Shown one piece after another: positions 1-64,000 of a stretch of DNA of 64,000 bases. The stretch is from an uncultured Sutterella sp. Lineage in GTDB: Bacteria; Pseudomonadota; Gammaproteobacteria; Burkholderiales; Burkholderiaceae_F. The translations under genes were made by a program, and so were the position numbers. The notes beneath the pieces are model-generated. The model was not told where the DNA came from. It was given only the letters and a program-made list of their open reading frames with translations, and did no database searches. Location: positions 17,625 through 81,624 of the forward strand of contig CALXXT010000061.1 of the NCBI GenBank assembly GCA_944392755.1, given 5' to 3'. Numbering within the stretch: position 1 is the first letter of the stretch; each line of letters begins with the position of its first letter.

Positions 1-989
1 TTCAAATCATCGAGCGCTTCTTCACGCACGAGGCGTTCGGCGCCTGGAAGAGTCAGGGCGTGGGCGACGACTGCGCGATCATCGATGCGGGCGCGGCGCG
101 CCTGGCCGTGACCTGCGACATGATGGCCTTGGGCACGCACTTTCTGCCCGACGCCGATCCCGAGAACGTCGGGTACAAGGCGCTCGCCGTCAATCTGTCG
201 GATCTGGCCGCGGCGGGCGCAACGCCGCGCGCCTTCTTCCTCTCGATCGGACTGCCCCGCCGCGACGACGGGTGGCTCGCCGATTTCTCCCGCGGCCTCA
301 TGGGTCTGGCCGCCGAAACGGGGTGCGCGCTCTTGGGCGGCGACACGACGCGCACGCCCGAAGTGAACGGCCGGCGTGCCCCCGCCGTCATATCGATCAC
401 GGCGATGGGGGATCTTCCCGCCGGGCTCGGCCTCACGCGCGCGGGTGCGCGTCCGGGCGACGACGTTTGGGTTTCGGGCACCGTGGGCGACGCCTATGCG
501 GCGCTCAAGTGCCGCTGGGGGCATTGGTCGGTGATGCCCGACGCGCTTCCGGATCTTTGCCGCCGGATGGACCGACCGACGCCGAGGCTCGCGCTCGGCC
601 GCGCGCTTCTCGGCGTGGCGAGCGCCGCGGCGGACGTCTCCGACGGACTTCTCGCCGACCTCGGACATATTCTCGAGCGTTCGCACGTCGGCGCCGAGAT
701 CGACTGGGAGCGCATTCCCGTTTCGACCGCGCTGAAGAGCCTCACGATGCCGCGCCAGCACGAAGCGGCGCTCGCGGGCGGCGACGACTACGAGCTCGTC
801 TTCACGGCGCCGGCCGCCGCGGCCGACCGCGTCCTTGAGGCGGGGCTCGCCGCCGCGACCCCGGTGACGCGCATCGGCCGCATCACGGAGCGCAAGGGCT
901 CGAGCGTCGTCGTGCGCGCTCACGGACTTCCGATCGCCGTCGAGCGCACGGGGTTCGACCATTTCTCAGGCGCGCCGGACCATGCTTGA
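1..989 (+). CDS. thiL: Thiamine-monophosphate kinase ThiL, 5' end outside window
   Basis: ThiL phosphorylates thiamine monophosphate with ATP to give the cofactor thiamine diphosphate in the cytoplasm. The open frame enters at base 3 without a start. The first residues seen (QIIERFFTHEAFG, then GVGDDCAI) match the family N-terminus, so only a few codons are missing, and the GTG at 60 is an internal codon. Visible motifs are the GDDCAI metal/ATP site, LGGDTTR around the middle, ADVSDGLLADLG, and a GGDDYELVF segment near the C-terminus, all diagnostic of ThiL. The stop overlaps the ATG of pgpA by 8 bases, so the two are translationally coupled. A nusB-thiL-pgpA order is common in proteobacteria; nusB would lie just upstream of the window. 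Confidence 0.96.
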   Translation, partial: QIIERFFTHEAFGAWKSQGVGDDCAIIDAGAARLAVTCDMMALGTHFLPDADPENVGYKALAVNLSDLAAAGATPRAFFLSIGLPRRDDGWLADFSRGLMGLAAETGCALLGGDTTRTPEVNGRRAPAVISITAMGDLPAGLGLTRAGARPGDDVWVSGTVGDAYAALKCRWGHWSVMPDALPDLCRRMDRPTPRLALGRALLGVASAAADVSDGLLADLGHILERSHVGAEIDWERIPVSTALKSLTMPRQHEAALAGGDDYELVFTAPAAAADRVLEAGLAAATPVTRIGRITERKGSSVVVRAHGLPIAVERTGFDHFSGAPDHA

Positions 990-1497
990 AAAGTACAGCT
1001 CGAAGAATCCCGCGAACCGCGTGCGCCTCACGGCGCGCTTCGCCTTCTCGACGCCTGCGCACGTCGTCGCGACCTTTTTCGGCGCGGGCGTGCTTCGGCC
1101 GGCGCCCGGGACCTGGGGAACGCTCGCCGGCGCGCTCGTCTACGCGCTTCTCGCGGGGGCCGTGCCTCCGGCCGCATGGGCCGCCGCCGCGGCCGTGCTC
1201 TTCCTTCTGGGCGTCTGGGCGAGCGGGCGCACGGCCGAAGACCTCGGCGTTGCGGATCACGGCGGCATCGTCGTCGACGAAGTTGCCGCCATCTGGCTCG
1301 TCTGCGCCTTCGTGCCGCAGGAGCCCCTCTGGTGGGCGGCCGCCTTCGCCGCCTTTCGGGTTTTCGACATTCTCAAGATCTGGCCGGGCAGCTGGCTCGA
1401 CCGGCACGTGAAGGGAGGGTTCGGCGTCATGGTCGACGACCTTGCGGCCGCCTTTTACGCCTGCGCCTTTCTTTATATGATTCAGCTTGCGGCCTGA
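982..1497 (+). CDS. pgpA: Phosphatidylglycerophosphatase A
   Basis: PgpA removes the terminal phosphate of phosphatidylglycerophosphate at the inner membrane, giving phosphatidylglycerol. The 171-residue product has the family signatures PGTWGTL (about residue 40), DHGGIVVDEVAA (about 92), FRVFDILKIWP and a C-terminal VDDLAAAFYA metal/phosphate segment, plus several hydrophobic helices. The ATG lies inside the end of thiL (overlap 982-989), which fixes the start. Length and motifs are normal for the family. Confidence 0.95.
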   Translation: MLEKYSSKNPANRVRLTARFAFSTPAHVVATFFGAGVLRPAPGTWGTLAGALVYALLAGAVPPAAWAAAAAVLFLLGVWASGRTAEDLGVADHGGIVVDEVAAIWLVCAFVPQEPLWWAAAFAAFRVFDILKIWPGSWLDRHVKGGFGVMVDDLAAAFYACAFLYMIQLAA

Positions 1498-1528
1498 GCG
1501 CGGCCGCGCATCATCGGATGAACGGGAC

Positions 1529-2074
1529 ATGGAATTTGAATCGCTTCGCCAGGAAATCGAACTCTCCGCGCAGCTCCTGGGCTCGCTTCTCGTCGAAAAG
1601 CGCCGGGTGGCGGCTGCCGCCGAAAGCTGCACCGGAGGCCTTCTTTCGGCGGCGATGACGAGCATTCCCGGGTCCTCGGCCTGGTTCGACCGCGGATTCG
1701 TCACCTACGACGTGCGCGCCAAGACCGAAATGCTCGACGTCGCGCCCGAGCTCATTCAGCGCGAAGGCGTCGTGAGCGAAGCGGTCGCGAAGGCCATGGC
1801 GCGCGGCGCCGTCGCGCGGAGCGCCGCCGACATCGCCGTCGGCATCACGGGCGTCGCGGGGCCGGGCGGCGGGACGCCGCAGACGCCCGTCGGCACGGTG
1901 GCGATCGGCTGGAGCGAGCGCGACTACGACGGCGCCGTCATCACGACGGCGCGCACGATTCTCGTGCCGGGGTCGCGCACCTTCGTGCGGCTCGTTGCCG
2001 TGCGCACCGCCATTCAGGGCATGATGGCGCTCCTCGAATACGAGGATCCGGCGCTCATGCCCTGCGAATATTGA
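1529..2074 (+). CDS. pncC: Nicotinamide-nucleotide amidase (CinA C-terminal domain protein)
   Basis: This 181-residue protein corresponds to the stand-alone CinA C-terminal domain, which deamidates nicotinamide mononucleotide to nicotinic acid mononucleotide in NAD recycling. The hallmark segment AAAESCTGGLLSAA lies near residues 33-46, followed by PGSSAWFDRGFVTY, GITGVAGPGGGTPQTPVGTV and a C-terminal helix. The N-terminal molybdopterin-binding-like half of full-length CinA is absent, as in many proteobacteria. I chose ATG 1529; the frame is open upstream to a GTG at 1487, but that start would add 14 residues not expected in the family and overlap pgpA. The next gene begins 19 bases downstream. 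Confidence 0.92.
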   Translation: MEFESLRQEIELSAQLLGSLLVEKRRVAAAAESCTGGLLSAAMTSIPGSSAWFDRGFVTYDVRAKTEMLDVAPELIQREGVVSEAVAKAMARGAVARSAADIAVGITGVAGPGGGTPQTPVGTVAIGWSERDYDGAVITTARTILVPGSRTFVRLVAVRTAIQGMMALLEYEDPALMPCEY

Positions 2075-2093
2075 TTCTTCTCATCACCTCACC

Positions 2094-3416
2094 ATGCAGA
2101 CCTGGCTCGACATTGCGCTTCTTCTTTTTCTCATCGCCCTCAACGGGCTTTTCGCCATGAGCGAAATCGCGCTCGTGACGAGCCGCCGGGCGCGCCTTCA
2201 GGTGCTCGAAGAGGAGGGCGTCGGCGGCGCCTCTCGCGCGCTGGAGCTCAACGGCGACCCGACGCGGGCGCTCTCGACGATCCAGGTCGGCATCACGTCG
2301 ATCGGGATCCTCTCGGGCATCGTCGGCGAATCGGCCTTGGCCGAACCCGCCGCGCGGCTCTTGGGCCCGCTTTTCGGCCTCTCGCCCGAGACGGCGAAGG
2401 CGATCGGACTCGTTCTCGTGGTGGTCGTCGTCACCTATGCGTCGATCGTTCTCGGCGAACTCGTTCCGAAGCGGCTCGGACAGTTCGACGCCGAGCGGCT
2501 CGCCTGCCGCGTCGCGCCCCCGATTCACGCGCTCAGCGTCGTGGCCGCTCCCTTCGTGCAGCTTCTGAGCGTTTCGACGCGGGGCATTCTGAAGCGCCTT
2601 GGCCTCGGCGACGCGCAGGAGGCGAAGGTGACCGAAGAGGAGATCCACGCCATGATCGACGAAGGCGAGGAATCGGGCGTCATCGAGACGGCCGAGCGCG
2701 ACATGGTGCGCAACGTCTTCCGGCTCGACGACCGTCAGGTGGGCTCCCTGATGACGCCGAGGAGCGACATCGACTGGATCGATCTTGAGGATCCGGACGA
2801 GAAGAACATCGAGCTCATCCGCGCTTCGAAGCGCTCGCGTCTTCCCGTCTGCGAAGGCTCGCTCGACAACGTGAAGGGCTTCTGCACGACGCGCACGCTC
2901 CTGCAGCAGATGATGGAGTCGGGCAAGCCCGACTTCAGCACGAATCTGACGCCCGCCTCCTACGTGCCGGAGTCGCTGACCGGCATGGAGCTTCTCGAGC
3001 ACTTCCGCCGCACGGACCTGCCGATCGCGCTCGTCGTCGACGAATACGGCGAAGTGCAGGGGCTCGTCACGCCCCGCGACGTGCTCGAGGCGATCGCGGG
3101 CGAATTCAAGCCCGAAAAGCCGGGCGAAGCCTGGGCGAACCGGCGTGAGGACGGCTCGTGGCTGCTTGACGGCATCATTCCGGTGCCGGAAATGAAGGAC
3201 GCGCTCGGCCTGAAGCACGTGCCCGACGAGGCGGGCACCCGCTACAACACGCTCGCGGGCATGATGATGCTGCTGCTTGGGCGGCTGCCGCGCGAAGGCG
3301 ACGTCGCCGAGTGGGAGGGGTGGCGCTTCGAAGTCGTCGACATGGACGGGAGGCGCGTCGACAAGGTGCTCGCTTCGAAGGGACTCGTCGCGTCTTCGGC
3401 GAAGAAGGCGGACTGA
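2094..3416 (+). CDS. CNNM transmembrane/CBS-pair protein (HlyC/CorC family)
   Basis: The 440-residue inner-membrane protein has the layout of the CNNM/CorB family: a DUF21 membrane domain (about residues 1-190, beginning with a long hydrophobic helix LDIALLLFLIALNGLFA), a CBS-domain pair (about 205-330, with LMTPRSDIDWID and VVDEYGEVQGLVTPRDVLEAI), and a C-terminal CorC/HlyC module (about 345-430) ending in VDKVLASKG. Members have been implicated in Mg/Co homeostasis, haemolysin-like phenotypes and polyamine export; the sequence does not tell which applies. It follows pncC closely and may share its transcript. No forward terminator is obvious; the hairpin at 3453-3477 carries its T tract on the opposite strand. 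Confidence 0.9.
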   Translation: MQTWLDIALLLFLIALNGLFAMSEIALVTSRRARLQVLEEEGVGGASRALELNGDPTRALSTIQVGITSIGILSGIVGESALAEPAARLLGPLFGLSPETAKAIGLVLVVVVVTYASIVLGELVPKRLGQFDAERLACRVAPPIHALSVVAAPFVQLLSVSTRGILKRLGLGDAQEAKVTEEEIHAMIDEGEESGVIETAERDMVRNVFRLDDRQVGSLMTPRSDIDWIDLEDPDEKNIELIRASKRSRLPVCEGSLDNVKGFCTTRTLLQQMMESGKPDFSTNLTPASYVPESLTGMELLEHFRRTDLPIALVVDEYGEVQGLVTPRDVLEAIAGEFKPEKPGEAWANRREDGSWLLDGIIPVPEMKDALGLKHVPDEAGTRYNTLAGMMMLLLGRLPREGDVAEWEGWRFEVVDMDGRRVDKVLASKGLVASSAKKAD

Positions 3417-3443
3417 TCGGCGGCGTCGAAGCCTCCCGGAAGC

Positions 3444-3477
3444 CCAAAAAAAGGCAGCGCGGCGAGGCCGCGCTGCC
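3444..3477 (-). terminator. Intrinsic terminator of pyrF
   Basis: A perfect 11-bp stem (GGCAGCGCGGC / GCCGCGCTGCC, 3453-3463 and 3467-3477) closes a 3-base loop. On the minus strand it is followed by seven T residues, so it ends the pyrF transcript; the same stem may also slow forward transcription from the CNNM gene. Confidence 0.9.
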
Positions 3478-3530
3478 GGAAGGTTCGCTAGCCGGATGAT
3501 CTTCCGGCCTCGGCGTCCGAGCGGACGGAA

Positions 3531-4352
3531 TCAGGAGCGGCGCCGCGCCGCATTGATCGCGTCGCGCGTCTTCATCGCCGCGTCCCGGGCCGCCTTGACC
3601 CAGTTCGAGCCCGAGCTTGCATAGAGAATCGCCCGGCCCGAGTTGATGACCATGCCCGTGCCGTCCGGACTCTGGCCGGCCTTGACGCAGGCGTCGATGT
3701 CGCCGCCCTGCGCGCCGATGCCGGGCACGAGAAGGGGAATGTCGGGCGCAATCCGCCGCACGGCTTCGAGCTCGTGCGGATAGGTGGCTCCGACGACAAG
3801 GCCCAGCTCGCCCGTGCGGTTCCAGGGGCCCGCGACGAGGCGCGCCACATGCTCGAAGAGGCGCTCTTCGCCCAAGGAGAGCATCTGGAGCTCATCGCCG
3901 CTCTTGTTCGACGTGCGGCAGAGAATGAAGGCGCCCTTTTCCGGATGGCGCAGGTAGGGCTCCACCGCGTCGAACCCCATGTAGGGCGCGACGGTGGTGC
4001 AGTCCGCGCCGAAGCGCTCGAAGGCTTCGAGCGCGTAGTGCTCGGCCGTGGAGCCGATGTCGCCGCGCTTGGCGTCGAGAATGACCGGGATGCCGGGATG
4101 CGCCTCGTGAATGTAGGCGATGAGATCCTCGAGTTCGGCTTCGGCTCGGCGTGAGGCGAAGTAGGCGATCTGCGGCTTGAAGGCGCAGACGAGGTCTGCG
4201 GTGGCATCCACGATTTCGCGGCAGAAGTCGAAGATCGGACGTTCGGCGCCTTGAAGCGCCTTCGGGAAACGCGCCGGATTCGGGTCGAGTCCGACGCAGA
4301 GGAGGGAATCCGCGCCTTCCCAGCGGCGGCGGAGCATCTCGGTGAACTTCAT
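3531..4352 (-). CDS. pyrF: Orotidine 5'-phosphate decarboxylase (type 2)
   Basis: PyrF converts OMP to UMP, the last step of de novo pyrimidine synthesis. The 273-residue protein starts MKFTEMLRRRW, carries the LCVGLDPNP substrate segment near residue 19, and the type-2 catalytic motif DAKRGDIGSTAEHYA, followed by VAPYMGFDAVEP and a phosphate-binding PGIGAQGGD loop. I chose the ATG at 4350-4352 because a GGAAG Shine-Dalgarno lies 9 bases upstream; the frame remains open 21 codons further upstream without family similarity. It lies downstream of groEL in the same orientation but is separated by a terminator, so it probably has its own promoter. Confidence 0.95.
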   Translation of the reverse strand: MKFTEMLRRRWEGADSLLCVGLDPNPARFPKALQGAERPIFDFCREIVDATADLVCAFKPQIAYFASRRAEAELEDLIAYIHEAHPGIPVILDAKRGDIGSTAEHYALEAFERFGADCTTVAPYMGFDAVEPYLRHPEKGAFILCRTSNKSGDELQMLSLGEERLFEHVARLVAGPWNRTGELGLVVGATYPHELEAVRRIAPDIPLLVPGIGAQGGDIDACVKAGQSPDGTGMVINSGRAILYASSGSNWVKAARDAAMKTRDAINAARRRS

Positions 4353-4435
4353 GAGAAAGAACTTCCGATGGGTGTGGAGATGGGTATTGTCGGCAAGTCC
4401 GCGGGGGGCGGTCAAGGCCGTCCGAGGATCGACGC

Positions 4436-4471
4436 AAGAAAAGGGCGGAGCTCTTTTGGGAGCTTCGCCCT
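4436..4471 (-). terminator. Intrinsic terminator of groES-groEL
   Basis: A 12-bp stem with one mismatch (4442-4453 with 4460-4471) lies about 70 bases after the groEL stop and is followed on the minus strand by TTTTCTT. A second, T-less hairpin (GGGCGGC / GCCGCCC, 4509-4526) sits between it and the stop codon. Confidence 0.8.
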
Positions 4472-4541
4472 CTTCAATCGTTCGGCGAAGAATTCGCGCT
4501 TCCCGGAAGGGCGGCCGCAGCCGCCCCCTCGAAGGCGTGAA

Positions 4542-6179
<1,638 letters not shown>

Positions 6180-6229
6180 TCATCCTTCCTAAAGTCAAAA
6201 TCGATTGATGTGAGAATGCGGATCGCGCG

Positions 6230-6517
6230 TTATTCGAGAACGCCCATGATGTCTTCTTCACGCATCACGAGGAGCTCTTCGCCGTCAACCTTGACGGTCT
6301 GGCCGGAGTACTTGCCGAAGAGCACGCGGTCGCCCACCTTGACGTCCGGGGCGATGATGCGGCCGGCTTCGTCGCGCTTGCCCGGGCCCACGGCGATCAC
6401 TTCGCCCTGATCGGGCTTCTCGCCGGCCGTGTCCGGAATGACGATGCCGAAGGCGGTCGTCGTTTCGGCTTCAAGACGCTTGATGATGACGCGGTCATGC
6501 AAAGGACGGATCTGCAT
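6230..6517 (-). CDS. groES: 10-kDa co-chaperonin GroES
   Basis: GroES caps the GroEL chamber. The 95-residue protein starts [16 protein letters not shown] and contains the mobile loop ([14 protein letters not shown]) that binds GroEL and the C-terminal DIMGVLE. The ATG at 6515-6517 is chosen because a GGAG Shine-Dalgarno lies 9 bases upstream and family members start here; a TTG five codons upstream lies in that Shine-Dalgarno region. It is the first gene of the groESL operon. Confidence 0.98.
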
Positions 6518-6629
6518 TTCTGAAATCTCCAAAGATCTTCACGAGGCGGCCGCCTCAAGGCGGCCCTTCATGTAAAAGTTCGTGCGGGCGCGGCCGCTCC
6601 GATGGGGCTTCCGCTACCATTTAACCCCT

Positions 6630-6657
6630 ATATGGGGATGGTCCTGAATTTTTCAAG
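6630..6657 (-). promoter_or_regulatory. Sigma-32 heat-shock promoter of groES-groEL
   Basis: Read on the minus strand, CTTGAAA (-35, 6651-6657) is followed after 13 bases by CCCCATAT (-10, 6630-6637). This matches the RpoH consensus CTTGAAA-N11-16-CCCCATNT at essentially every position. It lies about 110 bases upstream of groES and points at it. No CIRCE (HrcA) inverted repeat is visible, so sigma-32 control appears to be the main heat-shock input here. Confidence 0.92.
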
Positions 6658-6695
6658 CGTCCCCGTGAAAACTTTTTTGTTCGGGGGGCTCCTAG

Positions 6696-8252
6696 ATGCA
6701 TTTCGGGAAGTGCGCCGCGCGTTCGGTCATCCTCTTGGCGGCCTTTGCCGCCGCGGTTCCATCGGCATGGAGCGCGGCGTCCGATTCCTCCGTGCCCGCG
6801 GAAATCGCGCGTGCGGCCCGCCGCTGGCGCGTCGACCTGAAGGACGTCGTGATCTCGGTGGTGCCGCTCGACGGGGCCCGCTCGCCGAAGGAAGCGGCCG
6901 CGCGCAAGCCCCGATATGCGCTTCACGCCGATCGGGCGGATCGGCCCGCATCGACCGCAAAGCTCGTCACGACGCTCGTCGCGCTCGAGGAGCTCGGCGC
7001 CTCCTGGCGCTGGAAAACCACCTTCTACGCTGCGGGCCGCCCCGACGCCGAAGGACGCCTCAAGGGTCCCCTCTACCTTCGCGGGACGGGCGACCCGACG
7101 CTGGTGGTTGAGGACTATGCCCTTGAGCTGAGGCGTCTTGCCGCCATCGGCGTGAAGCACATCGAGGGCGACCTCGTCATCGACCGAAGCGCCTTCAACG
7201 TGCCGAAGTTCGACAGCGCCGCCTTCGACGGACGCGCTTCGCGGCCCTACAACCTCGGCCCCGACGCGACGCTCCTCAACTACCGAAACCTTGCGCTCGA
7301 GCTCATCCCCGACCGCGAGGCGGGCGTTGCCCGCATCTCCGCCCTTCCGCCTCTCTCGGGGGTTCGGATCCCGAAAGAGGTGAAGCTGACGAAGGGCGCC
7401 TGCGGAGACTGGAAGACGAAGCTCGGCTACCGGATCGACGCGCTCGAGTCGGGCGAGAAGCGCGTGCGCTTCACGGGAGGTCTGCCCGCGGCCTGCGGCC
7501 CCAAGGCGTTCAACGTGATTTCCTTCGCGCCGAACGAATACGCCGAGCGCATGACGCGCGCCCTCTGGGCGCGCGACGGGCGCACCTGGACGGGGCGCGT
7601 CGTCGAAGGCCGCGTGCCGGCGGATGCGAAGCCTCTTCTCGTGCGGCAGAGCCCGTCCCTTTCCGAAGTGGCCGAACTCACGAACAAGTGGTCGAACAAC
7701 ATCATGGCGCGCCACATTTTCCTCTCGCTCGGCGCCAAGCGCGCGGCCGACGCGCTCGAGCGGCGCCCCGCACCCGAGAAGCCTTCGCCCTGGAAGGCGT
7801 TTCCCGAAGGCGGAACGCTTGAAGGGAGCCGGCGGATCGTCGCCGAGTGGCTCGCCGCGCGCGGCATTCCCGCCGACAAGGTCTACATCGAGAACGGCTC
7901 GGGCCTCTCGCGCGAAACCCGCGTCACGGGCCGAGTCATGACTCAGATTCTCGCCGCGGGCTGGGCCGGTCCCTTCATGCCCGAGTACCTGGCGTCGCTT
8001 CCGATCAGCGGGATGGACGGCACCATGTTCAGGCGCAGGACCGCGCGCGGAGAAGGCCGCATCAAGACGGGGTTCCTGCGCGACGTGCGCAGCGTCGGCG
8101 GGTACGTCCATGCACGCTCCGGCGAACGCTACGCGCTTTACGCAAGCGTGCGCGGCGCGAAGAACATGCCGGGCGGCATCGCCTTCCTCGACAGCGTGAT
8201 CGACTGGGTCTACAAGCTTCCCGCCGCAGGGAAGGCGAAGCCTTCGTCCTGA
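6696..8252 (+). CDS. dacB: D-alanyl-D-alanine carboxypeptidase/endopeptidase (PBP4, DacB)
   Basis: This class-C penicillin-binding protein trims or cleaves peptidoglycan cross-links in the periplasm. The 518-residue product starts with a signal peptide (about residues 1-27, hydrophobic core ending AWSA). The serine-peptidase triad is intact: S86-T-A-K89, S333-N-N335 and K457-T-G459, with the long insert domain between the first two motifs that is typical of PBP4. A GGGGGG stretch 7 bases before ATG 6696 serves as ribosome-binding site. It diverges from groES over a short shared upstream region, so its promoter overlaps the heat-shock promoter region. Confidence 0.95.
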   Translation: MHFGKCAARSVILLAAFAAAVPSAWSAASDSSVPAEIARAARRWRVDLKDVVISVVPLDGARSPKEAAARKPRYALHADRADRPASTAKLVTTLVALEELGASWRWKTTFYAAGRPDAEGRLKGPLYLRGTGDPTLVVEDYALELRRLAAIGVKHIEGDLVIDRSAFNVPKFDSAAFDGRASRPYNLGPDATLLNYRNLALELIPDREAGVARISALPPLSGVRIPKEVKLTKGACGDWKTKLGYRIDALESGEKRVRFTGGLPAACGPKAFNVISFAPNEYAERMTRALWARDGRTWTGRVVEGRVPADAKPLLVRQSPSLSEVAELTNKWSNNIMARHIFLSLGAKRAADALERRPAPEKPSPWKAFPEGGTLEGSRRIVAEWLAARGIPADKVYIENGSGLSRETRVTGRVMTQILAAGWAGPFMPEYLASLPISGMDGTMFRRRTARGEGRIKTGFLRDVRSVGGYVHARSGERYALYASVRGAKNMPGGIAFLDSVIDWVYKLPAAGKAKPSS

Positions 8253-8255
8253 TGG

Positions 8256-8289
8256 AGAAAGAGCCCGAAGGCGCTTGCCCCGGGCTCTT
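8256..8289. terminator. Shared hairpin terminator between dacB and dsbD
   Basis: A 9-bp stem AAGAGCCCG / CGGGCTCTT (8259-8267 and 8281-8289) lies between the convergent dacB and dsbD genes. On the minus strand it is followed by TTTCTCC, on the plus strand by no clear T run, so it is a better terminator for dsbD than for dacB. Confidence 0.65.
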
Positions 8290-8312
8290 CGGAGTGAATG
8301 CGGGCGTCGCGG

Positions 8313-10508
8313 CTACGGCGCGCGGACCGCTTCGAGCACGATTTCGGCCGTGAGAAGTTCGGGGAGCACGTCGATGCGCCCGTCCGGGCGGTAGATGAGG
8401 TAGAGCGGCACGCCGCTGCGGCCGAACTGCGCGAGCACTTCGGCGATTTCCGCGTTGCGGTTCGTCCAGTCGGCGACGAGCTTCACGTAGCCGCGCTCGT
8501 CCATCGCGCGCTCGACCTCGGCGCGGTGGAGCGCCGTCAGCTTGTTGGCCTGGCAGGTGACGCACCAGGCGGCCGTGAAGTCGACGAAGACGGGGCGCCC
8601 CGACGCGCGGGCCTCTTCGAGCGTCTTGGGGCTCCAGCGCTGCCAGCCGTCCGCCGCGGGAGCGGACGCCTCGGCCTGCCGCTCGAAGGCGCCGGAACCG
8701 GCTGCGGCGACGCCGAGAAGGGCGACGGCCGCCATGACGGCCATGAGCGCGCGGCTCGCCGAGCGCCCCCACTGCCGGCGCCCCATCTGCCAGAGGAGAA
8801 CGCCGAGGGCGGAGACCGCGCACACGACGGCGACGAGTCCGAGAAGCTCCACCTGCTTCGAGAGCACCCAGCCGAGCCAGAGGACGGCCGCGGCCATCGG
8901 AACGGCCATGACGCGGCGGAAGACCTCCATCCACGGACCGGGCTTCGGGAGCTTCTTCGCCCAGAAGGGGACGATCGTGAGCAGGAGCCACGGGAAGGCC
9001 ATGCCGAAGCCGAGCGCGGCGAAGACGAGGAGCGCCTCGGCCGCCGGCTGCGTGAGCGCGTAGCCGAGCGCCGCTCCCATGAAGGGCGCCGTGCAGGGGC
9101 TCGCGACGACGACGGCGAGAATGCCGGTCGCGAAGGATCCGCCCACGCCCGTCGTTGGCGCGCGGCGCGCCAGACGGCTGTCGGCGGCCGTCGCGCCCCA
9201 GGTGAATTCGAAGAGTCCGAGAAGATTGAAGACGATCGCGGCAAAGAGAAGCATGAGGAGCGCGACCACGGCGGGCGACTGAAGCTGGAATCCCCAGCCG
9301 ACGGCGCCTCCGGCGCTTCGCAGCGCAAGAAGCGTTCCCGAGAGCGCCAGCATCGTGACGAGGACCCCGGCCGTGAAGGCGATGCCGTGCGTCCAGAGCC
9401 GTCCGCCCTTCTGCGCGCCTTCGACGAGCTGCAGGAGCTTGAGCGACAGCACCGGGAAAACGCAGGGCATAAGGTTCAGAATGAGGCCGCCGAGGAAGGC
9501 GAAGAGAGCCGAGGCGGGGATGGAGGCGCCTTGGGGGGCGGCTGCGGGGGCGGCGCTCGTCGGCAGGGGCTCGGGCGCTCCGGGGGCCGCCTTGACGGCG
9601 CCCTTTCCGAGCGGCACCTCGGTTTCGATCGCCCAGCCGCCCTTCTCGGGTCCGCCCTCGGCGACGAGGACGCCGCGGATCGATTCGGCGGGCTTTTGGG
9701 CGAAGAGGGCGTCGGCCGTGAGGTAGATGGAGGCGCCTGCGGGCAAGCCCCCTTCGGGCGCGCGGCGGAACTCAGCGCGCGGCGCATGCGCGAGCGAGAG
9801 GACGTCCGGCTGCGTCGGGTAGAAGTCGAGCGCGCGCGGCGCAAATGCCTCCGCGGCAAGGTCGATTCGGATGCGGTCCTCCTCCATGACGGCGGTGAGC
9901 CGGGCCCGATCGGCGGGCACCCTTTCGGGCACGAGCGAAAGCGCGGCGCGGACCGCCTCGGCGTCGTCCGAATCCTTGCCGTTCACGGCGATCGGCAGCC
10001 GAATCGAGGCAACGGCCGTTTCGGGCACGCACATGTCGCGGCAGGCCAGATACTCCACGCGGACCTTCACTTCGGCGCGCTGGACGCCGGGAAAGCGGGG
10101 CACGTCGACCGTGAAGGGAAAGAGCGTCACGCCGTCGTAGACGAAGCTCTCGATGCCGGCGGCGCGGCTTCGGTGCGGGAGCGGAAAGGCGGGCTCCGAA
10201 GCCTTGAGATCCTTGGGAAGCGTGAAGCTGAAGCGCGGCGGCAGTCCCGCATCGCCCGGCATTTTCCAGTAGGTGTGCCAGCCGTCATCGTGCGTGAAGC
10301 GCACGGCCAGACGGTTGACGCCCTGAGGCGTGAGCGTGGTTTTCTCCGCGACGAGCTCGACCTTCACGTGCGGCGCGGGCTTCTCGGCGCGCTTTGCGGC
10401 GTCCGCGGCGTCGAGCCAGCCCGTGTCGGACGTGGCGGCCGAGGCGGAATGGGTGAGGAAGAGGGCGAAGAGGAGCGCGGCGCGGCCGAGATGTCGAAAG
10501 AGGTTCAT
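8313..10508 (-). CDS. dsbD: Thiol:disulfide interchange protein DsbD, ScsB-like N-terminal domain
   Basis: DsbD-family proteins carry electrons from cytoplasmic thioredoxin through the membrane to periplasmic thiol proteins. The 731-residue product has a signal peptide (residues 1-24), a long N-terminal periplasmic domain with the pair C156-RDM-C160, an eight-helix membrane domain with conserved cysteines in LMPCVFPVLSLK and VASPCTAPFMGAALG, and a C-terminal thioredoxin domain with C649-VT-C652. The CxxxC pair and large N-terminal domain resemble ScsB-type proteins more than E. coli DsbD, which has a longer gap between its two cysteines. The stop is TAG. No clear Shine-Dalgarno precedes the ATG at 10506-10508, and the hemL terminator ends 6 bases upstream of it. 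Confidence 0.93.
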   Translation of the reverse strand: MNLFRHLGRAALLFALFLTHSASAATSDTGWLDAADAAKRAEKPAPHVKVELVAEKTTLTPQGVNRLAVRFTHDDGWHTYWKMPGDAGLPPRFSFTLPKDLKASEPAFPLPHRSRAAGIESFVYDGVTLFPFTVDVPRFPGVQRAEVKVRVEYLACRDMCVPETAVASIRLPIAVNGKDSDDAEAVRAALSLVPERVPADRARLTAVMEEDRIRIDLAAEAFAPRALDFYPTQPDVLSLAHAPRAEFRRAPEGGLPAGASIYLTADALFAQKPAESIRGVLVAEGGPEKGGWAIETEVPLGKGAVKAAPGAPEPLPTSAAPAAAPQGASIPASALFAFLGGLILNLMPCVFPVLSLKLLQLVEGAQKGGRLWTHGIAFTAGVLVTMLALSGTLLALRSAGGAVGWGFQLQSPAVVALLMLLFAAIVFNLLGLFEFTWGATAADSRLARRAPTTGVGGSFATGILAVVVASPCTAPFMGAALGYALTQPAAEALLVFAALGFGMAFPWLLLTIVPFWAKKLPKPGPWMEVFRRVMAVPMAAAVLWLGWVLSKQVELLGLVAVVCAVSALGVLLWQMGRRQWGRSASRALMAVMAAVALLGVAAAGSGAFERQAEASAPAADGWQRWSPKTLEEARASGRPVFVDFTAAWCVTCQANKLTALHRAEVERAMDERGYVKLVADWTNRNAEIAEVLAQFGRSGVPLYLIYRPDGRIDVLPELLTAEIVLEAVRAP

Positions 10509-10513
10509 GGTTC

Positions 10514-10549
10514 AAAAAGGGGAGGCGCCGATCGTGCGGAGCGCCTCCC
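10514..10549 (-). terminator. Intrinsic terminator of hemL, abutting dsbD start
   Basis: The perfect 9-bp stem GGGAGGCGC / GCGCCTCCC (10520-10528 and 10541-10549) is followed on the minus strand by CTTTTT. The T run ends 5 bases before the dsbD start codon. Confidence 0.88.
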
Positions 10550-10618
10550 TCTGCTTGGCGTGAAGGAACCGGCGGGGTCCTTCGCGGTCGGACCGGAGCC
10601 GGCTGCGTCGGGCGAGCC

Positions 10619-11902
10619 TCAGCCGGCGATTTCGGCGAAGGTCTCGCGGGCGGCGGCGATCGTGGCGTCAATGACGGCGTCGTCGTGCGCGATCGAGACG
10701 AAGCCCGCCTCGAAGGTCGACGGCGCGAAGTAGACGCCGCGCTTGAGCATGCCGTGGAAGAAGCGGTTGAAAAGGGGCTGGTTCGCCTTCATCACGTCGC
10801 TGAATCCGCGGGGCGCCTGCGGCAGGAAGTAGATGCCGAACATGCCGCCCACGCTGTCGGCGCTGAATTCGACGCCGGCTTCGCGCGCCGCGTCGGCGAG
10901 GCCGTGAACGAGGCGCGAAGTGCGCCGCGCGAGTTCCTCGTGGAAGCCCGGGCGCTGAATCTTCTTGAGCGTCGCGAGGCCGCAGGCGACCGCGACGGGG
11001 TTTCCGGAGAGGGTGCCCGCCTGGTAGACCGGGCCGCACGGGGCGATCTGCTGCATCACGTCGCGGCGTCCGCCGAAGGCCGCCACGGGCATGCCGCCGC
11101 CGATCACCTTGCCGAGCATCGTGAGGTCGGGCGTGACGCCGAAGAGCGACTGCGCGCCGCCGAGGGCGACGCGGAAGCCCGTCATGACCTCGTCGACGAT
11201 GAGGAGCGCGCCGTGCTTCGTGCAGAGGCGGCGCATCGTGTCGATGAATTCCTGCGTGCCGCGCACGAGGTTCATGTTGCCCGCAAACGCCTCGACGATG
11301 ACGCAGGCGATGTCGTCACCCCACTTGGCGAAGGCGTCTTCGAGCTGCTGCGGATTGTTGTATTCAAGAACGAGCGTGTGCTCGGTGATCGATGCGGGAA
11401 CGCCAGCGGAGGACGGATTCCCGAAGGTGAGAAGGCCCGAGCCCGCCTTGACGAGAAGCGAGTCGGAGTGGCCGTGGTAGCAGCCTTCGAACTTGATCAC
11501 CTTGCTGCGGCCCGTGAAGCCCCGGGCGAGACGGATGGCGGACATGCCCGCCTCGGTGCCCGAGCTGACGAGGCGAACCTGCTCGATCGAGGGAACGATC
11601 TTCGTGATTTCCTCGGCGATCTCAATTTCGGCTTCGGTCGCGGCGCCGAAGGAGAGCCCGCGTTCGACGGCCGCTTCGACGGCGGCGACGACTTCATCGT
11701 CGTTGTGCCCGAGGATCATCGGACCCCACGAGCAGACGTAGTCGATGAAGCGCTTCCCCTCGGCGTCCCAGAGATACGGTCCCTTGGCGCGGTTGATGAA
11801 GCGGGGCGCGCCGCCCACAGAGCGGAAGGCGCGCACGGGAGAGTTCACGCCGCCGGGAATGGTCTTCTGGGCGCGGTCGAAGAGCGCTTGGTTGATGTCC
11901 AT
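10619..11902 (-). CDS. hemL: Glutamate-1-semialdehyde 2,1-aminomutase
   Basis: HemL is the PLP enzyme that makes 5-aminolevulinate from glutamate-1-semialdehyde in the C5 route to haem. The 427-residue protein starts [20 protein letters not shown], has the [18 protein letters not shown]-phosphate region, [10 protein letters not shown], and the Schiff-base lysine K265 in [10 protein letters not shown]. Length is standard. A GGAG Shine-Dalgarno lies 7 bases upstream of the ATG, right beside the T tract of the terminator that ends the PagP-like gene. A matching terminator follows hemL itself, so it looks monocistronic. Confidence 0.97.
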
Positions 11903-11916
11903 CTCAAAACTCCGAG

Positions 11917-11940
11917 AAAAGCGCGGCCCGAGGGCCGCGC
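11917..11940 (-). terminator. Intrinsic terminator of the PagP-like gene, abutting hemL start
   Basis: A perfect 9-bp stem GCGCGGCCC / GGGCCGCGC (11921-11929 and 11932-11940) with a 2-base gap, followed on the minus strand by TTTTC. It ends 14 bases upstream of the hemL ATG. Confidence 0.85.
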
Positions 11941-11986
11941 CGAAACTGTGCCGCCGCCATTCTAGGCGAGGCGCTTGAATTCAAAA

Positions 11987-13153
11987 TTAAAAGGCGAAGC
12001 CGAGCGCGAGCTCGAAGTCGGTCGGCATCGGCCGCAGGCCGTAGGAGTCGCCCCGGCCGTCGACGACGCCCTTGAAGCGCATGATCGACGTGTCCATTCC
12101 GCCCGTGAGCCAGAGATGGTCGGTCATCGCCCAGGTGAAGCCGAGCGTCATCACGGGGTGCACCGAGTGGTCCGATCCGCTCGAGGACTTCGCGCGTGCG
12201 AAGCCCGCGCCCGCGCCCGCGAAAAGCCGGAAGTCGCGCGTCACGTCCATGTTGTAGGCGATCGTGAGCGAGTAGGAGTCGATGTCGATCGACTGCGTGC
12301 CGGCGTGATGACGCACCTTGATGTCGTGCGAGGAGCGCTTGAACTTGAAGTCCGTCTGCCAGCTGCGGCCCGAATAGTGGCGCAGACCCACGAACCGCAC
12401 GTCGTCGTTCTTCATGAAGTTCGACGTGTCCTCTTCGCCGTTGTCGACGTACCGCCATCCCCAGCCGCCGTAGAGAAGGTTCGGATTCTTCACGAAGCGG
12501 TTCTCGGGCGAGAGCGGCATCTTGTGGGAGGCCGCATCGTCGACCGTGATCGACGTGTAGAAGAAAAGAACGTCCGTGAAGGGAATGTAGGTGCCGTAGA
12601 AGGAGACGCGGTCCGTGCCGATCTTCGCGACGGGGAGGGGCAGCGGACAGGGCAGCCAGTGGTAGTCGCCCCGCATCGTGATGCCGGCGAGGTAGCCCGC
12701 GCCCCAGTGCAGGCCGCTCGAGCCGATCGGCCAGCGCGCCACCCAGGAGTAGCCGACCATCGGCTCGACCCGGTAGTTGCTGTCGACGAAGCTCGTGATG
12801 AAGAAGAGCCGCTCGTTGCCGCGCTCGTCGATCACCTGACGCGCGAGTCCCATGCCGAAGGGGTAGGCGTTCTGCTCGTCGCGGTTGTCCCAGGCCCACC
12901 TCGGGTGGTTCGTGTAGGTGGGAATGACGAGAAGGTTGCGGCCTTCTTCGAAGATGCGCTTCGAACCTTCGAGCGTATCTTCCCAGAAAGGCTGCCATTC
13001 GCCCGGGCGTTCCGCAGCCGGGCGCGCGTAGCCTGCCGGCGTCGTGTCGATGAAGGCGTTCCAGGCGTCGGCGGCAAAGCCCGCATGGGCCGCGCTCGAG
13101 AGGGCGGCGAAGGCGAAGCCCGCCAGGGCGAGCTTGCGGATGACTTCGGTCAT
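11987..13153 (-). CDS. pagP: PagP-like lipid A palmitoyltransferase with extra C-terminal beta-barrel-like domain
   Basis: PagP moves palmitate from phospholipid to lipid A in the outer membrane. The 388-residue product has a signal peptide (residues 1-24, ending SSAAHA), a PagP domain at about 55-205, and a further region at about 245-388 absent from classical PagP (160-190 residues). The PagP half retains the catalytic residues: H83 in TNHPRWAW and D124-S125 in FVDSNYRVEP, plus WHLP-like PLPLPVAKIG and TYIP strand segments. The C-terminal half is rich in alternating strands (SYSLTIAYNM, FRLFAGAGAGFAR, VMTLGFTWAM, LWLTGGMD) and ends ELALGFAF, an outer-membrane insertion signature with terminal Phe. 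It therefore looks like two fused small barrels. The frame is clean throughout. It is upstream of hemL on the same strand but separated by a terminator. Confidence 0.85.
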   Translation of the reverse strand: MTEVIRKLALAGFAFAALSSAAHAGFAADAWNAFIDTTPAGYARPAAERPGEWQPFWEDTLEGSKRIFEEGRNLLVIPTYTNHPRWAWDNRDEQNAYPFGMGLARQVIDERGNERLFFITSFVDSNYRVEPMVGYSWVARWPIGSSGLHWGAGYLAGITMRGDYHWLPCPLPLPVAKIGTDRVSFYGTYIPFTDVLFFYTSITVDDAASHKMPLSPENRFVKNPNLLYGGWGWRYVDNGEEDTSNFMKNDDVRFVGLRHYSGRSWQTDFKFKRSSHDIKVRHHAGTQSIDIDSYSLTIAYNMDVTRDFRLFAGAGAGFARAKSSSGSDHSVHPVMTLGFTWAMTDHLWLTGGMDTSIMRFKGVVDGRGDSYGLRPMPTDFELALGFAF

Positions 13154-13203
13154 AAGGATTTTCGCTTCGGATGAAGGGGGCGCCGAACGCGCCGCCCGCG
13201 GAA

Positions 13204-13230
13204 CCCCGAGCGGCGGTCGTCCGTTCGGGG
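13204..13230 (-). other. Hairpin in the leader of the PagP-like gene
   Basis: CCCCGAGCGG (13204-13213) can pair with CCGTTCGGGG (13221-13230), one imperfect pair, loop of 7 bases. It lies 50-75 bases upstream of the PagP-like ATG and has no T run, so it is not a standard terminator. Function unknown. Confidence 0.45.
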
Positions 13231-13298
13231 CCCGTCAATGGAAAAGACGTACGTTGCGGCATTTTAAGCGAATTCGGCATGCCGCCCCGTGCTTCGGG

Positions 13299-13328
13299 TT
13301 GCGCGCGGGGGCGCTCTGCGCGCACAAT
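13299..13328 (+). promoter_or_regulatory. Candidate sigma-70 promoter of rnpB
   Basis: TTGCGC (13299-13304) and CACAAT (13323-13328) are separated by 18 bases and place transcription start near 13335, exactly where the 5' strand of RNase P helix P1 begins. The hexamers are only partial matches to consensus. Confidence 0.5.
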
Positions 13329-13335
13329 AACGCCC

Positions 13336-13672
13336 CTGACGCAGCGGGAGTTCTCCGGACGGCCGCCGGCGCGCCTTCGGCGCGCGGGAGGAAAGTCCGG
13401 ACTCCGCAGGGTGCCGTAGCAGGTAACGCCTGCCCGCCGCGAGGCGCGGATTAGAGCAACAGAGACGAGTCGGCCTTCGGGCCGGGTGAAACGGGCAATC
13501 TCTACGGGGAGCAACATCAAATAGGCAGCCGCATGGACTGACCCGGTTCGGGCTGCGGGTAGATGGCTTGAGGCGGCGCGCGAGCGTCGTCCTAGACGAA
13601 TGGCCGTCATTCGCCCGTCCGAGGACGGGCGGAAACATAATCCGGCTTACAGGGGAGGTCCCGCTGCGTCCT
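13336..13672 (+). ncRNA. rnpB: RNase P RNA (bacterial class A)
   Basis: This is the catalytic RNA that trims the 5' leader of pre-tRNAs. The universally conserved segments are present in order: GAGGAAAGTCCGGACTCC near 13389, the CAGGTAACGCCTG region near 13420, AGAGCAACAGAGA near 13453, GGTAGATGGCTTGAGG near 13558 and AAACATAATCCGGCTTA near 13633. The ends are set by helix P1: GACGCAGCGGGA (13338-13349) pairs perfectly with TCCCGCTGCGTC (13659-13670). A terminator follows at 13693. No protein gene fits this stretch. Confidence 0.97.
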
Positions 13673-13692
13673 TCCCTTTTTTCGTGCAAAGG

Positions 13693-13721
13693 GGCGTCCT
13701 CGAACGGGGCGCCTTTTTTTT
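13693..13721 (+). terminator. Intrinsic terminator of rnpB
   Basis: GGCGTCC (13693-13699) pairs with GGGCGCC (13707-13713) with one G-U pair; eight T residues follow (13714-13721). Confidence 0.85.
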
Positions 13722-13772
13722 GCTTCGACCGCCTCCGTGCGCTCGGTTTCGCGTTCGCCGTCCGCTTATTTG

Positions 13773-13797
13773 TGGGAAAATGTGGTGATTTGTGGGA
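13773..13797 (+). promoter_or_regulatory. MraZ operator (three 10-bp-spaced TGGGN-type repeats)
   Basis: TGGGA (13773), TGGTG (13783) and TGGGA (13793) occur at exact 10-base intervals, separated by 5-base spacers. This is the layout bound by MraZ upstream of mraZ in E. coli and Mycoplasma (TGGGN repeats with 5-base gaps). The last repeat ends 39 bases before the mraZ ATG. MraZ probably autoregulates the dcw cluster here. Promoter hexamers nearby are not convincing. Confidence 0.85.
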
Positions 13798-13836
13798 GAA
13801 GCGCTCCGAAGGGCTCGGCGCGCACGGACGGCGGAC

Positions 13837-14259
13837 ATGTTTCAGGGAACGCATTTTGCTTCGCTCGACGCGAAGGGGCGAATCGCCCTTCCGTCGCGGC
13901 TTCGCGCGGCTTTGACCGAGGCGGGCGCGGCTTCGCTCGTCGCGGCGCGTCACCCCGACGGCTGCCTGGTGCTCTACGCGCCGTCGATCTGGGCCGAGCG
14001 CCGCGCGGCGCTTTCGCGCCTCGGATACGCTTCGCGCGCCTTCGTGCGCCTCGTGCTCGGCAGCGCCGTGGAGCTTCCGCTGGATGCGGCCGGCCGCATC
14101 CGCATTCCGCCCGAGCTGCGCCTTCCCGCCGGGCTCGAGCACGATGCGGCCTTCGTGGGGCTCGGCGAGCATCTTGAACTTTGGGACCGCGCGGCCTTCG
14201 CCGCCGCGGAGACCGCCGCGCTCGAGGCCGGACTCGATGCGGGCGAATTCGTTTTTTGA
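13837..14259 (+). CDS. mraZ: Transcriptional regulator MraZ
   Basis: MraZ is the AbrB-fold DNA-binding protein at the head of the dcw cluster. The 140-residue protein starts MFQGTHFASLDAKGRIALP and has two SpoVT/AbrB half-domains, each with the DxxGR signature (LDAKGRIALPSRLR and LDAAGRIRIPPELR). The frame is open to a GTG at 13792, but that lies inside the operator and adds residues not seen in the family, so ATG 13837 is chosen. rsmH follows after 15 bases. Confidence 0.96.
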   Translation: MFQGTHFASLDAKGRIALPSRLRAALTEAGAASLVAARHPDGCLVLYAPSIWAERRAALSRLGYASRAFVRLVLGSAVELPLDAAGRIRIPPELRLPAGLEHDAAFVGLGEHLELWDRAAFAAAETAALEAGLDAGEFVF

Positions 14260-14274
14260 GGGGCTAGGGCGGCC

Positions 14275-15222
14275 ATGACGGCGTTTCAGCATCTTCCCGT
14301 ATTGGCCCGCGAGGCTCCCGAGGCGCTGGTGTCGAACCCCGACGGCGTCTTCGTCGACGGCACTTTCGGCCGGGGCGGGCACAGCCGGCTTATTCTCGAG
14401 CGGCTTTCGCCGCGGGGACGCCTCATCGCGTTCGACCGCGATCCCGAAGCGGTCGCGGCGGCGGGCGCGATCCGGGATCCGCGCTTTCAAATCGTGCATG
14501 CGGCGTTCTCGACGATGAAGGAGACGCTTGCCGAGCTCGGCGTCTTCGCCGTCGACGGCATTTTCCTCGACATCGGCGTTTCGTCGCCGCAGATCGACGA
14601 CGCGGCGCGCGGCTTTTCCTTCCGCTTCGACGGACCGCTCGACATGCGCATGGACACGACGCGCGGCGAAACCGCGGCCGAATGGCTCGCGCGCGCAGAG
14701 GAGCGCGAGATCCGCCGTGTTCTTTCGGAGTACGGCGAGGAGCGCATGGCCGGCGCGATCGCCCGCGCCGTCGCGGCCGAGCGCCGCGAGCGGCCGATCG
14801 ACACGACGCAGGCGCTCGCGCGCCTCGTCGAGCGGGTGGTGCCGCGCAACCGGCGCGATCGGGACCAGCATCCCGCGACGCGCACCTTTCAGGCCATCCG
14901 CATCGAAGTGAACCACGAGCTCGACGAGCTGCGCGCGTCGCTCGCCGCCGCAGGGGCGCTTCTTCGGCCCGAGGGACGGCTCGCCGTCATTTCCTTCCAT
15001 TCGCTCGAGGACCGCATCGTGAAGCGCTTTCTCGACGCGGGCGCTCATCCCGAGCGCGCGCTCGACCCGAGGCTGCCGATTCCGGCCGACCGCCTCCCGA
15101 AGCCCTTTTTCCGCGACGTGCGCCGCACGCTTCCCTCCCGCGAGGAGCGCGAGGCCAATCCGCGGGCCCGATCGGCCGTGCTGCGCTCGGCCGAACGGAC
15201 GTCGCGGCCCTGGGAGGACTGA
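14275..15222 (+). CDS. rsmH: 16S rRNA (cytosine-1402-N4)-methyltransferase RsmH
   Basis: RsmH methylates N4 of C1402 in the 16S rRNA decoding centre using S-adenosylmethionine. The 315-residue protein starts [18 protein letters not shown], has the SAM-binding segment [16 protein letters not shown], the [20 protein letters not shown] motif, the [15 protein letters not shown] segment and the C-terminal [14 protein letters not shown] and [15 protein letters not shown] motifs. It is 3 bases upstream of ftsL and cotranscribed with the dcw cluster. Confidence 0.98.
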
Positions 15223-15225
15223 GCG

Positions 15226-15624
15226 ATGCGGCCGGCCACCCGCGGCGAACTCTTCGCCGTTCTCGTTCTCGGCGTGCTCCTCTGTGCAAGCGCGGTTGCG
15301 CTCGTGGAGGTGCAGTACCGCACGCGGCTCCTCTTCGTCGAGCATGAGCACGAAGTGGACGTCACGCGCCGCCTGATGGACGACGAAGCCGAGCTCCTGA
15401 TGCAGGTGCGCCGCGCGTCGCTGCCCGGATCCATTTCCGCGCAGGCCGAAGCGCTCGGCATGCGCGGGGCGACGGGCGACGACACGATCACGCTCGTCGA
15501 GCGGGGCGCGGGCCGGATCGAGTATTCGAGCGACACGCAGCGCCGGATGGCCGCGGCCGAAGCCGAGGAGGCTCAAAGGGCGCAGAAGGAGAAGGCTCGT
15601 CCCGAGCGGGGAGGCCGCCGATGA
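15226..15624 (+). CDS. ftsL: Cell division protein FtsL
   Basis: FtsL is a bitopic divisome protein that works with FtsB and FtsQ to activate FtsWI. The 132-residue product has a short N-terminus, one membrane helix (FAVLVLGVLLCASAVALVEV, about residues 10-30) and a periplasmic coiled-coil region. The C-terminal tail is charged and Ala/Glu-rich. Sequence conservation in this family is low; the call rests on position between rsmH and ftsI and on topology. Its TGA overlaps the ftsI ATG in an ATGA junction. Confidence 0.93.
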   Translation: MRPATRGELFAVLVLGVLLCASAVALVEVQYRTRLLFVEHEHEVDVTRRLMDDEAELLMQVRRASLPGSISAQAEALGMRGATGDDTITLVERGAGRIEYSSDTQRRMAAAEAEEAQRAQKEKARPERGGRR

Positions 15625-17447
15625 CCGCGCGCGCGTTTTGGCGGCGAGTTTCCGGGAAGGCCATCGACCTTCTGAAGCGCGACCGCGCGGCCCGCAAGGC
15701 GCAGCCCGCCGACAGCGCGAGCCCCCTCATCGTCATTCCGATCCCGAAGTGGCGCACGTACGCCGCCTTCCTCGGGATTGTCCTTCTCTTCCTTCTTTTG
15801 GTCGCCCGCGCCTTCTGGCTGCAGGTCATCACGAGCGACTTTCTGCAGGGGCAGGGCGAAGCGCGCTTTGCGCGCACGCTCCCGATTGCGGGCGTGCGGG
15901 GGGAGATTCTCGACCGCAACGGGGTCGTTCTCGCCTCCTCGCAGCCGGTGAGAAGCATTTGGGCCGACCCTGAATTCACCAAAAAGGCGACGAAGGCCGA
16001 GCTCGCCGAACTTGCGGACGTGCTCGGCATGAAGCTTTCCGAGCTGTCGGAGCGCCTGCGCAAGAGCGCTTCGAAGAACTTCGTCTACCTCGCCCGCGGC
16101 GCGAGCGTCGCGACGGGCGAGGCCGTGCGCGCGCTCGGTCTTCCGGGCGTCGGCATCACGCCCGAAGTGCACCGCGAGTATCCGGACGGTCCCGTCATGG
16201 CGCACATCGTCGGCTTCACGGGACGCGACGGGCGCGGCCAGGAAGGGATGGAGCTCGCCCGCAACGAGGTGCTCTCGGGCATTCAGGGCGCGCGGCGCGT
16301 CATCCGCGACCGCATGGGGCGCATCGTCGACGACGTCTGGGCGAAGGAGGCCGTGCCGGGGCGCGACATCGAGCTTTCGATCGACTCGAGGGTGCAGTTC
16401 ATCGCCTACGACGCCCTGAACCGTCAGATCGAAAAGAGCGAGGCGGCGGCAGGCGCCGTCGTCGTCGCCGACGTGCGCACGGGCGAAATCCTCGCCCTCG
16501 TCAACTTTCCCACGTACGATCCGAACGACCGCTCGAGCATGCGCTTCGAGCGCATGAGGAACCGCGTCCTCACCGACCAGTTCGAGCCGGGTTCGACCAT
16601 GAAGCCCTTCGCCATCGCGAAGGCGCTCGACCTCGGCATCGTGACGCCCTTCACCACGATTCAAACGGCGCCGGGCAAGCTCACGATCGGCGACCGCACG
16701 ATCGGCGACACGCACGACTACGGGCTGCTTACGGTTGCCGAAATCGTTGCGAAGTCCTCCAACATCGGCACCGTGAAGATCGCGCTCGAGATGCCTCCGG
16801 AGACGCTCTGGGATCTCTACACCCAGCTCGGCTTCGGGCGCGCGCCGCAGATCGGCTTCCCGGGCGCAACCGCCGGCCGCCTGCGGCCCGCGCGCACGTG
16901 GCGCCCGATCGAGTAGGCGACGATTTCCTACGGACACGGCGTCTCGGTGAGCCTCATGCAGCTCGTGCGCGCCTATACGGCGCTCGCGCGCGACGGCGAC
17001 GTGATCGACCTGACGCTCTTCAAGCGCGCTCCGGGCGAGCTCCCGAAGGGCGAGCCCGTCTTCAAGCCCGAGACTGCGCGGAGCATGCGCGCCATGATGA
17101 TGAGCACGCTCGAGCGCGGCGGCACCGCCGCCCGCGTGCGCGTTGCGGGCTACACGGCCGCCGGCAAGACCGGCACGGCGAACAAGGTGAAGAACGGCCG
17201 CTACACGCGCGACACCGTGGCGAGCTTCGTCGGCATCGTTCCGGCGACGGCGCCGCGGTTCATCGTGGCGGTGATGGTCGATGAGCCGAAGAAGGGCAGC
17301 CGCTTCGGCAGCATGGTGGCCGCTCCCGTCTTCGCCGAAGTGTCGTCCGGTCTCCTGCGCACGCTCATGGTGACGCCCGACGAAGCGAACGCCTCGAAGT
17401 CGGCCCGTTCGGTGCTCGCGGAGGCGCGCCGTCGGTCGAAGAGCTGA
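15621..17447 (+). pseudogene. ftsI: Peptidoglycan transpeptidase FtsI (PBP3), interrupted by in-frame amber codon
   Basis: FtsI cross-links septal peptidoglycan and is normally essential. The full frame is 609 codons, a normal length: short cytoplasmic tail, membrane helix (about 48-68), dimerisation domain (GVRGEILDRNG near 91), then the transpeptidase domain. S325-TM-K328 and S379-S-N381 lie before a TAG at codon 432 (16914-16916); K516-T-G518 lies after it. The reading frame does not shift: WRPIE-stop-ATISYGHG matches the family segment where Gln normally sits, so a single CAG-to-TAG change explains it. The 431-residue product would lack KTG and should be inactive. TAG is an ordinary stop elsewhere in the window (dsbD, murG, an ABC permease), so recoding is unlikely. 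Sequencing error, tRNA suppression or a true nonsense allele remain possible. Confidence 0.93.
16914..16916 (+). other. In-frame amber codon within ftsI
   Basis: GAG TAG GCG ACG reads Glu-stop-Ala-Thr. The downstream 176 codons continue in the same frame and are clearly FtsI. There is no Shine-Dalgarno or plausible restart directly after it; the nearest in-frame start is a GTG at 16947. Confidence 0.95.
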
Positions 17448-17504
17448 GCGTCCGCGTCCTGAGGAGCGGCGCCGTCCGAAACCCTGAACAAGAGGAATTC
17501 CATC

Positions 17505-19013
17505 ATGCAAGAGAACGCACCCATCCTCGCGTGGCTTCGCGGGATCGCGCACGAGGGCGCGCATCTGCGCCTTGACAGCCGCGACGTGAAGCCGGGCGAC
17601 ATCTTCGTCGCCGTGCCGGGCGAGAGGACCGACGGCCGCGCCTTCATTCGGGTGGCCGCGGCGCGCGGCGCCGCAGGCGTGCTTCTGGAAAAGCGCGACG
17701 GGGAGGGCGGGCACTATCCGGTGGCGGCGCTCGCCGTCGAAGGGCTCAAGGAGCGGCTCGGCGAGATTGCGGCCGAGTACTACGGCAACCCTTCGGAGCG
17801 GATGACGGGCGTCGCCGTGACCGGCACGAACGGGAAGACGACGACGGCCTTCTGGACGGCCGAGCTCTTCACGCGCCTCGGGGTCGATGCGGGCACGATC
17901 GGCACGGTCGGGGCCTTCTTCAAGGGAAGACGCCTCCCCGGACCTCACCTCACGACGCCCGACGCGCTTTCGCTCGAGCACCTCTACGCGGAGCTTCTCC
18001 GCGCGGGCGCCCGGGCCTTCAGCGTCGAAGCGAGCTCGGCCGGGCTCGACCAGGGGCGTCTCAACGGATCGCGCTTCAAGGTGGGAATCTTCACGAATCT
18101 CACGCGCGATCATCTCGACTATCACCGAACGATGGAGGCCTACCGCGACGCGAAGGCGAAGCTCTTCTCATGGCCGGGCCTTGAAGCGGCGGTGCTCAAC
18201 GCCGATGATCCCGCCTCGCTCGAATTCGCGCGCCGCGCCCGCGAAGCGGGCGTGCCCGTTTGGGCGACGGGCGCAAAGGAGACGGCCGATGCCTTTGCGC
18301 AACGCGAGGGCGCCGCGCACGTCGTCGCGGCGAGCGGCGTCGAGCCGTCTTCGGAAGGGACGGCCTTCACGATCCATTTCGATCAATGCGCCGCCCGCGT
18401 CGAGCTTCCCATCATCGGAGGCTTCAACGTGACGAACATGCTGGGCGTCGTCGCCGCGGCGCTCGCCTGCGGCTTCGGCTTCGACGACGTGCTCCCGCAT
18501 CTGCCCCACCTCGCGCCGCCCCCGGGACGCATGGAGCGCATTCCGAGCGGCGGCGCCGCGCCGCTCGTTCTGGTCGACTACGGCCATACGCCCGACGCGC
18601 TGGAGAAGGCGCTCAGAAGCCTCCGCCCCACGGCCGAGGCGCGCGGCGGCAGGCTCTGGGCGATCTTCGGATGCGGGGGCGACCGCGACCGCGGCAAGCG
18701 CCCCATGATGGGCTCGGCCGCATCGCGCTTCGCCGACCGCGTCGTCGTGACGAGCGACAACCCGCGCTCGGAGGATCCCGAGACGATCATCCGCGAGATT
18801 CTCGCGGGCTGCGACGGTCCGGCCGAAGTGAGCTCGTGCGTCGATCGGCGCGAGGCCGTCGTTGAGGCGGTGGCCTCGGCCGCGCCCGAGGACGTCGTTC
18901 TCGTGGCCGGGAAGGGACACGAAAGCGAACAGATTTTGAAGGACGGTCCGCACCCCTATCGGGACGACGAGGCCGTTCGCGAAGGATTCAACGAACGCCG
19001 CGTGCGCGGCTGA
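17505..19013 (+). CDS. murE: UDP-MurNAc-L-Ala-D-Glu:meso-diaminopimelate ligase
   Basis: MurE adds meso-diaminopimelate to the peptidoglycan precursor with ATP. The 502-residue protein has the N-terminal UDP-binding domain (LDSRDVKPGDIFVAVPG near residue 23), the Mur-ligase P-loop VTGTNGKTTTAFW near 105, and the C-terminal DNPRSEDP motif that marks meso-DAP rather than lysine specificity, followed by VAGKGHE. An AAGAGGAATT Shine-Dalgarno region precedes ATG 17505. It lies 57 bases after ftsI; murF follows after 12 bases. Confidence 0.97.
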   Translation: MQENAPILAWLRGIAHEGAHLRLDSRDVKPGDIFVAVPGERTDGRAFIRVAAARGAAGVLLEKRDGEGGHYPVAALAVEGLKERLGEIAAEYYGNPSERMTGVAVTGTNGKTTTAFWTAELFTRLGVDAGTIGTVGAFFKGRRLPGPHLTTPDALSLEHLYAELLRAGARAFSVEASSAGLDQGRLNGSRFKVGIFTNLTRDHLDYHRTMEAYRDAKAKLFSWPGLEAAVLNADDPASLEFARRAREAGVPVWATGAKETADAFAQREGAAHVVAASGVEPSSEGTAFTIHFDQCAARVELPIIGGFNVTNMLGVVAAALACGFGFDDVLPHLPHLAPPPGRMERIPSGGAAPLVLVDYGHTPDALEKALRSLRPTAEARGGRLWAIFGCGGDRDRGKRPMMGSAASRFADRVVVTSDNPRSEDPETIIREILAGCDGPAEVSSCVDRREAVVEAVASAAPEDVVLVAGKGHESEQILKDGPHPYRDDEAVREGFNERRVRG

Positions 19014-19025
19014 TGGAGAAGCGAC

Positions 19026-20396
19026 ATGCAGTCGATGGAAACGCTCGCGACGCTTGCGGGCATGCTGGAGGGCGAACTCAAGGGCATCACGCCCGGGGCG
19101 GACCTCTTTCAAAACTGGCGCCGCATCGAGACGGACACGCGGCGGCTTGCCGAGGGCGACGTCTTCGCCGCCATTCGGGGCGAGCGATTCGACGGGCACG
19201 ACTTTGCGGGCGAGGCCGAGCGCCGCGGCGCCGCGGCGCTGATCGTCGACCATCCGGTCGCAAGCGCGCTGGCGCAGTTCGTCGTGCGCGACGTGCGCGA
19301 AGCCTACGGGCTTGCGGCCAAGCGCTGGAGAAGCCGATTTGCGGTCGATCTCACGGCCGTGGTGGGCAGCAACGGGAAAACCACCACCACGCAGATGCTT
19401 GCCGCGATCCTGCGCGAGCGTTGGGGCGAAGACCGCATGCTCGCGACCGAAGGGAACTTCAACAACGAGATCGGCGTGCCGCACATGCTCTTCAAGCTCC
19501 GCTTCGAGCACCGCGCGGCGGTGATTGAGGCGGGCATGAACCATCCGGGAGAAATGGCCCGCCTGGCCGACTGGATTCGCCCGACCACGGTCCTCATGAC
19601 GAACGCGCAGCGCGAGCATCAGGAATTTCTGAGGTCGGTGGAGGCCGCCGCTCATGAAAACGGCCTCATGTTCGCGGCGCTCCCCGAAACGGGACGCGCG
19701 GTGTTCCCGTCGGACGACCCCTCGGCTTCAATCTGGGCTTCGCTTGCCCGGGCCCGCGGGGTGAGCGCCGTCACCTTCGCGCTCGGTCGGGAAGCCGACG
19801 TTTGGGGCGAACTCCTTCGGGACGGAACGCTGAGAATCCACGCGGACGAAGGGCGCGTCTTCGACGTGAAGCTGGCCATTTCGGGGGTGCACAATGCGCG
19901 CAACGCCGTGGGTGCGGCGGCTGCGGCGCTCGTGCAGGGCGTCGACGTCGACTCGATCCGCCGCGGGCTCGAAGGGTTTCGGGCGCTTCCCGGCCGCGGC
20001 GCCCGCTCGGTCGTCGCGCATGGGCGCCTCACGCTCATCGACGACTCGTACAATGCGAACCCCGACAGTCTTGCCGCGTCGCTCAAGATGCTCGCCGAGG
20101 AGCCCGGCCCGCGGATGCTCGTCATGGGCGACATGGGCGAAATCGGGGAGGCCGCCGCTGCGCGGCACCGCGAAGCGGGTCAGCTCGCCCGAGATCTCGG
20201 CATCGAGCGCCTTTGGGCAACGGGCGAACTTTCGCGTGAGGCGGCCGCCGCTTTCGGCGAGGGCGGGCGCTGGTTCCGGACCCGCGACGAACTGGCCGCC
20301 GCGCTTCTCGAAAGTCCCCTTGAAGGCACGATGGTCGTGAAGGCGAGCCACTCCATGGGATTCTCGAAGATCGTCGAGGCATTGAAGAAGATTTAA
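19026..20396 (+). CDS. murF: UDP-MurNAc-tripeptide:D-alanyl-D-alanine ligase
   Basis: MurF attaches D-Ala-D-Ala to complete the pentapeptide precursor. The 456-residue protein has the family N-terminal segment with DTRRLAEGDVFAAIRGERFDGHDF, the P-loop VVGSNGKTTTTQML near residue 117, the central EAGMNHPGEM motif and LIDDSYNANPDS. GGAG lies 8 bases before ATG 19026; a second in-frame ATG lies three codons on. mraY follows after 9 bases. Confidence 0.97.
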   Translation: MQSMETLATLAGMLEGELKGITPGADLFQNWRRIETDTRRLAEGDVFAAIRGERFDGHDFAGEAERRGAAALIVDHPVASALAQFVVRDVREAYGLAAKRWRSRFAVDLTAVVGSNGKTTTTQMLAAILRERWGEDRMLATEGNFNNEIGVPHMLFKLRFEHRAAVIEAGMNHPGEMARLADWIRPTTVLMTNAQREHQEFLRSVEAAAHENGLMFAALPETGRAVFPSDDPSASIWASLARARGVSAVTFALGREADVWGELLRDGTLRIHADEGRVFDVKLAISGVHNARNAVGAAAAALVQGVDVDSIRRGLEGFRALPGRGARSVVAHGRLTLIDDSYNANPDSLAASLKMLAEEPGPRMLVMGDMGEIGEAAAARHREAGQLARDLGIERLWATGELSREAAAAFGEGGRWFRTRDELAAALLESPLEGTMVVKASHSMGFSKIVEALKKI

Positions 20397-20405
20397 GGGG
20401 CACAC

Positions 20406-21539
20406 ATGCTTCAGCAGTTATTCGGCGGGATGGCGGATCCCGCGTCCTCCATCGGGCTGCGCGCGCTGGCGGCCTTTCTCACGTCGCTTGCCATCGGGCT
20501 GGCCCTCGGGCCCCGCTTCATCGCGAGACTCAAGGCGATGCACTTCGGACAGGCGGTCCGCACGGACGGTCCGCAGACGCACCTGAAGAAGGACGGCACG
20601 CCCACGATGGGCGGAGCCTTGATTCTGGGCGCGCTCACGGCGTCGCTTGCGCTCTGGGGCGACTGGTCGAACCGCTTCCTTTGGGTGATTCTCTTCGTGA
20701 CGCTCGGCTACGGCGCGATCGGCTGGCAGGACGACTACCGCAAAGTCGTGCACCATGATCCGCACGGCATGAGCGCGCGGGAGAAGTTCTCCTGGCAGTC
20801 CGTCATCGGACTGGCCGCGGGGTTCTACCTCGCCGTGGCGCTCTCGGCCGGGCCGGGCGAAGGGTTTCTCGACGCGGCGGCGCATTGGTACGAAGCGGGC
20901 TTCCCGCTCGACATTTCACGCAGCATCGACCTCGTGTTCCCGGCGATCGGAAAGATGGCCTTCCCCTTCGGGATTCTCGGCTTCATCGTTTTCGTCTACG
21001 TCGTGATCGTGGGCTCGAGCAACGCCGTCAATCTGACGGACGGCCTCGACGGTCTCGCCACGCTTCCCGTCGTTCTCGTGGGTTCGGCTCTGGGGCTCTT
21101 CGCCTACGTGGCCGGGACGAGCGCTCCGGGCGCTCACTTCGCCTCGATTCCCGGGGCTGAAGAGGCGGCCGTCGTCATGGCGGCCGTGGCCGGGGCGGGA
21201 CTCGCCTTCCTTTGGTTCAACGCGCATCCGGCCCAGGTCTTCATGGGCGACGTCGGTGCGCTTGCCCTGGGCGGGTGCCTCGGGACGACCGCCGTCGTTG
21301 CGCGCGCCGAGCTCGTGCTTGCGGTGATGGGCGGCGTTTTCGTGATGGAAACGCTTTCGGTCATGATTCAGACGACGTACTTCCGCCTTTCGCACGGCAA
21401 GCGCGTCTTCCGCATGGCGCCCATCCATCATCACTTCGAATTGGGCGGCTGGAAGGAGACGCAGGTCGTCGTGCGTTTCTGGATCATCACCGTCGTTCTG
21501 GTCGCGGTCGGTTTGGGCGCGCTCGCAGCGGGCGCGTGA
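20406..21539 (+). CDS. mraY: Phospho-N-acetylmuramoyl-pentapeptide transferase
   Basis: MraY transfers phospho-MurNAc-pentapeptide to undecaprenyl phosphate, forming lipid I at the inner membrane. The 377-residue polytopic protein has the family signatures [18 protein letters not shown] (catalytic Asp pair), [22 protein letters not shown] and the C-terminal [15 protein letters not shown] motif. About ten hydrophobic helices are visible. It is embedded between murF and murD in the dcw order. Confidence 0.98.
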
Positions 21540-21549
21540 GGAATGCATC

Positions 21550-23019
21550 ATGTCGTGTGAATCGAAAACGCTGGATTGGGCGAACCCCGCAGAGGCGCTC
21601 ATTCTCGGGCTCGGCGCCTCGGGGCGCGCCTCGGCCGAGCTTCTCGCCGCGCGCGGCTGGCGCGTGAAGGGCGCCGACACCCGCACGGACGCCGCGCTCG
21701 CCGAAGCGCTGCGGGAGGCGGCTCCGGGAGCGCAGGCCTCGCTCGGCGGGTTTCCGCTCGAACTCCTCGACGGCGTCTCGGGCGTCGTCCTGAGTCCCGG
21801 GCTTTCGCCTTACTTCGGTCCGGCCGCGCCCCTTGTGCGCGCCGCCGAAGCGCGGGGCCTCCCCGTCGTGGGCGAAATCGAGCTTTTTGCGCTTGAACTG
21901 AAGCGCCTTGAGGCGTGCACGGGCTACCGCCCGAAGGTGATCGGCGTCACGGGCACGAACGGCAAGACGACGACGACGGCGCTGGCGGCAAAAATGGCGG
22001 CTGCGTCGGGCGCAAGCGCCGCGGCGGCCGGGAACATCGGCCCGAACGCTTCGCTTGAGCTCCTGAAGGCCGAGCGCGGCGGAACGCTTCCCGACGTGTG
22101 GGTGCTTGAGCTGTCGAGCTTCCAGCTTGACCGCGCGCCGAGCCTTGAGCTCGACTCGGCGGCGCTCCTGAACGTGACCGAAGACCACATCGACTGGCAC
22201 GGATCGCTCGAAGCCTACGCGGCGGCGAAGCGCCGCATCTTCAGGAAGGCGGCCGTGCGGGTTTTGAACCGCGACGACGCCTGGTCGCGCATGAACGCCG
22301 CGGGCGCGGACCGCGTCGAAACTTTCGGCGCCGAACCGCCGGCCAAGCCGGGCGAATGGGGCCTCATGCCTGCCGCGGACGGACCGACGCTTTCGCGCAT
22401 GCGCGCCGACGGGTCGATCGAGCGCCTTGTCGCCGAGCGCGACCTCCTCATCCGCGGGCGTCACAATTCGATGAATGCGCTCGCCGCGCTGGCGCTCGTC
22501 GTCTCGGCGGGACTGCCGCTCGAGGCAGCGCTCGAGGCGCTCCGCGTCTACGGGGGCGAACCGCACCGCGTCGCCTGGGCGGGGTCGATCGACGGGGTCG
22601 ACTTCATCGATGATTCGAAGGGCACGAACGTAGGCGCCGTCGCCGCGGCCGTGCAGGGCTTTGCTGCCGAGGGGCGCCCGCTCCTCATCATTCTCGGAGG
22701 AGACGGAAAGGGGCAGGACTTCGCGCCGCTCGCGCGCGCGCTCAAGGGCGCCGCCCGCGCTGCGGCCGTGATCGGCAAGGACGCCGAGCCGATCCGCGAG
22801 GCGCTTCGTGACTGCGGCTTCCCGATCGAAAGGTGCGCGACCCTCGAATCGGCCGTCGACTGGCTGTGGACGAAGCGCCGCAAGGGAGACGTGATGCTGC
22901 TCTCGCCCGCCTGCGCTTCGTGGGACATGTTCCGCAACTACGCCGAGCGCAGCGAGCGCTTCGTCGCCAAGGTGAGAACCTTGAAGGCCGATGCGCCGCG
23001 AGAGGGATACGAATCGTAA
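21550..23019 (+). CDS. murD: UDP-MurNAc-L-alanine:D-glutamate ligase
   Basis: MurD adds D-glutamate to UDP-MurNAc-L-Ala. The 489-residue product begins with the UDP-binding fold (LILGLGASGRASAELL), has the P-loop VTGTNGKTTTTALAAKM near residue 138, the ELSSFQLD and NVTEDHIDWHGS motifs and a C-terminal domain with IDDSKGTNVGA and LSPACASWDMF. Length is slightly above E. coli MurD, as usual in betaproteobacteria. A 105-base gap follows before ftsW, with no evident gene. Confidence 0.97.
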   Translation: MSCESKTLDWANPAEALILGLGASGRASAELLAARGWRVKGADTRTDAALAEALREAAPGAQASLGGFPLELLDGVSGVVLSPGLSPYFGPAAPLVRAAEARGLPVVGEIELFALELKRLEACTGYRPKVIGVTGTNGKTTTTALAAKMAAASGASAAAAGNIGPNASLELLKAERGGTLPDVWVLELSSFQLDRAPSLELDSAALLNVTEDHIDWHGSLEAYAAAKRRIFRKAAVRVLNRDDAWSRMNAAGADRVETFGAEPPAKPGEWGLMPAADGPTLSRMRADGSIERLVAERDLLIRGRHNSMNALAALALVVSAGLPLEAALEALRVYGGEPHRVAWAGSIDGVDFIDDSKGTNVGAVAAAVQGFAAEGRPLLIILGGDGKGQDFAPLARALKGAARAAAVIGKDAEPIREALRDCGFPIERCATLESAVDWLWTKRRKGDVMLLSPACASWDMFRNYAERSERFVAKVRTLKADAPREGYES

Positions 23020-23124
23020 CTTCGACGGCCGGGAGCTTTGTCTAAAATTGATCTTTCTCCGTATTTCGAGGGATGCCCGAGGCTTCCCCCATCGTCTTGA
23101 GGAGCCGGAAACGGCGTCGACCAC

Positions 23125-24300
23125 ATGATTGACCGCGGCTGGGATTCATCGTTGCGATCGGACGCGGGACCGAGCGGCCTCAATTGGGACGTCGTCGTCT
23201 GCGTGATGATGCTTCTCGCGATCGGCACGGTGATGGTCTTTTCGGCAACGACCTCCTTCGGCGAGAGCGCGAAGTTCCATGCGACGAACCTCACCTATCT
23301 CTGGCGCCATCTCCAGAGCATGGCCGTCGCGCTCGCGGCGGGCGCGGTCGTCTACCGCATCCCCATGTCCTTCTGGTTCCGCTGGTGGTGGCTGATCGGC
23401 GGCTCCGTGATCGGGCTCCTGCTGCTCGTCTTCGTGCCGGGGCTCGGCCGAACGGTGAACGGCGCGACGCGCTGGGTGAGCCTCGGGGGCCTGAACCTGC
23501 AGGTGTCCGAAATGGTGAAGGTCGCCGCCCTCATCTACACGGCGGCTTTCGTCGTGCGGCGGCAGGACTTCATGCATTCCTTCACGAAGGGATTTCTGCC
23601 GATGGCGCTCGTCATGATGCTCATCAGCTTTCTCCTCATGCGCCAGCCCGACCTCGGCGCCACGGTGGTGATTGCGGCGGAAATCATGGGCACGCTCTTC
23701 CTCGGCGGGCTCTCGATGCACATCTTCGTGTCCGTCGCGGCCGTCGTCGTCGCCTTCGTCGTCTTCATGATCATGAGCACGCCTTGGCGCGTCGGGCGCG
23801 TGCTCGCCTATCTTGATCCGTGGGCCGACGAGTACGTGCTCGGTCAGGCCTATCAGCTCTCGCATTCGCTCATCGCCTTCGGCCGCGGCGAACTCTTCGG
23901 CGTCGGGCTCGGGGGATCGGTCGAGAAGCTCAACTACCTGCCGGAGGCGCACACCGACTTCATCATGGCCGTCATCGCGGAAGAGACGGGCTTTTTCGGT
24001 GTTATCCTCGTGCTTTTCATTTTTTACTGGCTCATTCGCCGAGCCTTCGAGATCGGCCGTCAGGCGATCAAGCTCGGTCGGATCTACCAGGGCCTCATCG
24101 CCGAAGGCATCGGACTCTGGTTCGGCGTCCAGGTCTTCATCAACGTCGGCGTCGCTTCCGGGGCGCTTCCCACGAAGGGGCTGACGCTTCCCTTCGTGAG
24201 CTTCGGCGGCTCGGCGCTGCTTTCTTCGATTGTCGCCGTGGCGCTGCTCCTCAGGGTCGACAAGGAAAACAAAATTCTGATGCGCGGAGGTCAAGTGTGA
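23125..24300 (+). CDS. ftsW: Peptidoglycan polymerase FtsW
   Basis: FtsW is the SEDS-family septal glycosyltransferase that pairs with FtsI. The 391-residue polytopic protein has about ten membrane helices, the GATRWVSLGGLNLQVSEMVK motif, RQPDLGATVVI (with the SEDS Asp) and the C-terminal LPTKGLTLPFVSFGGSALL signature. Its TGA overlaps the murG GTG start by 4 bases, which couples the two genes. Confidence 0.97.
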   Translation: MIDRGWDSSLRSDAGPSGLNWDVVVCVMMLLAIGTVMVFSATTSFGESAKFHATNLTYLWRHLQSMAVALAAGAVVYRIPMSFWFRWWWLIGGSVIGLLLLVFVPGLGRTVNGATRWVSLGGLNLQVSEMVKVAALIYTAAFVVRRQDFMHSFTKGFLPMALVMMLISFLLMRQPDLGATVVIAAEIMGTLFLGGLSMHIFVSVAAVVVAFVVFMIMSTPWRVGRVLAYLDPWADEYVLGQAYQLSHSLIAFGRGELFGVGLGGSVEKLNYLPEAHTDFIMAVIAEETGFFGVILVLFIFYWLIRRAFEIGRQAIKLGRIYQGLIAEGIGLWFGVQVFINVGVASGALPTKGLTLPFVSFGGSALLSSIVAVALLLRVDKENKILMRGGQV

Positions 24301-25424
24301 GCACCGAAACCGAAATGTCCGGAGCGGGCGTCAAGCGCCTTGTCATTGCTGCGGCAGGCACCGGCGGGCACGTCATGCCGGGCCTCGCCGTCGCCGAGGT
24401 GATGCGCGGCCGCGGCGCCGAAATCGAATGGATCGGCACGACGAGCGGCATGGAGGGAGAGCTCGTGGAGCGCCGCGGCATTCCCTTTTCGGGAATCGCC
24501 TTTCGGGGCGTGCGCGGACGCGGGCTTGCGGGCGCCGTGAAGGGCGTCTTCGCGCTTCTGCGCGCATTCTTCGCCGCGCGCGCCCTGCTTCGGAGGGCGA
24601 AGCCTGATGCGGTCTTTTCCACGGGCGGCTACATCGCCGTTCCCGTGGGCTGGGCCGCGAAGACGCTCGGCATTCCGCTCGTCCTCATGAACTGCGATGC
24701 GGACCTTCTGATGTCGACGAAGCTCCTTCTGCCCGCTGCGCGTCGGCTTGCCTGCGGATTCGACGGGCCGGCCGCCTCCCATGCGGGAGCGAAGGCGGTC
24801 GTGACGGGGAACCCCGTGCGCAGCGCGATCGTGGCGATTCCCGCCCCCGACGAGCGGCTCTCGGGCCGTGCTGGACCCCTGAAGCTCTTCGTTTTCGGCG
24901 GGAGCCTGGGCGCGCAGGTGCTCAACGACGTCGTCCCCGAGGCGCTGGCGCTTCTGAGCCCCGAGGAGCGTCCCGAAGTGCTCCATCAGACGGGGCGCGG
25001 GCGCGACGAAGCGGTTCGCGCGCGCTACGCGGCGCTGGGGCTCGAGGCGCGGGTCGTCCCCTTCATCCACGACATGGCGGCCGAATATGAGGCGTGCGAC
25101 CTCATCGTCTGCCGCGCGGGCGCGACGAGCATCTCGGAAATCGCCGCCGCTGGCGCCGCCGCCGTTTTGGTTCCCTTCATCGCACGCACGACGGCGCACC
25201 AGGAAGGAAACGCCCGCTTCATGGCGGGCGAAGGCGCGGCCGTCCACATGCCTCAGAAGGCCTTCACGGCCGAGGCGCTTGCGGCGGAGCTCCGCCGCCT
25301 GACGCGCGCCGACATTCTGGCGCTCGCGCGAAACGCCCGCAAGATGGCCAAGCCCGATGCGGCCTCAGCCGTGGCCCGCCTGATCGATGAGGCCGCCGGG
25401 CGTCTTGACCCGCCCCATTCTTAG
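24297..25424 (+). CDS. murG: UDP-GlcNAc:lipid I GlcNAc transferase MurG
   Basis: MurG makes lipid II on the inner face of the membrane. The 375-residue protein carries the N-terminal AAAGTGGHVMPGLAVAE loop, FSTGGYIAVPVGWAAK, and the UDP-GlcNAc site FGGSLGAQVLND followed by RAGATSISEIAAAG. I chose GTG 24297 because GGAGG lies 6 bases upstream and the start overlaps the ftsW stop; the next ATG is at 24315. The open frame extends much further upstream inside ftsW but without similarity. The stop is TAG. Confidence 0.96.
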   Translation: MSTETEMSGAGVKRLVIAAAGTGGHVMPGLAVAEVMRGRGAEIEWIGTTSGMEGELVERRGIPFSGIAFRGVRGRGLAGAVKGVFALLRAFFAARALLRRAKPDAVFSTGGYIAVPVGWAAKTLGIPLVLMNCDADLLMSTKLLLPAARRLACGFDGPAASHAGAKAVVTGNPVRSAIVAIPAPDERLSGRAGPLKLFVFGGSLGAQVLNDVVPEALALLSPEERPEVLHQTGRGRDEAVRARYAALGLEARVVPFIHDMAAEYEACDLIVCRAGATSISEIAAAGAAAVLVPFIARTTAHQEGNARFMAGEGAAVHMPQKAFTAEALAAELRRLTRADILALARNARKMAKPDAASAVARLIDEAAGRLDPPHS

Positions 25425-25442
25425 AGTAGAGGAGTTCGATTC

Positions 25443-26840
25443 GTGAAGTTTTTGGTCAACCATCTGCATTTCGTAGGCATCGGCGGCGCCGGCATGAGCG
25501 GCATCGCCGAAGTGCTTCTCAACCTCGGCTACGTCGTGAGCGGCTCGGACCTCGTGCGCTCGGCGACGACCGACCGGCTTCAGGAGCGGGGCGCGCGCAT
25601 TTCGATCGGTCACGACAAGAAGCACATCCGCGGCGCCGACGCCGTCGTGATCTCTTCGGCCGTGAAGGAGTCGAATCCGGAGGTCGTCGCCGCCCGCGAA
25701 CTCGGCATTCCGGTCGTGCCGCGCGCCGTCATGCTCGCCGAATTGATGCGCCTGCGCCGCGGAATCGCCATTGCGGGCGCGCACGGAAAGACGACCACCA
25801 CGTCGCTCGTCGCGTCGCTGCTCGCGGCGGGCGGACTCGACCCCACGTTCGTGATCGGAGGGAAGCTCAACAGCGCCGGGGCGAACGCCCGTCTCGGCGC
25901 AGGGGAATTTCTGGTCGCCGAAGCCGACGAATCGGACGCCTCCTTCCTCTATCTCATGCCCGTCATCGCCGCGGTGACGAACATCGACGAAGACCACATG
26001 GACACCTACGGCCACGACTTCGGCCGGCTGAAGAACGCTTTCGTCGACTTTCTCGAGCGGCTTCCCTTCTACGGCGTCGCCGTCCTCTGCATGGACGACG
26101 CGAACGTGAGGGCGATTCGTCCGCAGGTGACGCGGCCGGTCGTGGGCTACGGCCTTTCGGGCGACGCCTCCGTCCGCGCGATCGACGTCGCGCCCGACGG
26201 CACGCGCATGCGCTTCACGATCCTGCGTCCCGACCACGCGCCGCTTCCGGTCGTTCTCAATCTCCCCGGACTGCACAACGTGCGCAACGCCCTTGCCGCG
26301 GTCGCGATCGCGACGATTGCGGGCGTCTCCGACGAAGCGATCGTGCGGGGGCTTGCTGAATTCAAGGGCGTCGGCCGGCGCTTCGCGCAGTACGGCGACG
26401 TTGCGCTTCACGCAGCCGACGGCAGCGTGTGCGGCGCCTTCACGTTGATCGACGACTACGGCCACCACCCGCATGAAATGGCGGCCACGCTTGCCGCCAT
26501 CCGCGGCGCGTGGCCCGAGCGCCGGGTCGTCGTCGCCTTTCAGCCGCACCGCTACACCCGCACGCGCGACTGCTTCAACGACTTCGTCGATGTTCTCAAG
26601 GACGTCGACGGACTCGTGCTCGCGAAGGTCTATCCGGCGGGCGAGGCGCCGATCGAAGGCGCCGACAGCGAGCACCTCGCGCGCGCCATCGAGAAGATTT
26701 CAGGGCGCAGCGTGCCCGTCGTGAACGTGGAGGACGTGCCTGCCGCCGTCCGCCGCGCGGCTCGGCCCGGGGACGTCGTCGTCACCATGGGCGCAGGGTC
26801 GATCGGCCGCGCCGCGCCGGCAATCGCCAAGGGCGAGTGA
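25443..26840 (+). CDS. murC: UDP-MurNAc:L-alanine ligase
   Basis: MurC adds L-alanine, the first residue of the stem peptide. The 465-residue protein begins with GTG at 25443 (GGAG about 10 bases upstream). It has the Rossmann motif [16 protein letters not shown], the P-loop [17 protein letters not shown] near residue 111, [22 protein letters not shown] and [11 protein letters not shown] motifs. Length is standard and gene order murG-murC-ddlB is conserved. Confidence 0.97.
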
Positions 26841-26870
26841 GTCAAATCCACAGCAAAGGAACGGAACATC

Positions 26871-27827
26871 ATGACCGAAGCACAGAATCATCAGGATCCG
26901 AAGCGCGTCGTCCTTTTCATGGGCGGCATTTCCTCCGAACGCGAGGTCTCCCTCATGTCCGGAGCGGGCGTCAAGGCGGCGCTCGAGTCGCGCGGCGTCG
27001 AGGTGACGCCTTTCGACCCGGCGCAGGATTCGATCGAGCTGCTCGAAGCGGGAAAGTTCGATGCGGCCTTCATCGCGCTTCACGGAAAGCTCGGCGAGGA
27101 CGGTTCGATTCAGGGGCTCTGCAACTGCATCGGACTGCCTTATACGGGGCCGGGCGTCGCCGCCTCGGCGATTGCGATCGACAAGGAGACGACGAAGACG
27201 CTCTGGCGCGCGGCCGGAATTCCCGTGCCTGCGGGCATCTGCGTGACGGCGGACGCGGACGACGCCGAGCTCGAATCGATCATCCGCGACTTCGGCGCTG
27301 CGGGTCTCGTCGTGAAGCCCGACGCGGACGGCTCTTCGATCGGCGTGACGAAGCTGAAGGCCGAAGAGCTCACGCGCGATTCGCTGCGCCGAGCGCTCGA
27401 CGAGGCCGCGCGCTCGGGCTCGAAGCGCATCCTCGTCGAGGAATACGTGCACGGGCGCGAATTCACCGTCGCGGTGCTCGACGGCAAGGCCCTTCCCGTC
27501 ATCGAAATCAAGGCGCCTGAAGGGAGCTACGACTTTCAGAACAAGTACTACACGGACGTCGTGACGTACGATTGCCCGGCCAAGCTCACCGAGGCTCAGA
27601 CGGCTGAGCTTGCTCGAACCTGCGAGGCCGCCTTCGCCGCGATCGGCTGCCGCGGCTGGTCCCGGATCGATGCTCTCGAGCGCCCCGATGGAAGCTTCGT
27701 GCTGCTCGAAATCAACACCGCGCCCGGCATGACGCCGCACTCGCTCGTGCCGATGGCCGCCCGCGCGGTGGGCGTCGACTACGCCGAACTCTGCATGCGG
27801 GTGCTGCGTCTCGCCGCCCTCGACTGA
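26871..27827 (+). CDS. ddlB: D-alanine:D-alanine ligase
   Basis: Ddl makes the D-Ala-D-Ala dipeptide used by MurF. The 318-residue ATP-grasp protein has the N-terminal FMGGISSEREVSLMSG, ALHGKLGEDGSIQGL, GSSIGVTKLK and VEEYVHGREFTVAVL segments, and the metal-binding LEINTAPGMTPHSLVP near the C-terminus. It follows murC by 30 bases and precedes ftsQ by 10. Confidence 0.97.
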   Translation: MTEAQNHQDPKRVVLFMGGISSEREVSLMSGAGVKAALESRGVEVTPFDPAQDSIELLEAGKFDAAFIALHGKLGEDGSIQGLCNCIGLPYTGPGVAASAIAIDKETTKTLWRAAGIPVPAGICVTADADDAELESIIRDFGAAGLVVKPDADGSSIGVTKLKAEELTRDSLRRALDEAARSGSKRILVEEYVHGREFTVAVLDGKALPVIEIKAPEGSYDFQNKYYTDVVTYDCPAKLTEAQTAELARTCEAAFAAIGCRGWSRIDALERPDGSFVLLEINTAPGMTPHSLVPMAARAVGVDYAELCMRVLRLAALD

Positions 27828-27837
27828 GCGGGCCGTC

Positions 27838-28872
27838 GTGACGAACGAGTCCCGAAAGGGCGCTCGCCGCGCCCCGGCTGAAGAAGACGGGGCGGGCGTT
27901 CAGGCGCTTTATCAGATTCCGCTCGATTCGGACGCAGGCGCGGCGCGCGCGCCTGCGCCGCGCCCCTTCTGGCGCCGAGCCGGCTTCTGGGTGCGCACGT
28001 TCTGCGTCCTCGGCGCGGCGGCCGCGCTCTTTTGGGGCTGGCGCGAGCTCGAGCGGCTCGACCATTTCCGCATCACGTCGCTCGAGATGGAGGGCGACGC
28101 CACGAAGGTCCCGCTCGCGCGGCTTCGCGAAGCCGTCGAGGAGAGCGCAAGCGGCAACTGGTTCGCGGTCGATCTTGAGCGCGTCCGAGAAGCGGTGCAG
28201 ACGCTCCCTTGGGTCAAGCGCGCGCGCGTGCGCCGCGAGTGGCCCGACACGCTCCGCGTGGAGGTCGAGGTCTACGACGCGCTTGCGACCTACGAGGACG
28301 GACGCCTCGTCTCGACGGACGGGACGCTCTTCTCGGCGAACCTCGAGGAAGACGCGCATGCAAGCCGGCTTCCCGCGTTTTACGGTCCGCCCGCCATGGT
28401 GCCCCTCATTGCGGCTCGGTACGCCGCATTCTCCAAAATCGCCGCATCGATTCCGGCTGAGGTGACGGACGTCTTCTGCTCGGACCGCGGCAGCTGGTCG
28501 CTCGTGATGGAGAGTTCCGACATTCCGCCGACGAAGGTGGAGCTTGGGCTGGAGAGAACGAACGCGGATCTCACGTCCAGGTTTGCGCTCGTCGCTGCGT
28601 CCTATGCCGGCGTGAAAAAGCTTTTCAATGGTCCGCCCGCTTCGATCGACGCGCGCTACAGGCGCGCCTTCGCCGCGGCGCTCCCGGATCCGAAAGCGAT
28701 TCAGGAGCACCGTGAGGCTCAGGAGAAGCGCCGCTCGGCCGAACTTGACTCCGCCGAGGAAGAAAATCCGGAGGACGAGGAAATCTTCGACCCGCAGACG
28801 CCCGCCGCGGATAATATGGGCGGAGAGCGTCGGCCCGGTGGAGGCCGAGGCCGAGAGGAGCGAGGGAACTGA
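27838..28872 (+). CDS. ftsQ: Cell division protein FtsQ
   Basis: FtsQ is the bitopic scaffold that links early and late divisome proteins. The 344-residue product starts with GTG 27838, has a cytoplasmic tail, one membrane helix (VRTFCVLGAAAALFWGW, about residues 51-67), a POTRA domain (FRITSLEMEGDA... PWVKRARVRREWPDTLRVEVE) and the FtsQ/DivIB domain. A C-terminal tail of about 50 residues rich in Glu, Asp and Arg extends beyond the usual family end. Its TGA shares one base with the ftsA ATG. Confidence 0.93.
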   Translation: MTNESRKGARRAPAEEDGAGVQALYQIPLDSDAGAARAPAPRPFWRRAGFWVRTFCVLGAAAALFWGWRELERLDHFRITSLEMEGDATKVPLARLREAVEESASGNWFAVDLERVREAVQTLPWVKRARVRREWPDTLRVEVEVYDALATYEDGRLVSTDGTLFSANLEEDAHASRLPAFYGPPAMVPLIAARYAAFSKIAASIPAEVTDVFCSDRGSWSLVMESSDIPPTKVELGLERTNADLTSRFALVAASYAGVKKLFNGPPASIDARYRRAFAAALPDPKAIQEHREAQEKRRSAELDSAEEENPEDEEIFDPQTPAADNMGGERRPGGGRGREERGN

Positions 28873-30113
28873 TGGCGGCAAAGGAACGGGAGGATTCGGT
28901 GTTCGTGGGACTCGACGTGGGTTCCTCGAAGTCGATCTGCGTCGTTGCCGCGCCGGGCCGCGAGCCGGGCCGCTACCGGCTCCTCGGCTTCGGCTCCCGC
29001 CGCTCCGAAGGCGTCCGGCAGGGCGTCGTCAACGACGTGGAGGCGGCCGTCGGCACGATCCGCGACACGATCCGCGAGGCGCAGTTCACGTCCGGGATTC
29101 CCATTTCGGGCGTCTGGGCGGCGATCGGCGGCCGGGTGCTCCAGAGCCGCAACTGCGCGGGCGTCGCGGTTCTGCGCGGTCAGGAGGTGACCCGCGAGGA
29201 TGTTTTTCAGGCCGAGGCGAATGCGCGCGAGCACGCGCTGCGCGAAGCCGAGGGGCGAACCCTCATCAAGCTGATCCCCCAGGGATACCGCTGCGGCGAC
29301 GTGATCGCGCCGCGCAATCCCGTCGGCCTGACCGGACAGCGCCTTGAGGCGCTCGTCCACGCCATCTACGGCTCGACGACGAACGCGCAGAACATGAAGC
29401 GCTGCGTCGAGCGTGCGGGGCCGGATCTTCTCAACTACGAGCCTCACGTCTGGGCGGCGGCGCAGGCCGTTCTCACCGATGCCGAAAGGGTATGCGGCGC
29501 GTGCGTCGTCGACATCGGCGCGGAGACGACTTCGATGAGCGTCTTCGCCGAAGGCGTCATCACCTTCACCGATGTGCGGCCTTGGGGCGCGGACCTCTTC
29601 ACGAGGGATCTTTCGGTCGTGCTCGGGATCGATCTCGATGCGGCCGAAGACCTGAAGACCCACCGAGGGGCCGCCGATCTGAAGGACATCTCCGCCGACG
29701 AAGTCGTGCAGATCGAGTCGCGCACGAGCGCGACGCGCTTCTGTTCGCGGGATCTGCTCGCGAAGACCCTGCAGTCGCGCGCGAAGGAACTTTTCGGAAT
29801 CTGCCGCAGGGTGCTCGCCGCCGCAGGCATTCTTGAAAGCGTCAAGATCGTGGTGCTGACGGGGGGCGGCTCCCGCCTCGCGGGCATCGACCGCGTCGCG
29901 GCCGAGGTCTTCGGACGGCGCGTGCGCATCGGCCGCCCGATGCTCTTCGAGGGCGACACGCCTCTCCTCGAGAGCACGGACGCCACGGTCGCCGCAGGCC
30001 TTGTCCGATGCGCCGACGAGGACGCCCTCGCGGGAGGCGAGGCGAAGGCTGCGGCCGCTCACATGCCGGGGTTCGTGCGGCGTCTGCGCACGGTCTTTCT
30101 CGGCGACTACTGA
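28872..30113 (+). CDS. ftsA: Cell division protein FtsA
   Basis: FtsA is the actin-like protein that tethers FtsZ to the membrane and relays the signal to the divisome. The 413-residue protein has the ATP-phosphate motifs GLDVGSSKSICVVA near residue 16 and VVDIGAETTSMSVF, LTGGGSRLAGI, and a C-terminal amphipathic stretch (GFVRRLRTVFLGDY) that fits the membrane-targeting helix. ftsZ follows after 99 bases. Confidence 0.97.
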   Translation: MAAKEREDSVFVGLDVGSSKSICVVAAPGREPGRYRLLGFGSRRSEGVRQGVVNDVEAAVGTIRDTIREAQFTSGIPISGVWAAIGGRVLQSRNCAGVAVLRGQEVTREDVFQAEANAREHALREAEGRTLIKLIPQGYRCGDVIAPRNPVGLTGQRLEALVHAIYGSTTNAQNMKRCVERAGPDLLNYEPHVWAAAQAVLTDAERVCGACVVDIGAETTSMSVFAEGVITFTDVRPWGADLFTRDLSVVLGIDLDAAEDLKTHRGAADLKDISADEVVQIESRTSATRFCSRDLLAKTLQSRAKELFGICRRVLAAAGILESVKIVVLTGGGSRLAGIDRVAAEVFGRRVRIGRPMLFEGDTPLLESTDATVAAGLVRCADEDALAGGEAKAAAAHMPGFVRRLRTVFLGDY

Positions 30114-30212
30114 AGCGGTTCTTTTTCCTCCCCCAAAAGCGCGCTTCCGTCGGGCACGCCGCTTCGACTTGGGCGATAATCTCGAAATTCACACCATTTT
30201 CAGAGGCGATTC

Positions 30213-31397
30213 ATGGCTTTCGAAGTCCTTCAGGAAATTGATCCGCTCAACACCGTGATCAAAGTGATCGGCGTGGGCGGCGGCGGCGGGAATGCCGTCG
30301 AACACATGATCACCCACGGCGCCAAGGGGATCGAATTCATTGCCGCCAACACCGATCATCAGGCGCTGCAGCGGTCGAAAGCGCACGTGAACATTCAGCT
30401 CGGGAGCACCGGCCTCGGCGCGGGCGCGCGCCCGGAGATCGGCGCTGCGGCGGCCGAAGAGAAGCGCGAGCAGATCGCCGAGGCGATCCGCGGCGCGAAT
30501 CTGCTCTTCATCACCGCGGGCATGGGCGGCGGCACGGGGACGGGCGCCGCGCCCGTCATCGCCGAGATCGCCAAGGAGCTCGGCATCCTCACGGTGGCCG
30601 TCGTGACGAAGCCCTTCAGCTTTGAAGGCGCGCGCCGCATGCGCACGGCCGAGCGCGGCATCGAGAACCTGAAGGACAAGGTCGACTCGATGATCGTCAT
30701 TCTCAACGAGAAGCTCGAAGAGGAGTGCCCGCCGAACGCCACGATGAAGGAATGCTTCGAGACGAGCAATGAAGTCCTCTACAAGGCCTGCGTCGGCATC
30801 GCGGAAATCATCCACACGCCGGGCACGATCAACGTCGACTTCGAAGACATCAAGACCGTGATGAGCGAACGCGGAACGGCCATCATCGGACTGGCGACGG
30901 CTTCGGGCCCGGACCGCGCCCGCGTCGCCGCCGAAAAGGCGATCGCCTGCCCGCTTCTCGAGGGCGCCAACCTGCAGGGCGCCCGCGGCATGCTCGTCTA
31001 CTTCACGGGCAACGAATCGCTCACGCTTGCCGAAATCAAGGAGGCGATGAACGTCCTCAACACCTTCGTGCACAAGCACGCCACGGTGATCTTCGGTTCG
31101 GCTCTCTCCGAAGAGATGGGCGACGAAGTGCGCGTGACGGTGGTCGCGACCGGGCTCGACCGTCCGTTCGAACCGGGTGAAGTGTCCGAATTCGATCTTC
31201 CGGCCGATGCGTCGAAGCGCACGGTCCCGGCGGGTCTGCCGAACGAGGAGGCCGCGCCGAGCATCGGAGGAACCGCCTACACCGTGTCGACGACGAAGGA
31301 CATCGGCAAGGGCGACGAGGGCGAGGCGGCCGCGCCTTCGATCTCGGTCCCCGAATTCACCGTTCCTTCCTATCTGCGGGGCGCGGGCGAGCGCTGA
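30213..31397 (+). CDS. ftsZ: Cell division GTPase FtsZ
   Basis: FtsZ polymerises into the cytokinetic ring. The 394-residue protein has the N-terminal [17 protein letters not shown], the tubulin signature [18 protein letters not shown], the T7 segment and a C-terminal linker ending in the conserved tail peptide [14 protein letters not shown] that binds FtsA and ZapD-type partners. A GAGG Shine-Dalgarno lies 7 bases before ATG 30213. The 99-base gap upstream contains GATAAT at 30177-30182, a possible -10, without a good -35. Confidence 0.98.
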
Positions 31398-31424
31398 ACG
31401 TCCGGCCGAGCAGAGGCGGCTTCG

Positions 31425-31446
31425 GGAGGAGCCATGGTGCTCCTCC
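31425..31446 (+). other. Hairpin between ftsZ and lpxC
   Basis: GGAGGAGC (31425-31432) pairs with GCTCCTCC (31439-31446) around a 6-base loop; TCTTCCCCC follows, a poor T tract. It lies about 35 bases upstream of the lpxC ATG and may partly terminate the ftsZ transcript or set the lpxC level. Confidence 0.5.
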
Positions 31447-31482
31447 TCTTCCCCCGACTTGAGAAAAGAGGTAACCGCAAAG

Positions 31483-32406
31483 ATGTTCAAGCAGCGCACG
31501 CTCGGCGAATCGGTCGCCGCCGTCGGCATCGGTCTTCACAGCGGCCGCAAGGTGCGGCTCGTTCTGCGGCCGGCCGACCCCGACACCGGCATCGTTTTCC
31601 GCCGCGTGGATCTTGAGCCGCCCGTGGACATACCGGCGCATCCGCTCAATGTGAACGACACGCGCATGGCCACGACCGTCAACGTGGGACGGGCCGCCGT
31701 CTCGACGATCGAGCACTTGATGAGCGCCTTCAGCGGACTCGGCGTCGACAACTGCATCGTCGAGGTGAATGCGCCCGAGATCCCGATCATGGACGGCTCC
31801 GGCGCGAGCTTCGTCTTTCTCATCAAGAGCGCCAAGGTGGTCGAGCAGGAGGCGCCGCGCCGTTTCGTGCGCGTGAAGCGCCCCGTCGAGGTGCGCGACG
31901 GCGACAAGCTCGCTCGGCTCGAGCCGCATGCGGGCTTCAAGCTTTCCTTCGAGATCGATTTCGGGCATCCGGCGATCGACGCCACCGCGCAAACGGCCGA
32001 AGTCGACTTCTCCCGCGAGAGCTATGAGGACGCCGTCTGCCGCGCCCGCACGTTCGGCTTCGTGCAGGATGTGGAGATGCTGCGCCGCATGGGCCTCGCC
32101 CAGGGCGGGTCGCTCCACAACGCGATCGTGATGGACGAATTCCACATCCTCAATGAAAAGGGCCTGCGTGCGGACGATGAATTCGTCAAGCACAAGATTC
32201 TCGACGCGATGGGCGATCTCTACGTGCTCGGGGCTCCGCTCCTCGCCCACTACCGCGCCGTGAAGTCCGGCCACGGGCTCAACAACCAGCTTCTTCGGGC
32301 GCTTCTCGCCGAACCCGACGCGTGGGAGCGCGTCGAATTCGAGAATGCGGAGGCCTGTCCGATCGACTTCTGGCCGAAGAGCGTGAGTCAGACGTCGGGA
32401 GACTGA
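31483..32406 (+). CDS. lpxC: UDP-3-O-acyl-N-acetylglucosamine deacetylase
   Basis: LpxC is the zinc deacetylase that commits UDP-GlcNAc to lipid A. The 307-residue protein starts [21 protein letters not shown]; zinc-site segments are [32 protein letters not shown] (His and Asp) and the catalytic [15 protein letters not shown] 31483 matches the family start; the frame is open further upstream into ftsZ. The last 19 bases overlap the end of the convergent DciA-like gene. Confidence 0.98.
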
Positions 32407-34283
32407 ACCGTGCGGGCGGCTGAGGCCGCCCGCTTCGCTTTGGCAAGAACCGCCTGCGCCGCCGCCGTTTCGATGACGCCCTCGCGCCGATACTTTTGAA
32501 GCACTGCCGCGGCGTCCCGCATCGCCTCCACGAGGAGAAGGCGGCGCCGGCGCACGTCGTCGAAGCGCGCGAGAAGCCGCAGGCGCACGTCCATCAGCCT
32601 CGGATCGGCCGATGCGGCCTCTTCGTCGGGAATGTTCCTGAGGTCGGGGCCGGCGGGCACGGCGCCTGCGCTTTCGGCGAGGATCGCCTGCGCCTCAAGC
32701 ACCTTTCGAACCAGTTCGTCGTCGTGAGGATTCGTCGAGCCGTCGGAAGTCCCCGGACGGAAGGCCTCCTCGATGATGCGGAGTCCGTCGACGAGCGTCT
32801 CGATCTCTTCGTCGGTCTGGCGCACGAGCTCAAGCCGTTCAGGCAGCGCGCGGTCGATCTCGAGGAGCGTTCCCGAGGTGCGGCGTTTGTCGCGAAGCCG
32901 CTCGAGATCCGCTTCGAACGCTTCCTCCATGCGGTCGAGCGCATCAACTCGGCGATCGAGTTCCGAGGAGATTCGGCCGAGCGAGCCGTGAAGCGCCTCG
33001 AGGCGGTCGCTCTTCGGAAGCGCTTCCGGGACCTCACCCGCCGCCCGCGCGCTCTCGAGCCACGGCGGCAGCATCGGCCGCTCCTCGGTCGGGAAGGGCG
33101 CCTCGACGAGCAGGATGCGGGAAAGCGCTTCCAGAGCGCGTTCCCGCGAAGAGCGGATGCGTCTTTCCGCCGCTCGAATCGAGCGGCGGAGGTCTTCGGG
33201 CGCGAGTTCGGGGACGGCCGCTTCGGGCGGACGGGAGGGCGCGGCGGAATTCCGAGGCCGAAGGGCGCTCGGGGTCGACGCGTTCGGCGACTCGATCCAG
33301 AGGCCGTCGTCCGTTTCGAGCGATTCGTCGATTTCCAGTCCTTCGGGCAGATGGCGGGCAGGCTCGGAGCGCTCGGATCGCTCCGAAAGCGCTTCGCCCG
33401 CGCGCACGGCGTCGTCGACCGCCTCGAGAAGCGCCGCGAGATGCTTGCGCCAGTCGAGGTATTCCGCTTCGAGCGTTGGACGCGCGGGATCATCAGGGGC
33501 TTCGAGCCACGGCGCCGCCCGGGCGATGGCGTCGTCGAACTCGCCGAGAAGGTCCGCGATGGGCGTCTTCGCGCGCTCAAGTTCGGCCCCGCGCTCGAGC
33601 ATCCGCGCCCGCAGTCGGGCAAGCTGCGGATCGGCCGCGGCCGCCGCTTCGCTCGGCACAAGCTTCGGGTCGGGACTCGCAGGCATGGCGTCGATCGTCT
33701 GCTGCATCCGTTCGATCGCTTCGGAGGCGCGCATCAGGTCTCGACCAAGCGCGGCGGAGAAAACCGAAGGAAATTCGGCGTCCGACGGCGTCACCCAGCG
33801 CGCGAGCTCCCGAAGTTCCCTCGCGAGATCTTCGTTTTGGGTGCGGGCCGCTTCTTCGCGAAGCGCGGCCGCCCCGGAAATCGACTTTTCGACGGGACGG
33901 GGCGCTTCGGCGGGCGTTCTTTCGCTTTCGTGCGCCTGCCGGCGGGGGCGGATGCGCACGTCCATCGCCTGAATGGGCAGTCCCGCCGTGCGGATGCGCG
34001 AAAGCATGCGGGGGATCAGATTCTCGAGGCGGCTCCGCTGCGAGGCGCTCGCCGCCAGCAGCACGTAGGTGCCCGTTTCCAGGTCCACCCGGCCGTTTGA
34101 GCCGCTTTTGAAGTCGACCGGAATGCGGAATTCGTCGGCGATCGGCTGAATGACGGCGCCGGCGCGCTGAGAAAGTTCGAGCGCCTTGAGGAGCGCGCCC
34201 GTGCCTTCGGCGCGCGAAAGCGGCTCCGAAGGCAGCTGGAAGCGCCGGCGTCGGGGCGCAAAGTCGCGGAATGGCATTTTCAT
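32388..34283 (-). CDS. DciA-like (DUF721) protein with long duplicated C-terminal extension
   Basis: The first 115 or so residues resemble DciA/DUF721, the loader of the replicative helicase DnaB: the stretch [19 protein letters not shown] and following [14 protein letters not shown] fits the family. Position between lpxC and secA is also where dciA occurs in many beta- and gammaproteobacteria. But DciA is usually 100-180 residues, whereas this frame has 631. The extension is helical and charged, with two copies of a roughly 75-residue module: about 181-255 ([19 protein letters not shown]) and 522-596 ([19 protein letters not shown]), separated by Pro/Ser-rich linkers. No membrane helix or known catalytic motif is seen. 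Two ATGs (34283, 34277) are possible; neither has a clear Shine-Dalgarno. The function of the extension is unknown. Confidence 0.68.
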
Positions 34284-34361
34284 GGGGAGAAGCGCTTCAC
34301 GGGCGTGCGATAATCCGTTATTGTCGAAAAATTCGGGCTTTTACAGTGTAAGGTCCAGCAC

Positions 34362-34429
34362 GGCGGCAGCCGCCGCGGCGCGCGCGGAGCGCAGCCACAG
34401 GACCTGCGTCCGCGCGCAGCTGCGCCGCC
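34362..34429 (+). promoter_or_regulatory. Long hairpin in the secA leader
   Basis: A 14-bp stem with one bulged base (34380-34394 with 34404-34417, 9-base loop) is enclosed by a further imperfect pairing (34362-34370 with 34419-34429). It ends 29 bases before the secA ATG and has no T tract, so it is not a simple terminator. A possible extended -10 (TGCGATAAT, 34306-34314) lies upstream. It may regulate secA expression; no secM-like gene is present. Confidence 0.55.
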
Positions 34430-34458
34430 CGATTTCAATCCGGTTTATCCAGTTCACG

Positions 34459-37182
<2,724 letters not shown>

Positions 37183-37201
37183 TCGGCGGGAAGTTCAGGT
37201 G

Positions 37202-37221
37202 GCGGCGCCTCATGGCGCCGC
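37202..37221 (+). other. Hairpin after secA
   Basis: GCGGCGCC (37202-37209) pairs perfectly with GGCGCCGC (37214-37221) around TCAT. No T run follows, so termination would be weak and the ArgJ-like gene may be read from secA transcripts. Confidence 0.5.
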
Positions 37222-37318
37222 GCGAAGCGGCTCGATTCGCTCGCCTCTCCGGGGCGCGGATCGGGCCGTTCCTTTTGATGAAGAGCCCGAACGGGCGTTT
37301 GGGGTGAGGGTGCATGAG

Positions 37319-38422
37319 ATGACGATGCGCGCCAAGGAGGGGATCGGCGCCGAGTGGTCGCTTCGCGGCATTGCGTGGCGCGCTTCGCCCGACCGGTCCG
37401 TGTGGGTGGGAGAGCTCGAAGAGGGCGCCTCGACGGTCGTCCGCGCGGCGCTTTTCGAGCCTCTCGACGGGATTCCGAAGATGCTGGCCGCCGCATGCGG
37501 ACAAAGGAATGCGGGGCGGCGCTGCCGACGGATTTTGGTCGATGCGGCCGAGTCCGTCTCCGGCTTGGGGGCGATTTCGGACGCCGCGGCGCAGGCGATG
37601 CTTCAAGAAGGTTCGGCGCGTCTCGGCGTGCCGCCCGATGCGCTGCGGATTTTCTCGGCGGGTCCCCTCATGACGTTGCCGCCCGTCGGCGAACGCCTCG
37701 CCGCGCCCGACGCGGCGCTCGCCTCGCAGCCTTTGAAGGCTCCCGAGGGGTTCGCGAGCTTTCCCTTCATGATGCCCGAGGGGTGCGTCGAGATTGGATT
37801 CGGCGTCTGGGAGAGGGGCGGCTCCGGGGCGCGCACTTTCTTCGCCGGCTTGGATCTCGGCGTCGCGCCCGAGATTCTCGAGACGCTGCTCGCGCGCGTT
37901 TGGCTTGCGGGTCCGGCGGCGCTGCGGGCGGCCGAGGGCGCGATGCCGGGTGCTGCGCTTGTTTTGGTGGCGACGGGAGCGGGCGACATGCCTCCCGTGC
38001 TCGTTTCTGACGACCCCCGCATCGAATCGCTCTCGGCGGGACTTGCGCTTGCCGCGGAGGGCTGGATGCGCCGCCGCATGCGCGAAGCTTCGCCGAGCAG
38101 GCGGATCCTGCGCATTCAAGGCGCAGCGTCTTCCGAAGAGGTCGAGCGCGCCGCGGCGGAAATCATCCGTTCGCTTCGTGCGGGCGCTCCCGTCGAAAAT
38201 CTTTCGGCCGCGGACCTGGCCGCCCGCGTCTGGGCGGGACTTCTCGGCGCGAGGATCGAGCAGCTCGAGCGCACGCCTCTTGGCGTGGCGCTGAGCGGGC
38301 GCGCGCTGCTCGAGAAAGGCGCGCTTCGGGCGGATGCAGGCCCGGGTGCGTGGAAGGACTCGGAGGCGCCGCTCGTCGTCCGGCTCGGACGGGGCGCGGC
38401 GGACGGGCTTTTTTGGCTTTGA
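37319..38422 (+). CDS. Degenerate ArgJ-like protein, probably not a functional acetyltransferase
   Basis: ArgJ (glutamate N-acetyltransferase) normally occupies this place between secA and mutT. Scattered similarity over the whole 367 residues supports common descent: GIAWRAS and GELEEGAS near the N-terminus, GQRNAG near residue 61 (compare NTGNANAG), ARLGVPPDALRIFSAG (compare the LPFSTGV region), and RILRIQGAASSEEVERAA near 262 (compare FITVRVEGA). However the self-cleavage and active-site motif GMIxPNMATM is missing (only GSGARTFFA at 168-176), as are GDTSTNDS, DGEGATKF and ASDPNxGR. The frame is intact and codon use is like its neighbours, so it is not obviously decaying. The start at ATG 37319 is chosen for a GAGGG 8 bases upstream; the frame is open further up. 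A new role or a recent loss are both possible. Confidence 0.6.
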   Translation: MTMRAKEGIGAEWSLRGIAWRASPDRSVWVGELEEGASTVVRAALFEPLDGIPKMLAAACGQRNAGRRCRRILVDAAESVSGLGAISDAAAQAMLQEGSARLGVPPDALRIFSAGPLMTLPPVGERLAAPDAALASQPLKAPEGFASFPFMMPEGCVEIGFGVWERGGSGARTFFAGLDLGVAPEILETLLARVWLAGPAALRAAEGAMPGAALVLVATGAGDMPPVLVSDDPRIESLSAGLALAAEGWMRRRMREASPSRRILRIQGAASSEEVERAAAEIIRSLRAGAPVENLSAADLAARVWAGLLGARIEQLERTPLGVALSGRALLEKGALRADAGPGAWKDSEAPLVVRLGRGAADGLFWL

Positions 38423-38496
38423 GTTAAGATAAAAAACTGCGGCCCGCGGATGGACGTGCGGCTGCGGAATTACTTTTTGGGATGCTCCGAACCATC

Positions 38497-39180
38497 ATGT
38501 CGCAGAAAATCGTTGAAGTTGTCGTCGGCGTTCTTATCCGTGAAGACGGAAAGATGCTCTTGTCCTCCCGTCCCGAAGGGAAGCCCTACGCGGGATACTG
38601 GGAATTTCCGGGCGGGAAGATCGAGGCCGCAGAGACGGCCGAAGCGGCGCTCGCGCGCGAATTGGAGGAGGAGCTCGGCGTCCTTGTGAAGCGCTCGACG
38701 CCTTGGTTTGTGATGGAGCACCGCTACGAACACGCGCATGTGCGCCTCCACTTCCGCCGCTCGCACGACTTTACGGGAGAGCCTACGCCGAAGGAAGGTC
38801 AGCAGTACGGGTTCTTCAGCGCCGCGGAACGCACGCCCGGACTTCTTCTGCCGGTCGACCTCGCCGTCGTCAATCGCGTCGAGCTGCCGGAAGTCTTTGA
38901 AGAGTCCGTGAATCAGCGGACGCTTTCACGGCTCGCGCTGCAGGCCGCGGTCGTGCGCGACCGGCGCGTCCGTTGGGTCGGCGCCCGCGTCGAAACGCTC
39001 GACGACGTCCTGAAGGCGAAGGCCATGGACTTCGACTACGTCGTGACGAAGCCCGAGTGCTTCGATGCGCTTCTCGATCAGGGGGAACCGCGCCTGCCCA
39101 CCTATGTGGAAGGCGCTCCCGCCAAGGACCTCGCGCTTTGGCAGGCGCGGGGCGCGCACGGCGTGAAGCCCTACATCTGA
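38497..39180 (+). CDS. mutT: Nudix hydrolase MutT with truncated ThiE-like C-terminal domain
   Basis: MutT removes 8-oxo-dGTP from the nucleotide pool. The 227-residue product has a perfect Nudix box: GGKIEAAETAEAALARELEE then ELGV, about residues 38-61, in the order Gx5Ex7REUxEExGU. The C-terminal roughly 100 residues (WVGARVETLDDVLKA, DFDYVVTKPE, ARGAHGVKPY) resemble the end of a thiamine-phosphate-synthase-type barrel, as in MutT-ThiE fusions of other proteobacteria, but the barrel is much too short to be complete. ATG 38497 (MSQKIVEVVVGVLI) fits the family; ATG 38482 is an alternative. It ends 7 bases from the convergent yacG. Confidence 0.9.
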   Translation: MSQKIVEVVVGVLIREDGKMLLSSRPEGKPYAGYWEFPGGKIEAAETAEAALARELEEELGVLVKRSTPWFVMEHRYEHAHVRLHFRRSHDFTGEPTPKEGQQYGFFSAAERTPGLLLPVDLAVVNRVELPEVFEESVNQRTLSRLALQAAVVRDRRVRWVGARVETLDDVLKAKAMDFDYVVTKPECFDALLDQGEPRLPTYVEGAPAKDLALWQARGAHGVKPYI

Positions 39181-39187
39181 TCCGCGC

Positions 39188-39433
39188 TCAGCGCCTGCGC
39201 TTTTTCGACTTCGCGCCGAGCTTTTCGGCGCGAAGCGCCACCGCTTCAGCCGCGGCCGTAAGATCCTCGGGCGAGAGGTTCATGGCCGAGCCCGGCTCCC
39301 CTTCGATGAGATATTCGTCGTTCGCCCAGGCGCCGAGATCAATGAGGCGGCACTGTTCGGAACAAAACGGACGGTAGGGATTGTCGGTCGAGTATTCGAT
39401 TTCTCGACCGCATGTCGGACATTTGACTTTCAT
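39188..39433 (-). CDS. yacG: DNA gyrase inhibitor YacG
   Basis: YacG is a small zinc protein that binds GyrB and blocks gyrase. The 81-residue product starts MKVKCPTCGREIEY and has the four zinc cysteines C5, C8, C24 and C28 (CPTC and CSEQC), then the family motif RLIDLGAWANDEY. The basic C-terminus ends KKRRR. ATG 39433 is fixed by the zinc motif; the frame is open upstream. It is the last gene of the coaE-zapD-yacG set. Confidence 0.95.
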   Translation of the reverse strand: MKVKCPTCGREIEYSTDNPYRPFCSEQCRLIDLGAWANDEYLIEGEPGSAMNLSPEDLTAAAEAVALRAEKLGAKSKKRRR

Positions 39434-39450
39434 GACGGTAGACGTGCGGA

Positions 39451-40215
39451 TCACCCGCAGATGCCGAGCTTGAAGAGGACGCGCTCGCGCGCGATGTGGA
39501 GCTTGCGCTTCTCGTCGGGACGGGAGAAGCGCATCCAGAGCATGTACTTGTTGACGCTCACTTCCGGAATCAGCGCTTCGCCCTTCGGCAGCCAAATCTG
39601 GAGGAGGAGGCACTTGCGCCCGCCGAGCGGGAGCTGGTGCATGCCGTTTTCGGCCGTGCATTCGCATTCCGAGACGGTGCTGCGGATGTGATCCAGAACC
39701 AGTCCGACCGCCTTCTCGATGGGGCGCATCAGCCGCACCCACTCCTCGAGCTCGGCGCGGCGGACGTCGTCGGGCAGCGAAAGCCAGTAGTGGAGCATCG
39801 GCATGTCGAAGCTGCAGGTCCCGCCGGCAATCGACTGGCGCGTGCGGATGAGCTGCAGCCACTCGTTGTCGCGGATGCTTTGCCCGGAGCGCCCGACCGT
39901 GCGTCGGATTTCCTGAGAGACTCGGGCGAGCGCTTCAAGCGAGGCGTCGACGTCGGCCGGTCCGCTTGCGGCGCTTTTCGCCGTCTGAAGCGCGAGCCGC
40001 TCGCGGTCGAGCTCCTGCAGAAGCTCGTTCTTGAGGTCGGACCGCGCGGATGCGTCCGTCAGGTCGAAGATGGTCGAGAGCGCCGCATGGTGCGCAATGC
40101 TGGAATTTTGAGCGCAGAACCAGTTGAACTGACCGAAAAGATGCTCCAGGCGCAGGTACATGCGAATTTTCTCGTTGCAGGGAAATTCGTAGAGGATGAG
40201 TCCTGCAGAGTCCAT
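39451..40215 (-). CDS. zapD: Cell division protein ZapD
   Basis: ZapD binds the FtsZ C-terminal tail and bundles protofilaments. The 254-residue protein starts MDSAGLILYEFPCNEKIRMYLRLEHLF, the diagnostic family N-terminus, and contains FDLTDASARSDLKNELLQEL and a C-terminal MLWMRFSRPDEKRK segment. A GAGG lies 11 bases upstream of ATG 40215. The upstream extension of the frame has no family similarity. Position between coaE and yacG is conserved. Confidence 0.95.
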   Translation of the reverse strand: MDSAGLILYEFPCNEKIRMYLRLEHLFGQFNWFCAQNSSIAHHAALSTIFDLTDASARSDLKNELLQELDRERLALQTAKSAASGPADVDASLEALARVSQEIRRTVGRSGQSIRDNEWLQLIRTRQSIAGGTCSFDMPMLHYWLSLPDDVRRAELEEWVRLMRPIEKAVGLVLDHIRSTVSECECTAENGMHQLPLGGRKCLLLQIWLPKGEALIPEVSVNKYMLWMRFSRPDEKRKLHIARERVLFKLGICG

Positions 40216-40330
40216 AGTCTGTTCAACCTCAAGGAAAAGGAAGACCCGTTGCGGGTTCGAAGCGCCCAACCAATTAATCTTAGCAGGCGAGCGGCGCGAG
40301 GAATCTCGAGAAAATTCTGAATGCTGAAAT

Positions 40331-40936
40331 TCAGCGCCCAGCGTTCGCGAGTCGCCGGACGATGTCCGCCACGGCCTCTCGGAGATCTTCAAGCGTGCCG
40401 CCGTTGAAGATCACCCAGTCCGAGCGCGCAATGCGTTCGGCGCGCGGGAGCTGCGCCGCGGCAATGCGGGAAACCGCTTCGGCCGTGAGCCCCGAGCGCG
40501 CCATGACCCGCGCGACCTGGAGGCTCTCGGCGACGTCGATCGAAAGGACGGCGTCCACCCGTTCGCGCAGTCCGGGCACTTCCAAAAGCAGAGGGCAGTC
40601 GTAAACGACGAGGTCGTGCTCCGCCGCGGCGCGGCGGATTTCTTCCTCAGACATTCGAGCGATCAGGGGGTGGAGGATCGCTTCGAGTCGGGCGCGGGCG
40701 TCCGGGTCCCTGAAGACCGCTTCACGCATGCGTGCACGGTCGAGCGCGCCTTCCGGCGTGATCATGGCTCGTCCGAAAACGCGGACGATCTCCGGCAGAG
40801 CGGCTCCGCCAGCCGCCGTGAGGCTTCTTGAAATGGCGTCGGCGTCGACGACGGGAACGCCGAGCGCGCGAAAAGCGTCTGCCGCCGTGGTTTTGCCGCT
40901 CCCGATGCCGCCCGTGAGACCCAAGATACAGCTCAT
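40331..40936 (-). CDS. coaE: Dephospho-CoA kinase
   Basis: CoaE performs the last step of coenzyme A synthesis. The 201-residue P-loop kinase starts MSCILGLTGGIGSGKTTAAD; it has VVDADAISR, the DRARMREAVF helix and YDCPLLLE lid region. A strong terminator ends only 17 bases upstream of its ATG, so its promoter either overlaps that hairpin and the tRNA or the gene depends on read-through. It heads coaE-zapD-yacG. Confidence 0.96.
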   Translation of the reverse strand: MSCILGLTGGIGSGKTTAADAFRALGVPVVDADAISRSLTAAGGAALPEIVRVFGRAMITPEGALDRARMREAVFRDPDARARLEAILHPLIARMSEEEIRRAAAEHDLVVYDCPLLLEVPGLRERVDAVLSIDVAESLQVARVMARSGLTAEAVSRIAAAQLPRAERIARSDWVIFNGGTLEDLREAVADIVRRLANAGR

Positions 40937-40952
40937 GTCAACACCCGCAAAG

Positions 40953-40986
40953 AAAAAGGGGCGTCTTCCTGCGGAAGACGCCCCTT
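40953..40986 (-). terminator. Intrinsic terminator after tRNA-Pro, abutting coaE
   Basis: A perfect 14-bp stem (40956-40969 with 40973-40986, loop TGC) is followed on the minus strand by TTTTTCTTT. It lies 10 bases after the tRNA CCA end and 17 bases before the coaE ATG. Confidence 0.93.
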
Positions 40987-40995
40987 GAAGAATCC

Positions 40996-41072
<77 letters not shown>

Positions 41073-41089
41073 ATCTTCTTGTCGACATG

Positions 41090-42079
41090 CTATCGATCAC
41101 GTCTAACAACGAAGGATAGCAATTCTATCAGACTTTCACGGAAAATGGAAGGGGGAATCTTCAAAAGGGCCTTTCGGCCGCGTTCGAGCTCCGCTTCCGC
41201 GCGGGTTCTGCATCGATCAAGAGCGTCGGATCCTATCACAATGCGGGAAATTTTGTCAAAGTCGCCTTCCCCCGTGCGCACCGCCTCGTCGATGAGGGCG
41301 CGGTCGGCGTCCGTCGCGCAAGCCCGCGCGTAGATGAGGGGAAGGGTCATCTTGCCTTCGCGCAGATCGGCGCCGAGGTTCTTGCCGAGCGAAGCCGCGT
41401 CTCCCGCGTAGTCGAGGATGTCGTCGGCGATCTGGAAGGCGTTTCCGAGCGCGAGCGCATATTCGGCGACGGCGGCCTCTTCATCCGCTCCGGCGTCCGC
41501 GACGGCGGAGGCCATGCGTGCGGCGGCTTCGAAAAGACACGCGGTCTTGCGCTCGATCACGGCGAAGTACTGCGCTTCGGTCGCATCCGGGTTGCGCGCG
41601 TTCGACATTTGAAAGACTTCGCCCTCGGAGAGCCGATTCGCCGCGTCGGCGAGCGCCTCCATGACGCGCAGGTTGCCTGCGCGGACCATCATTTGGAAGG
41701 AGCGGGTGTAGAGGAAGTCGCCCACGAGGACGGCCGCGCCGTTTCCCCAGCGGGCGTTGGCCGTCGGCCGGCCCCGGCGCATGTCGCTCTCGTCGACGAC
41801 GTCGTCGTGCATGAGGGTCGCCGTATGGAGCAGCTCAATGCAGGCGCCGAGATACTGGTGGAGCGTGCCCTCGTAGCCGAGCGCGCGGCAGATGAGCACG
41901 AGGAGCGCCGGGCGCATGCGCTTGCCGCCCGCTTCCGTGATGTAGCGGCTGATTTCCTGCATGCGGGGAACCGGACTGGAAAGTTCGCTTCGGATCACGT
42001 CGTCGACGGCCTTCATGTCGTCGGCGATCGGAGCGAGGAGCGCGCGCACGCGCGCCTTGGGGTCTTGCGCTTGGGCCAT
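41090..42079 (-). CDS. ispB: Polyprenyl (octaprenyl) diphosphate synthase
   Basis: This trans-prenyltransferase makes the side chain of ubiquinone or menaquinone. The 329-residue protein has the first Asp-rich motif LMHDDVVDESDMRRGRPT near residue 90 and the second QIADDILDYAGD near 215, with GGKRMRP at about 52. Chain length cannot be read from sequence with certainty. On the minus strand TATACT (42116-42121) forms a good -10 about 37 bases upstream; the -35 is weak. Confidence 0.94.
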   Translation of the reverse strand: MAQAQDPKARVRALLAPIADDMKAVDDVIRSELSSPVPRMQEISRYITEAGGKRMRPALLVLICRALGYEGTLHQYLGACIELLHTATLMHDDVVDESDMRRGRPTANARWGNGAAVLVGDFLYTRSFQMMVRAGNLRVMEALADAANRLSEGEVFQMSNARNPDATEAQYFAVIERKTACLFEAAARMASAVADAGADEEAAVAEYALALGNAFQIADDILDYAGDAASLGKNLGADLREGKMTLPLIYARACATDADRALIDEAVRTGEGDFDKISRIVIGSDALDRCRTRAEAELERGRKALLKIPPSIFRESLIELLSFVVRRDR

Positions 42080-42177
42080 GATGAGGGAAATTGAGGAATC
42101 AATGAGAGCGCGTCAAGTATAGTCGAGCGGGTGGTGCGGACAGCCCTGAGAATTCTGCAAAAATCCCCGTTTTCCGC

Positions 42178-42206
42178 TTGACGGCGCATGGGCGCCGTGA
42201 AATAAT
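42178..42206 (+). promoter_or_regulatory. Sigma-70 promoter of rplU-rpmA
   Basis: TTGACG (42178-42183), a 17-base spacer and AATAAT (42201-42206) form a near-consensus promoter pointing at rplU. It predicts a leader of about 125 bases. Confidence 0.85.
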
Positions 42207-42300
42207 TCATAGCTTTCCACGCATTGGGCGCCGTATGTGCGGCTTTCGGAGAATCCCCTCCGGGCGCAGCGGCGTCGATTACAAAAAGGTTCCGCAGAAG

Positions 42301-42316
42301 GCTTCGCGGCCGAAGC
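42301..42316 (+). other. Small hairpin in the rplU leader
   Basis: GCTTCG / CGAAGC with a 4-base loop lies directly upstream of the GAGG Shine-Dalgarno (42326) of rplU. Translational control by a ribosomal protein is possible but not shown. Confidence 0.4.
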
Positions 42317-42339
42317 GGGACGGGCGAGGTTATTTATCC

Positions 42340-42651
42340 ATGTACGCAATCATCAAGACGGGCGGCAAGCAGTACCGCGTCGCCGTCGGCGACACCGTCA
42401 AGGTTGAACTCCTTGGCGCCGAAGCCGGCTCCCAGGTTACCCTCAACGAAGTGCTCGCCATTGGCGGCGAAGACGGCCTGAAGGTCGGTCATCCGCTCGT
42501 CGAAGGCGCTTCCGTCAAGGCCACGGTCGTTTCGATCGGCCGTCACGACAAGGTTCGCATCTTCAAGTTCCGCCGCCGCAAGCACTCCATGAAGTCCGGC
42601 GGCCATCGCCAGTACTACGCTGAACTGCGCATCGACGAGATCGCGGGCTAA
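42340..42651 (+). CDS. rplU: 50S ribosomal protein L21
   Basis: L21 binds 23S rRNA. The 103-residue protein starts [18 protein letters not shown] and has the [19 protein letters not shown] signature near the C-terminus. ATG 42340 has a GAGG 10 bases upstream. rpmA follows after 31 bases, the usual pair. Confidence 0.98.
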
Positions 42652-42682
42652 TCGACTAACGTTTTTTTGAGAGCAATCGAAA

Positions 42683-42946
42683 ATGGCACACAAGAAAGGC
42701 GGCGGCTCCACCCGCAACGGTCGCGACTCCCAGGCCAAGCGCCTCGGCGTCAAGGTTTTCGGCAATGCGGCGGTCAACGCCGGCGGCATCATCGTTCGTC
42801 AGCGCGGCACGAAGTTCCACGCCGGCGACAATGTCGGCATGGGCAAGGACCACACGCTCTACGCGCTTGTCGACGGCATCGTCAAGTTCGAAGTGAAGGG
42901 CGCCTTCAATCGTCACTACGTGACGGTCGAACCGGCTCAGGCCTGA
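42683..42946 (+). CDS. rpmA: 50S ribosomal protein L27
   Basis: L27 reaches into the peptidyl-transferase centre. The 87-residue protein starts [20 protein letters not shown], has the [15 protein letters not shown] motif and lacks the N-terminal extension found in Firmicutes. A terminator follows at 43005. Confidence 0.98.
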
Positions 42947-42960
42947 TTCGCTTCCGATAG

Positions 42961-44157
<1,197 letters not shown>

Positions 44158-44275
44158 CCGATCCGAAGGCCGGAGCCTCGGGCGGCGAGAACGCAGGGGG
44201 CTTCGGCGCTAAAATTCCATCTTTCCACCGCCCTTCTCGGAGGGCGAGGCCAACATCCGTTTTCAACGATTCGAG

Positions 44276-44291
44276 GGCCGGCGCGCCGGCC
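44276..44291 (+). other. 16-bp perfect palindrome upstream of proS
   Basis: GGCCGGCGCGCCGGCC is its own reverse complement and ends 15 bases before the proS ATG. As RNA it forms a 6-bp hairpin next to the ribosome-binding region, where no good Shine-Dalgarno is visible. Confidence 0.55.
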
Positions 44292-44306
44292 GCACAGAAG
44301 TTTCCC

Positions 44307-46055
44307 ATGCGAGCTCGTTCCTTTTTTATTTCCACGCTCAAAGAGGCTCCGGCCGATGCCGACGTCATCAGTCAGCAGTACATGATCCGCGCCGGCATGA
44401 TCAAGAAGCTGGCCGCCGGCGTCTACACCTACATGCCGGTCGGCCTGCGCGTCATCCGCAAGATCGAAGCGATCATCCGCGAAGAAATGGTCCGCGCGGG
44501 CTCCGTGGAGCTTTTGATGCCGATCGTGCAGCCTGCTGAACTTTGGCAGGAAACGGGCCGCTGGAACAAGTACGGGCCCGAACTCCTGCGCATCAAGGAC
44601 CGGCACAACCGCGACTTCATCATTCAGCCCACGTCCGAAGAGGTGGCCACCGACGTCATTCGTCAGGAAATCCGCAGCTGGCGTCAGCTTCCGCTCAACA
44701 TCTTCCACATCCAGACGAAGTTCCGCGATGAACGCCGCCCCCGCTTCGGCGTGATGCGCGGGCGCGAATTCATCATGAAGGACGCGTACTCCTTCGACCG
44801 CGACGAAGCGTCGGCGGGTCTTTCCTACGAGAAGATGTACGACGCCTACTGCCGCATCTTCGATCGGCTCGGCCTCATGTACCGCGCCGTGCGCGCCGAC
44901 ACGGGCGCCATCGGCGGCTCGCGCTCGCACGAATTCCAGGTGATCGCCGATGCGGGCGAGGACGTGATCGCCTACTGCCCGGATTCGGACTATGCCGCAA
45001 ACATCGAGCTCGCCGAAGCGCACTCCGTGCTTGACGGCCGCGCAGCTCCCGCCCAGTCGATGGAAAAGCGCGCGACGCCCGGCATGGAGAAGTGCGAAGC
45101 CGTCTGCGAATATCTCGGTCTTCCGCTCACGAAGAGCGTGAAGAGCGTCGTCCTTGCCGCCGACCGCACGAACGAGAAGGGCGAGCCGCTCGCGCCGAAG
45201 ATCGTGCTTGTTCTTCTGCGCGGCGACCATGAACTGAACGAAGTGAAGGCGGGCCGCATCCCCGAGCTGAAGGAGGGCTTCCGCTTTGCGACCGACGCCG
45301 AAATCCTCGCGGCCTTCGGCTCGAAGCCGGGCTACCTCGGTCCCGTCGGCGTGAATTCAGAGATCGCCGTCTATGCCGACAAGACCGCGGCCGACATGTC
45401 CGACTTCTGCTGCGGCGCGAACGAAGAGGGCTACCACTACACGGGCGTCAACTTCGGGCGCGACCTGCCCGAACCGGCCGTCATGGATCTGCGCAACGTC
45501 GTTGAAGGCGACGACTCGCCCGACGGCAAGGGCAAGCTCCGGCTGCAGCGCGGCATTGAAGTCGGCCACGTCTTCTTCCTCGGCACGCGCTACTCCGAGC
45601 CGATGCATGCGACCTATCTGGACGAGAACGGCAAGTCTCAGCCCCTGCAGATGGGCTGCTACGGCATCGGCGTCACCCGCATTGCGGGCGCGGCGATCGA
45701 ACAGCGCCACGACGAGAAGGGCATCATCTGGCCCGACGCCATCGCGCCCTTTGAAGCCGTGATCTGTCCGATGGGCTACGCGAAGAGCGAAGCCGTCCGC
45801 CAAGCGGCAGACGACCTTTACGAAGCCTTGAAGAGCCGCGGGGTCGACGTCATCCTCGACGACCGCGACATGCGTCCGGGCGTGATGTTCGCGGAGTGGG
45901 AGCTGATCGGCGTGCCGCACCGCATCGTGGTGGGCGATCGAGGCCTCAAGACGGGCGAAGTCGAATACGCGCACCGCGCAGCGATCGGCGAACGGACGAT
46001 GGTGAAGCTCGAAGAGGCGGCCGACTTCGTCGCGGGCAGGATCAACCGCAGCTGA
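44307..46055 (+). CDS. proS: Prolyl-tRNA synthetase (bacterial type)
   Basis: ProS charges tRNA-Pro. The 582-residue class-II synthetase starts [20 protein letters not shown], has motif 2 around [21 protein letters not shown] and motif 3 [12 protein letters not shown], the editing (INS) domain between them, and a C-terminal anticodon-binding domain. TAAAAT at 44210-44215 is a possible -10. Confidence 0.97.
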
Positions 46056-46059
46056 TGAA

Positions 46060-46089
46060 GAAAAGGCTTGCGCCTCGGAGCGCGAGCCT
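46060..46089 (-). terminator. Intrinsic terminator of the activase gene
   Basis: AGGCT-GCGC pairs with GCGC-AGCCT (46064-46089, one mismatch each side); on the minus strand TTTTC follows. It lies about 100 bases after the stop of the 1,423-codon gene. Confidence 0.7.
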
Positions 46090-46112
46090 CTCTCGACGAC
46101 TTTCTTCCAGAG

Positions 46113-46148
46113 GGCGTCTTCCGATTTTTCGGAAGGCGCCTTCCTTTT
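46113..46148 (+). terminator. Intrinsic terminator of proS
   Basis: GGCGTCTTCCGA (46113-46124) pairs with TCGGAAGGCGCC (46129-46140) with one G-U pair and a TTTT loop; TTCCTTTT follows. It sits between the convergent proS and activase genes. Confidence 0.88.
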
Positions 46149-46183
46149 GAGGGCCGCGTGCGGCCGCGCCGCCTCGACGCAGC

Positions 46184-49100
46184 TCAGTCGGGTTTGCCTG
46201 AAGCGCTCTGCGCGAAGTTGAGGTGCGCCTGCGCGAGGAAGAGCTTCAGTCGATTGGCCACGTTCGATCGGGACGTGCCCGCTTCGAAGTCGACGGCGCA
46301 AAGGTTGGCCTTCGGGTAGTCCATTCTGAGGCGGCGCATCACGCCTTTGCCCGTGATGTGGTTGGGCAGGCAGCCGAAAGGCTGCAGGCAGACGACGTTC
46401 TCCGTGCCGGTGTTGATGAAGTCGAGCATTTCGGCGGTGAGAAGCCAGCCTTCCCCCGCAGCTTGTCCCGGCGAGACGAACCCTTGGATGCTCCGCAGGC
46501 CGTCCTTGAGGGAAGCGACGCCTTCAAGGGGCGTCCCTTGAAGCGCTTCGACCATCGGACGGCGCAGCGATTCGAGGTGGCGCACGACGAGCCACGAGAT
46601 GCCGGCCCGGAACTTCGAAGTCCCGAAAGCCTTCGCGCTGTAGATGTGGTCGTAGAGGCAGTAGAGGAGAAAGCTCGAAAGGTCGCCGAGGACGGGCTCG
46701 GCCCCTTCGGCGATGATCTCGTCGACGATGTTGAGATTGGCTTTCGGGTGGTACTTGAGGAGAATCTCGCCCACGATCCCGACGCGGGGCCGGCGCTTTC
46801 CGTCAAGCGGAAGCGTCAGGAAGTCGCGCACCATCTCGGGCGCGCCGCGTTCGAAGGCGCGGCCGTTCCCCTTTTGCGCCGCGGCAACGGCGCGCGCGGT
46901 CCATTTCTCCATCAGAGCTCGCCAATCCTTTTCGGCAGCGCCGTGCACGCGGACGTAGAGCGAAAGGCGCTGAAGAAGATCACCGAAGACCAACGCAACG
47001 CAAAGCCGGTGGAGCCCCCGCAAACCGATGTCGAGCTGCTCGGCGCCCCGGAGTTTTCCGGCCGCGAGCGTCACGACGGGGATCTCCCCGCAGCCGATCT
47101 CCTGCAATGCCCACCGCAGCAGGTTGGGATAGTTCGTCGCCCGGCAGGGGCCGCACGTCTGCGCAAGAAGGAGCGCCGAACGCTCGGGGTCGATTTCGCC
47201 ATTCTTGAGCGCGTCGAGGAGCTGCCCGATGACGATGATCGCCGGATAGCATGCGTCGTTGTTGACGTGCGCGAGACCGAGTTCGATCGCCTGCGGGCGT
47301 ACCTCCGGCAGAATGCGGACGTTCCAGCCGAGCGACTGAAGCGCGCCGGCCAGAATCGGAAAGTGAACGGGGGCCATCTGAGGCGCATAGAGCGTCCGAA
47401 TGCCGGAGCTCGGCGGAATGCGGGGCTTTTTCTTCGGCTCGATCCGGCGGACAAGTTCAATCGGGATCGTGCGGCGCGCGGTGCGGCGGCTCTCCACGGC
47501 GGCGAGAAGCGAGCGCAGGCGAATTTTCACGGATCCGAGCGCTTCGCCTTCGTCGATTTTGAGCATCGTGAAGATCTTGCCGCTCGGCTCAAGGAGGCGC
47601 TTCACCTGTTCGGAGGTGATGGCGTCGATTCCGCAGCCGAAGCTCACGAGCTGCACGAGCTCGGCTTGGGGCGAGCGGAGCACGAGCGACGCGGCGCGGT
47701 AGAGGCGGCTGTGGAAGGTCCACTGATTGACGACGTCGAGATGCTCGGGCTGAGGGGCGAGATGCGCCACGGCATCCTCCGTCACGACGGGAACGCCCAT
47801 CGACTCGATCAATGCGGGAATGCCGTGATTGACGAGCGGGTCGAGGTGATAGGGGTGCCCGGCGAGCACGATGAGCGGGTGCTTCGAGGCCTCGTGCCGG
47901 CGCCAGAGCGCTTCTCCCGCTTCGGCAACGGCGCGGCGGTAGCCCTCGAGCGCGGCCTCGCCCGCCCTGACGGCTTCGCGGATTCTTCGTGCACTGAGAC
48001 TGGGGAAGGCCTCGAGGATCGCCTTTTCGACGCTTGCGGGATTCTTCAGGTCCAGGAAGGGCGTTCGGATGCATACGCCCGGGAAGGCCTGAGCAACATT
48101 GAGCCTGAGCGCTTCGGGATAGCCCCCGACGACCGGGCAGGCAAATCGGCCGTCCGATTCCGGAAGGGGCGTGCCTTCGAGCGGCACGCACGGCAGCCAG
48201 ATGTCCGCAAGCCCCCGGCGAGCCAGTTCGACGACATGCCCGTGCGCGAGCTTCGCGGGAAAGCAGAGCGTCTGCGAGGGGATCGTTTCCGTGCCGAGCC
48301 GAGCGATCGCCTGGTCGGATGCGCGCGAAAGCACCACGCGGAAGCCGAGCGCCGTAAAAAGGGCGAACCAGTAGGGGTAGTGCTCGTACATGTTGAGGAC
48401 GCGGGGAATGCCGATCGATCCCATGGGGGCGTCCTTCTCGTCGCGCGGAGTGCTTCCGAAAAGCCGCTCGAGCTTCCAGTCGATGAAGGTCTTCTGGTCC
48501 CTCCTGCGGGCGCCGCCGGACTTCAAGGCGAATTCGCAGCGGTTGCCGCTGAAGAATTTCTGCCCGGACGGGAAGCGGTTCATCTGCAGTTCGCAGTGAT
48601 TGCCGCAGCCTTTGCATCGGAAGCGCCGCCGCAGCACCCGAGAGGCGTCGAGCGTCTCTTCGTGGATTTCGAGGGGCGGCGTATTGGGCTTCGTGCGCTC
48701 GAGCGCGAGAAGCGCCGCGCCGAACGCACCCATCAGACCCGCGATGTCGGGCCGCACCACATGGCGGCCGATCTGCTGCTCGAATGCGCGCAGCACCGCG
48801 TCGTTGAGGAATGTGCCGCCCTGCACGACGACGTGTTCTCCGAGCTCGCGCGGATCGTGAATGCGAAGCACCTTGTAGAGGGCGTTGCGGACAATGGAGC
48901 GGCAGAGCCCCGCGGCAATGTCTTCGATCGGAGTGCCGTCGCGCTGCGATTGACGCACTTTCGAATTCATGAAGACCGTGCAGCGCGTGCCAAGGTCGCA
49001 CGGGCGCTTCGAGCGAAGCGCGGCCTGCACGAATTCGGGGAGCGTCAGCCGAAGCTGCTGAGCGAAGGTTTGAAGGAACGAGCCGCACCCCGAGGAACAG

Positions 49101-50455
49101 GCTTCGTTCAACTTCACGCCGGCAATGAGGCCCTGCTTGACCTCAAGACACTTCATGTCCTGGCCGCCGATGTCGATCACGTAGCTCGCCCTTGGATCAA
49201 AGGCGACGGCGGCGCGCTGATGCGCCAGCGTTTCGACTTCCGAGAACTGTCCACCCAGCGCGGCTTTGGCGAGATCCGCGCCGTAGCCCGTCGTGCAGAG
49301 CGCGCGCAGGAAGGCGCCCTGAGGAATCTTCTCCATGAGGGACTTCACCTGCGCGTAAAGCCGTTCGAGCGGATTGCCTTCATTCAGTTCGTACCAGCTG
49401 TAGGCAAGCCTCCCCTTCTGATCGACGAGCGCCCCCTTCACCGTCGTGGATCCTAGATCGATGCCGAGGAAGAGCGGTCCTGCCACGTCTTCAAGCGGCA
49501 TGCGTTCGGTCTTTTCGGCGGCATGCCGGGTCTCGAATTCGCGGCGCTCCTCTGCAGAGGCAAAAAGCGCGGGGAGGCCCGCATCGGCTTCGGAGGGGAT
49601 TTCCGCCTTCTCGAGCGCTTCGATGAAGGCCTGAAGAGACGCGAAGGGCGCGTTTCCGCCCGCGGCTTCTTCCCTCTCGTCCAATCCGGTCTTGGCGGCG
49701 CCCCAAGCCACGGCGAGGTGTCCGTCCTCAAACTCCGCGAATTCGCTGCAGTCCCGCGCGAGCTTGCGCTTGAAGGCCTCGCGAAGTTCCGAGAGGAATG
49801 AGAGCGGACCGCCCAAAAAAGCGACGCAGCCCCGCACGGCGCGCCCGCAGGCGAGTCCGCCGATCGTTTGTTCGGCGACGGCGTCGAAGACGGACCGGGC
49901 GATCTCCGTTTTCGGAACGCCCGCATTGAGCAGCGAGACGATGTCGGTCTTCGCGAAAACGCCGCAGCGCGACGCGATCGGATGGGAGACCGCCGCCTCT
50001 GCGGCAAGCGCATTCAGTCCCGCCGCGTCGGTGTCCAGAAGACTCGCCATTTGGTCGATGAAGGCGCCCGTTCCGCCGGCGCAGGCTTCGTTCATGCGCA
50101 GTTCCACGCCGTTCGAGAGGTAGAGGAGCTTGGCGTCTTCTCCGCCAAGCTCGACCGCGGCGTCGAGCTCCGGCGTGCGGGACCGCAGGAAGAGGGCGGC
50201 GGCGAGCACTTCCTGAACGAAGGGGACATGAAGCGCTTTGGCAAGGCGCAGCGCGCCCGAACCCGCAAAGCGGACGCGCAGGGGCGATGTGGCCGCTTCG
50301 GGGCGGGCTGCAGCCATCCGGCGGAGCGTGGAAATCAACGTTCCGCGCACGTCGCTCTGATGGCGGACGTAGCTGCTCGAAAGGGTTTCGCCCGAGCCGC
50401 TCAGGAGCGCGTACTTGATGGTGGTCGATCCGAGGTCGATGCCTAAGGCGTACAT
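46184..50455 (-). CDS. Double-ASKHA 2-hydroxyacyl-CoA dehydratase activase/DUF2229 fusion (BadF/BadG/HgdC type)
   Basis: The 1,423-residue protein joins two ATP-dependent activase domains and a reductase-like C-terminal half. Each activase has the ASKHA phosphate motif GIDLGSTT (residues 5 and 331) and two cysteines 39 residues apart that in HgdC hold the dimer-bridging [4Fe-4S] cluster: C125 (NEACAGGTGAF) with C164, and C453 (NEACSSGCGSF) with C492. A cysteine set C614, C617, C621 and C640 follows, then a DUF2229 region (about 660-900, TLCFPAKLAHGH, WLPCVP) and an HgdB-like end (LAQTCGPCRATNYPN). Relatives drive difficult low-potential reductions in anaerobes; the substrate here is unknown. 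Start ATG 50455 gives the ASKHA N-terminus directly. A perfect palindrome lies upstream. No adjacent dehydratase subunits are encoded. Confidence 0.88.
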   Translation of the reverse strand: MYALGIDLGSTTIKYALLSGSGETLSSSYVRHQSDVRGTLISTLRRMAAARPEAATSPLRVRFAGSGALRLAKALHVPFVQEVLAAALFLRSRTPELDAAVELGGEDAKLLYLSNGVELRMNEACAGGTGAFIDQMASLLDTDAAGLNALAAEAAVSHPIASRCGVFAKTDIVSLLNAGVPKTEIARSVFDAVAEQTIGGLACGRAVRGCVAFLGGPLSFLSELREAFKRKLARDCSEFAEFEDGHLAVAWGAAKTGLDEREEAAGGNAPFASLQAFIEALEKAEIPSEADAGLPALFASAEERREFETRHAAEKTERMPLEDVAGPLFLGIDLGSTTVKGALVDQKGRLAYSWYELNEGNPLERLYAQVKSLMEKIPQGAFLRALCTTGYGADLAKAALGGQFSEVETLAHQRAAVAFDPRASYVIDIGGQDMKCLEVKQGLIAGVKLNEACSSGCGSFLQTFAQQLRLTLPEFVQAALRSKRPCDLGTRCTVFMNSKVRQSQRDGTPIEDIAAGLCRSIVRNALYKVLRIHDPRELGEHVVVQGGTFLNDAVLRAFEQQIGRHVVRPDIAGLMGAFGAALLALERTKPNTPPLEIHEETLDASRVLRRRFRCKGCGNHCELQMNRFPSGQKFFSGNRCEFALKSGGARRRDQKTFIDWKLERLFGSTPRDEKDAPMGSIGIPRVLNMYEHYPYWFALFTALGFRVVLSRASDQAIARLGTETIPSQTLCFPAKLAHGHVVELARRGLADIWLPCVPLEGTPLPESDGRFACPVVGGYPEALRLNVAQAFPGVCIRTPFLDLKNPASVEKAILEAFPSLSARRIREAVRAGEAALEGYRRAVAEAGEALWRRHEASKHPLIVLAGHPYHLDPLVNHGIPALIESMGVPVVTEDAVAHLAPQPEHLDVVNQWTFHSRLYRAASLVLRSPQAELVQLVSFGCGIDAITSEQVKRLLEPSGKIFTMLKIDEGEALGSVKIRLRSLLAAVESRRTARRTIPIELVRRIEPKKKPRIPPSSGIRTLYAPQMAPVHFPILAGALQSLGWNVRILPEVRPQAIELGLAHVNNDACYPAIIVIGQLLDALKNGEIDPERSALLLAQTCGPCRATNYPNLLRWALQEIGCGEIPVVTLAAGKLRGAEQLDIGLRGLHRLCVALVFGDLLQRLSLYVRVHGAAEKDWRALMEKWTARAVAAAQKGNGRAFERGAPEMVRDFLTLPLDGKRRPRVGIVGEILLKYHPKANLNIVDEIIAEGAEPVLGDLSSFLLYCLYDHIYSAKAFGTSKFRAGISWLVVRHLESLRRPMVEALQGTPLEGVASLKDGLRSIQGFVSPGQAAGEGWLLTAEMLDFINTGTENVVCLQPFGCLPNHITGKGVMRRLRMDYPKANLCAVDFEAGTSRSNVANRLKLFLAQAHLNFAQSASGKPD

Positions 50456-50663
50456 GATGCGGCCCTAGCGGTGGAGTGAACGCGAACGGGCATTCGCGCT
50501 CCCGCGCGTCGGGCGCTGCGCTTCCTGCCCTGCATCGAGACCGTATCGGGCAGCTGCGGCTGGGGTTTCGGCAGCGCCGGCGAGAACGATTTTCGTTCGA
50601 AGGGCCATCGCATCCTCTCCTGTGGCGTCCGGTTTCCATCGCCTGTTGGGCTTCTGATTTTGA

Positions 50664-50677
50664 ACTGACCGGTCAGT
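50664..50677. promoter_or_regulatory. Operator-like perfect palindrome ACTGACCGGTCAGT
   Basis: The 14-bp sequence is its own reverse complement and has the form typical of TetR/AcrR-family operators (TGACCGGTCA core). It lies about 210 bases upstream of the activase ATG and directly downstream of a TATATT -10 candidate on the same strand, a position suited to repression. No regulator gene is adjacent. Confidence 0.6.
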
Positions 50678-50879
50678 CCAAAATATATCCTAAAACGCAT
50701 GCTGCGTTGGGGAACTTTTGCGGCAAAGCGATTTTGATTCCCTGCGAATCAATTGTCCAGCAGTCGACTGCAAAACCTTCCGGCGGGCCGCTTGAGGCGG
50801 GGCTCCCGGCTATTTTGAATTGCGGCCATGGGCGAGCGGCTTCTCCCAAGCATGCGGAACGCATCAGGGAAGCGGAGAG

Positions 50880-50920
50880 AAAACGGAGAAGCCCCGAAAG
50901 CTCGGTCGCTCTCGGGGCTT
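50880..50920 (-). terminator. Intrinsic terminator of tolQRA
   Basis: AAGCCCCGA (50889-50897) pairs with TCGGGGCTT (50912-50920); on the minus strand CTCCGTTTTC follows. It begins 16 bases after the tolA stop. Confidence 0.75.
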
Positions 50921-50936
50921 GGGTCGGGGGAGGAGC

Positions 50937-52106
50937 TTATCGACGCTGCTGCTCTTCGACGGGGTCGAACTTGAGCTCGATGTCCGAAGGCACGGGGCTT
51001 CCGTTATCGGGCTTGGGGAAGGGGTTGCAGCGCCGGATTGCGCGCACGACCGCGGCGTCGAACGCGGGGAGGCCCGAGGACTGCACCTGCTGGGGGCTTC
51101 CTATCTGCTCGGCCGTGGGCAGGAGCTTCACCTTGTAGATGGCGACGAATTGGCCGATCTTCGCCGAAGCGGGCACGTCGAAGGCGAGCCCTTGGCGAAC
51201 GCAGGCCGCCACGCGCGCGACGTAGCGCGCGCGGGCCGCGCCCGTGAGGTTGCGGCGGTAGTTGCGCCGATCGCCCGAGGGACGGCCCGAGCGTTCGGCG
51301 TCGGGATCGACATTGGCGGCGATGCGGGCGAGCTCCTCATTGCGCGCGGCCTGCGCGATGCGGCGTCGGACCGCAGCCGCCTCCTTCTTTCGGGCTTCCT
51401 CCACGCGGCGTTTTTCTTCGGCTTCCTTCTGCGCCTTCAGTTCCGCGGCGATGCGGGCGGCCTCGGCCTTCTGACGCTCAAGTTCGGCCGCCTTGCGGGC
51501 CTCTTCGGCTCGGCGAGCCTCTTCGGCCTGGCGGCGCTCTTCGGCAAGCTTTTCCTGCGCAATCCGCTCGGCTTCGCGGCGTTCGGCCTCTTCGCGTTCG
51601 CGCTCCTTTGCGGCCTGAATCGCTTCCTCTTCGGCTCGGCGGATTTCTTCGGCGCGGGCGCGCTCCTGCGCAAGACGCTCCTCTTCGGCGCGGGCGGCCT
51701 GTTCGGCGGCTTGAGCTTCTTCGGCCGCCTGGCGGCGGGCCGCCTCTTCAGCCAAGCGCGCCTCCTCGGCCTTCGCCTCTTCGGCTGGCGCGGGTTCGGG
51801 CTTCGGTTCGGGCTCAGGAGGCGGAACCTCCTCCTTCACCTCTTCGGCTTCGGGGGGAGGCTCCGGTGTTTCGTCTGCTGGACGCTTTTCGGCCACGCCG
51901 TTCGGGTCCATTCCGCCCGAAATCTCTTCGGGGGCCCAAAGTTCCGCGTAGACCGTTTCGCTCGAGGACTGCCACTGGACGGCCGTGAAGAGCGCGGCGA
52001 CAAGCGCGCCGTGCACGGCCGCCGACAGCAGCGCCGAAGGAAGCAGGTCCCGCCGATCGGGGTCGCCGCGAAGCGGCGTCTTTCGGGAGTGGGGATCTTC
52101 GTGCAT
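50937..52106 (-). CDS. tolA: Tol-Pal system protein TolA
   Basis: TolA spans the periplasm and connects the TolQR motor to the outer membrane. The 389-residue product has an N-terminal membrane helix (LLSAALLSAAVHGALVAALF region), a Pro/Glu-rich linker, a long Ala/Glu/Arg-rich coiled coil (about 110-270) and a C-terminal TolA/TonB-type domain (VAACVRQGLAFDVPASAKIG, VVRAIRRCNPFP). ATG 52106 is chosen because GAGGG overlapping the tolR stop lies 9 bases upstream; a GTG at 52115 lies too close to it. tolB and pal do not follow; a terminator does. Confidence 0.9.
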   Translation of the reverse strand: MHEDPHSRKTPLRGDPDRRDLLPSALLSAAVHGALVAALFTAVQWQSSSETVYAELWAPEEISGGMDPNGVAEKRPADETPEPPPEAEEVKEEVPPPEPEPKPEPAPAEEAKAEEARLAEEAARRQAAEEAQAAEQAARAEEERLAQERARAEEIRRAEEEAIQAAKEREREEAERREAERIAQEKLAEERRQAEEARRAEEARKAAELERQKAEAARIAAELKAQKEAEEKRRVEEARKKEAAAVRRRIAQAARNEELARIAANVDPDAERSGRPSGDRRNYRRNLTGAARARYVARVAACVRQGLAFDVPASAKIGQFVAIYKVKLLPTAEQIGSPQQVQSSGLPAFDAAVVRAIRRCNPFPKPDNGSPVPSDIELKFDPVEEQQRR

Positions 52107-52117
52107 CGCCTTCACCC

Positions 52118-52546
52118 TCAGCGCGCGGCCGCCGAGCGCTCAATACGCAGCGAAAGCCCCACGCGCTTCACGTTGGCCGACTGAAGAATCTTCATGACGT
52201 TGATCACCTCTTCGTAGCGCACGGATTTGTCGGCGGAGATGACGACGGGAAGATCCGGGTTGCCGGCTTGGGCGCGTTCGACGGCGGCGACAAGTCCCGC
52301 AGCGTCCGTGGGCGTCATGTCCTTGCCGCGGCGCAGAGAGAGGCGGGCATCCGGGTAGACGATCACTTCCACCAGATCCTCGGGCGCCTTGGAGGCCTTG
52401 TTCACCGAGGGGAGGTTCACCACGCTCGGATTCACGAATGGGGCGGCGACCATCAGGATGACGACGAGAACGAGCATCACGTCGATGTAGGGAACGACGT
52501 TGATTTCGGCCATCAGCCCGCGGCGCTTCTGAGATGGACGCAGCAT
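52118..52546 (-). CDS. tolR: Tol-Pal system protein TolR
   Basis: TolR forms the proton channel with TolQ. The 142-residue protein has one N-terminal membrane helix with the functional Asp (INVVPYIDVMLVLVVILMV, about residues 15-33) and a periplasmic domain (VVISADKSVRYEEVINVM). It lies 5 bases downstream of tolQ and 11 upstream of tolA. Confidence 0.95.
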   Translation of the reverse strand: MLRPSQKRRGLMAEINVVPYIDVMLVLVVILMVAAPFVNPSVVNLPSVNKASKAPEDLVEVIVYPDARLSLRRGKDMTPTDAAGLVAAVERAQAGNPDLPVVISADKSVRYEEVINVMKILQSANVKRVGLSLRIERSAAAR

Positions 52547-52551
52547 GACGA

Positions 52552-53220
52552 TCAGCTCCGCGACTGGCGTTCAAGGATGTTGAGGAATTCTTCGCTGAAG
52601 CCGTCGATGCGGTTCGAGAGGCGGCCGACGCGGTTGTTGAAGAAGTTGTAGGCGGCGACCGCAGGAATGGCCGCAAAAAGGCCGATCGCCGTGGCGACGA
52701 GCGCTTCGGCGATGCCGGGCGCCACGACGGCGAGGCTGACGTTCTCGAGATTGGCGAGTCCCGTGAAGGCGTTCATGATGCCCCAGACCGTACCGAAGAG
52801 GCCGATGTAGGGCGAGGTTGAGCCGATTGAGGCGAGAAGCGGCAGGCCGCTTTCGAGCTTGTCCATCTCACGCGTGAAGACGGCGCGCATGGCGCGCGCG
52901 ACGCCGTTCACGGCGTTCCCCGAGCTTTTCTGCTGCTTGAGGAATTCGCTCATGCCGGCGGCGAAAATGCGCTCCTCCATTCCGGAAGACTCGCGGTTTC
53001 GGTTCGCCGCATCGAGGAGCTTCGTCAGCTCCGTGCCGCTCCAGAAGCGCCCTTCGAATTCATCCGTCTGACGCATGGCGCGCGAAACGGCGAAGAACTT
53101 GCGGAAAATAACGGTCCAGCTGAGAAAGGAAAGGATGAGAAGGATCGAGAGGACGATCTTCACCACAATGCTCGCGTTGGAAACGAGCGTCAGCATGGAA
53201 AGGTCGGTGGTCGGATTCAT
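52552..53220 (-). CDS. tolQ: Tol-Pal system protein TolQ
   Basis: TolQ is the membrane proton-channel subunit. The 222-residue protein has three membrane helices: one N-terminal (VKIVLSILLILSFLSWTVIF), and two in the MotA/ExbB domain (ASIGSTSPYIGLFGTVWGIM, and GIAEALVATAIGLFAAIPAV). The neighbouring ybgC, tolR and tolA favour TolQ over ExbB. Confidence 0.95.
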   Translation of the reverse strand: MNPTTDLSMLTLVSNASIVVKIVLSILLILSFLSWTVIFRKFFAVSRAMRQTDEFEGRFWSGTELTKLLDAANRNRESSGMEERIFAAGMSEFLKQQKSSGNAVNGVARAMRAVFTREMDKLESGLPLLASIGSTSPYIGLFGTVWGIMNAFTGLANLENVSLAVVAPGIAEALVATAIGLFAAIPAVAAYNFFNNRVGRLSNRIDGFSEEFLNILERQSRS

Positions 53221-53274
53221 GAGTGAGACTCGATGTCGATGAATGAATGAGAAAAAGACGGAACGGACGGCGGA

Positions 53275-53700
53275 TCAGGATGCGCCGCGGGTGAATTCGG
53301 CGATGCGCTCGTAAAGCGCCTTCGGCATCGCGGCGGGGGCCATCGTGCGCCGCGAGACGGCTCCCACGCGCACTTCGCCCTCGGTGATGAGCTCGTCTGC
53401 GCGCCAGATGTTCTGCTCGAAGACGATCGAGGCGCGTCCGAGGGACTTCACCCGCGTGCGCACTTCAAGGTCGTCGTCGAGCTTCGCGCCCCTGCGGTAG
53501 CGGATCGAAACGGAAGCCGCGACGAAGATGACGCCGTCTTCGGCGGCGAGCGATTCCGCCTGCGACGCGCCGATCTCGCGCAGGAGGTCGGAGCGTGCGC
53601 GCTCCATGTACTTCAGATAGTTGGCATGGTAGACGATGCCGCCGGCATCGGTGTCTTCCCAGTAGATGCGGATGGGATGGCGGGCCAGAAACGAAGACAT
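53275..53700 (-). CDS. ybgC: Tol-Pal-associated acyl-CoA thioesterase YbgC
   Basis: YbgC is a hot-dog-fold thioesterase encoded with tol genes. The 141-residue protein has the catalytic segment YWEDTDAGGIVYHANYLKYM near residue 13 and the SIRYRRGAKLDDDLEV strand. ATG 53700 matches the family start although no good Shine-Dalgarno is seen; the frame is open far upstream over the divergent gene. It is first in ybgC-tolQ-tolR-tolA. Confidence 0.94.
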   Translation of the reverse strand: MSSFLARHPIRIYWEDTDAGGIVYHANYLKYMERARSDLLREIGASQAESLAAEDGVIFVAASVSIRYRRGAKLDDDLEVRTRVKSLGRASIVFEQNIWRADELITEGEVRVGAVSRRTMAPAAMPKALYERIAEFTRGAS

Positions 53701-53793
53701 GAAAAAACCGGTGAAAAACGGGAATTCAAGGCGGCGGCATCGGGACGCAGCCGCAAAGCATCCCGTAGTATAGGAAGGTTCGGCCCGCGCATC

Positions 53794-56085
53794 ATGTCGG
53801 CCGCAGGATTTTCGGGGCTCTTTGGGCCTCGGCGCGAAGGGAGGAAGAGCTTGTTCGATCGACGACTGGGCCGCATCCTCTTGCCGACGCTCGTCGGGGC
53901 GGCGCTTCTCATCGCGCTCGCCCTGGCGCTGCCCGAGGTGATGAACAGTCCCCGGCCTCTGGCCGAATACGGCGAAAACGTTCTCTACACGGCGTTCGGC
54001 GGACGCAGCCCCCGCACGCTCGACCCGCAGAAGTCCTACTCGAGCGACGAGGCGTCCTACGTCTATTCGATCTGCGAGCCGCTCTACCAATACGCCTACC
54101 TTGAGCGCCCCTATCGGCTCGAAGCGCGCACGGCCGAGCGCGTCGAGCCGCCGCGCTACGTCGACGCCGAAGGGCGCACGCTGCCCGAAGACGCGCCGGC
54201 CGAGAAGGTCGCGGAGACGATTTACGAACTTCAGCTCCGCGAGGGCATCTTCTATGCGCCGCACCCGGCCTTCGTGAAGGACGAGACGGGCGCGATGCGC
54301 TACGCGGCGATCGACGGGGAGACGGCCGAGTCGATGAGAAGCCCGCTGGATCTGCCGCAAGCGGCGACGCGCGAGCTGACGGCCGCCGACTATGCGAACG
54401 GCATCCGCCGCATCGCGAGCCCTCAGGTGGTGAGTCCCGTCTTCAGCATGATGCGGCGGCGCATCGTCGGGTTCGACGAATACGGACGCGCGCTCGAGAA
54501 GCGCTGGTCGAAGATGCGGGAGCAGGGCGCTTCCCCAAGCGCCTATTTGGACCTCTGGGCCGATCCGCTCCCCGGCGTCGAGGCGCTCGACCGCCGCCGT
54601 CTGCGGATCCGCGTGAAGGGCAAGGATCCGCTCTTCGCCTACTGGCTCGCCATGAGCTTCTTCGCGCCGATGCCGGTCGAGGCCGAGCGCTTTTACGCAC
54701 AGGAATCGCTTCGAAGCCGCAATCTGACGCTCGACACCTGGCCCGTCGGCACGGGAGCCTTCCGCATGGCGGTCTATGAGGAAAACCGCCGGCATGTGCT
54801 CGAGCGCAATCCCAGGTTCCGGCGTGCGCTCTACCCCTGCAGGGGCGAGCCGGGCGACGCCGAGTCGGGGCTTCTCGAGGACTGCGGTAAGCCCTTGCCT
54901 TTTCTTGACCGCGTCGTCTTTGAAATCGAAAAGGAGGCCGTGCCGCTGAAGGCGAAGTTCCTGTCCGGGTATTACGACAGTCCCTTCATCGACCGCACGG
55001 ATTCGGGGCTCGGATTCCTCTCGGCCATGGCCGACGATCCGGACCAAGCCGAGGAATTCAAGGAGAAGGGGCTGCGCTTTCCCGAAGCGGTGGAGGCAAG
55101 CCTCTGGTACATCGGCTTCAACTGGCTCGATCCCGTCGTCGGCGGCGGGGAGAATCCCGAGGCCGCTCGGAGGAGCCGGCTCCTGAGGCGCGCCATCGCC
55201 ATCGCTTTCGACTGGGAGGAGGAGCTCGCGATCTTTCAGAAGAATCAGGGCATGCCCGCGCACGGTCCGATTCCGCCCGGAATCTTCGGTTGGCGCGAGT
55301 CGGGGCCGGCCGCATTCAATCCCTTCGTCTATCGGCGTGGGACGGACGGGCGGGCGGTCCGCCGACCGATTGAGGAAGCCAAGCGCCTCCTCGCCGAGGC
55401 GGGCTACCCCGACGGGCGCGATGCGAAGACGGGCCGTCCCCTCATTCTCAACTTCGACTATCAAAACGCGGCGCAGGGGAGCCGCGCCTACCTTGCCTGG
55501 CATCAGCGCCAGCTTGCGAAGCTCGGCATTCAGCTCGAAATCCGCGCGACCGACTACAACCGCTTCCAGGAGAAGATGGCCAAGGGATCCGCTCAGATCT
55601 TCTTTTGGGGCTGGAAGGCGGACTATCCGGATCCGGAAAACTTCCTTTTTCTCTTCTACGGCCCGAACGGCAAGGTGCGGCATGGCGGAGAGAATGCGGG
55701 GAACTATGAGAATCCCCGCTTCGACGCGCTCTTCCGACGCTTCCGCACGCTCCCCGAGGGTGAAGAAAAGGCCCGTCTGATCGACGAGATGATCCGCATT
55801 CTTCAGGAGGACGGGCCGATTCTCTTCGGGTACTATCCGCCCGCAGCCGCGGCCTATCAGTCCTGGGTCGGGAACGCGAAGCCCTCCGCAATGGTTCAGA
55901 ACAGTCTTCAGTACCTCAAGATCGACGGAGCGCTGCGGCTCCGGAAGATTCGGGAGTGGAACCGACCGGTCGTCTGGCCCCTCTTCATCTTCGTGCTCGT
56001 CGGCGTCGGCGCGGCGGCGGGCGCTGCGCGCTACGTCCGCGGGCGGACGCGCAGAACCGCCTTCGACCTCAGGGAGGACGCGTGA
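53794..56085 (+). CDS. Peptide-type ABC transporter substrate-binding protein (SBP_bac_5), hydrophobic segment at each end
   Basis: The 763-residue product belongs to the extracellular solute-binding family 5 (Opp/Dpp/Yej type): ENVLYTAFGGRSPRTLDPQ near residue 75, IYELQLREGIFYA, DYANGIRRIASP, NPRFRRALYP and QIFFWGWKADYPDPENFLF are recognisable. Instead of a simple cleaved signal it has an N-terminal hydrophobic helix (ILLPTLVGAALLIALALAL) without an obvious cleavage or lipobox site, and a second one at the C-terminus (WPLFIFVLVGVGAAAGAARY) followed by basic residues. ATG 53794 has no clear Shine-Dalgarno; TTG 53851 (MFDRRLGRILLP) has GGAGG 6 bases upstream and may be the real start. The stop overlaps the next ATG by one base. 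Confidence 0.88.
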   Translation: MSAAGFSGLFGPRREGRKSLFDRRLGRILLPTLVGAALLIALALALPEVMNSPRPLAEYGENVLYTAFGGRSPRTLDPQKSYSSDEASYVYSICEPLYQYAYLERPYRLEARTAERVEPPRYVDAEGRTLPEDAPAEKVAETIYELQLREGIFYAPHPAFVKDETGAMRYAAIDGETAESMRSPLDLPQAATRELTAADYANGIRRIASPQVVSPVFSMMRRRIVGFDEYGRALEKRWSKMREQGASPSAYLDLWADPLPGVEALDRRRLRIRVKGKDPLFAYWLAMSFFAPMPVEAERFYAQESLRSRNLTLDTWPVGTGAFRMAVYEENRRHVLERNPRFRRALYPCRGEPGDAESGLLEDCGKPLPFLDRVVFEIEKEAVPLKAKFLSGYYDSPFIDRTDSGLGFLSAMADDPDQAEEFKEKGLRFPEAVEASLWYIGFNWLDPVVGGGENPEAARRSRLLRRAIAIAFDWEEELAIFQKNQGMPAHGPIPPGIFGWRESGPAAFNPFVYRRGTDGRAVRRPIEEAKRLLAEAGYPDGRDAKTGRPLILNFDYQNAAQGSRAYLAWHQRQLAKLGIQLEIRATDYNRFQEKMAKGSAQIFFWGWKADYPDPENFLFLFYGPNGKVRHGGENAGNYENPRFDALFRRFRTLPEGEEKARLIDEMIRILQEDGPILFGYYPPAAAAYQSWVGNAKPSAMVQNSLQYLKIDGALRLRKIREWNRPVVWPLFIFVLVGVGAAAGAARYVRGRTRRTAFDLREDA

Positions 56086-57062
56086 TGGCGCTCTATCTTC
56101 TGCGCCGCCTTCTTTACGGCGCGCTCGTGCTCTTCGGCGTGAATCTCCTCACGTTCCTGCTCTTTTTCGCCGTCAATACGCCCGACGACATGGCGAGACT
56201 CAACCTGGGCGGCAAGCACGTCACGGCCGAGGCGATCGAAGCCTGGAAGAGCGCGCATGATCTTCAGGATCCCCTCTTTTGGAATCCTCAGGCCTCGGGG
56301 CTCGAAAAGGCGACCCGCACGATCTTCTTCAAGAAAAGCCTGCCGCTTCTCGCGCTCGAATTCGGGGAGAGCGACAGCGGCCGAGACATCGCCTCGGAAA
56401 TCCGCACCCGCATGTGGCCGTCGCTCGCGCTGGCGCTGCCGACCTTTCTCCTCGGACTGGCCGTCGTCCTCGGCGCGGCGGTGCTCCTCGTGCTGGTTCG
56501 AGGCTCGCGGGCCGAGCGGGCCGGACTCGCCGCGGCCGTTCTCCTCATGTCGATTTCATCGCTTTTCTTCATCATTCTGAGCCAGTGGCTCTTCGCGAAG
56601 GTGCTCCGCTGGTTCCCCGTGTCGGGCTATGCCGAAGGCGCGCGCTCGATCGTTTTCCTTCTTCTGCCGATCGCCGCGGGCATTCTCTCGAGGCTCGGCA
56701 GCGACACGCTCCTCTTTCGCGCGATGCTCCTCGAGGAGGCCGGGAAGGATTACGTGCGCACGGCGCGGGCGAAGGGACTCTCGGAAATGCGCGTGCTTTT
56801 TCGGCACGTGCTGCGCAACGCGCTCCTTCCCATATCCACGGCCACGATCGCGCTCATTCCGATGCTTTTCATGGGCAGTCTCGTGATGGAGAGCTTCTTC
56901 GGCATTCCGGGACTCGGGAGCTACACGATCGATGCGCTCAACGCTCAGGACTTCTCCGTCGTGCGCGTGATGGTTTTCTTGGGGACGGCGGCCTACATCA
57001 TCGGCCTCGTCGCCACCGACATGGTCTATGCCTGGGCGGATCCGCGGATCCGCTTCGAGTAG
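56085..57062 (+). CDS. ABC transporter permease (OppB/YejB-like)
   Basis: The 325-residue inner-membrane protein has the N-terminal helix LYLLRRLLYGALVLFGVNLLTF characteristic of OppB-type permeases, a periplasmic insert, five further helices and the EAA coupling loop EEAGKDYVRTARAKGLSE near residue 217. ATG 56085 overlaps the binding-protein stop by one base. The stop is TAG. With the next two genes it forms a YejABEF-like microcin/peptide importer arrangement. Confidence 0.93.
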   Translation: MALYLLRRLLYGALVLFGVNLLTFLLFFAVNTPDDMARLNLGGKHVTAEAIEAWKSAHDLQDPLFWNPQASGLEKATRTIFFKKSLPLLALEFGESDSGRDIASEIRTRMWPSLALALPTFLLGLAVVLGAAVLLVLVRGSRAERAGLAAAVLLMSISSLFFIILSQWLFAKVLRWFPVSGYAEGARSIVFLLLPIAAGILSRLGSDTLLFRAMLLEEAGKDYVRTARAKGLSEMRVLFRHVLRNALLPISTATIALIPMLFMGSLVMESFFGIPGLGSYTIDALNAQDFSVVRVMVFLGTAAYIIGLVATDMVYAWADPRIRFE

Positions 57063-57075
57063 TAAGGAAAAAGCG

Positions 57076-58506
57076 ATGCAGTGGGTGTTTCTCCCGAGCG
57101 ATGCGGTGATGGCGGCGATTGCCGCGCTTCTCGCGGCCGCCGTCCTGTGGATCCGGCGCTCAAAGCCGCTGCGCGCGAAGTGGCGGCGGGTCTTCTCCGA
57201 TCGAGCGGCGGCGGCTTCGGCCGCGCTTCTCGCCGCGTTCTTCGCGGTGGCGCTTTTGGATTCGGTTCACTATCGGGAAGCGCTGCCACCCTCGGGCGCG
57301 CCCGGCGCTGCGCAGGCCTATGCGCCGCAGGTGAAGTCTGCGCTCGATCTTTTCATCCGCTCGGGGCTCGGCGCGGCGGGCGAGGAGCGAAGCTATTCGA
57401 GTCCCTTCGCCATGAAGGAATGGGACCGCACGAGCACCGTCAGGGACGGGCGCGTCGTTCGGGACCGTCAGCCCCTGCGGCATGCGGGCGAAGCCGCGCT
57501 CGGCGGCCGTTCGCCCGGACTCACCTTCGTCAAGCGCTCCCTCATCGCCGCGATCGCGGGCGGCGTGTCGGCCGCGCTTTTCTGGATCGCCGCGGGCGCG
57601 CTGCTCGCTCGCCGGCGCGGCGTAGGCTTCGCCGAAGGCGTGGCGCTTCTCAAGAACCGCGACGGGAGCTTCCCTTGGCGCCCCGCCATGGCGGTCGGGA
57701 CCGTGCTTTGGATGGTGGGCGTTTGGCTCGCCCTGGTGTGGCCCCTTTGGCACGTGATGGGGACGGACGCCGTCGGAAGCGACGTTCTCTACGAAGCGCT
57801 CAAAAGCATTCGAACCGCCTTCGTGATCGGCGTGCTCGCCACGGTGTCGATGCTTCCCTTCGCCATCTTCTTCGGCATGGCGGCGGGGTACTTCCGGGGC
57901 TGGGTCGACGACCTCGTGCAGTATCTCTACACGACGATCTCGTCCGTGCCGAGCGTGCTGCTCATCGCGGCGTCCGTGCTGATGGCGACCGTCTTTCTCG
58001 ACAAGCATCCCGAATTCTTTGAGACGAGCCTCGAGCGCGCCGATCTGAGGCTCATGATGCTCGCCTGCATCATCGGCGTGACGGGCTGGTCCACGTTGGC
58101 GCGCCTTCTGAGGGCCGAGACGATGAAGGTCGCTTCGCTCGACTTCGTGCGCTCGGCCAAGGCGCAGGGCGTCGGGAGTGCAGGCATCCTGATGCGGCAC
58201 GTGCTTCCCAACGTGCTCCACATCGTGCTGGTCGTGACGGTGCTCGACTTCTCGGGAATCGTGCTCTACGAAGCGGTGCTCTCCTACGTCGGCGTCGGGG
58301 TCGACCCCGTCATGCATTCCTTCGGCACCATGATCAACGCGGCGAGAAGCGAGATGTCGCGCTCTCCCATGATCTGGTGGAATCTCGCGGCAAGCTTTCT
58401 CTTCCTCGGCGTCCTGGTGCTCTCGGCGAACCTTTTCGCCTCGGCCGTGAGGGATGCCTTCGATCCGAGAAGCGTCCGCCGCGGCGAAGGAGGTCAAGAT
58501 GTCTGA
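57076..58506 (+). CDS. ABC transporter permease (OppC/YejE-like)
   Basis: The 476-residue permease has the OppC-type GTDAVGSDVL motif near residue 230, then five helices and the EAA loop FVRSAKAQGVGSAGILMRHV near 360. It is longer than typical OppC proteins because of about 200 N-terminal residues with extra hydrophobic segments and a periplasmic stretch, as in YejE/YejB-type systems. Start ATG 57076 has an AAGGA upstream. The end overlaps the ATPase gene by 8 bases. Confidence 0.92.
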   Translation: MQWVFLPSDAVMAAIAALLAAAVLWIRRSKPLRAKWRRVFSDRAAAASAALLAAFFAVALLDSVHYREALPPSGAPGAAQAYAPQVKSALDLFIRSGLGAAGEERSYSSPFAMKEWDRTSTVRDGRVVRDRQPLRHAGEAALGGRSPGLTFVKRSLIAAIAGGVSAALFWIAAGALLARRRGVGFAEGVALLKNRDGSFPWRPAMAVGTVLWMVGVWLALVWPLWHVMGTDAVGSDVLYEALKSIRTAFVIGVLATVSMLPFAIFFGMAAGYFRGWVDDLVQYLYTTISSVPSVLLIAASVLMATVFLDKHPEFFETSLERADLRLMMLACIIGVTGWSTLARLLRAETMKVASLDFVRSAKAQGVGSAGILMRHVLPNVLHIVLVVTVLDFSGIVLYEAVLSYVGVGVDPVMHSFGTMINAARSEMSRSPMIWWNLAASFLFLGVLVLSANLFASAVRDAFDPRSVRRGEGGQDV

Positions 58507-60325
58507 GGCGCTCCTCACGCTGCGCGGACTTTCGGTGGAAGCGTCGGGCGCTCGGACCCCGACCGCGCCCGTCTGCGGCGTCGGCTTTGAGATTCGCCCC
58601 GGGGAGTCGCTTGCGCTTGTCGGGGAGTCGGGATGCGGGAAGAGCCTCACGGCGCTCGCCCTCATGCGGCTCCTTCCGCCCGGACTGCGCGTGACGGAGG
58701 GCGAAGCGCGGTGGCGGGGGCGGGACCTTCTGCGGATTTCAGAGTCCGAGATGGAGAAGGTCCGCGGAGCCGAAATCGCCTTTATCTTTCAGGAGCCCTC
58801 GACGAGCTTCAACCCCGTGATGACGGTGGGCGAGCAGGTTGCCGAGGCGATTCTTGCGCATCGGCCGATCCCCAAGCGCGAAGCCTTGCGCGAGGCGCTC
58901 GAGTGGCTGCGGCGCGCGGAGATTCCGGATGCGGAGCGCTGCCTGAGGGCTTTTCCTCACGAACTCTCGGGAGGCTTGAAGCAGCGCGCCATGATCGCCA
59001 TGGCGCTCGCCGCGCGCCCGAAGCTCATCATTGCCGACGAGCCGACGACGGCGCTCGACGTCGTCACGCAGGCGGCCGTGATTCGGCTTCTGCGGCGCCT
59101 GCAGCGCGAAGCGGGGCTCGCGATGCTCTTCATCACCCACGACATGGCGCTTCTGCCGGAAGCGGCCGACCGCGTCGCCCTCATGTATGCGGGCGAGATC
59201 GTCGAGACGGCGCCCGTCGAAGCGTTCCTGCGGGCGCCGAAGCACCCCTACGCGCGGGCGCTTCGAGCGGCGCTGCCGGGACGCGCGCCCGGAGTGCCCC
59301 TCGCCGCGCTTGGGGGAAGCGTTCCTTCGGCGCTTCCTCCGCTTTCGGCCCGAGTCGGGTGCATCTTTGCTCCGCGCTGCCCCTCGGCGAAGCCCGCCTG
59401 CTTCAAGCGTCGTCCGCCTCTCGTGCGGTTTTCGTCCGAGTCGACGGTCCTCTGCTTGGAGGCGAAGCGCCTTGCGGCTTGCGCTCCGGAAGAAAAAAGG
59501 CGCGAAGAAGCGTTCGTCGGCGAACGCGCGCAGGAAGCGCTCCTTCGCGTCGAGGCGCTCTGCGCCTCGACGCCTCCGCGCGGCTGGCTGGCTCGGAGAC
59601 CGGGCGAAGTCATTCTCCGCGACGTCTCCTTTGCCGTGCGTCCGGGCGAAACGCTCGCCCTGGTGGGCGCTTCGGGCAGCGGAAAGACGACGACCGCGCT
59701 CGCCATGCTCGGCCTCATCCCGTCGGGGTGGCGCACGTCGGGGCGGATTGCGGCGGCCGGCGAGGCGTTCGAGGCCGCCGCGCGCCGCACGCGCAGGTTC
59801 CGGCAGCTGGTGCAGCCCGTCTTTCAGGATCCCTATGCGTCGCTCGATCCCCGCATGAGCGTGCGCGAGATTTTGGCCGAGGGACTCACGGCGCTCCGCC
59901 CGGAATGGGACGCCGTGAAGCGCGATGCGCGCATGCGGGAGGTTCTCGCCGAAGTGGGGCTTGAAGCCGACGTGCTCTCTCGGCTTCCGCACGAATTTTC
60001 GGGAGGACAGCGCCAGCGCATCGCCATCGCTCGAGCGCTCGGGCCCGGGCCGCGGGTGCTGGTTCTCGACGAGCCGACGTCGGCCCTCGACGTCTCGGTG
60101 CAGGCGCGCGTGCTCAATCTCCTTGACGACCTGCAGCGCCGCGAGGGCCTCGCCTATCTCCTCATCACCCACAATTTCGGCGTGGTTGCGCACGCGGCCC
60201 ATTCGGTCGCCGTCATGGAGGCGGGCCGCATCGTCGAGTCGGGGCCGACCGACCGCGTGTTGCGCGCGCCGCAATCGGAGGCGGCCAAGCGGCTCTTGGC
60301 GAGCGTGCCCGTCATCGAGGAGTAA
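58499..60325 (+). CDS. ABC transporter ATP-binding protein with two nucleotide-binding domains (YejF-like)
   Basis: The 608-residue protein joins two complete ABC domains of the OppD and OppF types. Domain 1: Walker A GESGCGKS, signature LSGGLKQRAMIAMAL, Walker B LIIADEPTTALD. Domain 2: GASGSGKTT, EFSGGQRQRIAIARAL, VLVLDEPTSALD. The cysteine-containing oligopeptide C-terminal motif (VGCIFAPRCPSAKPAC) follows domain 1. ATG 58499 has GGAGG 6 bases upstream, inside the end of the preceding gene. It is convergent with ruvB, with a 9-base gap and no visible terminator. Confidence 0.95.
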   Translation: MSEALLTLRGLSVEASGARTPTAPVCGVGFEIRPGESLALVGESGCGKSLTALALMRLLPPGLRVTEGEARWRGRDLLRISESEMEKVRGAEIAFIFQEPSTSFNPVMTVGEQVAEAILAHRPIPKREALREALEWLRRAEIPDAERCLRAFPHELSGGLKQRAMIAMALAARPKLIIADEPTTALDVVTQAAVIRLLRRLQREAGLAMLFITHDMALLPEAADRVALMYAGEIVETAPVEAFLRAPKHPYARALRAALPGRAPGVPLAALGGSVPSALPPLSARVGCIFAPRCPSAKPACFKRRPPLVRFSSESTVLCLEAKRLAACAPEEKRREEAFVGERAQEALLRVEALCASTPPRGWLARRPGEVILRDVSFAVRPGETLALVGASGSGKTTTALAMLGLIPSGWRTSGRIAAAGEAFEAAARRTRRFRQLVQPVFQDPYASLDPRMSVREILAEGLTALRPEWDAVKRDARMREVLAEVGLEADVLSRLPHEFSGGQRQRIAIARALGPGPRVLVLDEPTSALDVSVQARVLNLLDDLQRREGLAYLLITHNFGVVAHAAHSVAVMEAGRIVESGPTDRVLRAPQSEAAKRLLASVPVIEE

Positions 60326-60334
60326 GCGCTTGCT

Positions 60335-61396
60335 TTAGATTTCGTCCTTTTCGGAAAAGAGCGACGGAAGGCTGAAGCGCTCGCGTGCGGGCTCAAGAAG
60401 TCCGAAGTGCTTCCAGGCGAGGGGAGCCGCGACGCGGCCGCGGGGCGTGCGCTGCAGGAATCCCTGCTGGATGAGATAGGGCTCGACCACGTCTTCGAGC
60501 GTTTCGCGGTCTTCGCCGATCGCCGCCGCAAGATTGTCGATTCCGACGGGACCGCCCGAGAATTTCTCGAGAATCGTGAGAAGAAAGCGCCGGTCGATGA
60601 AGTCGAGCCCGAGCGGGTCGACTTCAAGCATGCCGAGCGCGGCCGAAGCGACCGCCCGCGTCACGACGCCGTCGTGCTTCACTTCGGCATAGTCGCGCAC
60701 GCGGCGCAGAAGACGGTTCGCGACGCGGGGCGTGCCGCGGCTGCGGCGCGCGATTTCCATCGCGCCTTCGGGCTCGATCTCGACGCCGAGGAGACGCGCC
60801 GAACGGCGAACGATCGCGGCGAGCTCTTCGGGCGCGTAGAACTGAAGCTGATTGACGATTCCAAAGCGGGCCCGAAGCGGATTCGTGAGCGACCCCGCGC
60901 GCGTCGTCGCGCCGATGAGCGTGAAGGGCGGCAGGTCGATCTTGATCGATCGCGCGGCCGGGCCTTCGCCGATCATGATGTCGATCTGGTAGTCCTCGAG
61001 CGCAGGGTAGAGGATTTCCTCCACGACGGGAGAGAGGCGGTGAATTTCATCGATGAAGAGGACATCGTTCCGGTCGAGATTCGTCAGAATCGCGGCGAGG
61101 TCGCCCGGCCGTTCGAGGACGGGCCCCGAGGTCTGGCGCAGATTGACGCCCATTTCGGCGGCGACGATGTGCGCGAGCGTCGTCTTCCCAAGCCCGGGAG
61201 GCCCGAAGAGAAGCAGATGGTCCAGGGGTTCTCCGCGGCGGCGCGCCGCCGCGATGAAGATCTGGAGCTGCTCGCGCACGGCTTTCTGGCCGACGTAGTC
61301 GGCGAGCCGCGTCGGGCGCAAGGCGCGGTCGATGTTCTCCTCGTTGGGGCTCGAGGCCGTGCCTGCAATGAGACGCTCGTCTTGTTCGATGTCCAT
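60335..61396 (-). CDS. ruvB: Holliday junction branch-migration helicase RuvB
   Basis: RuvB is the hexameric AAA+ motor of branch migration. The 353-residue protein has [19 protein letters not shown], Walker [17 protein letters not shown] near residue 66, Walker [31 protein letters not shown] (sensor 1) and a C-terminal winged helix ([26 protein letters not shown]). It follows ruvA by 29 bases. Confidence 0.98.
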
Positions 61397-61425
61397 TTTT
61401 GCCTATCTCCGAGCGAAGTAAGCGC

Positions 61426-62004
61426 TTAACGCGAGAGGGACTTGAGCGCGAGCCGAATGCCGTCCGAGACTCCGGTGTCTTCGGGAAGCTTCTTCACGGC
61501 GGCCGCGGCTTCGCGTTCCGAGTAGCCGAGCGCAACGAGCGCCGAAAGGATGTCGCGCGCGGCGCTCGAAGCGGGGGCGCTCGAGGCGCCCGCAAAGGCC
61601 GCGCCCGCGAGCTTGCCCTTCAGTTCGAGGAGAAGGCGCTCGGCCGTCTTTTTCCCGATGCCGGGCACGCGGGTGAGCAGTCCTGCTTCGCCCGATTCTA
61701 CGGCTTGGGCGAGCTGATCGACCGTGAGTCCCGAGAGCAGGGCAAGCGCGATGCGGGGGCCGACGCCCGAAATGCGGATGAGCGCGCGGAAGGCCTCGCG
61801 CTCGGCGGGCGTGGCGAAGCCGTAGAGGAGAAGCGCGTCCTCGCGCACGACGAAGTGCGTGAGCAGCGTGACCGACTCGCCTTCGGCGGGGAGCTTGCAG
61901 AAGGTCGACATCGGCACGTCGACCTCGTAGCCGACGCCGGCGACGTCGATGAGAATTTGCGGAGGCTGCTTCGCGAGAAGCTTTCCCGAAAGTCGTCCGA
62001 TCAT
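61426..62004 (-). CDS. ruvA: Holliday junction DNA-binding protein RuvA
   Basis: RuvA tetramers hold the four-way junction and recruit RuvB. The 192-residue protein starts [20 protein letters not shown], has two helix-hairpin-helix motifs ([15 protein letters not shown] and [19 protein letters not shown]) and a C-terminal RuvB-binding domain ([20 protein letters not shown]). Its ATG overlaps the ruvC stop (62001-62004). Confidence 0.97.
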
Positions 62005-62600
62005 TTTTTCGTTTTTCCTTCTTCAGCAAAGCGGGTCCACGCCGACCGCGCGCCGCGCGAGGCGTTCCCGCGGCGGGCGACCGCGTAGCCGCGCGTCGTT
62101 CCGCCCATTTTCTCGAGCGCGCGGAGTCTCGCCGACTGCAGCGCGCAGAGGGCGCAGGCCAAGGCGTCCGCCGCATCTGCGCGCGGCGCCTCGTCGAGCT
62201 CAAGCAGGCGCTTCACCATGGTTTGAATCATGATTTTGTCGGCGCGCCCCGTTCCGGTGACCGCTTCCTTGATTTCGCTCGGCGTGAATTCTTCGACCGC
62301 CAGTCCCGCGGCCGCCGCCGCGGCAAGCGCCGCGCCCCGCGCTTCGCCGAGCCTCAGCGTGCTTTGAGGGTTCACGTTCACGAAGACGCGCTCGCAAGCG
62401 GCCGAACTCGGGCCGTGGAGCTCCGCCACCCGAGAGAGTTCCGAGAAAATGCGGCCGAGACGCTCGGCCAGGGGCGCGTCCTTCGGAGGTTCGATCACGC
62501 CGAAGGCGACCGCGCGGATGCGGTTCCCGTCCTCGACGAGCACGCCCCAGCCCGTGCGGTTGAGCCCCGGGTCGATGCCGAGAATGCGGCGGGCGGCCAT
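62001..62600 (-). CDS. ruvC: Crossover junction endodeoxyribonuclease RuvC
   Basis: RuvC cuts Holliday junctions. The 199-residue protein has the catalytic acidic residues of the RNase-H fold: Asp in [15 protein letters not shown] near residue 10, Glu in [19 protein letters not shown], and the C-terminal [15 protein letters not shown]. It lies 3 bases downstream of ffh. The roughly 25-residue tail after the usual end is basic. Confidence 0.96.
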
Positions 62601-62603
62601 CGA

Positions 62604-64000
62604 TCAGCGGCGCAGGCCGCCCATGCCCCCCATGCCGGGGAAGCCGCCCATGCCGGGGAAGCCGCCGCCCATGCCGCCGAGGGCGCGCATCATGCGGCTC
62701 AGGCCGCCGCGCTTCATGCGCTTCATCACGTCGGCGGTCTGCTCGAACTGCTTCAGGAGTCGATTCACGTCCTGAACGGTGACGCCGGCGCCGGCGGCGA
62801 TGCGCTTCTTGCGGCTCGCCTTGATGAGCTCGGGCTTGCGGCGCTCCTGAGGCGTCATCGCATCGATGATGCCGAGCGTGCGGCGCACGTTCTTCTTGAC
62901 GTCCTCGTCGTTCACCTGGGCGGCCGCCTGCTGGAACTGAGCGGGAAGCTTCTCGAGAATCGAGGAAAAGCTTCCGATGCCGTTCACCTGAGCGAGCTGC
63001 GCGCGGAAGTCCGAGAGATCGAACCGATCGCCCGTCTTCATCTTGCGCGCGAGCTTTTCGGCTTCGGCGACGTTGATCGACTTCGTCACGTCCTTCACGA
63101 GACCGACGATGTCGCCCATGCCGAGGATGCGGCTTGCCATCGCCTCGGGGTCGAAGGGCTCGAACCCGCCCAGCTTCTCGGCCGTGCCGACGAACTTGAT
63201 GGGCTTGCCGGTCACGTGGCGCACGGAGAGCGCGGCGCCGCCGCGGCTGTCGCCGTCCGTCTTCGTGAGGACGATGCCCGTGAGGGGGAGGCGCTCATTG
63301 AAGGCCTTGGCCGTGTTCACCGCGTCCTGACCGAGCATGGCGTCGATCACGAAGAGCGTTTCGGCCGGCTTCAGGAACCCTTCGAGGTCGGCCACCTCCT
63401 GCATCATCGCCTCGTCGATTGCGAGGCGCCCGGCCGTGTCGACGATGAGCACGTCGTAGAAGCGACGGCGCGCTTCGTCGAGCGCCGCGGCCGCGATGTC
63501 GAGGGGCTTTTCCCCCGTGGTGCTCGGGTGCCAGGATGCGCCCGCCTGCTCGGCGACCGTGCGCAGCTGCTCGATGGCGGCCGGACGGTAGACGTCGCAG
63601 GAAACGAGAAGCACCTTCTTTTTCATCGTCTCGATGAGGAATTTGGCAAGCTTTCCGGCGGTCGTCGTCTTGCCCGCGCCCTGAAGGCCGGCGAGAAGGA
63701 TCACGGCGGGAGGCTGAACGCGCAGGTTGATCGAGCGTTCTTCGGGCGAGAGGTCGCCGCCGATGATGCGCGTCAGTTCGCGCTGCACGACTCCGACGAG
63801 CGCCTGGCCGGGGTTGAGGTTTCCAACGACCTCTTCGCCCATGGCGTCCGCCTTGATGCGGGCGAGCACCTCCCGCACGACGGGCAGCGCGACGTCGGCC
63901 TCAAGGAGGGCGAGGCGCACTTCGCGCAGCATCTCCTTCGTGTTGGCTTCGGTGAGGCGGGCTTGGCCGCGCATCGTCTTGACGATTTTCGCGAGGCGCT
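62604..64000 (-). CDS. ffh: Signal recognition particle protein Ffh, start outside window
   Basis: Ffh is the SRP54-type GTPase that directs membrane proteins to SecYEG. The frame runs off the window edge; the first visible residues RLAKIVKTMRGQARL match the family about 10 residues after its N-terminus, so the ATG at 63974 is internal. G-domain motifs are GLQGAGKTTTAGKLAKFL, DTAGRLAIDEAMM and TKTDGDSRGGAALS; the methionine-rich M domain ends GGFPGMGGMGGLRR. Length seen is 465 codons including the stop. Confidence 0.97.
   Translation of the reverse strand, partial: RLAKIVKTMRGQARLTEANTKEMLREVRLALLEADVALPVVREVLARIKADAMGEEVVGNLNPGQALVGVVQRELTRIIGGDLSPEERSINLRVQPPAVILLAGLQGAGKTTTAGKLAKFLIETMKKKVLLVSCDVYRPAAIEQLRTVAEQAGASWHPSTTGEKPLDIAAAALDEARRRFYDVLIVDTAGRLAIDEAMMQEVADLEGFLKPAETLFVIDAMLGQDAVNTAKAFNERLPLTGIVLTKTDGDSRGGAALSVRHVTGKPIKFVGTAEKLGGFEPFDPEAMASRILGMGDIVGLVKDVTKSINVAEAEKLARKMKTGDRFDLSDFRAQLAQVNGIGSFSSILEKLPAQFQQAAAQVNDEDVKKNVRRTLGIIDAMTPQERRKPELIKASRKKRIAAGAGVTVQDVNRLLKQFEQTADVMKRMKRGGLSRMMRALGGMGGGFPGMGGFPGMGGMGGLRR

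Follow-up and report, generated by a model that had tools for sequence, protein, structure and literature searches.

A single in-frame TAG codon in ftsI of an uncultured Sutterella sp., probably an isolated nonsense substitution in one assembly

The ftsI locus and its amber codon

The window, by which we mean the whole stretch of 64,000 nucleotides that was analysed, covers positions 17625-81624 of contig C61 (81,624 bases) from an uncultured Sutterella sp. The genome comprises 1,740,572 bases in 96 contigs, is 89.8% complete and 0.55% contaminated, and was probably assembled from a metagenome. At 1.74 Mb it is small beside the 2.2-3.2 Mb of its genus, a difference that is explained in part by incompleteness. 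The window contains the dcw cluster, in which ftsI, encoding the essential protein FtsI (PBP3), is located between ftsL and murE. The gene runs from an ATG at 15621 to a TGA at 17445-17447, and is interrupted by an in-frame TAG at codon 432, counting from this ATG. The following features were distinguished:

15621..16913, + strand: portion of ftsI upstream of the TAG, 431 aa, with the PBP dimer domain (PF03717, residues 89-237) and the transpeptidase domain (PF00905, residues 278-422)
16914..16916, + strand: in-frame TAG codon, read from the sequence; one TAG lies within the match to the sister FtsI
16917..17447, + strand: portion of ftsI downstream of the TAG, 176 aa and the TGA, containing KTG and undecayed (PF00905 profile positions 152-297)
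16947..17447, + strand: 166-aa frame beginning at a GTG, the earliest potential re-start downstream of the TAG, entered solely for the split-protein explanation considered below

A preliminary description of this DNA had placed the stop at these positions, with an FtsI frame continuing on both sides, the SxxK and SxN motifs upstream and KTG downstream, and all of this was confirmed. The 431 codons of the first piece include SxxK (STMK) and SxN (SSN), while the 176 codons of the second continue in the unchanged frame and include KTG; the motif names are those that we take to apply from the literature on penicillin-binding proteins. The PF00905 profile is matched from position 1 to 145 before the TAG and from 152 to 297 after it, both parts scoring far above the Pfam cut-off, and the TAG therefore cuts one transpeptidase domain in two. 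A membrane segment is discernible by eye near the start of the first piece. When searched separately against solved structures, each piece retrieved FtsI-type enzymes, with 5uy7 as the best match for both. The ftsI reading frame is unbroken except for this one TAG, and a stop-free antisense frame that rivals it scores lower (606 versus 944 bits). The dcw neighbours that were compared are free of stops; the FtsL piece falls just short of the PF04999 cut-off (22.5 versus 22.9 bits).

The codon and the gene in related genomes

The column occupied by the TAG encodes glutamine in 53 of 53 loci from relatives (45 CAG and 8 CAA; L005-L033 and L086-L109, with some genomes counted twice because they are present in two collections), as the preliminary description had expected of the family. 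The nearest named relatives of the first piece are S. massiliensis (75%), an unnamed Sutterella (74%), S. seckii (72%) and S. wadsworthensis (68%). Across the stop, the gene is 77% identical to the FtsI copy of sister genome G003, with an identity of 0.88 in the 25 columns before the stop and of 0.96 in the 25 columns after it; this high identity on both flanks shows that the TAG is no chance effect of open reading frame prediction. The proposed comparison with sister genomes found ftsI intact at this site in the sisters, and when a sister's intact FtsI was compared with whole genomes, an internal stop occurred in one of 12 genomes of the genus, the present one included.

At the family level 63 of the 67 genomes searched gave a match, and two of these matches contain a stop: those of the present genome and of G022, whose TAA is five codons short of the end of its contig (L192). 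The TAG described here is therefore the only mid-contig stop among the 63 matched genomes. The ftsI gene of G064 matches in two pieces, with unread bases where the frame changes (L193), and G022 and G064 together show that ftsI has suffered assembly damage elsewhere in the family. A TAA found in G041 was discarded as an ftsI stop, being just upstream of the likely start.

The piece following the stop is 70-79% identical to its counterparts in 11 sisters, and the piece preceding it 68-78%. For the piece following the stop, mean identity to nine other genomes is 0.75, within the range of 0.72-0.80 displayed by those others. In a 14-genome comparison of the dcw genes, each ftsI piece carries one change in otherwise invariant columns. 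All dcw genes compared carry 36 changes in 1195 such columns, at the high end of the 0 to 43 counted in other genomes. The mraY gene (window 20406-21539) accounts for 15 of the 36, above its share, a count to which alignment effects may contribute. The post-stop piece is not decayed, and ftsI is shown to be under normal constraint on both sides of the TAG; the stop is therefore unreal, very recent or somehow tolerated.

One form of tolerance would be the separate production of both pieces, the second from the re-start GTG at 16947, and their joining as a working split transpeptidase. The conservation of both pieces, and the 166-aa open frame with KTG that begins 30 bases past the stop, are consistent with such an enzyme. 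Against it, the cut passes through a single PF00905 domain, the membrane segment expected for the family would be present in the first piece only, the re-start drops ten residues and by eye has no clear ribosome-binding site, and none of the other genomes searched in the genus and family has a stop at this position. We consider a split enzyme extremely unlikely.

Rescue by a second enzyme, by recoding or by read-through

Neither piece, when searched separately against its own genome (89.8% complete), revealed a second ftsI, and the second PBP3 that the preliminary description had offered as an option was thus not found. The two candidates that emerged were rejected, a protein on contig C2 being PBP2 (704.5 bits versus a cut-off of 455) and a weak hit on contig C70, to the first piece only, being PBP1C (638.6 versus 494.2). 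If ftsI were truly dead, with division taken over by another enzyme, the small size of the assembly relative to its genus would fit; against this, PBP2 was the sole additional class B enzyme to be found, the dcw neighbours are free of stops and the downstream piece is undecayed, and replacement of FtsI is highly unlikely.

A mixed bin, with C2 as a foreign contig, was also considered and rejected: mean similarity to G003 was 61-74% per 20-kb stretch for genes on C2 (one such stretch had no matches), and 68% for those on C61. C2 thus displays no sign of foreign origin despite its lower G+C content. G+C climbs from 0.497 to 0.616 over the first 160 kb of this contig (C2:1-160000, L075 to L082), and all 19 sampled stretches of G003 fall within 0.60-0.66.

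The preliminary description had also called for a search for other in-frame TAGs in conserved genes. Reading frames of 80 codons or longer were taken from 1.2 Mb of G003 and aligned with 716,926 bases of the present genome; filtering on identity and codon-position pattern left 379 stretches, amounting to 349,386 bases or about one fifth of the genome. Within these aligned bases 47 stops had both flanks above 0.3 identity to G003, and among them only the TAG in ftsI combined an identity of at least 0.7 on either side with a frame that outscored its rivals; no other in-frame TAG was found in a strongly conserved gene. Both flanks also reached about 0.7 in three short stretches of 58, 83 and 44 residues. 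The first, on C2, overlaps the tmRNA gene, and the other two are outscored by stop-free frames (186 versus 78 bits and 256 versus 57 bits). Ten of the 47 stops had no stop-free rival frame; judged by eye, five of these fall in low-complexity alignments and two in the tmRNA stretch, another two closely precede likely starts, and the last is near the end of a gene. The remaining stops were assigned, partly by eye, to weaker frames, positions upstream of starts, gene ends or low-complexity sequence. There were also seven distinct frame-shift candidates, of which three proved to be neighbouring genes or upstream extensions and one was covered by a stronger unbroken frame; three further candidates lie near 41000 in the window, near 4400 in L079 and near 3500 in L076.

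That TAG ends other genes here, and is not freely reassigned, had been claimed from a few genes and was borne out: TAG terminates 26 of 265 conserved genes by a loose count and 21 of 224 well-aligned genes by a stricter one. One of these 21 (window 25396-24635) is antisense to murG. RF1 is complete (538 bits versus a cut-off of 423), with the PAT and GGQ motifs, which we take to be those of RF1; a second hit, which does not reach the cut-off, is presumably RF2. Unlike in a UAG-reassigned code, therefore, neither RF1 nor the use of TAG as a terminator has been lost. Pyrrolysine coding was rejected as well, the best PylS hit scoring 28.7 bits versus a cut-off of 178.15; hits to this profile also occurred in 13 of 14 control genomes, one of them above the cut-off.

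A tRNA with a CUA anticodon, the search for which had likewise been proposed, was absent from the 44 tRNA loci found in this 89.8% complete genome (anticodons were read by ARAGORN from 53 and 44 scanned sequences, which together cover all 44 loci). Since tRNA-Tyr and tRNA-Ile are missing as well, the tRNA list is incomplete. The TAG could thus be real and fixed, and be decoded in competition with RF1 by an amber-suppressor tRNA encoded on a phage, on a plasmid or in genomic sequence absent from the assembly; such a tRNA might have been missed, and the undecayed post-stop piece is consistent with its action. Gut phages do use suppressor tRNAs, for instance with UAG read as glutamine (PMC10879173). 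The 44 loci devoid of CUA, the absence of further internal TAGs from strongly conserved genes over 349 kb of alignment, the regular use of TAG as a terminator and the intact RF1 argue against suppression, which we regard as improbable. Equally improbable is the wider proposal of a Sutterella lineage in which an amber codon has become fixed in an essential division gene and which survives by regulated or leaky suppression, read-through setting its division capacity, while TAG serves as a terminator elsewhere.

Ordinary near-cognate read-through of a real TAG, for example by tRNA-Gln, might alternatively provide a little full-length FtsI, a protein required in few copies. Near-cognate read-through is held low by RF1, which is present in this genome. 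In E. coli lacking RF1, UAG is decoded by insertion of Gln, Tyr, Asp and Val (PMC6207430). The presence of two identical tRNA-Gln(CTG) genes in tandem could be taken to favour such read-through; they belong to a tandem duplicate of a tRNA-Leu(GAG)/tRNA-Gln(CTG) pair on contig C12 (L066:7503-7879). Similar tRNA-Gln repeats are present in the sisters and are therefore unlinked to the TAG: at least two copies at 94-100% identity occur in 9 of 11 sisters and one copy in G006 and G011, as counted by sequence identity alone. Extra copies being common in the genus, they were discarded as a clue, and we regard read-through as very unlikely. No positive evidence was obtained for suppression, for a split enzyme or for replacement of FtsI.

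Origin of the stop codon and comparison with known systems

We conclude, with a probability of roughly 85%, that the TAG is an isolated nonsense substitution confined to this assembly, either a consensus error or a rare or recent mutation in the sampled population. Among the options offered by the preliminary description, sequence error is the best one left standing, neither a second ftsI nor a CUA tRNA having been found. A consensus error of the draft genome is the most likely origin, and it is preferred to a genuine mutation in view of the essential role of FtsI and the failure to find any rescue; otherwise, the TAG may stem from a mutation that is rare or very recent and present in only some members of the sampled population. 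Living cells would be expected to make ordinary full-length FtsI from an intact copy, and sequencing reads or other strains should show a sense codon at this position.

In these genes a random single change creates a stop in about 3.1% of cases, so that no particular cause is required for one nonsense codon in a draft genome. Two observations count against an error. The stop is located in the middle of an 81.6-kb contig rather than at its edge. Furthermore, one nonsense codon in 294 matched stretches (101,225 codons) corresponds to about 1e-4 substitutions per base, an estimate that assumes all changes to be equally likely and has a Poisson 95% range of about 2.7e-6 to 5.9e-4. For a consensus built from short reads this point value is high, but a single event carries little weight. 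A literature search returned nothing on amber codons in ftsI or on stop errors in assemblies, and for Sutterella and the genetic code only matches that were off-topic by title. If real, the codon would mean, surprisingly, that a bacterium with a standard RF1 must read through an amber codon to make an essential protein. As a matter of caution, a lone nonsense codon in a draft genome, with no known suppressor, is to be treated as an error or a rare variant until the reads have been checked.

Three known systems can be set beside this locus. With UAG reassignment by suppressor tRNAs, as in gut phages, it shares an in-frame TAG where relatives have glutamine, but differs from it in that no CUA tRNA was found, the TAG is single, TAG is used as a terminator and RF1 is present. 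With FtsI/PBP3, the class B PBP of the divisome, it shares the domain order, the SxxK, SxN and KTG motifs and the place in the dcw cluster between ftsL and murE, and differs by one in-frame TAG that is absent from all 53 loci of the relatives. With the nonsense errors and mutations of draft assemblies it shares a single isolated change in an undecayed gene, a fragmented assembly and intact sisters, and differs in that an essential gene is hit in mid-contig.
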